43,175 bases of DNA from Bacteroidota bacterium. GTDB lineage: Bacteria; Bacteroidota; Bacteroidia; 2-12-FULL-35-15. The DNA lies in contig JANYDQ010000324.1 in the NCBI GenBank assembly GCA_025363555.1, positions 1 to 43,175 on the forward strand, given 5' to 3'. Numbering within the stretch: the stretch's first letter is position 1; the number at the start of each line of letters is the position of its first letter. Positions 1 to 43,175 of this stretch are shown in pieces. The translations under genes and the position numbers were made by a program. A model generated the notes under the pieces. It did not search any database. It saw only the letters and a program-made list of their open reading frames with translations, and was not told the origin of the DNA.

Positions 1-1
1 C

Positions 2-127
2 GCATCAGCAATGAATTTTAAACGAATGATGAACCTTTGGAAAGAAGGGAAAGTTTCCTTGGCTCAATTATTTCCTGAGTTAATGAATCTGTTTTTTCAA
101 TTAACCAATTTGAAAACTACTTTTTGA
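2..127 (+). CDS. C-terminal end of a probable IS5-like transposase (partial, 5' end outside window)
   Basis: An open frame runs from the window edge to a TGA at 125-127 and gives 41 residues. It contains the stretch NFKRMMNLWK, which resembles the tail of IS5-type DDE transposases, where an N-F-K-R-M/L segment sits near the C-terminus. No catalytic residue is inside the window, so the family is uncertain. The frame ends cleanly, so the gene may be intact upstream. It suggests that the left edge of the window lies in an insertion sequence. Confidence 0.45.
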   Translation, partial: ASAMNFKRMMNLWKEGKVSLAQLFPELMNLFFQLTNLKTTF

Positions 128-374
128 GGGAGGACTAAATAGTTCGGGGTACCTATCTTTTTTAGCCATTAATGTGTAAACCTTAAAAAAGGCACTTCCT
201 GTTTTTTTCGAAAAGAAAGCCTTCTTTTCCCCAAACATTGCTTTATAAATCAAAAAGAAAGGGAACTGCCCCTTAAACTTCCCTAAGTTTTGTGCAAATT
301 TCTAAGCTACTATACAAATTTCTTGCTTCCTTTGTTCCCCTTAAAAAAGAGCGGGGTTAATAATAGGGAACAAA
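128..374. other. Intergenic stretch without a recognisable gene
   Basis: AT-rich sequence between the transposase tail and a tandem repeat array. The end of the left insertion sequence should lie here, but its inverted repeat cannot be identified because the other end is outside the window. No convincing open frame or RNA gene is visible. Confidence 0.5.
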
Positions 375-458
375 GAGTCAAGAGAATCAGTTGAAGACTC
401 ATGAGAATCAATCGAGGAGTCATGAGAATCAATCGAAGACTCAAGAGAATGAGCAGGA
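375..458. repeat. Four tandem copies of a 21-bp repeat
   Basis: Four contiguous units start at 375, 396, 417 and 438, each 21 bp, with the pattern GA(C/G)TCA(A/T)GAGAATCA and then a variable tail. Units 2 and 3 differ at only a couple of positions. Units abut with no spacer, so this is not a CRISPR array. It lies in the gap downstream of the PDH E2 gene. It is one of five arrays in the window with a 21-bp or 42-bp period. Confidence 0.85.
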
Positions 459-605
459 AAGTCTTAAAAGAGCATGAACAGTAAGTTAAAAATGTAAACT
501 ACTTCCAATTTTATTGTTTTAGTTCTTTAGAAACATAATATACTAACAAAGAGCAAAACTCTTTGAAAAACTATACTCGACATGTTAAACCATTATTTTA
601 GAAAT

Positions 606-636
606 AAAAAAAGTCCCACACGTAAGGGACTTTTTT
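606..636. terminator. Bidirectional rho-independent terminator after the PDH genes
   Basis: A GTCCC/GGGAC stem (613-617 and 626-630) is flanked by an A-run at 606-612 and a T-run at 631-636, so a hairpin followed by a U-tract forms on either strand. It lies about 20 bases beyond the stop codon of the minus-strand E2 gene and probably ends the PDH transcript. Confidence 0.8.
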
Positions 637-658
637 ATTTTGAATAATGACTAAAATA

Positions 659-1939
659 TTAAATAGAATAAGCTCCCAACATCAACACAGGGTTTTCTAA
701 ATTGTGTTTTAAGGTTTGTAAAAACGCAGAACCCATGGCACCATCCACTACTCTATGGTCGCAGGATAATGTTACCTTCATCACATTTCCCGGTACTATT
801 AGCCCGTTCTTAACTACAGGTGTTTGCTTGATTCCACCAACAGCTAATATACAGGCATCTGGAGGATTGATAATGGCAGTAAATTCTTCTATTCCAAACA
901 TACCAAGATTAGAAATAGTAAATGTATTTCCTTCCCAATCGCTTGGCTGAAGTTTCTTTTCTCTTGCTTTCACGGCATAATTTCTTACTTCGGTTGCAAT
1001 TTGAGTTAACGTTTTCCCATCTGCAAAACGAACTACAGGAACCAGCAACCCTTCTTCAACAGCAACTGCCACTCCAATATGAATATGATTGTTATAACGA
1101 ATTTTATCTCCGAGCCACGAAGAATTAATTTTCGGATGCGCTCTCAAACTAGCTGCTACCGCTTTAATCACAATATCATTAAAAGAAATTTTTATTCCAG
1201 CAACTGTATTAATGGCTTCACGCGCTTTAATCGTTTCGTCCATATCAATTTCCATTATTAAATAAAAATGAGGAGCAGAGAATTTACTTTCAGCTAAACG
1301 CTTTGCAATTGTTCTTCGCATTTGCGATACAGGCTCTTCTGTATAACTTTCAACACTTACCAGAGGTGCTGCAAGTCCGCCAAGAGAATTATGCTGGTCA
1401 ATGTCGCGTTTTATTATTCTTCCATTATCACCTGAACCTTTAAAGGAATTGAGGTTAATTCCCTTTTCTTCTGCTATTTTTTTGGCAAGCGGTGATATTT
1501 TTAAACGTCCGTCATTGCTGTTTGTGGTTTGTGGTTTGACGTTTGTTGTTTCAGGCTTTGCTTCTGCTTTTGCAGGTTGTTCGCTTTTCGATTCCGGCTT
1601 TTTTTCTTCTGTGCCTTCCTTTTTCGGTTCGGTTTTTACTTCTTCTTTTGCACCACTTCCTTTTTTTGCTTCCTCTGCAAGTAAAGCAGAAACATCTTCG
1701 CCTTCATTTCCTAATATAGCAAGTATAGAATCAACGGGTGCCCCTTTTCCTTTTTCAACCCCGATGTAAAGCAGTACACCGTTTTGAAAAGATTCAAATT
1801 CCATGGTGGCTTTATCGGTTTCAATATCGGCAAGCAATTCACCTGATTTTACTTTATCACCAACTTTTTTATGCCATTCAGCTACCACTCCATCGGTCAT
1901 GGTATCAGATAATTTGGGCATGCGTACTATTTCTGCCAT
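659..1939 (-). CDS. pdhC: Pyruvate dehydrogenase complex E2, dihydrolipoyllysine acetyltransferase
   Basis: E2 core of the pyruvate dehydrogenase complex; it transfers the acetyl group from lipoyl-lysine to CoA. The 426-residue protein has one N-terminal lipoyl domain with the lipoylated Lys43 in ETDKATME, a charged Ala/Lys/Glu/Pro linker (about 85-145), a peripheral subunit-binding domain (about 147-181, from KISPLAKKIA), and a C-terminal catalytic domain with the active-site DHRVVDG (His395, Asp399). The start lies 6 bases after the E1-alpha stop, so the two are co-transcribed. The PDH-type lipoyl and catalytic motifs and the E1-alpha neighbour favour pyruvate over 2-oxoglutarate as substrate. 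E1-beta and E3 are not in the window. LipB at 7.0-7.7 kb can serve this lipoyl domain. Confidence 0.95.
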   Translation of the reverse strand: MAEIVRMPKLSDTMTDGVVAEWHKKVGDKVKSGELLADIETDKATMEFESFQNGVLLYIGVEKGKGAPVDSILAILGNEGEDVSALLAEEAKKGSGAKEEVKTEPKKEGTEEKKPESKSEQPAKAEAKPETTNVKPQTTNSNDGRLKISPLAKKIAEEKGINLNSFKGSGDNGRIIKRDIDQHNSLGGLAAPLVSVESYTEEPVSQMRRTIAKRLAESKFSAPHFYLIMEIDMDETIKAREAINTVAGIKISFNDIVIKAVAASLRAHPKINSSWLGDKIRYNNHIHIGVAVAVEEGLLVPVVRFADGKTLTQIATEVRNYAVKAREKKLQPSDWEGNTFTISNLGMFGIEEFTAIINPPDACILAVGGIKQTPVVKNGLIVPGNVMKVTLSCDHRVVDGAMGSAFLQTLKHNLENPVLMLGAYSI

Positions 1940-1945
1940 AATTTT

Positions 1946-2989
1946 TTATTCTATGATATAAGGATAATCTTCCTGGTTATAAACATCTTTATAAAGCTCG
2001 TCAATGGTTGGGTACGGAGAATCTTCAGCAAACTTTACACATTCCGCCACCAAATCTTCTACTCTCTTTTCGATGGCTTCCACATCAGAATCGTTAGCCC
2101 AGTTATTTTTTTTGATGATTGCCAATACCTTTTCAATCGGGTCCTGTGCTTGGTATTCTTTCACTTCATCTTTTGTACGGTAAGTCTGTGCATCGCTCAT
2201 CGAATGTCCTTTGTAGCGATACGTTTTCATTTCCAACAATGTTGGTCCATCTCCTTTTCTTGCCCTGTTAACTGCTTCTTCTATCGCTTCATGAACGGCT
2301 TCACACGTCATTCCATCCACTGCTTTAGAAGGCATATCATAACTCAACCCTATTTTATATAAATCATGAACATTGGAAGTACGCTCCACGGAAGTACCCA
2401 TTGCATAATTATTATTTTCAATAATAAAAATAACAGGCAGCTTCCAAAGCATTGCCATATTAAATGTTTCGTGCAATGCTCCCTGGCGGACGGCTCCATC
2501 TCCCATATAACAAAGTGTTACATTATCATTGCCATTGTATTTATCGGCAAAAGCAATACCCGCGCCCAGAGGAATTTGTCCTCCAACAATGCCATGTCCG
2601 CCAAAGAAATTAAACTCTTTTGAAAACATGTGCATGGAGCCTCCTTTGCCTTTAGAGCAACCTGTAGTTTTTGCAAACAGTTCTGCCATAATAAATTTAG
2701 GGTGCAAACCCCTTCCGATAGGGTGGGCATGGCACCGGTAGGCAGTAATAACCCGGTCATCTTTCTTTAATACCGACTCCGAACCCGCTACCAACGCTTC
2801 CTGCCCGATATATAAATGACAGAACCCACGTATCTTTTGCTGAATATATAATTGCCCGGTTTTTTCTTCAAACTTGCGCATCAACAGCATGGATTCATAC
2901 CATTTCATGTACGTTTCTTTGCTGAAACCACCGCCTGGTTTCTTTTCAACTGATGCTGACTTTTTTTCTTTTGTTGCCACTTTGTCCAT
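1946..2989 (-). CDS. pdhA: Pyruvate dehydrogenase E1 component, alpha subunit
   Basis: Thiamine diphosphate-dependent decarboxylase subunit that oxidises pyruvate and acetylates the E2 lipoyl group. The 347-residue protein has the TPP/magnesium motif starting at GDG (163-165) and ending at the NNN near 192-194, and the conserved YRYKGHSMSD loop near the E2-facing channel. The first 20 residues are Lys/Ser-rich and precede the conserved core, which begins near residue 23. It is of the heterotetrameric alpha/beta type, so an E1-beta subunit must be encoded elsewhere. It is first in a two-gene minus-strand operon with the E2 gene. A -7-like box upstream (3010-3017) gives a plausible promoter. 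Confidence 0.95.
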   Translation of the reverse strand: MDKVATKEKKSASVEKKPGGGFSKETYMKWYESMLLMRKFEEKTGQLYIQQKIRGFCHLYIGQEALVAGSESVLKKDDRVITAYRCHAHPIGRGLHPKFIMAELFAKTTGCSKGKGGSMHMFSKEFNFFGGHGIVGGQIPLGAGIAFADKYNGNDNVTLCYMGDGAVRQGALHETFNMAMLWKLPVIFIIENNNYAMGTSVERTSNVHDLYKIGLSYDMPSKAVDGMTCEAVHEAIEEAVNRARKGDGPTLLEMKTYRYKGHSMSDAQTYRTKDEVKEYQAQDPIEKVLAIIKKNNWANDSDVEAIEKRVEDLVAECVKFAEDSPYPTIDELYKDVYNQEDYPYIIE

Positions 2990-3009
2990 TGTTATCTTTT
3001 TTTGCGAAG

Positions 3010-3017
3010 CAAATTTA
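3010..3017 (-). promoter_or_regulatory. Candidate -7 box for the pdhA-pdhC operon
   Basis: Read on the minus strand this is TAAATTTG, matching the Bacteroidota -7 consensus TAnnTTTG, 20 bases upstream of the pdhA start. No clear TTG -33 element is visible at the expected distance, so the call rests on the -7 box and its position. Confidence 0.45.
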
Positions 3018-3045
3018 CAATAAATAATATTATGTAGTGTTTCTT

Positions 3046-3534
3046 TTATTTCTTCAATTCCGCTGCAACAAACATAAACGGCAACAAATCGGAGATGCTG
3101 TTCATGATTCTAATCTTTCCTGTTTCACCTTGCAGTATTATCCTGATATTTGATTTATATCTCATTTCGTATTCGCTCATTGCCTGCCGACAAGCACCAC
3201 ATGGTGAAAGTGGTTGGTTTACTAAAAAGAATTTTGATTTACAGGTGATGGCAATTGTTTTTATTTTGACATTGGGATAGCTTGCTCCTGCTGAAAAAAT
3301 GGCAACCCTTTCGGCACATAAGCCGGACGGAAATGCTGCATTTTCCTGGTTGTTTCCGCAAACTGTTATTCCGTTTTCTAAGAGGATGGCAGCACCTACA
3401 AAAAAATGGGAATAGGGAGCATATGCTAAACTACATGATTGATGAGCTTTTTGCATCAAGGCTTTTTCCTGTTCGTTTAATTCATTTTCATTTTCTAACT
3501 CTGTATAAGATATTTTAAGTTCCAGGTTTTGCAT
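3046..3534 (-). CDS. cdd: Cytidine deaminase
   Basis: Zinc enzyme of pyrimidine salvage that converts cytidine or deoxycytidine to uridine or deoxyuridine. The 162-residue protein has the two zinc motifs of the family: CAE (Cys73, Glu75 as proton shuttle) and PCGAC (Cys112, Cys115). Three Cys ligands indicate the small homotetrameric class rather than the E. coli dimeric class with a His ligand. The N-terminal 25 residues are an acidic extension not needed for the fold. The stop is 57 bases from the pdhA start on the same strand; it may be a separate unit because a promoter-like box lies between. Confidence 0.93.
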   Translation of the reverse strand: MQNLELKISYTELENENELNEQEKALMQKAHQSCSLAYAPYSHFFVGAAILLENGITVCGNNQENAAFPSGLCAERVAIFSAGASYPNVKIKTIAITCKSKFFLVNQPLSPCGACRQAMSEYEMRYKSNIRIILQGETGKIRIMNSISDLLPFMFVAAELKK

Positions 3535-3677
3535 TTATTTTTTAAAAGTAAGAAAAATGAACTTGATAAGTTGAAGATTTGACAATTGGGACATGATTGT
3601 TCCGCAGATTGATATTATGAGAATAATGAAGTGGGTGATGGTAAAAGTTGGATAATTCAGGTTCAAAAAATGCCATA

Positions 3678-4841
3678 TTAAGGATTAAGTGCGCCTTCGA
3701 GCAAATCAATTTTTTCAATAAAACTCATGCAATTATTGATGTAAACATGTGCTGGTAGGCTTTGCTTTATGCTGGGTACATCAGTAAGTAAGCGGGTGTT
3801 ATCGAATACTTGTCCGAGTTCGGCAAAACCAAGATAGGGGTCGAGCCCGGCAAGAAGTATGCGGATAGCGCTGGGGTCTTCGAAGACATGATGCCAGTAA
3901 TCGAGATATTGGGGATATTTATAGAGTTCACTTTCTGGTGGTAGTTTTCCTTTTGCCCAAAGTTTGACCTGGTTAAGCATTGATTTATTGACAAAATGAA
4001 ATGGTGGCAGGTCGGTGAAATAGTCTTCGAGGCTTTTACAAATTTTTGTGGTGGTGGTGGATGCTGCCTGCCCGGATGATATGTGATATACTTTATGGTT
4101 TCGTTTTGCAAAGAGGAGGCTGACGATGGCATTTGCTGCGTAATCTACAGGAATCATATCGAGCATTGCGTTTTCGCTAACGGGAACAAATCGTAATTGG
4201 TTAACGGTGGCAACTGCCCAAAGAATAACAGGGGAGCGGGGTACGACTACCCTACTATCGCCCATAATAATGGAGGGGCGGGCAATCAGTATTTTGTTTT
4301 GGGGCAAATGTTTACGGATGATTAATTCACCGTGCATTTTTGTGTAGGTATATTTTACAAGGTGGGTTGCGGCAAGGTTGGGTGATTCGTCTTCGAATAC
4401 AAGCCTGTTTTTAATGTCTTTTCCGCATATAGTGGCGGTGCCTATGTAAAGAAATGTTTGTAATTGTGGTAATTGTTTTGCCCAGAGTAATATTTTTTCT
4501 AAGCCACCCATATTAGCACGTTCTACCATGTCGTCATAGATTTTGGAGAAGGAGGTATTGGCTGCGGAATGGATAATTACGTCGGTATCTGTGATTGTAT
4601 TGTTTTTTATTAAATACTCGGTGAGGTGCTCGTCAAAAAGGTTTCCAAGGACGGGGATTATTTTTTTTTCATCATAATAATCATGATGAATCCGGAAAAT
4701 GTTTTCTAGTTTGATGTTGGCTTCGTCTTCAGAAAAGGCTCTAAGGAAGCAGTATATTTTATCTACTTCTTTTCTTTTAGAGAGGTTAACAAGAAGTTCT
4801 CCACCAACAAAGCCGGTGGCTCCGGTCAAAAAAATATTCAT
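3678..4841 (-). CDS. Extended-SDR NAD(P)-dependent reductase, male-sterility/thioester-reductase type
   Basis: The 387-residue protein starts with a Rossmann glycine motif (GATGFVG, about 7-13) and has a YTYTK segment giving the Tyr-x-x-x-Lys catalytic pair. The overall form matches the NAD_binding_4 (male sterility, thioester reductase) family, whose members reduce acyl thioesters or act on nucleotide sugars and polyketides. The acyl carrier or CoA substrate cannot be read from the sequence. The C-terminal third (about 270-387) is not typical of UDP-sugar epimerases. It has no obvious pathway partner: the neighbours are an SMR transporter and a cytidine deaminase. Confidence 0.75.
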   Translation of the reverse strand: MNIFLTGATGFVGGELLVNLSKRKEVDKIYCFLRAFSEDEANIKLENIFRIHHDYYDEKKIIPVLGNLFDEHLTEYLIKNNTITDTDVIIHSAANTSFSKIYDDMVERANMGGLEKILLWAKQLPQLQTFLYIGTATICGKDIKNRLVFEDESPNLAATHLVKYTYTKMHGELIIRKHLPQNKILIARPSIIMGDSRVVVPRSPVILWAVATVNQLRFVPVSENAMLDMIPVDYAANAIVSLLFAKRNHKVYHISSGQAASTTTTKICKSLEDYFTDLPPFHFVNKSMLNQVKLWAKGKLPPESELYKYPQYLDYWHHVFEDPSAIRILLAGLDPYLGFAELGQVFDNTRLLTDVPSIKQSLPAHVYINNCMSFIEKIDLLEGALNP

Positions 4842-4864
4842 TTATTTAGTTGTAATGTTTTTAC

Positions 4865-5179
4865 TTAATCGAAAATTTCTAAACCTAGAATTCCTATTAT
4901 TATTAAAGAAATAGAAATTATTTTTGTTATTGAAACAGTTTCTTTAAAAAAGATGATTCCTATAATTGCTATTAAGGCAGTGCCCGAGCTAGCCCATATT
5001 CCATAAGCTATGCTGACTTCCATTTTTTGGAGTACAAATACGAGGGCAGCCAGGCTGATTCCATAAAACACAAAGACCAAAATGGACGGAATAAGTTTTG
5101 TAAACCCTTCGGCATATTTCATACTTATGGTGCCAAGCACTTCAAAAACAATTCCTAAAGAAAGTATTAACCATTTCAT
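4865..5179 (-). CDS. Small multidrug resistance (SMR) family transporter
   Basis: Inner-membrane proton-coupled exporter of about the standard SMR length (104 residues) with four hydrophobic helices. The key membrane-embedded glutamate of the family is present at Glu13 in the first helix. The family includes drug exporters (EmrE), guanidinium exporters (Gdx/SugE) and spermidine exporters (MdtJI). It is encoded alone here, which points to a homodimeric EmrE/Gdx-like type. No guanidine riboswitch was recognised upstream, so the substrate is left open. Confidence 0.88.
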   Translation of the reverse strand: MKWLILSLGIVFEVLGTISMKYAEGFTKLIPSILVFVFYGISLAALVFVLQKMEVSIAYGIWASSGTALIAIIGIIFFKETVSITKIISISLIIIGILGLEIFD

Positions 5180-5443
5180 TTTATGTAGTTTTTATAAAGT
5201 ATAAAACTATCGGAACAAAAATTTAAGTCGGCAAATGTAAGGATATTTGACAAATCTACTTCTAAATTTCTACACTCAAACCTTTTAGGAAAAATTAACA
5301 TAAAAGCAAGTTCACAATTAAAATCCTTAGTTGAGGGCAGATATTTGCTTTGCATTCAAGACATAAGCGAAGCAAACCTTACGCAGACGAAAATAGAATT
5401 AAGGATAAAACAAACCAAAGGCAGAGGTGGTTTTTTGGTGTTA

Positions 5444-6643
5444 CTAAAACGTATAACCGGCTGCAACCTCTGCAAAATCTGCTGTTCCGAAGTTTGCTTT
5501 CAGATATATGCCCAGGTACAATTTTTTGCTGGTGGTTTTTATGGGGTTAAAGAGATAATAATGCAAACCTACTTTATTGGAAATATATCTTCCTAAATCT
5601 GCACTTGTTTTGGCATCCTGGAGTTTGCGGTATTCTCTTAAAAAAGGAGAATACACATTTATCCCGCTTTGAGCTACCAACCCAAATTTACCTATCATCC
5701 ACTCATGCCCCAGAAAGGCAGTAACCACAATGGATTTGAGGTGCTGCTGTTTATCAAACAATTCTTCACTGACTATAAAATCGTAATAATCGGCATAATA
5801 AGAAACAAAAATGCCCAGGTGAACATTGCTGATTTGCCTCCATCTTTTGGATAGGTACAATGCCCCCTGGAACACCGGGTATTTCGGACCGCCTGTAGCT
5901 TTGGTAGCGCTTCCAAACTCATGCCTTCCGTAACCTGCATTAATGGTAAGTAGTACTTTTTTTACAGGAGGGGTGATGTTATTCCGTTTATAATAACCAG
6001 GTATGACTGTTGGAAAATAGCTGATGCCAATGGTTGCAGAAGGAATGTTTGCGCCCAGGTTTGGCAATTGATAGTGCCCGTTTGAAAAATGCAAAGTAGA
6101 AATCCCTATATTAAAATTGAAATTAGAAGACAATTTGAAATGCACATCCAATGCCAGGAAAGTCATATTGGTGATGGACGACCCAATTACTAAATTAGTG
6201 GGATTGGTAATTTTGTTATAATGTTTGGTAAAATACGCAAAGCCCATTCCAAAGCGCGTTTTCAGCCAGCAGCGCTTCCCTCTCCGGTTATTAAAAGCAA
6301 GATTAGGTACCACTGAAAAGTTTTGCCCCATCACTTCATTGTTGCCCAAATAGCCATAGAACAAAGCCACTCCCACTTGCGGATAATGAAAAGTTTGATG
6401 CCATTCTTTGCTGCCGGCAGTTTGCACGGCTATATTCACTTCGTTCAAATCGGCAAAATTTGTTTCGGGGAACACCGGGTATATTTTGACAAGCTTTCCT
6501 ATGTGCACCTGCGACTGAATAACAAGTACTGATTTGGGCGGAGTGTGGGAAGTATCTGTTTGTGAAAAAGAAGGATTGTTTCTTGCAAAGATGCTAAGAA
6601 GACAAAGAATTAAAAAACGACTATCGGTAAAGTTTATTAACAT
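5444..6643 (-). CDS. Acyloxyacyl hydrolase, PagL-like lipid A 3-O-deacylase
   Basis: Probable outer-membrane beta-barrel enzyme that removes an acyl chain from lipid A. The 399-residue protein has a hydrophobic N-terminal signal (about 8-22). The central part holds the PagL signature HFSNG, with the catalytic His185 and Ser187, followed by the usual PNLGAN. The third residue of the PagL triad (Glu in Pseudomonas) falls at Asn199 by simple spacing, so the acid partner is either replaced or placed differently. The C-terminal half (about 220-399) has alternating hydrophobic strands and ends in an aromatic residue, as outer-membrane barrels do. PagL itself is about 150-170 residues, so this is a long form. 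Family confident; activity inferred. Confidence 0.75.
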   Translation of the reverse strand: MLINFTDSRFLILCLLSIFARNNPSFSQTDTSHTPPKSVLVIQSQVHIGKLVKIYPVFPETNFADLNEVNIAVQTAGSKEWHQTFHYPQVGVALFYGYLGNNEVMGQNFSVVPNLAFNNRRGKRCWLKTRFGMGFAYFTKHYNKITNPTNLVIGSSITNMTFLALDVHFKLSSNFNFNIGISTLHFSNGHYQLPNLGANIPSATIGISYFPTVIPGYYKRNNITPPVKKVLLTINAGYGRHEFGSATKATGGPKYPVFQGALYLSKRWRQISNVHLGIFVSYYADYYDFIVSEELFDKQQHLKSIVVTAFLGHEWMIGKFGLVAQSGINVYSPFLREYRKLQDAKTSADLGRYISNKVGLHYYLFNPIKTTSKKLYLGIYLKANFGTADFAEVAAGYTF

Positions 6644-7000
6644 TTGACAAAGGGTTGTTTTTTGAAAAGATTCCTCGAACGCAAAGAATTATAAAACCAC
6701 ATAATTTTAATTGAGGTTTCAAATGTAGTGATAAAAGAGGAGGGTGGGTATGGTTCCGTTTTTTTTCAAATTGGAGGAAGTGGTAGATTTTTTACCGGAT
6801 AGGCACACGGCAATATAGAAAAACCAATGGAGGGTTAAGCAGAAGATGAACAGGATAAACTAAGGGTCTTTCAATTTTTCCAAATTGATGAGAAGCGATG
6901 TAAGTCTGGTGACAAGTTGTTTCAAATTGATGAGAAGCGATGCAAAACAGCTAAGCGCGCTTCAAAATTATGCACTTGGAGAAGTTGAGTATCCTGAAAT
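6644..7000. other. Intergenic region with a 21-bp-phased repeat
   Basis: No gene is visible between the PagL-like gene and lipB. The only clear structure is the short tandem array at 6881-6943. The rest is A/G-rich with no terminator that I can support. Confidence 0.6.
6881..6943. repeat. Short tandem array with 21-bp phase (42-bp exact repeat)
   Basis: The 20-mer CAAATTGATGAGAAGCGATG occurs at 6881-6900 and again, identical, at 6923-6942, exactly 42 bases apart. Midway, at 6908-6916, GGTGACAAG matches the GATGAGAAG core (6887 and 6929) with 21-base spacing. The structure is therefore three phased 21-bp units, the middle one diverged. Confidence 0.75.
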
Positions 7001-7702
7001 CTATATCAATTCACAATTAAACAAATCTGCAAAATGATGCTTGACTTTTTGCTTTACCTCTTCCTGGTTTACCCGGAGTCCAAGTTCTATTTCTAAAGAA
7101 GTAACCGCTTTACCGGGAATGCCGCAGGGAATAATATTATTGAAGTAATTCAAATCGGTATTCACGTTTAATGCAAAACCGTGCATGGTTACCCATCGGC
7201 TTGCCCGAACTCCCATTGCACATATTTTTCTTGCTTTCAAAGGTTGGTCTGCATCCAACCAGACACCTGTTTCTCCCACACTTCTGCCTGCTTTTAACCC
7301 GTATTGGAGTAAGGTGCGAATAACAATTTCTTCGAGGAAGCGAAGATATTTATGTATATCAGTAAAAAAATTATCCAAATCTAGAATAGGATAACCTACC
7401 AATTGTCCGGGACCGTGATAGGTAATATCTCCGCCCCGATTTATTTTATAATAAGTGGCTTGTTCTTGTTTTAGTTGAGTTTCGTTAACGAGCAAATGTT
7501 GTTCATCTCCACTTTTACCAAGGGTGTAAACATGGGGGTGTTCGCAGAAAATTAAATAATTATTGGTTACAGATTGAGCGTTAAGGGGTAGGTTTCTATT
7601 CGCTATTTTTGCAGAAACAATCTCATTAAATAGTTTTTCCTGGTAATCCCAAGCCTGTTTATAGTCTATTAATCCTAAATCTATAAACTTAACTAGTTGC
7701 AT
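7001..7702 (-). CDS. lipB: Octanoyl-[ACP]:protein octanoyltransferase LipB
   Basis: First enzyme of de novo lipoate assembly; it moves octanoyl from acyl carrier protein to lipoyl-domain lysines such as Lys43 of the E2 in this window. The 233-residue protein carries the family signature RGGDITYHGPGQ (89-100), the active-site Lys159 in RKICAMG and the acyl-thioester Cys193 in IIPCGIPG. Length is normal for the family. The partner LipA is not in the window. The gene stands alone on the minus strand, bounded on both sides by repeat-bearing gaps. Confidence 0.95.
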   Translation of the reverse strand: MQLVKFIDLGLIDYKQAWDYQEKLFNEIVSAKIANRNLPLNAQSVTNNYLIFCEHPHVYTLGKSGDEQHLLVNETQLKQEQATYYKINRGGDITYHGPGQLVGYPILDLDNFFTDIHKYLRFLEEIVIRTLLQYGLKAGRSVGETGVWLDADQPLKARKICAMGVRASRWVTMHGFALNVNTDLNYFNNIIPCGIPGKAVTSLEIELGLRVNQEEVKQKVKHHFADLFNCELI

Positions 7703-7735
7703 AATTTAATAGGAGTCGTTTAATAAATACTATGA

Positions 7736-7861
7736 GATTCTTCATTTCGATAAGAATGACAGGGTTTTGTCGGAACGGGAAGGGGAGAGCTTGGATGCGA
7801 AGCAGCCAACCTCTCCCCTTCTAAAAATTTTAATTTGTCATTATGAACGAAGTGGAGAATT
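7736..7861. repeat. MITE-like nested inverted repeat
   Basis: Outer arms of 26 bp (7736-7761 and 7836-7861) match in inverted orientation at about 20 of 26 positions. An inner pair of perfect 11-bp arms, GAAGGGGAGAG (7779-7789) and CTCTCCCCTTC (7811-7821), is nested inside. The block is 126 bp, fills the lipB-isomerase gap and encodes nothing. The form is that of a non-autonomous palindromic repeat. No transposase with matching ends is visible here. Confidence 0.6.
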
Positions 7862-7902
7862 TAAAATGTGTATAGTAGTTAACAATTTAGCCATTCAACC
7901 TT

Positions 7903-8886
7903 TTATATCTCCGAAAGTTTGGATTTTAAATGGTTAATTACATTGACTTCCATCAGATCAACACCACGCAAATCGCCCAGAATAACAGAAATCCAATCGC
8001 CAAGATGAATAAAGTAAATTGCTTTTTCTATTCGTGAATTTCCTTTGGAATGTATTTCTGTAATGTTGGAAGTATATTTTCTGATTACCTCTTTATTAAT
8101 ATCTACGCGGGTGAGGTTGCGGGAGTACTCGTCTGCATCGAGAAATAAAATAACGGAAAGGGTATCATTTTTTTTTGTCCAGCCCACCAGTTCATTGTGG
8201 TTCATTTCAGGAATAACATGGTGCCAGCAAAGTATTTTTGCGTTTTCATTTAATTGCTGACGGAAACGAATCGCAATACCCTCGTTATAGGTAGTGGCAT
8301 ATATCACCGGCATTTTGTCAACCAGTTTATTGGCAATAATAGTTGCTTCTGCAATAATGTTTTTTTCTTCCGAATCAATTAATTTTACTGCTGCTACCAG
8401 TTCGGCTTTATATTCGTTAGCAATTAATTTATTAAATCCTAAAATAAAAAACAATTGGGTAAGCGAGTATCCTAAGCAGGATCGGGGTGGCATTCCTCCC
8501 GGAACTATAATGGTATCCAGGTTTTTTTTACCGGCAATCTCTGCTACTTTTCCGCCTGAAGTAACGCATACCACTTTTGCAAGTTTGGCAATAGCCAATT
8601 CCATACAGTTTAATGTTTCCTCTGTGTTTCCCGAATAGGACGAAATGATAACCAATGTGTTTTCATTTACATACGCAGGAATAAAATATCCTTTTGTAAC
8701 ATTAACCGGAACAGTGGCATGGGCAATAACGAGTTCGCTGATAATGCTGCCCCCGATACCTGAACCGCCCAGTCCGCATATCAATACATTAGATATTTTA
8801 TTTGCTGATGGAATTAATTTAGCATCGCTGCCTATTGCTATTGCTTCTGTTAATTGGGTTGAAAAATTGGCTACTAATGTTTTCAT
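7903..8886 (-). CDS. Bifunctional phosphoglucose/phosphomannose isomerase
   Basis: Interconverts fructose-6-phosphate with glucose-6-phosphate and with mannose-6-phosphate. The 327-residue protein has the SIS-domain glycine loop GLGGSGIGG (about 33-41), a second SIS-type Ser/Thr cluster ISSYSGNTEET that binds sugar phosphate, and the PGGMPPRSCLGY segment typical of the PGI/PMI family. The conserved Glu and His needed for ring opening fall in the region around EMNHNELVGW. Its length (about 300-350) separates it from the larger classical PGI. The first codons fit a start at 8886; no operon partner is evident. Confidence 0.88.
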   Translation of the reverse strand: MKTLVANFSTQLTEAIAIGSDAKLIPSANKISNVLICGLGGSGIGGSIISELVIAHATVPVNVTKGYFIPAYVNENTLVIISSYSGNTEETLNCMELAIAKLAKVVCVTSGGKVAEIAGKKNLDTIIVPGGMPPRSCLGYSLTQLFFILGFNKLIANEYKAELVAAVKLIDSEEKNIIAEATIIANKLVDKMPVIYATTYNEGIAIRFRQQLNENAKILCWHHVIPEMNHNELVGWTKKNDTLSVILFLDADEYSRNLTRVDINKEVIRKYTSNITEIHSKGNSRIEKAIYFIHLGDWISVILGDLRGVDLMEVNVINHLKSKLSEI

Positions 8887-8983
8887 TATTAATAAAATTT
8901 AAAATTAGAATGCGAAATTAAGGTTTTATTGGTTCCATTTGTTTGGCTTAATAAATATTTGGTAAAAAAACTACCATCCGCAA

Positions 8984-9733
8984 TTACGAAAGACCTCTTT
9001 GCTTTTTTATATTTTCATACGCGTTCTGCATTTTCTGAAATTTTTCTTTGGCGGCTTTTTGTACTTCTTCGCCAAGGTCAATTACTTTATCAGGATGATA
9101 TTTCACTGCCATTCTTCGATATGCTTTCTTTACTTCTTCGTCTGAAACATGAGGTTCTATCTCCAGTATTTGATAATTGCTGTTAACATCCCGGAAATAC
9201 ATTGCTTTCAAGGAAGTGAAATCGGCAGTATCTACACCTAAATAATTCGCAATGGTTTGTATGGTTTGCAATTCTAATTCGTGCACATGCCCATCGGCTT
9301 TTGAAATGCCAAACAAGTAATGTATAATTTGCAGTCGTTGTGCAACCGGCATATACTGTTTTATCTGGTAACAAACCTGCATTAAAGGAATTTCCTGCTT
9401 CAAAATTTCTTTCAACATGAGCATTTGTTGCTGTGCATGGTCTTCACCAAATTGCTGAACAAGAAATTTCCGTACATACTCTAACTCACTCTTTAAGGTT
9501 TTTCCATCACTCTTCATCACAGCAGCAGACAGTACCAACAAACTGGCTGCAAAATCGCCCACCTGATGAACATTTCCAGGGGAACTGAAAGCACCAGGAT
9601 CATTAATTTGAACTGTAACGCTTGCTGCATCAAATGCGGAACCCAATGCAAACCCTAAAACAGCGCCTAACGGACCCCCTAAAGCCCAGCCTAATCCTCC
9701 TCCGAGCCATTTACCAAATTTTAATTTTGCCAT
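8984..9733 (-). CDS. TerB-like and J-domain protein (DjlA-type co-chaperone)
   Basis: From the ATG at 9733 the protein is 249 residues. An upstream in-frame ATG at 9787 would add 18 residues, but the shorter form begins directly at the conserved glycine-zipper segment. Order of parts: a Gly-rich hydrophobic N-terminus (about 8-37), a TerB-like helical domain (about 55-170), and a C-terminal J-domain with the HPD motif at 213-215. The J-domain stimulates DnaK-type ATPases. The layout matches DjlA, in which a membrane-associated N-terminus precedes TerB and DnaJ domains, but here the single helix is replaced by a glycine zipper. Client or partner not predictable. Confidence 0.82.
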   Translation of the reverse strand: MAKLKFGKWLGGGLGWALGGPLGAVLGFALGSAFDAASVTVQINDPGAFSSPGNVHQVGDFAASLLVLSAAVMKSDGKTLKSELEYVRKFLVQQFGEDHAQQQMLMLKEILKQEIPLMQVCYQIKQYMPVAQRLQIIHYLFGISKADGHVHELELQTIQTIANYLGVDTADFTSLKAMYFRDVNSNYQILEIEPHVSDEEVKKAYRRMAVKYHPDKVIDLGEEVQKAAKEKFQKMQNAYENIKKQRGLS

Positions 9734-9857
9734 AAATAATAAATTTATTTTCCGCGAAATTACATTATTTGAATTACCTAAAAACAAAAAGACAGTAAAA
9801 ATGGTAAAGTATAATTATCTTTAACCCCCGAATTAAAGAATAACAGGCAGATAACAG

Positions 9858-10226
9858 ATGAATAATTTACTTTTTGTTTTTTTAGGAGGCGGATTGGGAA
9901 GCATAGCCCGGTATGGCATTTCAGAAATGGTCAAATCCAATTTTAAAACGGCTTTTCCTGTTGCCACGCTTTGTTCCAATGTTATCAGTTGTCTTATTCT
10001 TGCCTTGACAGTAGGTATTTTTAGTTATAAAACGGGTTCAAATTCTGCACTAAAGTTATTGATTGTAGTAGGTTTTTGTGGCGGGTTTAGCACTTTTTCT
10101 TCTTTTAGTTATGAAACAGTTGAATTAATGCGAACAGGAAATACGCTGATTGCCATCGCTAATATTGTAATAAGTGTTACCGTTTGCATTGGGTTAATTT
10201 ATTTTTTAAGTAAACAATCTTTATAA
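9858..10226 (+). CDS. crcB: Fluoride channel FluC/CrcB
   Basis: Small inner-membrane dual-topology channel that expels fluoride. The 122-residue protein has four hydrophobic helices, the N-terminal glycine cluster GGGLGSIARYG, and the central GFCGGFSTFSSFSYE motif, which carries the Thr/Ser and Phe-box residues lining the pore. Length fits the family. I looked for a fluoride riboswitch in the 70-base leader and found no convincing one. It is first in a plus-strand run; the next gene begins 9 bases after its stop. Confidence 0.93.
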   Translation: MNNLLFVFLGGGLGSIARYGISEMVKSNFKTAFPVATLCSNVISCLILALTVGIFSYKTGSNSALKLLIVVGFCGGFSTFSSFSYETVELMRTGNTLIAIANIVISVTVCIGLIYFLSKQSL

Positions 10227-10235
10227 AATTATTGA

Positions 10236-11222
10236 ATGAAAAAAATTATTCTTCTTGTTGGTTTTGTAAGCATATCATCTATATTAATTTCATGGGGTAT
10301 TTTCGGACACGAACATATAAACAAAGCCGCAGTAATGGCTTTGCCTCAACCTCTGCAAACTTTTTTTTATAATCATATTGATTTTGTAACCCAGGAATCC
10401 ACTGTTCCTGATTTGAGAAAATATACATTGATGGACAAATCAGAAAACCCAAGACACTTTATTGATATGGAAAATTTTGGTTCAGTGGATAGTTTGCCTA
10501 AAACTTTAAAAGAAACAAAAGATAAATACGATGAAAAGTTTTTGTCTCAAAATGGAATATTGCCTTGGTATATGGAAGACCTTATGGACAAGCTCACCAA
10601 ATCATTTAAAGAAAAACGCAAAACAGAAATACTTTTTATTGCTGCTGATTTAGGTCATTATATAGGAGATGCTCACATGCCATTGCATACTTCAGTTAAT
10701 CATGACGGACAGCAAACCAACCAAAGGGGAATTCATGCTTTATGGGAAGCGCAACTCCCGGAGATGTTCGGAAACAATTATAATTTTTACACAGGGGAGG
10801 CAAAATTTATTCCTGATATTCGCAAAGAAATCTGGAGAATTATTTCATCTTCTCATAGTTTAGTAGATACTCTTTTAGCAGCTGATAAAAAAATACGAAA
10901 TAAAATTCCTGAAGATAAAATGTATAGAAAAGATGCTAACGGAACGATTGCAAAAAATAAATTCGGCAGCATTATTTATAGTGATGATTACGTAACCCAA
11001 TTAAATACTGCTTTAAAAGGAATGGTGGAAAAACAAATGCGAGCCTCTGTTTCAGATCTTGCCAACTTTTGGTATACAGCGTGGGTAAATGCAGGAAAAC
11101 CCGACTTAAATACGTTGGATGCTCCCGAAGTAACAAAGCGGAATAGCCAGCCTTTAAAAGAAGACGTAAAACTCTGGAAAAAAGGAAAACTGTTTGGACC
11201 GGATGGCGAAAAGGATTTTTAA
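10236..11222 (+). CDS. Secreted S1/P1-type nuclease (zinc-dependent phospholipase C/nuclease fold)
   Basis: The 328-residue protein has an export signal (1-19), and the predicted mature chain starts at Trp20 in WGIFGHEH. In S1/P1 nucleases and bacterial phospholipase C the N-terminal Trp itself binds zinc. Further zinc ligands are visible as His25, the AADLGHYIGDAHMPLH block (His141, Asp145, His151) and a later HALWE. These enzymes use a three-zinc centre to cut single-stranded nucleic acids or phospholipids. Nuclease is favoured by the GD-x-HMPLH form and by the phosphatase downstream, but lipase activity is not excluded. It is probably co-transcribed with crcB. Confidence 0.8.
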   Translation: MKKIILLVGFVSISSILISWGIFGHEHINKAAVMALPQPLQTFFYNHIDFVTQESTVPDLRKYTLMDKSENPRHFIDMENFGSVDSLPKTLKETKDKYDEKFLSQNGILPWYMEDLMDKLTKSFKEKRKTEILFIAADLGHYIGDAHMPLHTSVNHDGQQTNQRGIHALWEAQLPEMFGNNYNFYTGEAKFIPDIRKEIWRIISSSHSLVDTLLAADKKIRNKIPEDKMYRKDANGTIAKNKFGSIIYSDDYVTQLNTALKGMVEKQMRASVSDLANFWYTAWVNAGKPDLNTLDAPEVTKRNSQPLKEDVKLWKKGKLFGPDGEKDF

Positions 11223-11231
11223 ACTTCTCAG

Positions 11232-11250
11232 AACGAGCTTTGTGCTCGTT
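11232..11250 (+). terminator. Intergenic hairpin between nuclease and phosphatase genes
   Basis: Perfect 7-bp arms AACGAGC and GCTCGTT with a TTTGT loop, 9 bases after the nuclease stop. No U-run follows, so it may be an RNA-stability or partial termination hairpin rather than a full terminator. Confidence 0.45.
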
Positions 11251-11281
11251 TGGAGGTTACATAACAAATAAATAATTTCAG

Positions 11282-12901
11282 ATGAAAAAAATTATCCCAA
11301 TTTTATTTTCCTCATTTATATTTATAACAGTTCAGGCGCAGACAACAAAACCAAAAATAGTAGTAGGAATTGTAATTGACCAGATGCGTTATGATTATAT
11401 TTATCGTTACTGGGATAAATTTGGAAACGATGGTTTTAAGCGTTTGGTTAATGAAGGGTTCTTTTGCAGAAATACTAATTATAATTATGTGCCTACTTAT
11501 ACCGGTCCAGGGCATGCTTCCATTTATACGGGTACAACTCCTGCTGTTCATGGAATCATCTCTAATGATTGGTTCGACAAAGTAACCGGGAAAGACATCT
11601 ATTGTGTTACTGATAATAATGCAAATCCTGTTGGAACTGCTGCTCCGGAAGGAAAACGTTCACCGGTAAATATGCTTACCACCACCATTACCGATGAATT
11701 ACGAATTTCATCCAACATGAAATCAAAAGTAATCGGCATTGCATTAAAAGACCGAAGTGCCATATTGCCTGCCGGACATACTGCAAATGCGGCTTATTGG
11801 TATGATGGAAGTTTTGGAGGGTTTATAACCAGTACCTATTATATGAAAGAACTTCCTGTATGGGTGAATGATTTTAATAAAAAAGAACTAGCAAAAAAAT
11901 ATTTGAGTCAGTCATGGAATACCATTTTACCAATTGAACAATACACCGAAAGTTTGCCTGATGATAATAAATATGAATTTATTGCCAAAGGGGAAACAAA
12001 ACCGGTGTTTCCGCATAACTTACCGGAGCTACGGGTTTTAAATGGCGGGTTAAATATGATTCGTTCCACACCTTTCGGCAATTCTCTTACAAAAGATTTT
12101 GCAATAGAAACCATTCAAAAAGAAAATATGGGGAAATCAACTTCAACTGATTTTCTTGCCATTTCCTTTTCTTCCCCGGATTATATAGGACATACTTACG
12201 GACCTAATTCAGTTGAACAGGAAGATGATTACATTCGTTTGGATAAAGACCTGGCGGAGTTGTTAAAGTTTATTGAAACCCAAGTTGGAAAAAATAATGC
12301 TCTGGTTTTTTTAACTGCCGATCATGCAGCTCCTGAAGTTCCTAATTATTTAACCGATTTAAAAATTCCTTCCGGATATGTGAATGAAAAGAAGATGGCC
12401 GATTCATTAAAAAAACATTTATTAAAAAATTATGGCGACACGCTTGTTCTTTCTTTTTCCAACCAGCAGGTGTTTTTGAATCACAAATCGATTGATTCAA
12501 AAAAATTAATGCTTTCATTAGTGGAAGAAGATGTGGCTGAGTTTTTACAACAATTTGCAGAAGTATCCGAAGTAACTACTTCTGCTGCACTCAACAATTC
12601 ACAATTTACCGAAGGTTCACGCTACCTGATGCAAAAAGGATATAATGCAAAACGTTCAGGCGATGTGCTTATTAATTATTTACCTGCTTACATAGATTAT
12701 ATGCCAACCGGAACTACTCATGGTTCACCGTATAGCTATGATACTCATGTTCCACTTTTATTTTTTGGATGGAATATTAAACAGGGGAGTTCTTCTGAAC
12801 AGGTTTATATAACAGATGTTGCAGCAACTCTTGCTATGATGCTGAATATTCAGTTTCCGAACGGTTGCACCGGAAAACCCATTTCGTTTTTAGTAAAATA
12901 A
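11282..12901 (+). CDS. pafA: PafA-type alkaline phosphatase
   Basis: Secreted phosphate-irrepressible alkaline phosphatase of the alkaline phosphatase superfamily; it releases phosphate from organic monoesters and takes over the role of PhoA or PhoX in many Bacteroidota. The 539-residue protein has a signal peptide (1-19). Its zinc and substrate residues can be followed along the chain: Asp33 in VIDQMR, the nucleophile Thr74 in TGPGH, Asn95 in SNDW, Lys156 and Arg158 in KDRS, Asp300 and His304 in SPDYIGH, Asp347 and His348 in TADH, and His489 in DTHVP. The Lys-x-Arg pair is typical of PafA-type monoesterases. The glycosyltransferase start lies 10 bases downstream. Confidence 0.9.
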   Translation: MKKIIPILFSSFIFITVQAQTTKPKIVVGIVIDQMRYDYIYRYWDKFGNDGFKRLVNEGFFCRNTNYNYVPTYTGPGHASIYTGTTPAVHGIISNDWFDKVTGKDIYCVTDNNANPVGTAAPEGKRSPVNMLTTTITDELRISSNMKSKVIGIALKDRSAILPAGHTANAAYWYDGSFGGFITSTYYMKELPVWVNDFNKKELAKKYLSQSWNTILPIEQYTESLPDDNKYEFIAKGETKPVFPHNLPELRVLNGGLNMIRSTPFGNSLTKDFAIETIQKENMGKSTSTDFLAISFSSPDYIGHTYGPNSVEQEDDYIRLDKDLAELLKFIETQVGKNNALVFLTADHAAPEVPNYLTDLKIPSGYVNEKKMADSLKKHLLKNYGDTLVLSFSNQQVFLNHKSIDSKKLMLSLVEEDVAEFLQQFAEVSEVTTSAALNNSQFTEGSRYLMQKGYNAKRSGDVLINYLPAYIDYMPTGTTHGSPYSYDTHVPLLFFGWNIKQGSSSEQVYITDVAATLAMMLNIQFPNGCTGKPISFLVK

Positions 12902-12911
12902 AAATATACCC

Positions 12912-14039
12912 TTGGAGATTGTTGTAAATACACGTCTTTTGATAAAAGACAGACTGGAAGGCATTGGCTGGTTTACTTTCGAAACCTTGAAACGCATTAC
13001 TAACAATCATCCTGACGACCATTTTATTTTTTTGTTTGACAGAGATTATGATGAAGAATTCCTTTTTTCGGATAACATTACTCCCATCATTCTTTCTCCT
13101 CAGGCTAGACATCCTTTTCTTTTTTACTGGTGGTTCGAATTTACGGTTTCCAATTTTTTAAATAAATACAAACCAGATTTATTTCTTTCGCCTGACGGAT
13201 ACATGTCCTTAAAAGCCAACTGCAAGCAACTGGCAGTAATTCATGATTTAAGTTTTGAGCATTATCCAAATGATGTATCTTACATTGTCAGGAAATATTA
13301 CAAACATTTTTTTCCTAAGTTTGCTCATAAAGCAACTCGAATAGCAACTGTTTCCGAATTTTCTAAAAAGGATATTGTAAAACAATATGAAATAAATCCT
13401 TCATTGATTGATGTAGTTTATAATGGCTGCAACGAGAGTTTTCAGTCTATTGACGAAGAATTACAAACTGCAACTAAACTTCGGTTTTCGGAAGAGTGCG
13501 ATTACTTTTTATTTGTGGGAGCATTGCATCCCCGTAAAAATATTTCAAGGTTATTTGAAGCATTTGATAAATTCAAATCTACTTTATCGAGTAATGTTAA
13601 ACTGGTAATAGTGGGCGAAAAGTATTATTGGACAAGTGATATAAAAATGACTTACATCAGTATGAAATTTAAAGAGGATGTGATTTTTACCGGGAGATTA
13701 TCTTCAGAAAATTTACAAGCTGTTATTGCATCTGCCCTTGCAATGACGTATGTGCCTTATTTCGAAGGTTTCGGTATCCCGATTCTCGAAGCTTTTAATT
13801 GCGATGTTCCGGTTATTACGAGCAACATCACTTCTATGCCCGAAGTAGCCAGAGATGCAGCATTGCTGGTTGACCCCTTTTCTGTAGATTCTATTGCTGA
13901 TGCCATGTTATATCTTTACAAAGACGAGGACATGCGAAATGTACTGATTGCAAAAGGGCGAAAAAGAAAACTGGATTTCAGTTGGGACAAAACTGCCGCA
14001 GCGCTTTGGGAAAGTATGGAAAAAACAATAAAAGGTTAA
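12912..14039 (+). CDS. Glycosyltransferase, GT4 family (GT-B fold)
   Basis: The 375-residue protein transfers a sugar from a nucleotide-sugar donor; acceptor unknown. The N-terminal half ends near residue 190, and the C-terminal donor-binding half starts around FVGALHPRKN (about 200) and has the E-x7-E signature in EGFGIPILEAF, with TSMPEVARDA after it, as in GT4 mannosyl/glucosyl transferases. The start is TTG: it gives the expected first strand (MEIVVNTRLL) and an in-frame stop lies 18 bases upstream, leaving no ATG option. The gene sits 10 bases after pafA and 13 bases before rnhB. No polysaccharide cluster surrounds it. Confidence 0.87.
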   Translation: MEIVVNTRLLIKDRLEGIGWFTFETLKRITNNHPDDHFIFLFDRDYDEEFLFSDNITPIILSPQARHPFLFYWWFEFTVSNFLNKYKPDLFLSPDGYMSLKANCKQLAVIHDLSFEHYPNDVSYIVRKYYKHFFPKFAHKATRIATVSEFSKKDIVKQYEINPSLIDVVYNGCNESFQSIDEELQTATKLRFSEECDYFLFVGALHPRKNISRLFEAFDKFKSTLSSNVKLVIVGEKYYWTSDIKMTYISMKFKEDVIFTGRLSSENLQAVIASALAMTYVPYFEGFGIPILEAFNCDVPVITSNITSMPEVARDAALLVDPFSVDSIADAMLYLYKDEDMRNVLIAKGRKRKLDFSWDKTAAALWESMEKTIKG

Positions 14040-14052
14040 TAGTGATTAGTGA

Positions 14053-14652
14053 ATGCTAAAAAAATATTTTGATAAAATTTTAATTGAAGCCGGATGTGAT
14101 GAAGCCGGCAGGGGTTGCCTGGCTGGCGATGTGTATGCTGCAGCTGTTATTTTGCCTAAAAATTTTAAAAATAAAATGCTGAATGATTCAAAACAATTAA
14201 CCGATAAGCAGCGAAAAGAACTTCGCCCCATTATTGAAGAAAACGCCATTGCCTGGAGCGTTGCCGGTGTGAGCGCACAGGAAATAGATGAAATAAATAT
14301 TCTGAACGCCTCTTTCCTGGCTATGCACAGAGCTATTGAAAAATTAAATACAATTCCTGAAAGTTTATTAATTGATGGAAATCGTTTTAAGAAATATAAA
14401 GACATTCCTCACAACTGTATCATTGAAGGCGATGCAAAATACATGAGCATTGCTGCGGCATCTGTACTTGCCAAAACATACCGTGATGATTATATGGATA
14501 AACTACACCAAGAATTTCCGCATTACGACTGGATAAACAACAAAGCCTACGGAACCCCGAAACATCGCGAAGCGATAAAAAAATATGGAGTTACCATTCA
14601 TCACCGAATGAGCTTTCGGTTATTACCTGAACTATTAGAACTTGAGTTTTAG
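14053..14652 (+). CDS. rnhB: Ribonuclease HII
   Basis: Cuts the RNA strand of RNA-DNA hybrids and removes ribonucleotides misplaced in DNA. The 199-residue protein has the family signature DEAGRG with catalytic Asp16 and Glu17 and the GR-G that senses the RNA-DNA junction, a third acid in LLIDGN, and a fourth in the [10 protein letters not shown] segment. Length is standard. It is the last gene of the plus-strand run and converges on ftsX, with a 42-base gap that holds no clear terminator. Confidence 0.95.
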
Positions 14653-14694
14653 AAAGTGTAAATTTGTAAATTCGTAACGATTCGTAGTTCGCAA

Positions 14695-15564
14695 TCAATA
14701 ATACAAATCGTCCGATTTCAGCCTTAGGTATTTTCTCACGGCAAGAGAAGTACTTATCCACGAAATAATTATTCCAAGTAAAATTACAATCCCGAAAAGC
14801 GAAGCCAGCACATTAGGGTCTTCCAGCTCCGCCAGTTCAGGCATTTGCTTTTGCAATACATATAAAAATCCGATTAACATTCCGATGGCTATGATAGCTC
14901 CGTACACCCCATGTTTAATGCCTTTCATCACAAAAGGCCGCCTTATAAATCCCTGGGTGGCACCCACGAGTTGCATCGTTTTTATAATAAACCGTTTGCT
15001 GTAAATGGTAAGTCGAATGGTATTATTAATCAGCGCAAGTGCAATAATCATCAGCAATCCGCTAAAAATTAGAATCACCAAGCTTATTTTTTTCACATTC
15101 TCATTTATCATATTCACCAGCGATTTTTGATACACTACTTCCTTCACCAGTTTACTATCCAGCATTCCTTTTTCTATCCAGTTCAAACTATCTGCGTTGG
15201 CATATTCCGCTTTTAAATGCACATTGATGGACGAAAGCAAAGGATTGTACCCCAAAAAACTGATAAAATCTTCGCCTAAATCTTTTTTCAGGCGCGCTGC
15301 CGCTTCTTCTTTGGTAATATATTCTGTAGATTTTACATATCGCGAAGCATCCAGTGTTTTTGTTAAATGTTCCACATCCACCTCTTTGGCACTCTCATTC
15401 AAAATAACCTGGAAACCGATATTCTCTTTCACATTATCCGACAGTTTGCGGGTGTTGAGTACAATTATGCCCAGCAAACCAAGCATAAACAATACCAGCG
15501 AAAGGCTTACTACCGTTGTAATGGATGAACCTGCTAATTTGCGTTTTGAATATTTATCCGACAC
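14695..15564 (-). CDS. ftsX: Cell division protein FtsX
   Basis: Membrane partner of the ATPase FtsE; FtsEX acts at the septum and activates peptidoglycan hydrolases through the periplasmic loop. The 289-residue protein shows a basic cytoplasmic N-terminus, TM1 (about 14-34), a large extracytoplasmic domain (about 40-160), then three more hydrophobic helices, the standard four-helix FtsX layout. The segment ATQGFIRRPFVMKG between TM2 and TM3 matches the conserved cytoplasmic loop that contacts FtsE. No ftsE is adjacent, as is common in Bacteroidota. Confidence 0.9.
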   Translation of the reverse strand: MSDKYSKRKLAGSSITTVVSLSLVLFMLGLLGIIVLNTRKLSDNVKENIGFQVILNESAKEVDVEHLTKTLDASRYVKSTEYITKEEAAARLKKDLGEDFISFLGYNPLLSSINVHLKAEYANADSLNWIEKGMLDSKLVKEVVYQKSLVNMINENVKKISLVILIFSGLLMIIALALINNTIRLTIYSKRFIIKTMQLVGATQGFIRRPFVMKGIKHGVYGAIIAIGMLIGFLYVLQKQMPELAELEDPNVLASLFGIVILLGIIISWISTSLAVRKYLRLKSDDLYY

Positions 15565-16199
15565 TTTTAAAAAATTTGATGAATAATTGAACTTAAAATG
15601 GATGGCTAAAAATAGGTATTTTATTTATACCCCATTTTCTAAAATACGATTGAAATAAACAATTCAAAGTTAATAACCCTTCCTCTACAAGACGCATAAA
15701 TTTTTTGGAGAATCATTCTTTTTAATCTTGCTTTCGTTTTTTTTGGGTTGGGCGTGTCCCCGATGAAGAATCGGGGACCGGGCTTTTCCCTTCAATCTTT
15801 TTTGTCCCCCCGCCCATTTCAACGCAACAAAAAAGGATTTTCGCTACAATCCCTCACGCTGCGCTTCCGGCAGTTCGCTCTTAGATCCCCGCAATTTAAC
15901 TCCCCACACCCGGAATTTCGAAGCGTATGCACGGGTTTTTGCTCCCCACATCCGTATTTTTACTCCCCACATCCGTGCATGCGCTCCATATTTCTTGCCC
16001 AAAACAACCATTTTTCATCATTATTATTCCCAAAACCAATAATAAGCCCCAAATTAAGGCAAAGCAGTTGAAACTTCAAAAACACTTATACCTGCCCAAA
16101 AACAGTAAATAACACGTTTATTGCATAATTCTTTATTTTGACCCGTTTTGTGCTGCTTTTCAGGCAACCGGTGGCTTGAACTTCACCAAACGGAAAAAG
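15565..16199. other. Gene-free gap between ftsX and leuS with interspersed repeats
   Basis: No credible gene is visible. The gap contains a perfect 9-bp inverted repeat, GTCCCCGAT (15756-15764) and ATCGGGGAC (15770-15778), in a GC-rich block (about 15745-15880) that resembles repeats scattered through Bacteroidota genomes. The 21-bp-phased array at 15899-15982 follows. A long frame at 15748-16071 arises from these repeats and is not a plausible protein. Confidence 0.6.
15899..15982. repeat. Tandem array with 21-bp period (CTCCCCACA repeat)
   Basis: Four abutting 21-bp blocks: 15899-15919, 15920-15940, 15941-15961 and 15962-15982. Blocks 1, 3 and 4 begin with (A/G)CTCCCCACA(C/T)CCG; block 2 is diverged but keeps the length. 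A weaker fifth block may precede at 15878-15898. There are no spacers. Confidence 0.7.
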
Positions 16200-16226
16200 T
16201 TGAGTTTTACAAAATTCGTATCTTCG
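16200..16226 (+). promoter_or_regulatory. Candidate promoter for leuS
   Basis: A TTG at 16200-16202 lies 16 bases before TATCTTCG at 16219-16226, a one-base variant of the Bacteroidota -7 box TAnnTTTG. It ends 28 bases before the leuS ATG. Confidence 0.55.
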
Positions 16227-16254
16227 CACCCCTTATAATAATATTGTATATAAA

Positions 16255-19230
16255 ATGGAATACAATTTCAGAGAAGTAGAGAAAAAATGGCAACAGTACT
16301 GGAAGGAAAACAAAACCTTTAAAACCGAAAATAAATCCTCCAAGCCTAAATATTATGTATTGGATATGTTCCCATACCCATCCGGTGCAGGGTTACATGT
16401 TGGGCATCCTTTAGGTTATATTGCTTCCGATATTTTTGCTCGTTATAAAAGATTGAAAGGATTTAATGTATTGCACCCGATGGGATACGATTCCTTTGGT
16501 TTGCCTGCCGAACAATATGCCATTCAAACAGGACAACATCCCGAGATTACTACTAAAACAAACATTGCCCGTTACCGTGAACAATTGGATAAGATTGGTT
16601 TTTCTTTTGATTGGGACAGGGAAGTACGCACTTCCAATTCTGATTATTATAAATGGACTCAATGGATTTTTATCCAGCTATTTAATTCGTGGTATAATAA
16701 AAAAACAAATAAAGCAGAGAATATTTCTTTGTTGATTAATGAATTTGAAACAAAGGGAAACGCCAATATAAATGCTGCCTGTGAAGAAACAAAATTATTT
16801 ACCGCTTCAGATTGGAAATCATTTTCAGAAAAAGAACAATCTGATATTTTATTGAATTATCGCCTTGCTTTTTTAAGCGATACGATGGTTAACTGGTGTC
16901 CGCAATTGGGAACTGTGCTGGCAAACGAAGAAGTGAAAGATGGAGTTTCAGAACGAGGTGGTTATCCCGTAGAACGGAAATTGATGAAACAATGGAGTTT
17001 GCGGATTACTGCTTATGCAGATAGATTATTAAAAGATTTGGATGGGATTGACTGGACAGAAAGTATTAAAGAAGCGCAACGGAACTGGATTGGGAAGAGT
17101 GAAGGGACTTCTCTTAAATTCCAGATTTCAAATTCCAAATTGCAGATTGAAGTGTTTACTACAAGACCTGATACCATCTTCGGAGTTTCTTTTGTAACAC
17201 TTGCCCCTGAGCATGAATTAGTTTCTCAGATTACAACGAATGATAGAAAAAAAGAAGTGGACGAATACGTTACTGCCGCTAAAAACCGAAGCGAAAGAGA
17301 ACGGCAGGCTGATGTAAAAAAGATTACGGGAGTATTTACAGGTTCTTATGTAGAGCATCCATTTACAGGAAAACAAATTCCTATCTGGATTGGAGATTAT
17401 GTTTTGGCAGGTTATGGAACAGGAGCAGTAATGGCCGTTCCGGCTCACGATACAAGAGACTTTGCTTTTGCAACTCATTTTGGTTTGGAAAAACCAATTG
17501 TTATACTTCCTGCTGTTGATTGGGATTTTGCTGATGCTTCTTACGATGAGAAAGCAGGTAAGCTTGTTAATTCAGATTTCTTAAATGGACTGGAAGTAAA
17601 AGAAGCCATTAAAAAAGCAATTGAAGTAATTGAAGAAAAAGGGTTGGGAAAAGGCAAAACTAATTTCCGATTGCGCGATGCTATCTTTGGACGTCAGCGT
17701 TACTGGGGCGAACCTATTCCTATCTATTATGAAAATGGAATTCCAAAAGTATTGAATGAAAATGAACTTCCATTATTGCTTCCCGAAGTAGATAAATATC
17801 TTCCAACTGAAACAGGAGAGCCGCCTTTGGCAAGAGCAGCAGATTGGAAATACAAAGGTAAGTTTGAATACGAATATTCTACAATGCCGGGATGGGCAGG
17901 TAGCAGTTGGTATTTCCTGCGTTATATGGATGCACATAATGACAAGAATTTTATAGGTAAGGAAGCAATTGATTACTGGCAAAATGTTGATTTATATATT
18001 GGTGGTGCAGAGCACGCCACAGGACATTTATTATATGTTCGTTTCTGGACAAAGTTTCTGAATGATTTAGGATTGATTCCTGTTATTGAGCCTGCAAAGA
18101 AGTTGATTAATCAGGGAATGATACAGGGACGTTCAGAAAAAATCTTTAAGGTAATACCAAAAACAGATAAAAAAGATGGATTTGGCATTTATCCAGAAAC
18201 TGGTACGACTGCGATATTTTCCAAAAAAGAAAATGATAAATGGGAGATTGAAGTGATTAGTGATTATTCTTTGGGACTTATAAGTTCGGAAATAATTCAA
18301 GAGTGCGCAGATATTGCAGAGAAGAATGGTTTTTTATTTGTTCCTAACTACGTACCTAATGAACTTGTTAATTCTACTATGGGGATTGAGAAATCTGGCG
18401 AACTAAAGTTAAACGACTACATAAATTATCTAGGAGAAAATCGTCCAAATAATTTAGCCCTTTCTGGTGCAACTGGAACAGTTCACGTTTCAATAACTCA
18501 AGAGTCCCAACTTAATTCATTAAGGTTTAATACCCAGTCTGAAATTGAAAAACTTTCAAAATCTAAATTAAATATAATTAACCCGGATATAATAGTTGAA
18601 CAACATGGTGCAGATTGCCTGCGTTTGTATGAAATGTTCCTTGGTCCTTTGGAATTATCAAAACCTTGGAACACCAATGGAATAAGTGGAGTAAGTAATT
18701 TCATTCGCAAGCTATGGAGATTATATCATAATGGAGATAAATTAAATGTAAGTGATGAACCAGCTACAAAGCCTGAGTTAAAAGTTTTACACAAGACTAT
18801 AAAGAAAATTATTTTTGATATTGAGAATTTCTCTTTCAATACATCAGTAAGTAATTTTATGATTTGTGTAAATGAATTAACCGAGTTGAAATGCAATAAA
18901 CGAGAAATACTGGAGCCTTTAGCAATTATTATTGCTCCTTATGCTCCACATATTGCAGAGGAACTTTGGAATCAGTTAGGACATAATGAAAGTATTACTT
19001 ACGCTACTTTCCCTGAATGTAAAGAAGAGTATCTTATTGAATCTGCTTTCAGTTATCCTGTTTCATTTAATGGTAAAACCCGTTTTTTCCATGAATATGA
19101 CTTATCCTTAACAAAAGAAAATATTGAAAAAGAAGTTTTGACCCTGGAACAAACTATAAAATATCTGGAAGGAAAAACGCCCAAAAAAATCATTGTGGTT
19201 CACAATAAAATTGTCAATATTGTCATATAA
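16255..19230 (+). CDS. leuS: Leucyl-tRNA synthetase
   Basis: Class I synthetase that charges tRNA-Leu. The 991-residue protein has the HIGH-type motif HVGH (48-51), an editing CP1 domain that includes TTRPDTIFG, and a KMSKS-type motif written KLSKS (766-770), followed by a class-typical GADCLRLYEMF. It is longer than most bacterial LeuS (about 860-940). The excess lies mainly between GMIQG (about 621-625) and KLSKS, some 140 residues where E. coli has about 50. A short segment, FQISNSKLQI, just before the TTRP motif is encoded by AT-rich repeat-like DNA. Both oddities keep the reading frame, and all core motifs remain. Confidence 0.95.
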   Translation: MEYNFREVEKKWQQYWKENKTFKTENKSSKPKYYVLDMFPYPSGAGLHVGHPLGYIASDIFARYKRLKGFNVLHPMGYDSFGLPAEQYAIQTGQHPEITTKTNIARYREQLDKIGFSFDWDREVRTSNSDYYKWTQWIFIQLFNSWYNKKTNKAENISLLINEFETKGNANINAACEETKLFTASDWKSFSEKEQSDILLNYRLAFLSDTMVNWCPQLGTVLANEEVKDGVSERGGYPVERKLMKQWSLRITAYADRLLKDLDGIDWTESIKEAQRNWIGKSEGTSLKFQISNSKLQIEVFTTRPDTIFGVSFVTLAPEHELVSQITTNDRKKEVDEYVTAAKNRSERERQADVKKITGVFTGSYVEHPFTGKQIPIWIGDYVLAGYGTGAVMAVPAHDTRDFAFATHFGLEKPIVILPAVDWDFADASYDEKAGKLVNSDFLNGLEVKEAIKKAIEVIEEKGLGKGKTNFRLRDAIFGRQRYWGEPIPIYYENGIPKVLNENELPLLLPEVDKYLPTETGEPPLARAADWKYKGKFEYEYSTMPGWAGSSWYFLRYMDAHNDKNFIGKEAIDYWQNVDLYIGGAEHATGHLLYVRFWTKFLNDLGLIPVIEPAKKLINQGMIQGRSEKIFKVIPKTDKKDGFGIYPETGTTAIFSKKENDKWEIEVISDYSLGLISSEIIQECADIAEKNGFLFVPNYVPNELVNSTMGIEKSGELKLNDYINYLGENRPNNLALSGATGTVHVSITQESQLNSLRFNTQSEIEKLSKSKLNIINPDIIVEQHGADCLRLYEMFLGPLELSKPWNTNGISGVSNFIRKLWRLYHNGDKLNVSDEPATKPELKVLHKTIKKIIFDIENFSFNTSVSNFMICVNELTELKCNKREILEPLAIIIAPYAPHIAEELWNQLGHNESITYATFPECKEEYLIESAFSYPVSFNGKTRFFHEYDLSLTKENIEKEVLTLEQTIKYLEGKTPKKIIVVHNKIVNIVI

Positions 19231-19348
19231 ATTGAGGTTTTAAACTGGCACACCGTTTGAACTGTAAAATGTCAACTGCTTTAAATCACTTGGGGTTTTA
19301 CGAAAGTATATGATAATCAGTTAATAGAATAATTAATTTTAAAAAGGA

Positions 19349-20176
19349 ATGAAAAAATTTGTTTTAATAGATAGCCTCTTATTACTAATAGCCATCGCTT
19401 TTTTTTCTTTTAAAGGGGAAAAGGAATTACCCTCAATTCAGAATGACGGTCCGGTAAAAGAACTTCCTTTTGTAAAAAACGAAGCCTTTAAGCGCGGTGA
19501 GGTATTAACCTTCCGGATGCATTACGGAATTGTAGAAGCCGGGATTGCCACACTGGGCATTACAGATGATGCAAAAGAATTTGCCGGCAGAAAAACATTT
19601 CATATAGTTGGTTTAGGTGTTACCAAAGGTGCATTTGAATTTTTTTATAGTGTGCGAGATAAATATGAAACTTTTATTGATGAGCAAGCCATTATTCCAT
19701 GGATGTTTGTACGCCATGTAAATGAAGGCGGATATAAAATAGAGCAAAGCTATGTGTTTAACCGTTATAACAAAAAAGTGGACGTGGGGGGTGGAGAAAC
19801 TTTTCCGATAGAACCTAATATGCAGGATATGCTGTCGGCTTTTTATTCTGCCCGTACTTTAGATTTAAGTGCTGCCAAAGAAGGAGAAATATTTTCTATC
19901 AATTGTTTTATGGATAAAGAAGTATGGCCCCTTAAAATAAAGTTTATTGGCAAAGAAACTGTTACTACTGATTTAGGAACATTCAGATGTTTAAAGTTTC
20001 GTCCTATTGTTCAGAAAGGACGTGTGTTTAAACACGAAGAAGATTTGAATGTATGGATTACTGATGATAAAAATCATGTCGTTATAAAAGGCCAGGCAGA
20101 TGTTTTGGTAGGCTCTATCAAAGCAGAACTTACTAACTACACTGGTCTTGCCAATCCTATTTCTAAGGTGGAATAA
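19349..20176 (+). CDS. DUF3108 domain protein, probably periplasmic
   Basis: The 275-residue protein has an N-terminal hydrophobic segment (about 4-21) that should export it or anchor it, then a single beta-rich DUF3108 domain: the start GEVLTFRMHYGIVEAG, the middle YSVRDKYETFID and the end LNVWITDDKNHV match that family. DUF3108 proteins are common in Bacteroidota and Proteobacteria; their function is not established. It stands alone between leuS and the tryptophan dioxygenase gene, so context gives no further clue. Confidence 0.78.
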   Translation: MKKFVLIDSLLLLIAIAFFSFKGEKELPSIQNDGPVKELPFVKNEAFKRGEVLTFRMHYGIVEAGIATLGITDDAKEFAGRKTFHIVGLGVTKGAFEFFYSVRDKYETFIDEQAIIPWMFVRHVNEGGYKIEQSYVFNRYNKKVDVGGGETFPIEPNMQDMLSAFYSARTLDLSAAKEGEIFSINCFMDKEVWPLKIKFIGKETVTTDLGTFRCLKFRPIVQKGRVFKHEEDLNVWITDDKNHVVIKGQADVLVGSIKAELTNYTGLANPISKVE

Positions 20177-20221
20177 ATTCACTTCCCGTTTAGTTTATTA
20201 AACCTGATGATAAAAATCATC

Positions 20222-20251
20222 TTTGCCATTTATTGTTTTTATCTACCTTCG
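20222..20251 (+). promoter_or_regulatory. Candidate promoter for the tryptophan dioxygenase gene
   Basis: TTTG at 20222-20225, an 18-base spacer, then TACCTTCG at 20244-20251, close to the Bacteroidota TTTG-N19-TAnnTTTG consensus. It ends 37 bases before the ATG. Confidence 0.55.
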
Positions 20252-20288
20252 CCCTGTATTTAATACTTAGAATTTAGAATTTAACAAC

Positions 20289-21254
20289 ATGGAACTGAAA
20301 CCCGAAATTATTGAACGTATAAAACTCCTGGACGAAAAGTACCAGGCAATGGGACAAGATTTATCTTCCTACCTGGATGGTTTGCTGTATGCTGATTATC
20401 TTACCTATTGGGATTATATTCATCTGGATACTTTATTGAGTTTGCAAACCCCGAAAACAAATATTCCTGACGAAAAGATTTTCATCATGTATCACCAGGT
20501 AACGGAATTGTATTTCAAATTATGTTTGCACGAATATCATCAAATAGCCGAAAACAAAAACATTGATGTAAAATTTTTTACTGCCCGTATCACCCGCATC
20601 AATCGTTATTTTGATGCACTTATTACTTCTTTTGATATTATGGTAGATGGAATGGACCCGCAGCAATTTTTGAAATTCCGTATGAGTTTATTGCCTGCAA
20701 GTGGCTTTCAGTCGGGTCAATACCGAATGATAGAAATATGCTCTACTACTTTTAAGAACCTTGTTGCCAAAGATGTTCGTGATACATTTAGTGATGATGC
20801 AAGTGATGAGCAGATTGAAAAAATGTATGAACATATTTACTGGAAAGCCGGGGCAACAGAATTGTCAAGTGGTAAAAAAACATTAACACTGGTTCAGTTT
20901 GAAGAAAAATACCAGGCACAATTTATTTCTCTGGCAAAGAAATTTAAAAAAACGAATCTTCTATCTATCTATAAATCATTATCAAAAGAAGACCAGGATA
21001 ATGAACAATTGAAATTAGCGCTTCGCCAAATGGATGTGAATGTAAACATCAACTGGCCCCTTTCGCATTATAAATCAGCAGTTCGTTATTTGCAAAAAGA
21101 CCCCGAAGATATAGCCGCAACGGGAGGAACCAATTGGCAGAAGTATTTGCCTCCCCGTTTTCAAAAACGTATTTTTTATCCTGAACTTTGGAATGAAGAA
21201 GAATTGGGTGAATGGGGAAAAGGATGGGTGAAAAGTGTGATTTTTTCTCAATAA
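20289..21254 (+). CDS. kynA: Tryptophan 2,3-dioxygenase
   Basis: Heme enzyme that opens the indole ring of L-tryptophan to N-formylkynurenine, the first step of the kynurenine route. The 321-residue, mostly helical protein has the substrate-side His69 in YHQVTELYFK, the RMSLLPASGFQSGQYR block that lines the active site, the probable heme-ligand His260 in LSHYKSAVRYL, and the GGTNWQKYLPP loop. It lacks the GTGGSSG form of the loop seen in better-studied enzymes but keeps GGT. Later steps of the pathway (kynU, kmo) lie 13-16 kb downstream on the same strand; a formamidase was not found in the window. Confidence 0.92.
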   Translation: MELKPEIIERIKLLDEKYQAMGQDLSSYLDGLLYADYLTYWDYIHLDTLLSLQTPKTNIPDEKIFIMYHQVTELYFKLCLHEYHQIAENKNIDVKFFTARITRINRYFDALITSFDIMVDGMDPQQFLKFRMSLLPASGFQSGQYRMIEICSTTFKNLVAKDVRDTFSDDASDEQIEKMYEHIYWKAGATELSSGKKTLTLVQFEEKYQAQFISLAKKFKKTNLLSIYKSLSKEDQDNEQLKLALRQMDVNVNINWPLSHYKSAVRYLQKDPEDIAATGGTNWQKYLPPRFQKRIFYPELWNEEELGEWGKGWVKSVIFSQ

Positions 21255-21638
21255 AAGGGTGTTATTCTTTGAGAATAGTACTACCGGGTATGTTATCAGG
21301 AAAGCTAACATCTTGATTTTAAACAAAAATTCCTTTAATTCCTGTATAAACACTTTTGACACCAAAAGTTCAATCTTTCGCTTCAAAAAATATTCTTTTG
21401 GCTTCAAAAAATTATTCTTTGACTTCAAAAAATATTCTTTTCGCTTCAAAAACTAGTCTTTCACACCAAATATTTTCTCTTTCGCTTCAAATTTTTGGCT
21501 TCCAAAAATACATCCTTCACACCAAAAGTTCAATCTTTGGCTTCAAAACATTTTAAATTGGGATTATAGAAGATTTTGAGAGGCGGAAAGGAAAGAAGCT
21601 ATAGATATTAATAAGAGTCGACCAGTGGATTAATGGCT
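21255..21638. other. Gene-free gap filled by a tandem repeat array
   Basis: The gap between the tryptophan dioxygenase gene and the convergent DAHP synthase gene holds the array at 21356-21556. Short frames through it are low-complexity (Ser/Phe/Lys) and follow from the repeat. No terminator is obvious. Confidence 0.6.
21356..21556. repeat. Degenerate tandem array, about nine units of about 21 bp
   Basis: A (G/C)(G/A)CTTCAAAAAATATTCTTT unit recurs with about 21-base spacing, interleaved with a related ACACCAAAAGTTCAATCTT form. The latter is present near both ends of the array (about 21360 and 21519). A few units have lost bases. There are no spacers. Confidence 0.8.
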
Positions 21639-22763
21639 CTAAAATCCCGACTTATTCGGGGGTGGGCTGCCTATCAATTTATTCATTACTTCAGTCTGCC
21701 TTCTTATGGATTCATCATGTATTAATTGATACAAACCTTTTATAAATTCTTCCGGCAGCCCTATCTGGTTGCCGCTCTCAATACCCGATTCAATTAGTTT
21801 TTTCCAATGAGATACCTGGAGAATGGTAATATTATTTTCTTTTTTATATGCCCCTATTTGGGCGGAAATTGCCATTCGTTTGGCTAATATTTCCAATAAT
21901 TCATTATCCAGTTTATTAATAATGCTTCTCAACTCCTCCAGTTTGGTTTGCAGTTCAATGTTTTCTATAGAAGAAGAACGAATTTGTAAATCGTCTATTA
22001 TTTGCTTTAGCTGAAGTGGAGTTACCTGCTGCTTTGCATCGCTTAGTGCTTCTGCCGGTCGGCAATGTGTTTCAATCAACAAACCATCCATATCCATATC
22101 CATTGCTTTTTGGGCAATGTAAGGAATAAGTTCAGGAGTTCCGCCAATGTGAGACGGGTCGCAAATAACAGGCAGTTCGGGACAGGCAGCTTTTAATTCA
22201 ATTGCCAATTCCCATTTAGGGGAATTGCGAAAAGGTCCGTTGTCATACGATTGAAACCCGCGATGAATAGCTACAATTTTTGTTATTCCTGCATTATTTA
22301 CCCGTTCCAATGCGCCTATCCATAATTGCAAATCCGGATAAATGGGATTTTTTACAAACACAGGAATGTCCACTCCTCTTAATGCTTCTGCAATTTCCTG
22401 TACGGAAAACGGATTGACAGTTGTTCTTGCTCCAATCCATAAAATATCAATGCCATGTTTCAAACATTCTTCCACATGAGTTGCTGTAGCTACTTCGGTA
22501 GAGGTAAGTAAGCCCGTTTGTTGCTTTACCATTTGCATCCATTTCAAACCCACATTTCCTATTCCTTCAAAGGTATTAGGGCGTGTTCTTGGTTTCCAGA
22601 TGCCGGCTCTGAAAATACTGTTGGGATAAAATGCTGCTATCTGTTTGGCTGTAGTCAGCATTTGTTCTTCGCTTTCGGCACTGCACGGACCGGCAATAAG
22701 CAATGGTTTCGTGTAATCAGGAAACCAGGCAGAAAGAGGTGTGATATTTAAGTTAAGTTTCAT
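21639..22763 (-). CDS. Bifunctional DAHP synthase / chorismate mutase
   Basis: Entry enzyme of the shikimate pathway fused to the branch enzyme for Phe/Tyr. From the ATG at 22763 it has 374 residues. An upstream ATG at 22826 would add 21 residues translated from a GC-rich inverted repeat, so I reject it. Domain order: a DAHP synthase barrel of the short type (LLIAGPCSAES near the N-terminus, KPRTRPNTFEGIG, DPSHIGG) and then a C-terminal AroQ-type chorismate mutase helix bundle (about 270-374) with a basic KRMAISAQIGAYKK segment. The mutase domain also gives allosteric control in related fusions. It is convergent with the tryptophan dioxygenase gene. Confidence 0.9.
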   Translation of the reverse strand: MKLNLNITPLSAWFPDYTKPLLIAGPCSAESEEQMLTTAKQIAAFYPNSIFRAGIWKPRTRPNTFEGIGNVGLKWMQMVKQQTGLLTSTEVATATHVEECLKHGIDILWIGARTTVNPFSVQEIAEALRGVDIPVFVKNPIYPDLQLWIGALERVNNAGITKIVAIHRGFQSYDNGPFRNSPKWELAIELKAACPELPVICDPSHIGGTPELIPYIAQKAMDMDMDGLLIETHCRPAEALSDAKQQVTPLQLKQIIDDLQIRSSSIENIELQTKLEELRSIINKLDNELLEILAKRMAISAQIGAYKKENNITILQVSHWKKLIESGIESGNQIGLPEEFIKGLYQLIHDESIRRQTEVMNKLIGSPPPNKSGF

Positions 22764-22774
22764 AAAACAATCAC

Positions 22775-22809
22775 CCCTCTCCTTTATCCTCCCCCCAAAG
22801 GGGAGAGGG
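22775..22809. repeat. GC-rich inverted repeat upstream of the DAHP synthase gene
   Basis: Arms CCCTCTCC (22775-22782) and GGAGAGGG (22802-22809), with inner C-run and G-run pairing. It resembles the CCCTCTCC/GGAGAGGG palindromes at 7779-7821, 28125-28172 and 28848-28895, so it looks like one interspersed palindrome family. Confidence 0.55.
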
Positions 22810-22878
22810 AGGGACGTGAAAAACAATAATTTAATTTAGTACTTCAAAAGCCTCCCCTTCGGGAAGGTTGGTGGGGTT

Positions 22879-23856
22879 TTACCAACCCAATATCCACGCG
22901 AACATTAATGGTGCCACAATGGTAGCATCACTTTCCACAATAAATTTAGGGGTATGTATATCTAATTTTCCCCAGGTAATCTTTTCGTTTGGAACAGCTC
23001 CTGAATAGGAACCATAACTGGTGGTACTGTCAGAAATCTGGCAGAAATAACCCCAGAAAGGAATTTCGTGCATGCCCATATCCTGGTATAACATAGGGAC
23101 AACGCAAATAGGGAAATCTCCGGCAATGCCGCCTCCAATCTGGAAGAACCCAATTCCTTTTCCACCTGAATTTTTTGGATACCAATCCGCCAGCCAAGCC
23201 ATATACTCAATGCCCGACTTCATAGTGGATGCCTTTATTTCTTTTTTAATTACATAAGAAGCAAAAATGTTTCCCATGGTACTGTCTTCCCAGCCCGGAA
23301 CTACCATTGGCAGGTTACGTTCAGCAGCGGCAAGCATCCATGAATCTTTCGGGTCTATTTCATAATATTGTTCCAGCACTCCACTCTTCAACATCATGAA
23401 CATGTATTCATGCGGAAAATATCTTTCTCCTTTATCATCTGCATCTTTCCATAATTTATGAATGTGTTTTTGTAATCTTCTGAACGCTTCTTCTTCGGGA
23501 ATACAAGTGTCAGTTACTCTGTTATAATGGTTCTCTAATAAATCCCATTCGTCCTGGGGGGATAAATCTCTGTAATTAGGAACTCGTTTGTAATGAGAAT
23601 GGGCCACCAGGTTCATAATGTCTTCTTCCAGATTGGCACCTGTGCAGGAGATAATATCTACTTTGCCTTGGCGAATCATTTCTGCCAACGATTTTCCTAA
23701 CTCTGCCGTACTCATTGCCCCGGCAAGAGTTACCATCATTTTCCCTCCTTCGGTAAGGTGTGTTTCATACCCTTTGGCAGCGTCAACTAATGCGGCTGAA
23801 TTAAAATGTTTGTAATGTTTTTCTATAAATTGCGATACTGGTCCTTTGTTAGTCAT
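22879..23856 (-). CDS. Deoxyhypusine synthase-like protein
   Basis: The 325-residue protein belongs to the deoxyhypusine synthase family, NAD-dependent enzymes that move the aminobutyl group of spermidine. The catalytic lysine of the family is present as Lys297 in ITWGKL, with the NAD-site pieces SCTGANLEED and STMGN. Bacteria lack eIF5A, the eukaryotic substrate; bacterial members studied so far make homospermidine or related polyamines or remain unassigned. The native acceptor therefore cannot be stated. The gene stands alone, followed by the DAHP synthase gene on the same strand after a 115-base repeat-bearing gap. Confidence 0.85.
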   Translation of the reverse strand: MTNKGPVSQFIEKHYKHFNSAALVDAAKGYETHLTEGGKMMVTLAGAMSTAELGKSLAEMIRQGKVDIISCTGANLEEDIMNLVAHSHYKRVPNYRDLSPQDEWDLLENHYNRVTDTCIPEEEAFRRLQKHIHKLWKDADDKGERYFPHEYMFMMLKSGVLEQYYEIDPKDSWMLAAAERNLPMVVPGWEDSTMGNIFASYVIKKEIKASTMKSGIEYMAWLADWYPKNSGGKGIGFFQIGGGIAGDFPICVVPMLYQDMGMHEIPFWGYFCQISDSTTSYGSYSGAVPNEKITWGKLDIHTPKFIVESDATIVAPLMFAWILGW

Positions 23857-23882
23857 AATATATATGTGTTAAATTTGAGGTG

Positions 23883-23890
23883 CAAAAGTA
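23883..23890 (-). promoter_or_regulatory. Candidate -7 box for the deoxyhypusine synthase-like gene
   Basis: On the minus strand the sequence is TACTTTTG, matching TAnnTTTG, 26 bases upstream of the ATG. A clear -33 TTG is not visible. Confidence 0.45.
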
Positions 23891-23941
23891 GAAATAATAT
23901 GATGATAATATTAACTGTTGATTAATATTCAAAACCAATTA

Positions 23942-23971
23942 TTGCCATCTACCTAAATAATAATACATTTG
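23942..23971 (+). promoter_or_regulatory. Promoter for the lamin-tail T9SS gene
   Basis: TTG at 23942-23944, 19 bases, then TACATTTG at 23964-23971: an excellent match to the Bacteroidota consensus. The transcript would have a leader of about 95 bases that contains the hairpin at 24005-24024. Confidence 0.7.
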
Positions 23972-24004
23972 CATTGAAATTTTAAAAGAGGCGAACATCC
24001 TACA

Positions 24005-24024
24005 ATTCTTCGAGCCCGAAGAAT
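24005..24024 (+). promoter_or_regulatory. Leader hairpin upstream of the lamin-tail T9SS gene
   Basis: Perfect 8-bp arms ATTCTTCG and CGAAGAAT with an AGCC loop, inside the predicted leader and 48 bases before the ATG. It could stabilise the leader or regulate translation; no U-run follows, so a terminator is unlikely. Confidence 0.5.
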
Positions 24025-24072
24025 GAAACCGCTTCCAATCACAACAACAAACTTTTATTAAAATTAAATTAA

Positions 24073-25050
24073 ATGAAAAAACTATTACTATCGGTATTTG
24101 CGCTTGGCGCATACATTACTGTGAATGCACAGTGCAGCGATTTATTTATTTCCGAATATGTGGAAGGAACAGGTAATAACAAAGCGATTGAAATTTACAA
24201 TCCTACCAACAGCGCCATTAATATGAATAATATGTACCGTCTTATCAGATACAGCAACGGGCAGTCGGAAGCGGCAGGCAATGTTACTCCCAATGCTCCC
24301 ATCAGTTTGGGCACACATGTTATAGGTCCTCATGTTGCCTGGGTTATTGTGCTGGACAGGCTTACACCACCTGTACAGTCGGTAGATGGTCCAATTGTGG
24401 ATGCTGCATTGCAGGCAAAAGCCGACACCTTTTTATGTCCAACATATAGTGTAAGTTATGCTATGTACTTTAATGGAAACGATGCAGAATGCTTACAAAA
24501 AACACCCGATGGAGGAACTACATGGAATGATGTGGATATTTTTGGGATGATAGGCGATGCAAATATGGTGGGTTTGGATGGTACTGGTGGCTGGACCAAT
24601 GTTTTTCCTTATTATGCTTCTTACGAATCTGCCTGGACGTATAACCATACCCTTATTCGCCATGCTAATGTAATGGGCGGAGTTTCGGTTAATCCTAATC
24701 CGTTTATTGTAAGCACACAGTGGGATTCATTGGTGGTGAATACGTTTGATAGTTTAAAAACCCATCATTGTAACTGCCCTGTTTCGTCCGGTATCAATGA
24801 AATTGATAACAGTGTTTCTGTTCAGCTTTATCCTAATCCTGCTAACGGCTACTTTACGCTTACTTCTACTGAAGGTATTATTAAAACAGAGGTATATAAT
24901 ATAATAGGGGAATTATTAATTTCTAAAGAAGGAAACAAAACCGACAAAAAAATGGTGATGGAAACTTCAACTCTTTCAAACGGTATATATATAGTGAAAA
25001 CTATGTTTGATAAAAATAAAACGACCACTGTAAAACTTACTGTACAATAA
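24073..25050 (+). CDS. Secreted lamin-tail domain protein with T9SS type A sorting domain
   Basis: The 325-residue protein has a signal peptide (1-19, cleaved after an AQ), a lamin-tail domain starting with CSDLFISEYVEGTGNNKAIE (about 20-160), and a C-terminal type A sorting domain (about 250-325) with the hallmark YPNPANG near its start and SNGIYIVK near the end. The sorting domain sends the protein through the type IX system for anchoring to the surface or release. Lamin-tail domains often accompany secreted nucleases and phosphatases, but no catalytic domain is visible here. The TonB receptor gene begins 57 bases downstream. Confidence 0.85.
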   Translation: MKKLLLSVFALGAYITVNAQCSDLFISEYVEGTGNNKAIEIYNPTNSAINMNNMYRLIRYSNGQSEAAGNVTPNAPISLGTHVIGPHVAWVIVLDRLTPPVQSVDGPIVDAALQAKADTFLCPTYSVSYAMYFNGNDAECLQKTPDGGTTWNDVDIFGMIGDANMVGLDGTGGWTNVFPYYASYESAWTYNHTLIRHANVMGGVSVNPNPFIVSTQWDSLVVNTFDSLKTHHCNCPVSSGINEIDNSVSVQLYPNPANGYFTLTSTEGIIKTEVYNIIGELLISKEGNKTDKKMVMETSTLSNGIYIVKTMFDKNKTTTVKLTVQ

Positions 25051-25056
25051 TTACAA

Positions 25057-25089
25057 ACCTCCGAAGGGGCTCAAAGCTCCTTTGGAGGT
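25057..25089 (+). promoter_or_regulatory. Intergenic hairpin before the TonB receptor gene
   Basis: Long arms ACCTCCGAAGG... and ...CCTTTGGAGGT pair with about one mismatch around a CTCAAAG loop. It starts 7 bases after the stop of the previous gene and ends 18 bases before the next ATG. Without a U-run it may be a processing or partial termination site. Confidence 0.5.
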
Positions 25090-25107
25090 AGTTGTTATCC
25101 TGCTCCA

Positions 25108-27990
25108 ATGAACCGCATTTACTTACTTTTATTTATTCTCTTCAGTTCTTCTGTCATTGCCCAAAATGGCGAAATTAAAGGCACTGTAAAAGACCCTGCC
25201 ACAGGCGAAACTATTGTGGGTGCATCCGTAATGTATGCCAAAGGCAAGGGAGCAGTAACGGACATTAATGGAAATTTTTCTATAAAAATAGATTCCGCAG
25301 GAGAATACACCCTTACTATTTCCTATGTAGGATATGGTGTTCAGACACAAAAGGTAAAAGTGGCTAATAAACCTGTGGTGGTTAATTTCGATTTAAAATC
25401 AAGTTCTTTGGAAGAAGTAGAGGTGGTGGCTGATGTAGCCCGCACCCGCGAAACACCTATTGCATTCTCCAATGTATCGTCAAAACAAATTGAAGAAGAG
25501 CTTGGAGCGCGCGATTTGCCAATGATTTTAAATTCCACTCCGGGTGTATATGCTACCGAGCAGGGCGGAGGAACAGGAGATGCACGGGTTAATGTGAGAG
25601 GGTTTGAGCAAAATACTGTAGCAGTTATGGTGGATGGGGTGCCTGTCAATGATATGGAAAATGGTAATGTGTTTTGGAGTAACTGGTCAGGCTTAAAAGA
25701 CATTACCCGTTCCATTCAAATTCAGCGGGGACTTGGGGCATCTAAGTTATCTATTCCTTCCGTAGGCGGAACCATAAATATTATTACCAAAGGCATTGAC
25801 GAGAAAAGAAGTGCGTTTATTAAACAGGAAGTAAATGATTTCGGGTTATACAAAACAGGTTTCGGGTTTAATTCAGGACAGTTGAAAGGGGGATGGGGAT
25901 TTACTGTTGGAGGTTTTCGTCAATATGGTAATGGCTGGGCTGACGGAACTTATTCGGACGAGTGGGCGTATGTAGCCAAAGTACAAAAACGTTTCAAAAA
26001 GCATTTATTCACTATAAGTGTTAATGGTACTCCTCAATCGCATGGAATGCGTTATTCTTACCTGCCTATTGCTGTTTACAATAAGTCATTTGCCGAAAAA
26101 TTAGGTATTAATACTGATGTGGCTTATGCTACTTCTACCTACACCACCCCGGCAATTGGCGAAAGAGGCATGAGGTATAATCCCGATTGGGGAACTATTA
26201 CAGGAGATGGAGGTACAAGCGAAGGCAAGCCCGGCTTTTTATCCAAGCCAAATCATGGAAGCACTTTCAATAACTCTGTAAATTATTATAACAAACCTGC
26301 ATTTAATCTTTCTCACTTTTGGACACCCAATGATAAGCTTACTGTAAGCACGATATTGTATCTTTCCATTGGTACTGGCGGACGAACAGGATTGAAAGTT
26401 CCAATTGCACCATTATATAACACCACGGGATTATTAAATGTTCAGCAATATTATGATGATAATGCTACTTCTTTTACAACTCAATACAGCACTACAGAGC
26501 ATTCTGCAAAAAATTATCTGTCCATGATTCATAACGACCATTTTTGGTACGGAGGGCTTTCGTCATGGAATTATAAAGTAAATAAAAACCTTTCCGCATT
26601 TATTGGTATCGATGCCAGGTATTACCAGGGCAAGCATTACCAGTCGGTATATAATTTAATGGGTGCCGACTACGCCACCGATATAAAAGATTACAACCAA
26701 CCAAGTGCCTTGTATCAGGGCGACCCAAACAGTAAGTATGCCATGAAGCGAATTGGTGATAAAGTAAGTTATTACAACGGCTCAAAAGTTTTATGGGGTG
26801 GATTGTTTGCCCAGGTTGAATATAAAAAAGATAAATGGACTGCCTTTATCACTGCCAGTATAGCTGATAAAGGATATCAGCGAATAGATTATTTTGCCAG
26901 AAAAGATTTACTGATTCCCGGAAATAACTATGCTCAGGTAATTGGCTGGGGTGATGATTTTTATTACAACGGGTCGCAACATCTTATTGCTTCTGCAAAA
27001 AACCATGATGTGGTGGCTGTTCATGGCGACACCACATTTGTTGGAAACAAATACATTTTGAACGCTACCAAATACAATAGTGATTCTCCGGAAGCCAAAA
27101 CTGCTACTACCGATTTTAAATGGTTTTTGGGATATACTGTTAAAGGAGGCACCAACTATAATATTAACGACCATCATAATGTATTTATTAATTTGGGGTA
27201 TATGAACATGGCTCCGGCATTCAATAATGTGTTCGACAACAGTAATCATTTATATTTAAACGTAAAAAACCAGTTGGTTTACGCCATTGAAGCAGGTTAT
27301 GGATTAAAGCATCAGAAAGTTGCAGCCAATATTAATTTGTATTATACTATTTGGAACAATAAACCGTTTAGCGGAGTCTCTCCCGATGGAACAAGTTATA
27401 ATATCAACGGGTTAAACGCTTTGCATAAAGGAGTAGAATTGGATTTTATTTATAAACTTATGAAAAATCTGGTTGTAGATGGAATTGTTTCCATCGGAGA
27501 CTGGAAAACTACTTCCGGTTCAAAATCATACATCACCGACCAAAACGGACGAACAGTGGATAGTGTGGATTTCAGCGCAAAAAATGTGCATGTGGGCAAT
27601 GCTGCACAAATACAATATGGAGGAAGTATTAAATATACCGTTATTAAAGGGTTGTATATCAAACCCCGCTTTACTTATTTTGCAAAAAATTATGCCAACT
27701 TCGACCCTAAGTTTTTGGTTAGAAGTGTTAATGCTACTACCGGAGCAGTTACGGACAACAGAGACAGAGATTCATGGAAAATGCCCAACTACGGATTGTT
27801 AGATATGTTTATCGGCTATGGGTTCAAAGTATGGAAAATGCAGTTAGATGCAAGTGCAGGAGTACTGAATGCCTTAAACACTATCTATATTTCGGATGCA
27901 AAAAATGCCGGCAACTTTGATGCTGCTTCCGCAAATGTATATATGGGGCTCGGCAGAAGAATTACCGCTTCGCTGAAAATTGGGTTTTAA
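25108..27990 (+). CDS. TonB-dependent outer-membrane receptor
   Basis: The 960-residue outer-membrane transporter is energised by TonB. It has a signal peptide (about 1-18), a carboxypeptidase-regulatory-like beta domain (about 20-105, with GEIKGTVKDPATGE), a plug domain (about 115-225, including VNVRGFEQNTVAVMVDGVPV and GGTINIITKG) and a 22-strand barrel to a C-terminal Phe. This N-terminal domain is the Bacteroidota (SusC-like) form, but no SusD-type lipoprotein gene follows, so it is not a classical Sus pair. The ligand is unknown. Its neighbours are T9SS-exported proteins, including an endonuclease, so a nutrient linked to them is possible. Confidence 0.92.
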   Translation: MNRIYLLLFILFSSSVIAQNGEIKGTVKDPATGETIVGASVMYAKGKGAVTDINGNFSIKIDSAGEYTLTISYVGYGVQTQKVKVANKPVVVNFDLKSSSLEEVEVVADVARTRETPIAFSNVSSKQIEEELGARDLPMILNSTPGVYATEQGGGTGDARVNVRGFEQNTVAVMVDGVPVNDMENGNVFWSNWSGLKDITRSIQIQRGLGASKLSIPSVGGTINIITKGIDEKRSAFIKQEVNDFGLYKTGFGFNSGQLKGGWGFTVGGFRQYGNGWADGTYSDEWAYVAKVQKRFKKHLFTISVNGTPQSHGMRYSYLPIAVYNKSFAEKLGINTDVAYATSTYTTPAIGERGMRYNPDWGTITGDGGTSEGKPGFLSKPNHGSTFNNSVNYYNKPAFNLSHFWTPNDKLTVSTILYLSIGTGGRTGLKVPIAPLYNTTGLLNVQQYYDDNATSFTTQYSTTEHSAKNYLSMIHNDHFWYGGLSSWNYKVNKNLSAFIGIDARYYQGKHYQSVYNLMGADYATDIKDYNQPSALYQGDPNSKYAMKRIGDKVSYYNGSKVLWGGLFAQVEYKKDKWTAFITASIADKGYQRIDYFARKDLLIPGNNYAQVIGWGDDFYYNGSQHLIASAKNHDVVAVHGDTTFVGNKYILNATKYNSDSPEAKTATTDFKWFLGYTVKGGTNYNINDHHNVFINLGYMNMAPAFNNVFDNSNHLYLNVKNQLVYAIEAGYGLKHQKVAANINLYYTIWNNKPFSGVSPDGTSYNINGLNALHKGVELDFIYKLMKNLVVDGIVSIGDWKTTSGSKSYITDQNGRTVDSVDFSAKNVHVGNAAQIQYGGSIKYTVIKGLYIKPRFTYFAKNYANFDPKFLVRSVNATTGAVTDNRDRDSWKMPNYGLLDMFIGYGFKVWKMQLDASAGVLNALNTIYISDAKNAGNFDAASANVYMGLGRRITASLKIGF

Positions 27991-28124
27991 GATAAATCAG
28001 ACATTGTTCTTTACACATACCTCACCCCTCTATCCCCTCTCTTTGAAGGAACGAAACGGGGTAATAGGTGAAAATAGCAGTAGTTTATAAGATAGAATTA
28101 TTTATACAAAGCACTTCACGCCCA

Positions 28125-28172
28125 GGCTCCCCTCTCCTTTTTTCAAGGAGAGGGGGCGGGGGTAAGGTCTTA
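28125..28172. repeat. 48-bp palindromic interspersed repeat, copy 1
   Basis: Arms CCCCTCTCC and GGAGAGGGG flank a TTTTTTCAA loop, followed by GCGGGGGTAAGGTCTTA. The second copy (28848-28895) has the same length and 44 of 48 identical bases; two of the differences fall at paired positions and keep the stem. Confidence 0.8.
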
Positions 28173-28234
28173 AAGTAACAAAACAGCATTCGTTCTTTAT
28201 TTCATGGAATATATAGTTTCTAAAACTTAAATTT

Positions 28235-28527
28235 GCAGACCGAACAAGTGGCAAAAGTTTTTCAAAACGTATGTTGACAGACCGAACAAGTGGCAAAAGT
28301 TTTTCAAAACACAGGTTGACAGACCGAACAAGTGGCAAAAGTTTTACAAAACGTATGTTGACAGACCGAACAAGTGGCAAAAGTTTTTCAAAACGTATGT
28401 TGACAGACCGAACAAGTGGCAAAAATTTTTCAAAACCTCGGTTCGCACAAATTACAAGTGGCAAAAATTTTACAAAACATAGGTTGTCCGATAGAACAAG
28501 TGGCAAAAGTTTTATAAGAGGTCACTT
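28235..28527. repeat. Tandem array, seven copies of a 42-bp repeat
   Basis: Units begin at about 28235, 28276, 28318, 28360, 28402, 28444 and 28486. The core ACCGAACAAGTGGCAAAAGT is identical in the first four and decays toward the right end; a further half-related unit follows at 28528-28569. The period is 42, twice the 21-bp period of the other arrays. Units abut directly, so this is not CRISPR. Confidence 0.9.
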
Positions 28528-28576
28528 GTCCGACCTGCGGTTTCATGTTTTTTTTATAAAAGGTCACTTGTCCGTT

Positions 28577-28616
28577 GTGCGGTTTCGTGTTTGGGATTCA
28601 AAACATGAAACCGCAC
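28577..28616. repeat. Strong inverted repeat at the right edge of the 42-bp array
   Basis: GTGCGGTTTCGTGTTT (28577-28592) pairs with AAACATGAAACCGCAC (28601-28616) with one G-T wobble and an 8-base loop. A third, direct copy of the TGCGGTTTCATGTTT sequence sits at about 28536-28550. Confidence 0.7.
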
Positions 28617-28847
28617 CTATGAAAATCAACACTTTACGCATAAATACGCCAAAAATGCAGTAGGAAAGAAAAAAAATAAGAGTAATCCCCTTTTGGCAGC
28701 AGGAAACAAAAGGAGAATTTTTATAAAAAATGAATTTTAAACTATTTTTCCCCTTCGGGAAATAAAAAAAATAGAGAAAAAAAATAAAATAAACGGAACA
28801 GATGAGAAATTTAATACACAATAATTAAATAACATACTTCAGGTACC

Positions 28848-28895
28848 GGCTCCCCTCCCCTTTTTTCAAGGGGAGGGGTCGGGGGTGAGGTCTTA
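28848..28895. repeat. 48-bp palindromic interspersed repeat, copy 2
   Basis: Same structure as 28125-28172, with arms CCCCTCCCC and GGGGAGGGG. It lies 49 bases upstream of the endonuclease gene, so it may be inside that gene's leader. Confidence 0.8.
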
Positions 28896-28944
28896 CAATA
28901 AATAACAATTAACAATTAAACAAAAACAATTAAAAACAAAAACA

Positions 28945-31224
28945 ATGAAAAAAATTACCACCGCAATTCTATTTGTTATTTTAACAAATGTAACCGTGTT
29001 TGCACAGGCAACACTACCATTAACTTGGGCTTTTACAGGCTCCACCATACCCGCTACCGGCTGGACTACTGCCGGAACCGGCTGGGGATACTACACCGGC
29101 TCCGGAAACCCTGCCCCGGCAGGTAAGTTCAACGCCTCGGGAACTTCCTTAACCATTAATTTTAATTCCACTCCCGGAACGCTAACTTACGACATTACCG
29201 GGAACAACCTAAGCAATACCTGGACAGGCGATTTTGAAGTGCAGGAATCTTCCAACAATATTACTTATACTCTTGTGGGCACTGCATACACTACTTTAGC
29301 TAATTTTGGAACTACAGCAGGAACGTATTATCCGAAAACGGCTGCTTTACTTAACTCTACACGTTATGTCCGTTTTAATTTTGTTACTCATTCCATAGGA
29401 AACGTTGGTCTGGATAATATTAATATCGGAACAGGTGTTTCTACAGTTCAGGAAATGAGTGTTAAACACATGGCAACTGTTATTGTTAATGGTGGAACTT
29501 ACACTACATCATCAGCAGTGGGCACACCGTTACCCATTAATTTCACAGTTTATAATTTAGGAACCGTAGGCACACTTAATCTTAACAGCGCAGCCCTGTC
29601 GGGTACTGCCATGGGCGATTACAGCATTACCACTTCATTGCCATTTTCGGTAGCGCCTTCCTCCAATTCTCCATTGGTTATTACGTTTACTCCTTCCGTT
29701 TCCGGAACCCGCAATGCTGTTTTAAGTATTGCTAATAACGATGCTACTGCAAATCCCTACCTTATTAATTTGAACGGAATAGGAGGAACCCTGGCAACCA
29801 TGCCAACAGCACAACCCACAACATTAACTTTTCCGGTTATTAAATCGTATCGTATCATTGCTTCATTTACTGCCGCAGCCGGCACGCCAGACGGGTATCT
29901 TGTATTAAGAAAAACAGGAAGTGCCGTTACTGATATGCCTGTGTCGAGCACTGTTTATCAACGCGGAGATATGATAGGAAGCTCCAAAGTGGTATATTCT
30001 TCAGGCGCCACAGGGTTTATGCCAAACGATTTGAAAGCAAATACACAATACTTTTTTGCTGTATTTCCTTACAACGGTGTAGGTACTTACCGCAATTATC
30101 TTACATCATCTCCTTTGGCAGGAAGTGTAACTACCTCCGGCTCCATGATGTCTGGAGGGTTTTACAGCAGCATTAATACTTCAAGCCCTTCGCTTGTAAC
30201 CGATTTACATACATTGACCAATCCTCATACCATACAATTATATGGCAGTTACGGATTGTTAATGATGAATTATTTATACCAGCGCGACACTACCGGGAAT
30301 ATGCACGTTGCCACTTGTGCTTACAGCGGAGAAAATATAGTGTACAGCGGACTTTTTGATTGGGTTTCCAATAACATGAGCCGCGAACATACCTATTGCC
30401 AAAGCTGGCAGCCAACCGTAAACGACCCTAACTTTATGAATCGCCCGGAGTATAACGATTATCACATGATAACCCCTACTGACCAGACGAATGTAAATGC
30501 AGTAAGAAGTAATTACCCGTTGGGTATTGTTGCTGGTGCTGCTACCTATACTTATCTCGGAGGTAAATTAGGATTGAACGCAGCGGGCAAAACCGTTTGG
30601 GAGCCCCGCGATTCGGACAAAGGAGATGCTGCCCGTTGTATGATGTATCAGTGTATTTGTTACACAGGAGTTGCCTACGCTGGCAACCCTAATACAAATG
30701 TGGTGTATCATGGAAGCTGGGGATTGCCTGCATACATTAGTGCTGCCATCCCTTACGGAGAAGACCAGAATGTATTGAAACTTTGGAACACCATGGACCC
30801 TCCAGATAACTTCGAAATTTCAAGAAATGATTTTGTAGATTCATTGCAGGGAAACCGTAACCCATTTATTGACCATCCTGAATATATTTGTTACATTAAT
30901 TTCGACAGTATGACGTATGATTATAACAATCCCTGCATGGTAACCGGTATTGTTGAACATAATAATAACAATACCGATTTAATTTCTATTGCTCCGAACC
31001 CTAATACCGGAAATTTTGTAATTTATTATTCTTCCGCTAAAAATGAAAAGGTAACGATGAAGTTAATAGATATGCTTGGAAGAATTGTTTATACAGAAGA
31101 AACAAAAGTAAATTCAGGAAACACCCCGGTGGAAATGAATTTACAAAATCTAAGTAAGGGAATTTATTCGTTTGAATTTATTACCGAAAGCGGAAAACAA
31201 ACACAGAAGCTGGTGATACAATAG
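28945..31224 (+). CDS. Secreted endonuclease I family nuclease with T9SS sorting domain
   Basis: The 759-residue extracellular protein has a signal peptide (1-21), an N-terminal region of unclear fold (about 22-165), a beta domain of the choice-of-anchor/ASPM-like type (about 170-280), a fibronectin-III-like domain (about 290-390), the endonuclease I domain (about 400-650) and a type A sorting domain (about 675-759, with APNPNTGNF and LSKGIYSFEF). The nuclease signature EHTYCQSW (near 481-488) and the DYHMITPTDQTNVNAVRSNYP block carry the expected His and metal-site Asn residues of the NucM/EndA-like family. It probably degrades extracellular nucleic acid. Confidence 0.88.
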   Translation: MKKITTAILFVILTNVTVFAQATLPLTWAFTGSTIPATGWTTAGTGWGYYTGSGNPAPAGKFNASGTSLTINFNSTPGTLTYDITGNNLSNTWTGDFEVQESSNNITYTLVGTAYTTLANFGTTAGTYYPKTAALLNSTRYVRFNFVTHSIGNVGLDNINIGTGVSTVQEMSVKHMATVIVNGGTYTTSSAVGTPLPINFTVYNLGTVGTLNLNSAALSGTAMGDYSITTSLPFSVAPSSNSPLVITFTPSVSGTRNAVLSIANNDATANPYLINLNGIGGTLATMPTAQPTTLTFPVIKSYRIIASFTAAAGTPDGYLVLRKTGSAVTDMPVSSTVYQRGDMIGSSKVVYSSGATGFMPNDLKANTQYFFAVFPYNGVGTYRNYLTSSPLAGSVTTSGSMMSGGFYSSINTSSPSLVTDLHTLTNPHTIQLYGSYGLLMMNYLYQRDTTGNMHVATCAYSGENIVYSGLFDWVSNNMSREHTYCQSWQPTVNDPNFMNRPEYNDYHMITPTDQTNVNAVRSNYPLGIVAGAATYTYLGGKLGLNAAGKTVWEPRDSDKGDAARCMMYQCICYTGVAYAGNPNTNVVYHGSWGLPAYISAAIPYGEDQNVLKLWNTMDPPDNFEISRNDFVDSLQGNRNPFIDHPEYICYINFDSMTYDYNNPCMVTGIVEHNNNNTDLISIAPNPNTGNFVIYYSSAKNEKVTMKLIDMLGRIVYTEETKVNSGNTPVEMNLQNLSKGIYSFEFITESGKQTQKLVIQ

Positions 31225-31242
31225 TTGTTGTAAATCTTTTGT

Positions 31243-31277
31243 ACGAAGTCCAAAGTATGCACTACTTTGGACTTTGT
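31243..31277. terminator. Bidirectional terminator between convergent genes
   Basis: Perfect 12-bp arms AAGTCCAAAGTA (31246-31257) and TACTTTGGACTT (31263-31274) with a TGCAC loop; pairing extends three more bases with one wobble. It lies between the convergent endonuclease and alpha/beta-hydrolase genes, 21 bases after one stop and 22 from the other. Confidence 0.75.
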
Positions 31278-31296
31278 AGTTTATAGAAAAGACTCT

Positions 31297-32061
31297 TTAT
31301 TTAACAAAGTTCATTACGGTTTCGAAAAATTCTTTGGGTTTGTCGGCATGTATCCAGTGGCCTGCACCGGGTATGGTTTGGAGTTTGTTTTGGAAAAATA
31401 AATCATCTATCATTGCAACATCATTATCTAAAATATAATTTGATTTTTCACCACGAATAAATAAAGCAGGAATAATATTATTGTGTTTCGAAATTATTTC
31501 TGCGCCAACATTTGCAATGTGTTGGTTGATTGCTTTGAGATTAAACCGCCATGCTAATTCGGATTCTGTTTTCCAATAGAGATTTTTTAATAGAAATTGT
31601 TTTGTGGGGTTATCAGGAATGGATTGAGATAAGATGGTTTCTGTTTCTTTCCTGGTTTTTACAAGATTAAAATCAACAGCATTTAACCCTTCCAGTACTT
31701 TATGATGATGCACAGGATAATATTTAGGAGCAATATCTACCACAATTAATTTATCGAGAAGTTTAGAATGTTGTAATGCAAACTGCATGGCTACCTTTCC
31801 GCCCATGGAATGTCCGAGCAAAATAGTTTTTTGAAGATTATTGTCTTCTATTAATTCTAAAACATCTTCGCTCATTACCTGGTAATTAAAATCATCACTA
31901 TGTGGAGAGAGCCCGTGGTTCCGCAAATCTACGGCATAGACTTCGAAGTTTTGTTCTGCAATTAATTTGGCGTGGGTGGTCCAGTTATCGCCCTGGCCAA
32001 ACAAACCGTGAAGGATAATGAGGGGTGTGCCGCTTCCGTATTTTCTATATGCTAATTTCAT
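31297..32061 (-). CDS. Alpha/beta-hydrolase, YbfF-like esterase
   Basis: The 254-residue cytoplasmic hydrolase has the oxyanion segment HGLFGQGDNW (about 18-27), the nucleophile elbow GHSMGG, a late acidic residue and the closing His in GAGHWIHADKP. The HGLFG...DNW pattern and GHSMGG are typical of the YbfF group, small acyl-ester or acyl-CoA hydrolases. An N-formylkynurenine formamidase role was considered because of the kynurenine genes nearby, but the motif pattern fits YbfF better and the gene is on the opposite strand. Physiological substrate unknown. Confidence 0.8.
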   Translation of the reverse strand: MKLAYRKYGSGTPLIILHGLFGQGDNWTTHAKLIAEQNFEVYAVDLRNHGLSPHSDDFNYQVMSEDVLELIEDNNLQKTILLGHSMGGKVAMQFALQHSKLLDKLIVVDIAPKYYPVHHHKVLEGLNAVDFNLVKTRKETETILSQSIPDNPTKQFLLKNLYWKTESELAWRFNLKAINQHIANVGAEIISKHNNIIPALFIRGEKSNYILDNDVAMIDDLFFQNKLQTIPGAGHWIHADKPKEFFETVMNFVK

Positions 32062-32160
32062 GATTTTATTTTTTACAGCTCTGCTTCCACACTACTTTGA
32101 CAACTTCAGGATGAACATCGTGCGGTTTCACATGGAGCTTGCAGAATGAGTGCATTGGCT

Positions 32161-32886
32161 TTAACTATTTTTTAATTGGCGTAAATAAAGTTGAATGGCA
32201 TTCTCTATTCCGAAATAAATGGCATCGGAAATTAAGGCGTGACCAATGGAGACTTCCTCTAAGCCGGGAATGTGTTTTGAAAAGTAATGAAGGTTTTGGA
32301 GGTTTAAATCGTGCCCAGCATTGATGCCGAGGTTTAATTGCAGTGCTTTGTTTGCTGCTATGATGAAAGGGTGTATGGCTTTTTCTTTATTAGATGGATA
32401 TTGTTTGGCATAGGATTCGGTGTATAATTCTATCCTGTCGGTATTTGTTTCCTTTGCGCCTTCGAGCATTTTTATGTCCGCATCTACGAATATGGAAGTT
32501 CGGATTCCGGCATCTTTAAATTGTGAAATAATATCTTTCAAATAATCTTTATGAGTTACCGTATTCCAGCCATGGTTAGAAGTTATTTGCCCCAACGCAT
32601 CAGGAACAAGAGTAACCTGTGCAGGCTTTATTTTCATTACCAAATCCATAAACTTTTTTTCTTTCGGATTTCCTTCCACATTAAATTCGGTGGTTAGTAA
32701 AGGTTTCAAATCCTCCACATCTTTATACCTAACATGTCGTTCGTCAGGGCGTGGATGCACTGTTATTCCCTGCGCACCATATCGTTCGCAATCGAGGGCA
32801 AATGTGAGGAGGTTGGGAATATTGCCTCCACGAGCATTGCGAAGAGTTGCTATTTTATTAATATTTACACTTAACTTTGTTGCCAT
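32161..32886 (-). CDS. pdxJ: Pyridoxine 5'-phosphate synthase PdxJ
   Basis: Condenses 1-deoxyxylulose 5-phosphate with 3-amino-1-hydroxyacetone 1-phosphate to form pyridoxine 5-phosphate in the DXP-dependent vitamin B6 route. The 241-residue TIM barrel has the family motifs VNINKIATLRNARGG near the N-terminus, ITVHPRPDERHV (catalytic His), TLVPD, and the phosphate-binding GHDLNLQNL and SIGHALISD near the C-terminus. Length is standard. It is divergent from the CBS/ACT gene, sharing a 63-base intergenic region. Confidence 0.95.
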   Translation of the reverse strand: MATKLSVNINKIATLRNARGGNIPNLLTFALDCERYGAQGITVHPRPDERHVRYKDVEDLKPLLTTEFNVEGNPKEKKFMDLVMKIKPAQVTLVPDALGQITSNHGWNTVTHKDYLKDIISQFKDAGIRTSIFVDADIKMLEGAKETNTDRIELYTESYAKQYPSNKEKAIHPFIIAANKALQLNLGINAGHDLNLQNLHYFSKHIPGLEEVSIGHALISDAIYFGIENAIQLYLRQLKNS

Positions 32887-32921
32887 CTTTTTAAAAATAA
32901 AGTGTAAAGCTAAAAAATTTG

Positions 32922-32929
32922 TAAGTTTG
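32922..32929 (+). promoter_or_regulatory. Candidate -7 box for the CBS/ACT-nadK operon
   Basis: TAAGTTTG matches TAnnTTTG and ends 20 bases before the ATG at 32950. No -33 TTG is evident in the short divergent gap. Confidence 0.45.
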
Positions 32930-32949
32930 CAAGTAAATAAAAAAATAAA

Positions 32950-33612
32950 ATGTTAGCAAAAGATATTGTTTCTGATTATATACCACCGTTAAAAGCTACT
33001 GAAAACAGTTTGATAGCGCTTAACTGGATGGAGGAATTTAAGGTGTCGCATTTACCTATTGTAAATAAAAAAGAATACCTGGGGTTGATTTCTGATACGG
33101 AAATTTATGATGCGCAACTGTCGGACGAGCCGTTTACGAAATGTAAGCTTACGCTGATACGTCCGTATGTTCTGGAAAGTCAGCATGTATATGAGGTAAT
33201 AAAAATGATTTCGAACATGAACCTTACCTTGCTGCCGGTGCTGGATGCTGAATTGAATTATGCCGGAGTTATTCCTGCCGGGTCGTTAACCCATATTTTT
33301 TCTACCCTTGCTGCTACACGCGAACCGGGTGGTATTTTAGTTTTGGAAATGAACAACCTGGATTATACCATGACACAAATTGCACAAATTGTGGAAGGAA
33401 ACGATGCCAAAATATTGAGTTGTTATATTAATCATATACCAGATTCCACAAGAATGGAAGTAACCTTAAAACTCAACAGGCAAGACCTGTCGGCAATTAT
33501 TCAAACTTTTAACCGGTATAGTTATAATGTAAAAGCATCGTTTCATCAAAGAGAGTTTGGAGATGATATGCAAAGCAGGTGGGATAATTTTATGAATTAC
33601 CTGAACATGTAA
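32950..33612 (+). CDS. CBS-pair and ACT-like domain protein
   Basis: The 220-residue cytoplasmic protein has two CBS motifs in the first half (about 1-55 and 65-120), which commonly bind adenine nucleotides, and a C-terminal ACT-like regulatory domain (about 125-205). This CBS-ACT architecture resembles AcuB-type proteins. It has no enzyme domain, so it is likely a sensor of a nucleotide or amino acid. NAD kinase starts 35 bases downstream and is probably co-transcribed, so a nucleotide-linked control of NAD(P) metabolism is a possible but unproven role. Confidence 0.75.
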   Translation: MLAKDIVSDYIPPLKATENSLIALNWMEEFKVSHLPIVNKKEYLGLISDTEIYDAQLSDEPFTKCKLTLIRPYVLESQHVYEVIKMISNMNLTLLPVLDAELNYAGVIPAGSLTHIFSTLAATREPGGILVLEMNNLDYTMTQIAQIVEGNDAKILSCYINHIPDSTRMEVTLKLNRQDLSAIIQTFNRYSYNVKASFHQREFGDDMQSRWDNFMNYLNM

Positions 33613-33647
33613 TTTTACATGCAACCGTTTACGAATAATTTCTTTCC

Positions 33648-34526
33648 ATGAAAATAGCTATTTACGCGCGTAATACAACCGATAATGTATCGGAACATAT
33701 TCAAGTGTTGTTTAATAAACTCAAAGAATATAAAACCGAGGTGGTTATTTTTGAGCCATTTTATCATTTCATAAAAACTAAATTATCGGTTGAAGGAAAT
33801 ATAACTACTTTTTCTTCTCCTGCCGATTTGAAAGCAAAGGTGGATTACGTATTGAGTTTGGGAGGGGATGGCACTTTCCTGGAAACAATTACTTTTGTAA
33901 GAAACTCCGAACTGCCTGTATTAGGTATCAACACCGGGCGAATGGGTTTCCTGGCAAATGTGGCAAAAGAAGAAATAACGGATGCCATAGATGCCTTGAT
34001 GAATAAAAAATATGCTATTGAACAACGAACCTTACTGCAAGTTACCCATCCCCAAAATTTGTTTGGTGAAGTAAATTATGGGTTGAATGAATTGACTATC
34101 CTGAAAAAAGATTCTTCTTCCATGATTATTATTCACACTTTTATCAATGGAAATTTCCTGAATTCTTATTTTGCCGATGGATTAATAATTGCAACACCTA
34201 CCGGCTCTACTGCTTATTCATTGAGCTGCGGAGGACCATTAGTGATGCCGGGCTCACAAAATTTTGTGATTACTCCTATTGCTCCCCATAATTTGAATGT
34301 ACGACCTTTGGTTATTTCTGATGATAATATTATCACCCTGCGGGTGGAAGGCAGAAGTCCGAATTACCTGTTATCATTAGATTCCCGCAATGTGGTGATT
34401 GATTCGTCCATTGAACTTACCTTGCAAAAGGCAGAGTTTTGCATTCATCTTATTCAACTTGAAAACCAAAACTTTTATACCACTATCAGGAATAAACTGC
34501 TATGGGGGCTGGATAGAAGAGTATAG
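33648..34526 (+). CDS. nadK: NAD kinase
   Basis: Phosphorylates NAD to NADP. The 292-residue protein has the GGDGT motif (72-76) with its catalytic Asp, the NE-x motif in GLNELTILKKD, and the TPTGSTAYSLSCGGP block that binds NAD. Length is normal. It follows the CBS/ACT gene by 35 bases and precedes kynureninase by 37, so the three are probably one transcript, linking NADP supply with the kynurenine route, whose monooxygenase uses NADPH. Confidence 0.95.
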   Translation: MKIAIYARNTTDNVSEHIQVLFNKLKEYKTEVVIFEPFYHFIKTKLSVEGNITTFSSPADLKAKVDYVLSLGGDGTFLETITFVRNSELPVLGINTGRMGFLANVAKEEITDAIDALMNKKYAIEQRTLLQVTHPQNLFGEVNYGLNELTILKKDSSSMIIIHTFINGNFLNSYFADGLIIATPTGSTAYSLSCGGPLVMPGSQNFVITPIAPHNLNVRPLVISDDNIITLRVEGRSPNYLLSLDSRNVVIDSSIELTLQKAEFCIHLIQLENQNFYTTIRNKLLWGLDRRV

Positions 34527-34563
34527 TTTTTTAAAATAATTAATCTCCGAATACTATTCCTTT

Positions 34564-35832
34564 ATGATTTACGAAAACACACTGGCATTTGCACAGCAAA
34601 TGGATTCAAAGGATGGTTTAAAAGGCTATCGTGACAAGTTTTATTTCCCGTTGATGCACGGAAAAAAGACAATTTATTTTACCGGTAATTCACTTGGATT
34701 GCAACCAAAAACTACGCAGGATTATGTATTAAATGAATTGGAAGACTGGGCAACCTTTGGGGTAGAAGGACACTTTCACGCACGAAACAAATGGCTTTCT
34801 TACCATGAACAATTTGCTGCGCCTGTTGCAAAAATAGTGGGTGCATTGCCTGCTGAAATTGTAGTGATGAATCAACTCACAGTGAATTTGCATTTACTAA
34901 TGGTTAGCTTTTATCGCCCTAATAACAAGCGATACAAAATACTGTGCGAAGCAAAAGCATTTCCTTCCGACCAGTATGCCATGCAATCGCAGGTAAAGTT
35001 TCATGGTTATAATCCAGGGGATGCTATTATAGAAATAGCTGCCAGGGAAGGGGAAAACTGCATTCGTGATGAAGATATTATTGAAGCGATAGAAAAAAAT
35101 AAAGATTCTCTTGCGATGATACTGATAGGGGGAGTAAATTATTTTACGGGGCAGGTGTTCGATATGAAAGCCATTACAGAAGCCGGGCACAAAGCAGGAG
35201 CAATAGTTGGTTTTGATTTGGCTCATGCTGCGGGCAATCTAAAACTTCATCTTCATGATTGGAATGTGGATTTTGCCTGCTGGTGTTCGTATAAATATTT
35301 AAACTCCGGACCGGGCGGAGTGGCGGGAGTTTACATTAACGAACGCCATTTGACAGAAAAGGATATTCCCCGCTTTTCGGGCTGGTGGGGGCATGATAAA
35401 GGAACTCGGTTTAAAATGGAAAAAGATTTTGTTCCCATTCCTTCTGCCGAAGCATGGCAAATGAGCAATGCACCAGTACTTTCCATGGCGGCACATAAAG
35501 CCGCAGTAGATATTTTTGATGAAGCAGGAATGGATGCACTGGTTGAAAAAGCAGAATTGCTGACGGGTTATCTTGAATTTGTGATTGATGAAATAAATAA
35601 ATCATTAGAACAAAAACTGGAAATAATTACTCCGAGAGATAAAACACAAAGGGGTTGTCAGCTATCTGTTGTAGCGCATGGAAGAGGAAAAGATTTATTT
35701 AATAAATTAACCGAAGCCGGTGTTATTTCCGATTGGAGAGAGCCCAATGTTATTCGTTGCGCTCCTGTGCCTTTGTATAATTCTTTTGAGGATGTTTTTA
35801 CTTTCGGTGAGATTTTAAAAAGTTCATTATAG
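34564..35832 (+). CDS. kynU: Kynureninase
   Basis: PLP enzyme that cleaves kynurenine or 3-hydroxykynurenine to anthranilate or 3-hydroxyanthranilate plus alanine. The 422-residue protein is a fold-type I aminotransferase-like enzyme with the PLP lysine at Lys244 in CSYKYLNSGPGG, the FTGNSLGLQPK segment near the N-terminus that binds substrate, and the FDLAHAAGN motif with the PLP-ring Asp. With a monooxygenase gene nearby, 3-hydroxykynurenine is the likely substrate. The stop codon is followed after three bases by a TTTGCG-type repeat, so the operon downstream of this gene appears interrupted. Confidence 0.94.
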   Translation: MIYENTLAFAQQMDSKDGLKGYRDKFYFPLMHGKKTIYFTGNSLGLQPKTTQDYVLNELEDWATFGVEGHFHARNKWLSYHEQFAAPVAKIVGALPAEIVVMNQLTVNLHLLMVSFYRPNNKRYKILCEAKAFPSDQYAMQSQVKFHGYNPGDAIIEIAAREGENCIRDEDIIEAIEKNKDSLAMILIGGVNYFTGQVFDMKAITEAGHKAGAIVGFDLAHAAGNLKLHLHDWNVDFACWCSYKYLNSGPGGVAGVYINERHLTEKDIPRFSGWWGHDKGTRFKMEKDFVPIPSAEAWQMSNAPVLSMAAHKAAVDIFDEAGMDALVEKAELLTGYLEFVIDEINKSLEQKLEIITPRDKTQRGCQLSVVAHGRGKDLFNKLTEAGVISDWREPNVIRCAPVPLYNSFEDVFTFGEILKSSL

Positions 35833-35835
35833 TAA

Positions 35836-35948
35836 TGGCTCGCAAAGACGCAAAGAACGCCAGGAAACAACTAATAAAAAATGCACGCAAAGGCGCAAAG
35901 AAATAATTTCTAAAAACCCTTTGCGAACTTTGCGTCTTTGCGAGACAT
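35836..35948. repeat. TTTGCGTCTTTGCG repeat cluster left of the GxxExxY gene
   Basis: An inverted copy (35836-35865, with CTCGCAAAGACGCAAAG), a partial copy (CGCAAAGGCGCAAAG near 35886-35900) and a direct copy (35919-35948) lie here. The outer copies are inverted to each other and can form a long hairpin. The direct copy matches the one after the gene at 28 of 30 positions. Confidence 0.85.
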
Positions 35949-35978
35949 AATTTGGGAGAAACAAAAAACAGATATATT

Positions 35979-36356
35979 ATGACTGAAAATGAAATCTCAT
36001 CCGTTCTTTTAGATATATTTATTAAAGTTCATTCTGAATTAGGACCTGGATTATTGGAGAGTGTTTATGAAGAAGTTATATGCTATGAATTGACTAAAAG
36101 AGGAATTGCATTTCAAAGACAACAAGGCATCTCTGTTATTTATGATGATAAAAAAATGGAAGTTGGTTTTAGGGCTGATATAGTAGTTGAAAAGAAAGTG
36201 ATTGTTGAAATTAAATCTGTGGAACAAGTTCTACCGGTACATTTCAAAATTCTTTTGACTTATTTAAGACTTACGGAAATTAAATTAGGGTTATTAGTTA
36301 ATTTTAATGTCAATCTTATTAAAGACGGTGTTAAGCGCGTTGTAAATAATTTATAA
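35979..36356 (+). CDS. GxxExxY family protein, PD-(D/E)XK-like
   Basis: The 125-residue protein (ATG at 35979; a TTG at 35952 inside the flanking sequence is less likely) has the eponymous motif as Gly24-x-x-Glu27-x-x-Tyr30 in GLLESVY. Asp67 in FRADIVV and Glu77-x-Lys79 in VEIKS give the arrangement of a PD-(D/E)XK nuclease core. The family is widespread, short and functionally uncharacterised; nuclease activity is inferred from the motif. It is framed by TTTGCGTCTTTGCG repeats and sits between kynU and kmo, which suggests an inserted cassette. Confidence 0.82.
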   Translation: MTENEISSVLLDIFIKVHSELGPGLLESVYEEVICYELTKRGIAFQRQQGISVIYDDKKMEVGFRADIVVEKKVIVEIKSVEQVLPVHFKILLTYLRLTEIKLGLLVNFNVNLIKDGVKRVVNNL

Positions 36357-36364
36357 ATAATAAA

Positions 36365-36394
36365 CTTTGCGCTCTTTGCGTCTTTGCGAGACAT
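36365..36394. repeat. TTTGCGTCTTTGCG repeat right of the GxxExxY gene
   Basis: Direct copy of 35919-35948: 28 of 30 bases identical, including a perfect 21-base 3' part. It begins 8 bases after the stop codon. The two copies bracket the gene in the same orientation, like a cassette boundary. Confidence 0.85.
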
Positions 36395-36401
36395 CTTTCA
36401 A

Positions 36402-36869
36402 ATGAAACCTATCAAATTTAAAACAACACTTACTAAAATGGGCGCATGGACAATGGCAATTGCTACTGTTGATACAAAGAAAATATTTGGAACCTCAGGA
36501 TACATTCGAATAAAAGGAACTATAGATGGAGTGCCTTTTAAAGGACTTTCATTAATGCCAAGAAAAGAAGGAAGTCATATAATGGCTATAAAAGCTAAGT
36601 TTCGCAAAGCAATACGAAAAGAAGCAGGTGATACAGTGGAATTAATAATTGAAAGAGATTACGATGAAATGGAAATTCCGGATGAACTGATAGAAGCATT
36701 TGAAGCCAGTCCGGAAGCAAAGAAAATGTTTGATTCATATTCTTATTCCAATAAAAAATATTTCATAGAACATATTACTGAAGCTAAAAGAGAGGCAACA
36801 AAAGATAAACGGGCTGTGGAAAGTATTTTGTTATTAGAAAAACGGTTCAAAGAAAAAACAACACGCTAA
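36402..36869 (+). CDS. DUF1905 / YdeI-OmpD-associated family protein
   Basis: The ATG at 36402 gives 155 residues. A TTG at 36384 lies inside the repeat and is rejected. The N-terminal part (about 1-85) is a DUF1905 beta domain that starts with KFKTTLTKMGAW and contains SGYIRIKGTIDGVPF; the C-terminal part (about 95-155) has the YdeI/OmpD-associated helical segment (SPEAKKMFDSYSYSNKKYFIEHI). The biochemical role of these families is not established. The gene begins 7 bases after the repeat and precedes kmo by 54 bases. Confidence 0.8.
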   Translation: MKPIKFKTTLTKMGAWTMAIATVDTKKIFGTSGYIRIKGTIDGVPFKGLSLMPRKEGSHIMAIKAKFRKAIRKEAGDTVELIIERDYDEMEIPDELIEAFEASPEAKKMFDSYSYSNKKYFIEHITEAKREATKDKRAVESILLLEKRFKEKTTR

Positions 36870-36923
36870 TATTGAGAAATTAGTTGCCAAAGAAGGAATG
36901 CACGATAAATACAAAAAGAAAAT

Positions 36924-38270
36924 ATGAGTAATAAAAATGTAACATTAGTAGGAGCAGGCTTGGTTGGCTCCCTGTTAAGCATCTATTTAGCAAAGCGCGG
37001 ATACAAGGTAAACATATTTGAACGCAGACCAGACATGCGCAAAGCTACCATTTCTGCCGGAAAATCTATTAACCTTGCATTAAGCGACCGCGGTTGGAAA
37101 GGATTGGAAGGAGTGGGAATAGACAATGAAATAAGGAAAATAGCCATCCCTATGTACGGACGGTTTATTCATCATAAAAACGAAACCACCGCTTTTCAGC
37201 CTTATGGCAAGGACAACCAGGCTATCTACTCGGTTTCCCGTGCCGATATAAATATGAAGCTAATGGACCTGGCAGAACAACAATCGAACATAAAAATACA
37301 GTTTGATGAACGCTGCACTCATATTGACAGAGCTAACCTGGAAACGCATTTCGAAAACAATACTTCAAAAGAAATTACAAAATTAAAAAGTGATTTATTG
37401 TTTGGTGCCGATGGAGCATTTGCTGCTTCGCGTTTAAATATGCAGCTTTCCACCGACCGGTTCGAATACAATCAACATTACATTGAAGCTGGATATAAGG
37501 AATTAATTATTCCTCCGGGTGCTAACGGAGAATTCCTGATGGAGAAAAATGCGCTTCACATCTGGCCTCGCGGAAGTTTTATGATGATAGCTTTGCCTAA
37601 CGTTGATGGCAATTTTACCTGCACCTTGTTCCTTCCTTTCGAAGGTGAAAAATCGTTTGCCAATTTAAAAACACAGGAACAAATAAAACTATTTTTCGAA
37701 ACCGAGTTCCCGGACGCTGTTCCGCTTATGCCTACGCTGCTTACCGATTTTATTCATAACCCTGTGGCATCATTGGTTACTGTAAAATGTTTTCCATGGA
37801 CATTCGATAACAGGATAGGACTAATTGGCGATGCCGCCCATGCCATCGTTCCTTTCTTCGGACAGGGCATGAACTGCGGGTTTGAAGACTGTGTGGTATT
37901 AAATGATTTAATGGAAAAGCACAACGAAAACTGGAACGAAATCTTTCCTGAATACGAATCGCTACGCAAACCCGATGGTGATGCAATAGCCGATTTGGCT
38001 GTTGCGAACTTTGTGGAAATGCGCGACAAAACAGGCAATCCAGCCTTTTTATTACAAAAGAAAATAGAAGCAAACTTTAGTGCTAAACATCCCGACAAGT
38101 GGATTCCTCTTTATTCCATGGTTACGTACAGCCCTCATATCCGCTATTCCACTGCTATGCGCGAAGGGCAAAAGCAGGAAGCCATTATGCAAAAAATTAT
38201 GGCTATGCCCGGTATTGATACAAAATGGGATAGCGAAGATGTAGAAAAAGCAATGCTACAGTATTTGTAA
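36924..38270 (+). CDS. kmo: Kynurenine 3-monooxygenase
   Basis: FAD- and NADPH-dependent hydroxylase that makes 3-hydroxykynurenine from kynurenine. The 448-residue protein has an N-terminal FAD-binding glycine motif (VGAGLVGSLLS), the SINLALSDRGWKGL segment characteristic of KMO, a DG motif (GADGAFAASR) and the second FAD site GDAAHAIVPFFGQGMNCGFED. The eukaryotic enzyme has a C-terminal membrane helix; here the C-terminus lacks a strong hydrophobic segment, so it is probably soluble. Kynureninase is upstream on the same strand, separated by the GxxExxY and DUF1905 genes. Confidence 0.95.
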   Translation: MSNKNVTLVGAGLVGSLLSIYLAKRGYKVNIFERRPDMRKATISAGKSINLALSDRGWKGLEGVGIDNEIRKIAIPMYGRFIHHKNETTAFQPYGKDNQAIYSVSRADINMKLMDLAEQQSNIKIQFDERCTHIDRANLETHFENNTSKEITKLKSDLLFGADGAFAASRLNMQLSTDRFEYNQHYIEAGYKELIIPPGANGEFLMEKNALHIWPRGSFMMIALPNVDGNFTCTLFLPFEGEKSFANLKTQEQIKLFFETEFPDAVPLMPTLLTDFIHNPVASLVTVKCFPWTFDNRIGLIGDAAHAIVPFFGQGMNCGFEDCVVLNDLMEKHNENWNEIFPEYESLRKPDGDAIADLAVANFVEMRDKTGNPAFLLQKKIEANFSAKHPDKWIPLYSMVTYSPHIRYSTAMREGQKQEAIMQKIMAMPGIDTKWDSEDVEKAMLQYL

Positions 38271-38273
38271 AAC

Positions 38274-38296
38274 AAACAATAGCCTTATTATTGTTT
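38274..38296 (+). terminator. Hairpin after kmo
   Basis: Arms AAACAATA (38274-38281) and TATTGTTT (38289-38296) with a 7-base loop, immediately after the kmo stop. AT-rich, so a weak terminator at best. Confidence 0.45.
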
Positions 38297-38365
38297 AGAC
38301 GCTACGCTTTAGGAAGCCCAATGGGTGAAGTATGGCGTGTGCCTCCGGCAGTCGGTGTGCCGGGT

Positions 38366-38740
38366 TCAGTTTTTTTTATCGTCATCTTCTTCATTGTCGG
38401 TTTCCAGGTTAAAGCGGTGCATCATGCGGTGTACAAGGGGTGAAAACAAAATACCAACCGTAGTAATTAATGTGATACCACTAAACAAGGCATAAAAGGA
38501 AGCGAAGTATTTGGCAGCATCTGTTTTTAATATATCCACCGGACCCATACCTCCTAATATCATACTGGCATTTAAAACAGCATCAGGAAAAGGTAAGTTG
38601 CCCAGCCACATATAGCCTGCTACACCCATGGCAAGCGAAAAAGAAATGATGGTAAAAGCTAATAAAAAATTATCGCGTAACCGTTTAAAAAACTTTTTCT
38701 TAGTAATTAATGGTTTTGTTTTGTGTTCGTATTTAAACAT
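38366..38740 (-). CDS. Small membrane protein of unknown function, two-helix channel-like layout
   Basis: I do not recognise the family with confidence. The 124-residue protein has a basic N-terminus (about 1-25), a hydrophobic helix (about 28-50), a loop with a Gly-rich turn LGGMG (about 63-67), a second helix (about 80-102) and an acidic C-terminal tail (DNEEDDD). The layout helix, short central Gly-rich loop, helix resembles a two-helix ion channel subunit, but no TVGYG-type filter is present, so I do not call it a channel. It converges on the kmo gene and stands alone. Confidence 0.6.
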   Translation of the reverse strand: MFKYEHKTKPLITKKKFFKRLRDNFLLAFTIISFSLAMGVAGYMWLGNLPFPDAVLNASMILGGMGPVDILKTDAAKYFASFYALFSGITLITTVGILFSPLVHRMMHRFNLETDNEEDDDKKN

Positions 38741-38781
38741 AGTGTTTAATGGACTATGTATTTTTTTTAATGTTCCTTTTT

Positions 38782-38811
38782 CTTTGCATTCTTTGCGTCT
38801 TTGCCAGACAT
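38782..38811. repeat. Solitary TTTGCGTCTTTGCG repeat copy
   Basis: CTTTGCATTCTTTGCGTCTT and the following GCCAGACAT match the 30-base repeat that flanks the GxxExxY gene, with a few changes. No GxxExxY gene accompanies this copy, so the repeat also occurs alone. Confidence 0.75.
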
Positions 38812-39105
38812 TTTTATTCCTTTACCACTTTCCCATTCTTCATCACCCCTTTTTTGTTTCTCACTTCATACCTATACATTCCTTTTGCAAAGAGCTTCTA
38901 TAAAATATTCTGCCCCGCACAAATTCCATAACCAAACAAAAAAAATACTGTAATAAGTTTTTTCACAGCAGTAAGTTTTAATAAGTCATGAAGAACAAAT
39001 GTATGATTTATTATTTCACTATGCCCCTCTCCCCAAAAAATCCCCTCTCCATTTATGGAATTTTCATTTTTATTCATCTTATATATAGTAACTCAAAAAG
39101 CCGGT

Positions 39106-39138
39106 AAAATTTATTGTTGGTTTTATACAATAAATTTT
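39106..39138 (+). promoter_or_regulatory. Perfect 12-bp inverted repeat upstream of the LytTR gene
   Basis: AAAATTTATTGT (39106-39117) and ACAATAAATTTT (39127-39138) with a 9-base loop, ending 50 bases before the LytTR ATG. It may be an operator or a leader hairpin. LytTR proteins usually bind direct repeats, so self-binding is not implied. Confidence 0.5.
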
Positions 39139-39188
39139 CTCTTTCTTCGTTAGCTAAATATAACTGGTAAACCAATAAAAATAAAACC

Positions 39189-39608
39189 ATGAAAACAAAC
39201 TATTCATTTTTCAATTGGGGGCTGGGCAAAAAAATTACACTGCTGAAATATAATAAACGTACTGTCAAAGTGTATTTGGATAGAGAATGGAAGGAATTGA
39301 AGGTACGCGATATTGAGTTCCTGGAATCGGATGGCAGTTATTGCATTATTCATTTTGTGAATCAAAAGCCCGTGGTCAGTTCGCTTGGGCTGGCATATTA
39401 TTCCAAACAACTCCCGGTCAATTTTTTCGGAAAATACCATAGAAGTTTTGTGTTCAACAGGTGGTTTGTGGAAAATTTTATAACGGGGAAAACATGGACA
39501 GCAACAATGAAAAGTGGTCATCAATTACCCGTGAGCGATAAGCTGGAAACGGAATTTAAAGAAGATTATTTTGAATTTCAAAAACTGAAAAAGAATGTTG
39601 AAGAATAA
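39189..39608 (+). CDS. Stand-alone LytTR DNA-binding protein
   Basis: The 139-residue protein is built around one LytTR domain (about 30-115): VRDIEFLESDGSYCIIHF and FGKYHRSFVFNRWFVENF match its central strands and recognition region. There is no receiver domain and no membrane segment, so it is not a normal response regulator. It probably binds DNA as a transcription factor, with the signal entering another way. Its start codon follows the inverted repeat at 39106-39138. The mobile element begins 166 bases downstream. Confidence 0.8.
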   Translation: MKTNYSFFNWGLGKKITLLKYNKRTVKVYLDREWKELKVRDIEFLESDGSYCIIHFVNQKPVVSSLGLAYYSKQLPVNFFGKYHRSFVFNRWFVENFITGKTWTATMKSGHQLPVSDKLETEFKEDYFEFQKLKKNVEE

Positions 39609-39773
39609 AAATTGGATTTCGGGCTTACTGTTTACAATGGTTTCGGGGCAGAAATGCGTTTTCGTAAAACGGTTGATGTGCCCGATTATCTCATCCGTTA
39701 CTTTTACATCCGCAAACAAGTCGTTCTTTTTATAACTGAAAACCTCCGCGAACTTTCGTGATACAATCATAAA

Positions 39774-39798
39774 GGTAACTACATACCTGTTACAGCAG
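39774..39798 (+). repeat. Left terminal inverted repeat of the IS1595-type element
   Basis: 25 bases matching the reverse complement of 43149-43173 with one mismatch (C at 39782 against T). Confidence 0.88.
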
Positions 39799-39882
39799 AC
39801 TGACCATAAATATCACAAAACCAATAAACTACACTTATTTTTAATATATTACATTTAGAATTATTATTATTATTATTTTGTG

Positions 39883-39890
39883 TACCTTTG
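39883..39890 (+). promoter_or_regulatory. Candidate -7 box for the first passenger module
   Basis: TACCTTTG matches TAnnTTTG, 138 bases before the 40029 ATG. No -33 TTG is clear. The long leader contains 7-bp inverted pairs at 39909-39915/39937-39943 and 39967-39973/39981-39987. Confidence 0.4.
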
Positions 39891-39966
39891 TGTCGTAGAA
39901 ACATTTTTAACTACTGAAAATCACACCGCATCGGATAGTAGTTCCCTGTAACCACAAACAAAATGG

Positions 39967-39987
39967 AATATTATTTGATATAATATT
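39967..39987 (+). promoter_or_regulatory. Inverted repeat upstream of the first HicB-like gene
   Basis: Arms AATATTA (39967-39973) and TAATATT (39981-39987) with a 7-base centre, 41 bases before the ATG at 40029. The position would suit an autoregulatory operator; its AT richness makes chance occurrence possible. Confidence 0.35.
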
Positions 39988-40028
39988 TTAGGGAAACATC
40001 ATTTACATTTACAAATAAATCGGTAACA

Positions 40029-40385
40029 ATGACAACTTACAATAAAAAACCAGCGTCTTTAGAAATTATCACCAACAAAAAAGGTGATGTATCTATTTCT
40101 ATTGAATATTTAACTCTGAAAAAGCAAGATGAAAAAGGGTATTATATACAATGTCCCTCTTTAAAAACTATTGGATTTTCTGCGGTAAATTTTGAAGAAG
40201 CAGAAAAAGACCACGAAAAAGATTTGGATGTTTTTATAAAAGTTCATTTAAAAAGAAAAACGCTTCATTCTGCCCTAAAATCTTTAGGATGGGAGGAAAT
40301 AAAAGATAATAATTTCAGTAATGAAAGCATCCCGTCTTATTTACTGCCCAGAACTAAGGTGAACTCCGCATTGATTACCTGTTAA
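40029..40385 (+). CDS. HicB-like antitoxin-type protein, first passenger module
   Basis: The 118-residue protein resembles the HicB partial RNase H-like fold: a two-strand start (VSISIEYLTLK), then YYIQCPSLKTIGFSA, a helix rich in Glu/Lys (EEAEKDHEKDLDVFIKVH) and an ending ALKSLGWEE that is characteristic of Bacteroidota HicB-like proteins. No DNA-binding domain is obvious at its C-terminus. The next gene starts 6 bases after its stop, forming a two-gene unit like an antitoxin-toxin pair, but the partner is not a clear HicA. Confidence 0.55.
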   Translation: MTTYNKKPASLEIITNKKGDVSISIEYLTLKKQDEKGYYIQCPSLKTIGFSAVNFEEAEKDHEKDLDVFIKVHLKRKTLHSALKSLGWEEIKDNNFSNESIPSYLLPRTKVNSALITC

Positions 40386-40391
40386 TTTTAA

Positions 40392-40631
40392 ATGGATTTC
40401 GCTAAAAGCACCGTAGAAAACTTCATAATTAATTATGGAGGGGATGACATAGAATTAATGAAAGATATTGAAGGGTGTGATGTTTGGATACTTCAAAACG
40501 GAATAACAATAAAATTACCAAGCGATAATTCAAGAATCCCCGAAGCTCAAGTCAGTCTTATTTCTGAAGTTAAATTAGACCTTCATCAATGGGAGTACGA
40601 CTATTGGCTCGGAAATAACACCCCACATTAA
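40392..40631 (+). CDS. Small protein of unknown family, partner of the first HicB-like gene
   Basis: The 79-residue acidic protein is not recognised. It reads as helix (about 4-14), two short strands around VWILQNGITIKLP, then a long helix ending in HQWEYDYWLG. The start codon follows the HicB-like stop by 6 bases, so translation is probably coupled. A HicA-type toxin would show a GSHH motif, which is absent. By position it could be the toxin, or an immunity or regulatory partner. A 7-bp hairpin (40642-40660) follows its stop. Confidence 0.55.
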   Translation: MDFAKSTVENFIINYGGDDIELMKDIEGCDVWILQNGITIKLPSDNSRIPEAQVSLISEVKLDLHQWEYDYWLGNNTPH

Positions 40632-40641
40632 AATCAACTCC

Positions 40642-40660
40642 TTTACTGTAACGCAGTAAA
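40642..40660 (+). terminator. Hairpin after the first passenger module
   Basis: Arms TTTACTG (40642-40648) and CAGTAAA (40654-40660) with loop TAACG, 11 bases after the 79-residue gene. No immediate U-run, so it could be a terminator or an operator for the next promoter. Confidence 0.4.
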
Positions 40661-40681
40661 ATATGCAATTGTTTATAACTT

Positions 40682-40715
40682 TTTTGTTATACATTGTAAA
40701 ACATTTGTATCTTTG
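40682..40715 (+). promoter_or_regulatory. Promoter of the RHH-transposase unit, with an embedded repeat
   Basis: TTG at 40684-40686, 21 bases, then TATCTTTG at 40708-40715. The ATG of the RHH gene at 40723 is only 8 bases after the -7 box, so the transcript would be almost leaderless. The octamer GTAAAACA at 40696-40703 lies between the two promoter boxes. Confidence 0.65.
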
Positions 40716-40722
40716 TACCCGA

Positions 40723-40863
40723 ATGAAGAACGAAAATATAAATATCAGAGTAGAAAAAAAATTGAAAGACAAGCTACAAGCTATGGCTGACAAGGATAAT
40801 AGGACGCTATCAAATTTTATAGAGATGCAATTAATAAAACTTACAGAAACTAAAAAACAGTAA
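40723..40863 (+). CDS. Ribbon-helix-helix DNA-binding protein
   Basis: A 46-residue protein starting at the ATG at 40723; a longer frame from 40663 would put its N-terminus across the promoter. The NINIRVEKKLKDKLQAMADK start and the DNRTLSNFIEMQL helix are a typical Arc/CopG ribbon-helix-helix pattern, which binds DNA as a dimer. It is the first gene of the transposase unit. The octamer GTAAAACA lies in its own promoter and twice just upstream of the transposase (40886-40893 and 40906-40913), a candidate binding site for this protein. Confidence 0.7.
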   Translation: MKNENINIRVEKKLKDKLQAMADKDNRTLSNFIEMQLIKLTETKKQ

Positions 40864-40885
40864 GAATATATTTTTTACCCATAAT

Positions 40886-40913
40886 GTAAAACAAAATACA
40901 ACAAAGTAAAACA
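40886..40913 (+). promoter_or_regulatory. Paired GTAAAACA octamers upstream of the transposase gene
   Basis: Two identical octamers at 40886-40893 and 40906-40913, 20 bases apart (two helical turns), end 10 bases before the transposase ATG. A third copy is in the RHH promoter. Direct repeats at helical spacing suit cooperative binding by a ribbon-helix-helix protein (inference). Confidence 0.5.
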
Positions 40914-40923
40914 AAAAAATAAA

Positions 40924-41847
40924 ATGAAAACATTCAAATCAATATTAGAATTTCAAAAGCACTTTGATACAGATGTAAAGTGCAGATTATTTTTAGAGCA
41001 ACAAAGGTGGGGAGATACCCCTGCTTGTTGTTTCTGTGGCTCTGTAAACTGCACACGCATTAAAGAAGGCAAACGTTTTCAATGCAACGAAAAAGAATGT
41101 AGGAAACAATTTTCTGTAACAGTTGGAACAATTTACGAAAACACAAAAATACCTTTAACTAAATGGTTTTACGCAACCTATATTTTATCTAATCACAGTA
41201 AAGGTATTTCGTCTTTACAACTTGCTTCATGGTTAGATGTAACACAAAAAACAGCGTGGTATTTAAACCACAGAATACGCAAAATGCTGACAGAAAACGC
41301 ACCCGATTTATTAGAGGGCATTGTTGAGGTAGATGAAACCTACGTTGGTGGGAAAGAAACAAACAAGCATAAAAGTAAAAGAACTGTAAAAGCGGGTGCA
41401 GGTGGTAAAACTATGGTATTTGGGGTGGTTCAAAGAAATGGTAAAGTGAATACAAAAGTTATTCCCGATACAACTACTGAAACGCTTGTTGGTGCAGTTG
41501 AAGAAAATGTTGCAGAGGGCAGCATTATGGTATCTGACGAGCACAAAAGCTATCTACCATTAAAAAAGAAGTACAAACACGCACGAATTAACCACAGTTC
41601 GGGCGAATATGTAAGGGGTGCAGCCCATACCAATACAATCGAAGGTTTTTGGAGTTTGTTAAAACGTCAAATTGTAGGAATACACCATAGCGTTTCACCA
41701 AAGCACCTACAAAGGTATTGCAACGAAGCAACATATAGATATAACAGCAGACTAATAACACAGGATTTGCGGTTTGCGAATGCTTTAGCTAATATAGAAG
41801 GGAAATTACCATACAGCGTACTAATTAAAAAACCAACAACAATATGA
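40924..41847 (+). CDS. IS1595 family (ISXO2-like) transposase
   Basis: The 307-residue transposase has an N-terminal zinc ribbon with paired cysteines (CCFCG and, later, CNEKEC, about 34-60), a helical middle part, and an ISXO2-like catalytic domain with Asp in VDETYVGG, Asp in SDEHKSY and a closing HTNTIEGFWSLLKR, which carries the Asn and Glu candidates for the third catalytic position. It appears complete, with no frameshift. Its stop overlaps the XRE gene start (ATGA), so the two are translationally coupled. It should act on the 25-bp inverted repeats at 39774 and 43173. Confidence 0.92.
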   Translation: MKTFKSILEFQKHFDTDVKCRLFLEQQRWGDTPACCFCGSVNCTRIKEGKRFQCNEKECRKQFSVTVGTIYENTKIPLTKWFYATYILSNHSKGISSLQLASWLDVTQKTAWYLNHRIRKMLTENAPDLLEGIVEVDETYVGGKETNKHKSKRTVKAGAGGKTMVFGVVQRNGKVNTKVIPDTTTETLVGAVEENVAEGSIMVSDEHKSYLPLKKKYKHARINHSSGEYVRGAAHTNTIEGFWSLLKRQIVGIHHSVSPKHLQRYCNEATYRYNSRLITQDLRFANALANIEGKLPYSVLIKKPTTI

Positions 41848-42053
41848 GCAACAAAGAATATTTAAAAGCAATAGGAATGGAGGTTAGAGTAGCCCGAATA
41901 AGAAAAGGGCTATCTACTCCACAGCTTGCAAAATTAACAGGTTTGTCAAAAGCTGCAATAAATGAGTTGGAATTAGGCAAAAATAATTTTCAAATTCTTA
42001 CCTTAAAAAGAATTGCAGACGTTTTAGAGATACCAGTAAGTGATTTTTTGTAA
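41844..42053 (+). CDS. XRE-family helix-turn-helix protein
   Basis: The 69-residue protein is a lone lambda-repressor-like domain: GMEVRVARIRKGLSTPQLAK, TGLSKAAINELELGKNN and LKRIADVLEIPVSDFL give the five-helix pattern. The start overlaps the transposase stop by 4 bases. A coupled XRE regulator suggests control of transposase or element expression; the direct target is unknown. Confidence 0.85.
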   Translation: MSNKEYLKAIGMEVRVARIRKGLSTPQLAKLTGLSKAAINELELGKNNFQILTLKRIADVLEIPVSDFL

Positions 42054-42062
42054 TTTTGCAGA

Positions 42063-42191
42063 ATGACAAAAGACAAAAAATCTCCCGAAAAAACCGCGTC
42101 TATATTTGAGGCAATTATGAAGGCTTCAGTAAGTGGCAACCCTAAGCCAAAAGCCAAAAAGAAGAAATCCTCCAAAAAACGCAAGGCATAG
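42063..42191 (+). CDS. Small basic protein of 42 residues
   Basis: An ATG at 42063, 9 bases after the XRE stop, opens a 42-residue frame that ends at TAG (42189-42191). The N-terminal half is amphipathic (KTASIFEAIMKASVSG); the C-terminal half is very basic (KPKAKKKKSSKKRKA), suited to binding DNA or RNA. No family recognised. The tight spacing after the transposase and XRE genes makes it probable that it is translated as the third gene of that unit. Confidence 0.6.
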   Translation: MTKDKKSPEKTASIFEAIMKASVSGNPKPKAKKKKSSKKRKA

Positions 42192-42254
42192 TCTTAGCCA
42201 AATTTATATAACCTTTTTGTGTAATTATGTAATGTTTTCGGGAGGTTAAGCGCA

Positions 42255-42262
42255 TATCTTTG
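42255..42262 (+). promoter_or_regulatory. Candidate upstream -7 box before the second passenger module
   Basis: TATCTTTG matches TAnnTTTG. No -33 TTG at suitable distance. It lies 131 bases upstream of the better promoter at 42362-42393 and could start a longer transcript. Confidence 0.35.
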
Positions 42263-42361
42263 TATTAAGTAATCAACAAAATGTTAATAAAAAAAACTGC
42301 ATATTTTGGGCATAAATATTGCGTATGTGAACTATTTTATTATTAAATATTTAAGTAAAAG

Positions 42362-42393
42362 TTGATTTTGTTAGAGTAATTCAATTATATTTG
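42362..42393 (+). promoter_or_regulatory. Promoter of the second passenger module
   Basis: TTG at 42362-42364, 21 bases, then TATATTTG at 42386-42393. The predicted start of transcription falls at the left arm of the palindrome 42396-42419, so a protein bound there would block initiation. Confidence 0.65.
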
Positions 42394-42395
42394 TG

Positions 42396-42419
42396 CGTTC
42401 GTATAAAATTATACGAACG
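42396..42419 (+). promoter_or_regulatory. 24-bp near-perfect palindrome at the module's transcription start
   Basis: Arms CGTTCGTATAA (42396-42406) and TTATACGAACG (42409-42419) pair perfectly around a 2-base centre. Its position directly after the -7 box is that of an operator, and the module's own proteins are the first candidates to bind it. It could also form a strong leader hairpin. Confidence 0.75.
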
Positions 42420-42447
42420 AAAATAAACAAACAAAAACCTAAAAGCG

Positions 42448-42741
42448 ATGGAAACCAATAACAAACAAGGCTTTTTACCAATGGTAAAAAGTCACCTAAC
42501 AGGAGTGTTCGTAAAAGAACACGATGGTAGATTTACAGCGTTTTTTTCAGAAATACCTGAGGCTACCGCCCAAGGTGATACTATGGAGGAGGCAGAAGTA
42601 AATTTATTTAACATATTGCCTGATGTGTTAGAATTTAAAAACGACATTACCAATGAAGAAAAAATTATTAATGGAATGTCAGAAGAATCTATTCAAAGAA
42701 AGTCGTACAATTTTCAGTTGGGCAGTTACGCAACAAGATGA
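42448..42741 (+). CDS. HicB-like antitoxin-type protein, second passenger module
   Basis: The 97-residue protein has a HicB-like core: LTGVFVKEHDGRFTAFFSEI (two strands), then EATAQGDTMEEAEVNLFNIL with the TxEEAxxN helix typical of HicB proteins. There is no separate C-terminal helix-turn-helix. The last codons overlap the next start (ATGA at 42738-42741), so the pair is translationally coupled. The order is HicB first, then the HicA-like gene, the less common order. It is preceded by a promoter with a palindrome. Confidence 0.7.
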   Translation: METNNKQGFLPMVKSHLTGVFVKEHDGRFTAFFSEIPEATAQGDTMEEAEVNLFNILPDVLEFKNDITNEEKIINGMSEESIQRKSYNFQLGSYATR

Positions 42742-43052
42742 AACAATTAGATGTATTAGACTATGTCTTGTTGCTGGGGCACAATTGTTATAACTACAAG
42801 ACGAAGGATAAAGAAGACGGCACTTATTATTATATAAGAAAAAGAGATGGAGACAAGCGAAAAATAGCCATTATTTACCCCACAAAAGGCGATAGTTCTT
42901 ATACATGTGGCTCGGTTTGTAACATTTGCACATTGTTAGATGTTCCTGTTCCTGAATATGGCAAGAAAATGCAAGGGCGAATTGACAAAGCAAAAAGTGC
43001 CGCCCAAGGAATGAGTGGAGAGCAAAGCGATGAAAATAATGCCCCAAAATAA
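42738..43052 (+). CDS. HicA-like toxin-type protein, second passenger module (divergent)
   Basis: The 104-residue protein has the approximate HicA double-stranded-RNA-binding layout: helix (LDVLDYVLLLGHN), strand with DGTYYYIRKR, strand RKIAIIYP, helix CGSVCNICTLLDVPVPEY. At the spot where HicA has GSHH with the catalytic His, this protein has GTYY, so either the active residue is different or the protein is not a nuclease. Four cysteines are unusual for HicA. The tail (about 77-104) is Lys/Gln/Glu rich. It follows the HicB-like gene with a 4-base overlap. The assignment rests on layout and position, not on clear sequence identity. Confidence 0.45.
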   Translation: MKQLDVLDYVLLLGHNCYNYKTKDKEDGTYYYIRKRDGDKRKIAIIYPTKGDSSYTCGSVCNICTLLDVPVPEYGKKMQGRIDKAKSAAQGMSGEQSDENNAPK

Positions 43053-43148
43053 ATTACCTATACTTTCTTATTTTTATACCCAACAATTTTATTAGTTCCT
43101 CGATATTTTTTAATTACGCAGCCTTCTTGCAAATTTTTAAATTTACTC

Positions 43149-43173
43149 CTGCTGTAACAGGTATATAGTTACC
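43149..43173 (-). repeat. Right terminal inverted repeat of the IS1595-type element
   Basis: Inverted copy of 39774-39798 with one mismatch. Only two bases lie beyond it in the window. Confidence 0.88.
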
Positions 43174-43175
43174 AC

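Follow-up and report, generated by a model that had tools for sequence, protein, structure and literature searches.

The region between positions 39774 and 43173 of the window, i.e., the complete stretch of 43,175 nucleotides that was analyzed, is very probably a complete 3.4-kb transposon of the IS1595 family that has core accessory genes of its own and, as passenger genes, two outer HicB-like gene pairs, which are exchangeable cargo. It is bordered by inverted ends of 25 nt (24/25 complementary, 96%; 3,400 bp between the outer borders), and no other inverted repeat in the region came close to this pair. Inside the ends there are eight open reading frames, all on the plus strand, which encode, in this order, proteins of 118, 79, 46 (RHH), 307 (transposase), 69 (XRE), 42, 97, and 104 aa. 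The features are as follows:

39774–39798, plus strand: left terminal inverted repeat (GGTAACTACATACCTGTTACAGCAG), found as an inverted-repeat match; 29 relatives have paired ends with exact 8-bp duplications
40029–40385, plus strand: HicB-like antitoxin of 118 aa, left cargo module (profile match to HicB; hhalign)
40392–40631, plus strand: partner of 79 aa in the left module, presumed to be HicA-like (position as in HicB-HicA pairs)
40723–40863, plus strand: RHH (CopG-like) protein of 46 aa, core accessory gene (Pfam RHH_1, E value 0.001, narrowly below the family cut-off)
40924–41847, plus strand: IS1595-family transposase of 307 aa with a zinc ribbon and a DD(N) catalytic domain (profile matches)
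41844–42053, plus strand: XRE-family HTH protein of 69 aa, core accessory gene (HTH_3, 7.7e-10)
42063–42191, plus strand: basic protein of 42 aa, encoded by a conserved core gene of this family of elements (profile matches in 16 elements and in the more divergent L067)
42448–42741, plus strand: HicB-like antitoxin of 97 aa, right cargo module (profile, hhalign, PHROG)
42738–43052, plus strand: HicA-like partner of 104 aa, which overlaps the 97-aa gene by ATGA and is devoid of the catalytic histidine (homologues, predicted fold of a relative)
43149–43173, minus strand: right terminal inverted repeat, found as an inverted-repeat match; the sequence is identical at the right ends on contigs C148 and C149

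The transposase is a full-length IS1595 protein with an intact reading frame (NCBIfam transpos_IS1595, 1.5e-63; Pfam DDE_Tnp_IS1595, 7e-46; Zn_ribbon, 1.6e-8). Both domains of the family, Zn_ribbon_IS1595 and DDE_Tnp_IS1595, were present, as were the bordering terminal inverted repeats. The 8-bp target duplication of the family was seen in a sister copy in the same genome (copy B) and in 29 relatives; the window copy's own duplication was not seen. Genes that are dispensable for transposition lie within the ends, as is the case for a tIS, i.e., the outer gene pairs are missing from most sister elements, which have other genes instead. In a review (PMC5704250) MTnSag1 and tISCpe8 are described with 25-bp inverted repeats and a target duplication; the tIS treated there are mobilizable, with lincomycin resistance as the passenger of tISCpe8. 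The window element shares with the IS1595 tIS (MTnSag1/tISSag10, tISCpe8) the IS1595-family DDE transposase, terminal inverted repeats of about 25 bp, and passengers within the ends. It differs in that its passengers are HicBA-like pairs, and in that it has a conserved accessory core of XRE, RHH or HTH, and 42-aa basic proteins. Based on what is known about the family, the DDE transposase would bind the 25-bp ends via its zinc ribbon, and the element would be inserted by an 8-bp staggered cut.

In the 4.3-Mb genome the 25-bp end was restricted to element borders, i.e., two left and two right ends were found in addition to the window's own right end, and a control pattern, the same end read backward, did not occur in this genome. 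Copy B is distributed over contigs C344 and C149 and is flanked by an exact 8-bp target duplication (ACAAATTT). When its flanks were joined, a frame of 221 aa ran across the junction, that is, an interrupted reading frame was restored. For the window copy no target duplication was found, and the contig ends 2 bp beyond the right end. Its left flank ends with ATCATAAA, and the right end left unpaired in the assembly (C148) starts with ACTTTATT; possibly the window copy is rearranged, or the assembly lacks a third copy. Two slightly different copies in one genome imply that the element has moved in the past.

The missing duplication of the window copy would fit a different reading, namely that the repeats do not delimit a single unit, and that an ordinary short IS1595 copy lies among unrelated host genes with outer repeats that arose by chance. 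This is extremely improbable, and copy B and the relatives ruled it out: copy B has both repeats at its ends, together with the exact duplication and the restored frame, and comparable cargo is enclosed by paired ends in the 29 relatives. The preliminary description had claimed an IS1595-type transposon with 25-bp ends (24 of 25) around 3.4 kb, a complete transposase, and seven small genes. The ends, the open reading frames, and the IS1595 profiles agree with this, and the assignment to the IS1595 type is backed by the domain matches, the duplication of copy B, and the relatives with paired ends. The description had also proposed to look for other copies with the same cargo and for empty sites with an 8-bp target duplication; exact 8-bp duplications do flank sister copy B and 29 relatives. 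The same elements rule out one refutation named in advance, in which the two repeats would not border conserved copies.

The 29 relatives with paired ends and exact (8/8) 8-bp duplications have sizes of 2.1–6.5 kb, and they have core genes in common, while the cargo varies between elements. RHH homologues were found at the equivalent position in four of the sister elements (L023, L024, L034, L062) and adjoining the transposase in a further one (L064). The XRE gene downstream of the transposase is conserved in 15 elements, and in 11 of these it overlaps the stop codon of the transposase gene by ATGA. The overlap is also present in the window copy, where the XRE gene is probably translation-coupled to the transposase gene. 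The profile of the basic protein matched in 8 of the 395 genomes of the class, seven of which carry the transposase; it should be noted that this profile was built partly from the same genomes in which the matches were counted. Sister elements repeatedly contain the XRE gene, the 42-aa basic gene, and, upstream, an RHH gene or another HTH gene, so that these genes are part of the machinery of the element itself. The RHH, XRE, and 42-aa basic proteins are thus recurrent core genes of the whole element clade and not cargo, and the earlier view that they form a novel combination of cargo had to be given up, since the relatives share them. The XRE and RHH proteins would repress the expression of the transposase, and the basic protein could be an accessory DNA-binding or regulatory factor in transposition.

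The two outer gene pairs are the only cargo of the window element. Both are exchangeable, and each consists of a HicB-like antitoxin gene followed by the gene for a small partner. In the right pair (42448–43052) the antitoxin is of the HicB type: the profile of the 97-aa family matched HicB proteins that adjoin canonical GSH HicA, and there were further matches with hhalign (97.1%) and to a HicB-like PHROG (0.0058). Homologues of the 104-aa partner were found in L028, L068/L081, and L082 with unchanged gene order. The fold evidence comes from the relative in L082, as the model of the 104-aa window protein was poor (pLDDT 48) and was left out of the fold search. The best structural match of the L082 model (pLDDT 70) was HicA (E. 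coli HicA 6hpb, Z 8.3, rmsd 1.6 over 57). The top six matches with VIA-align (Z 8.3 to 4.7) were HicA chains in five cases and the uncharacterised small protein 1whz in the remaining one, and they were followed by frataxins with Z 4.1 and lower. The right partner family is therefore predicted to have the HicA dsRBD-like fold, based on the model of the L082 homologue. No histidine that could correspond to the catalytic residue of the HicA GSH motif is conserved across the four proteins of this family.

In four separate contexts, i.e., the window, L028, L068, and L082, the two genes of the right pair have stayed together as a unit. Of these, L082 is a phage contig without IS1595 ends that bears a relative of the right-hand module. 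It had been stated that cargo without the transposase would speak against the transposon; such a locus does exist for relatives of the right module, and it shows only that the module is independently mobile. Searched alone, the 104-aa protein had no match elsewhere in the 395 genomes, and its relatives emerged only from the comparison of sister elements. No relatives were found when the proteins of 97, 104, and 118 aa were compared by tblastn with plasmids and the L082 partner with phages, or when viral contigs were scanned with the 97-aa or the 118-aa protein alone, and phmmer against the PDB yielded only chance matches.

The left pair (40029–40631) also contains an antitoxin of the HicB type. 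The 118-aa protein had no match in Pfam; it matched a profile of HicB proteins that adjoin GGHE[IK]W HicA genes with an E value of 4.2e-10 (against a six-frame background of 660 kb), and the hhalign probability was 95.9%. The similarity of the 79-aa partner to HicA was weak and non-significant (26 of 2000 shuffles scored equally high), and in this weak alignment EGC was found at the position of the catalytic GGH. The partner is presumed to be HicA-like from its position together with the weak similarity. For both antitoxins the HicB profile matches, which are independently supported by adjacent HicA genes, bear out the proposal that the element contains two HicB-like modules.

The outer pairs might act as toxin–antitoxin modules, which would penalise cells that lose the element or would restrict phages. 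From their sequences, both HicA-like partners seem to be devoid of the catalytic histidine, and this weakens a simple addiction reading: the partners may use another chemistry, or they may be non-toxic binders. It has also been considered that the transposon is real and that the HicA-like partners are inactive, so that the pairs would be remnants, or HicB-neutralising or anti-toxin proteins, and not addiction modules. The absence of a conserved histidine in the right partner family, the change of GGH to EGC in the left partner, and the strong divergence of both partners are in line with this. It is nevertheless rather unlikely, as the frames are intact, the genes of each pair overlap or nearly abut, and the conservation of the right pair in four separate contexts suggests selection for function.

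Known defence proteins were found in sister elements, namely HEC-06/GmrSD, type IIG restriction, PDC-M29A/B, PD-Lambda-2_B, and Panacea. Their presence would suit the view that the elements are specialised defence carriers, in which selection for phage defence drives the exchange of cargo, similar to a miniature mobile defence island. However, at a threshold of 1e-10 PADLOC matched about 7 of 57 cargo proteins, the rate was about equal for the flanking genes, and numerous cargo genes have no known function, which makes such a specialisation somewhat doubtful. An enrichment of defence genes in the cargo was rejected, because PADLOC matches were no more common in the cargo than in the flanking open reading frames.

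Toxin–antitoxin genes on a transposon are also found in the Tn3 family (PMC7157771). The transposase family is a different one and, according to the title of that paper, the Tn3 pairs appear to be tied to the transposition module, whereas in the window element the pairs occupy the edges and differ from one relative to the next. HicAB type II systems share with the window pairs the HicB-like antitoxin by profile, the HicA-like predicted fold (for the right partner family), and the organization as two-gene units. The window pairs differ from them in that the antitoxin gene is first, no catalytic histidine was detected in the partners, and sequence similarity is low. The element group was undescribed in the papers searched for IS1595 with defence, toxin–antitoxin, or HicB, a search that did not include ISfinder and Siguier et al. 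2009, and novelty is thus not proven.

A wider proposal is tentative: in a Bacteroidota clade of the IS1595 type the insertion sequence might have become a cargo vehicle. It would have a regulatory core, composed of the transposase, a translation-coupled XRE repressor, an RHH/HTH protein, and a new family of basic proteins of about 40 residues that is needed for transposition or controls it. It would also have an exchangeable slot for toxin–antitoxin or anti-phage genes, and the HicA-fold partners without the histidine would act in another way. HicA-fold partners that lack the catalytic histidine pose a puzzle of their own, which can be tested, and the 42-aa basic protein represents a new small-protein family, the role of which in transposition is directly testable. 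Together with the ends, this protein is a sequence signature that can be used for mining new defence genes. The Bacteroidota elements of the IS1595 type are more than bare insertion sequences: they form a compact transposon family in which the accessory core is conserved and the cargo changes, and these units of 2–6 kb are a route for defence and toxin–antitoxin genes between genomes.

The element on the window contig has the ends and genes listed here.

39774-39798 and 43149-43173, inverted orientation: terminal inverted repeats of 25 nt, matching at 24 of 25 positions
40029-40631, plus strand: left-hand pair, a HicB-like protein (118 residues) and its partner (79 residues)
Between the pairs, plus strand: CopG-like RHH protein (46 residues), transposase (307 residues), XRE protein (69 residues) and basic protein (42 residues)
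42448-43052, plus strand: right-hand pair, a HicB-like protein (97 residues) and its HicA-like partner (104 residues)

The matching inverted ends around a complete transposase and seven small genes, which had been claimed in the preliminary description, were confirmed, with eight plus-strand ORFs inside the repeats. The 307-residue product is a full IS1595 transposase with a zinc ribbon and a DDE domain, and the catalytic motifs DETY, DEH and HTN..K are all intact. The window element is a complete transposon.

The 25-bp end occurred in the 4.3-Mb draft genome solely as two left ends and, in addition to the right end of the window element, two other right ends; the end read backward, used as a control, did not occur in it at all. 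One left end (contig C344) and one right end (contig C149) belong to a second copy, copy B, which is flanked by the exact 8-bp target duplication ACAAATTT. When its flanks were joined with a single copy of the duplication, a reading frame of 221 residues ran across the junction, and, therefore, this frame had been split by the insertion. The target duplication, proposed earlier as a check, was found for copy B. A 3-bp indel and a single base separate the two copies over their first 313 bp. The window contig stops 2 bp beyond the right repeat, the point where the right flanks of the assembly diverge. The left flank of the window copy (39743-39773, ending with ATCATAAA) had no 8-bp duplication in common with the only other right flank (contig C148, loci L004/L019, beginning with ACTTTATT), which may reflect a rearrangement or an unassembled third copy.

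A transposase scan of genome contigs yielded 33 loci, and at each transposase locus paired ends together with a target duplication were sought as the mark of a complete element. Complete elements with 8/8 duplications numbered 29: 21 among the first 33 loci, five from further scans and three on IMG/VR contigs. Locus L034, with paired ends and a 7-bp duplication match, was counted outside the 29. The complete relatives span 2.1-6.5 kb, and six of them (L047-L049, L051-L053) come from outside the Bacteroidota, namely from Proteobacteria and one other record. Elements with the transposases nearest to that of the window have an almost identical end, GGTAACTATATACCTGTTAGACCA. At E <= 1e-90, 8 of 395 genomes in a class-wide sample had the transposase. 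The element L028 has two left ends, 468 bp apart (2868-3351). The upstream one shows the same 8-bp duplication together with 7 further flanking bases, and resembles what an earlier insertion or recombination at the same target would leave behind.

Clustering of ORFs across the elements separated a shared core from varying cargo. An XRE gene is found downstream of the transposase gene in 15 elements; in 11 of these, including the window (41844/41847), the two genes share a 4-bp ATGA overlap. The RHH protein is encoded upstream of the transposase in the window, L023, L024, L034 and L062, and beside it also in L064; another HTH-like protein takes the upstream place in L022, L026 and L027. In six further elements this region holds two divergent genes, one for a P63C-domain protein and one for a small zinc-ribbon protein.

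L029, 4517-6014: P63C/zinc-ribbon pair
L030, 4574-5963: P63C/zinc-ribbon pair
L031: P63C/zinc-ribbon pair
L032, 4613-5918: P63C/zinc-ribbon pair
L063, 6502-7911: P63C/zinc-ribbon pair
L065, 1010-2378: P63C/zinc-ribbon pair

This zinc-ribbon protein resembles the N-terminus of IS1595 transposases and is possibly a transposase-derived regulator. A profile search detected the basic protein of 42 residues, which has the consensus KKTAKEAS..FHNIMKASVKGNPKPKKKK, in 16 elements and, more weakly, in L067; its gene varies in strand and place, and small basic proteins in L039, L040, L043, L044 and L064 are alike by eye. The profile matched 8 of 395 genomes, among them 7 of the 8 transposase carriers. 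Six of these seven had contributed to the profile, and, thus, its absence elsewhere is the informative part. Different yet similar small basic proteins are present in other IS1595 groups, i.e., KGSFLDIMKAAVK.. in Bacteroidota (L043, L044) and FDAVLRRMLSTPPDPK.. in Burkholderiales (L049, L051), and perhaps all are one ancient companion of the transposase. The RHH, XRE and basic proteins had been regarded as passengers; because they are shared as core across elements, they are element machinery and not cargo.

The cargo of the relatives includes GmrSD-type proteins (L024, L028; the latter matches HEC-06 at 1e-158), an MmeI/type IIG enzyme (L036), PDC-M29A/B (L030), a PD-Lambda-2_B-like protein (L044), Panacea/SocA (L041, with a homologue in L043) and an Endonuc_Holl protein (L032). 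In a PADLOC control (threshold 1e-10; families counted, figures approximate) about 7 of the 57 cargo proteins matched, and roughly as many of the 60 flanking proteins did so. Defence cargo is therefore real, but enrichment over flanking genes is not supported. Several flanking genes match the defence families mads, DpdF and AbiEi, suggesting that some elements are located in defence islands.

Relatives of the 97-residue protein of the right-hand pair were found in L028 and, beside a transposase, in L068, each followed, with an ATGA overlap, by a homologue of the 104-residue protein. The antitoxin profile also matched HicB proteins of other genomes (hhalign 97.1% to this HicB set), several of which adjoin a canonical HicA that has GSH as its motif (L087, L088, L092; also L089). 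The pair occurs a fourth time in L082 (2953-3491), a phage contig that has a tape-measure gene but no IS1595 ends, and may there be a phage-borne module. The structure model of its partner (pLDDT 70) had HicA of B. pseudomallei as best Foldseek match, with a weak E of 0.085. The six best rows of VIA-align were five HicA chains and the uncharacterised small protein 1whz, and frataxins came next (4.1); E. coli HicA gave a Z of 8.3 and an rmsd of 1.6 over 57 residues. A Z near 8 alone is indecisive, but with the adjacent HicB-like gene the model gives good support for a HicA fold of this partner family. The histidine in the GSH/GGH motif of HicA is catalytic, and it is kept in none of the four right-hand partner proteins.

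The 118-residue protein of the left-hand pair weakly matched proteins whose genes immediately precede those of HicA-like proteins bearing the motif GGHE[IK]W (L099, L100, L104, L105), and a profile of such upstream proteins matched it at 4.2e-10. The position of the 79-residue partner is right for a HicA. Its sequence similarity to those HicA proteins is no more than suggestive, since 26 of 2000 shuffles were equally good, and at the aligned motif the partner reads EGCDVW where HicA reads GGHEIW.

Like the window element, the tIS members MTnSag1 and tISCpe8 are IS1595 elements with passenger genes (PMC5704250), and toxin-antitoxin pairs are known from Tn3-family transposons (PMC7157771). A literature search, with ISfinder and the founding IS1595 paper outside its scope, gave no description of this clade or of its accessory core, nor of IS1595 elements with HicBA-like cargo. 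Taken together, the element is a complete transposon whose sister copy is flanked by a duplicated target, and it combines a conserved accessory core with exchangeable cargo, to which the two HicBA-like pairs belong. These pairs may be stabilising or defensive toxin-antitoxin modules, a step that is in doubt chiefly because of the missing histidine. The XRE and RHH proteins would repress the transposase operon, and the basic protein may help or limit transposition.
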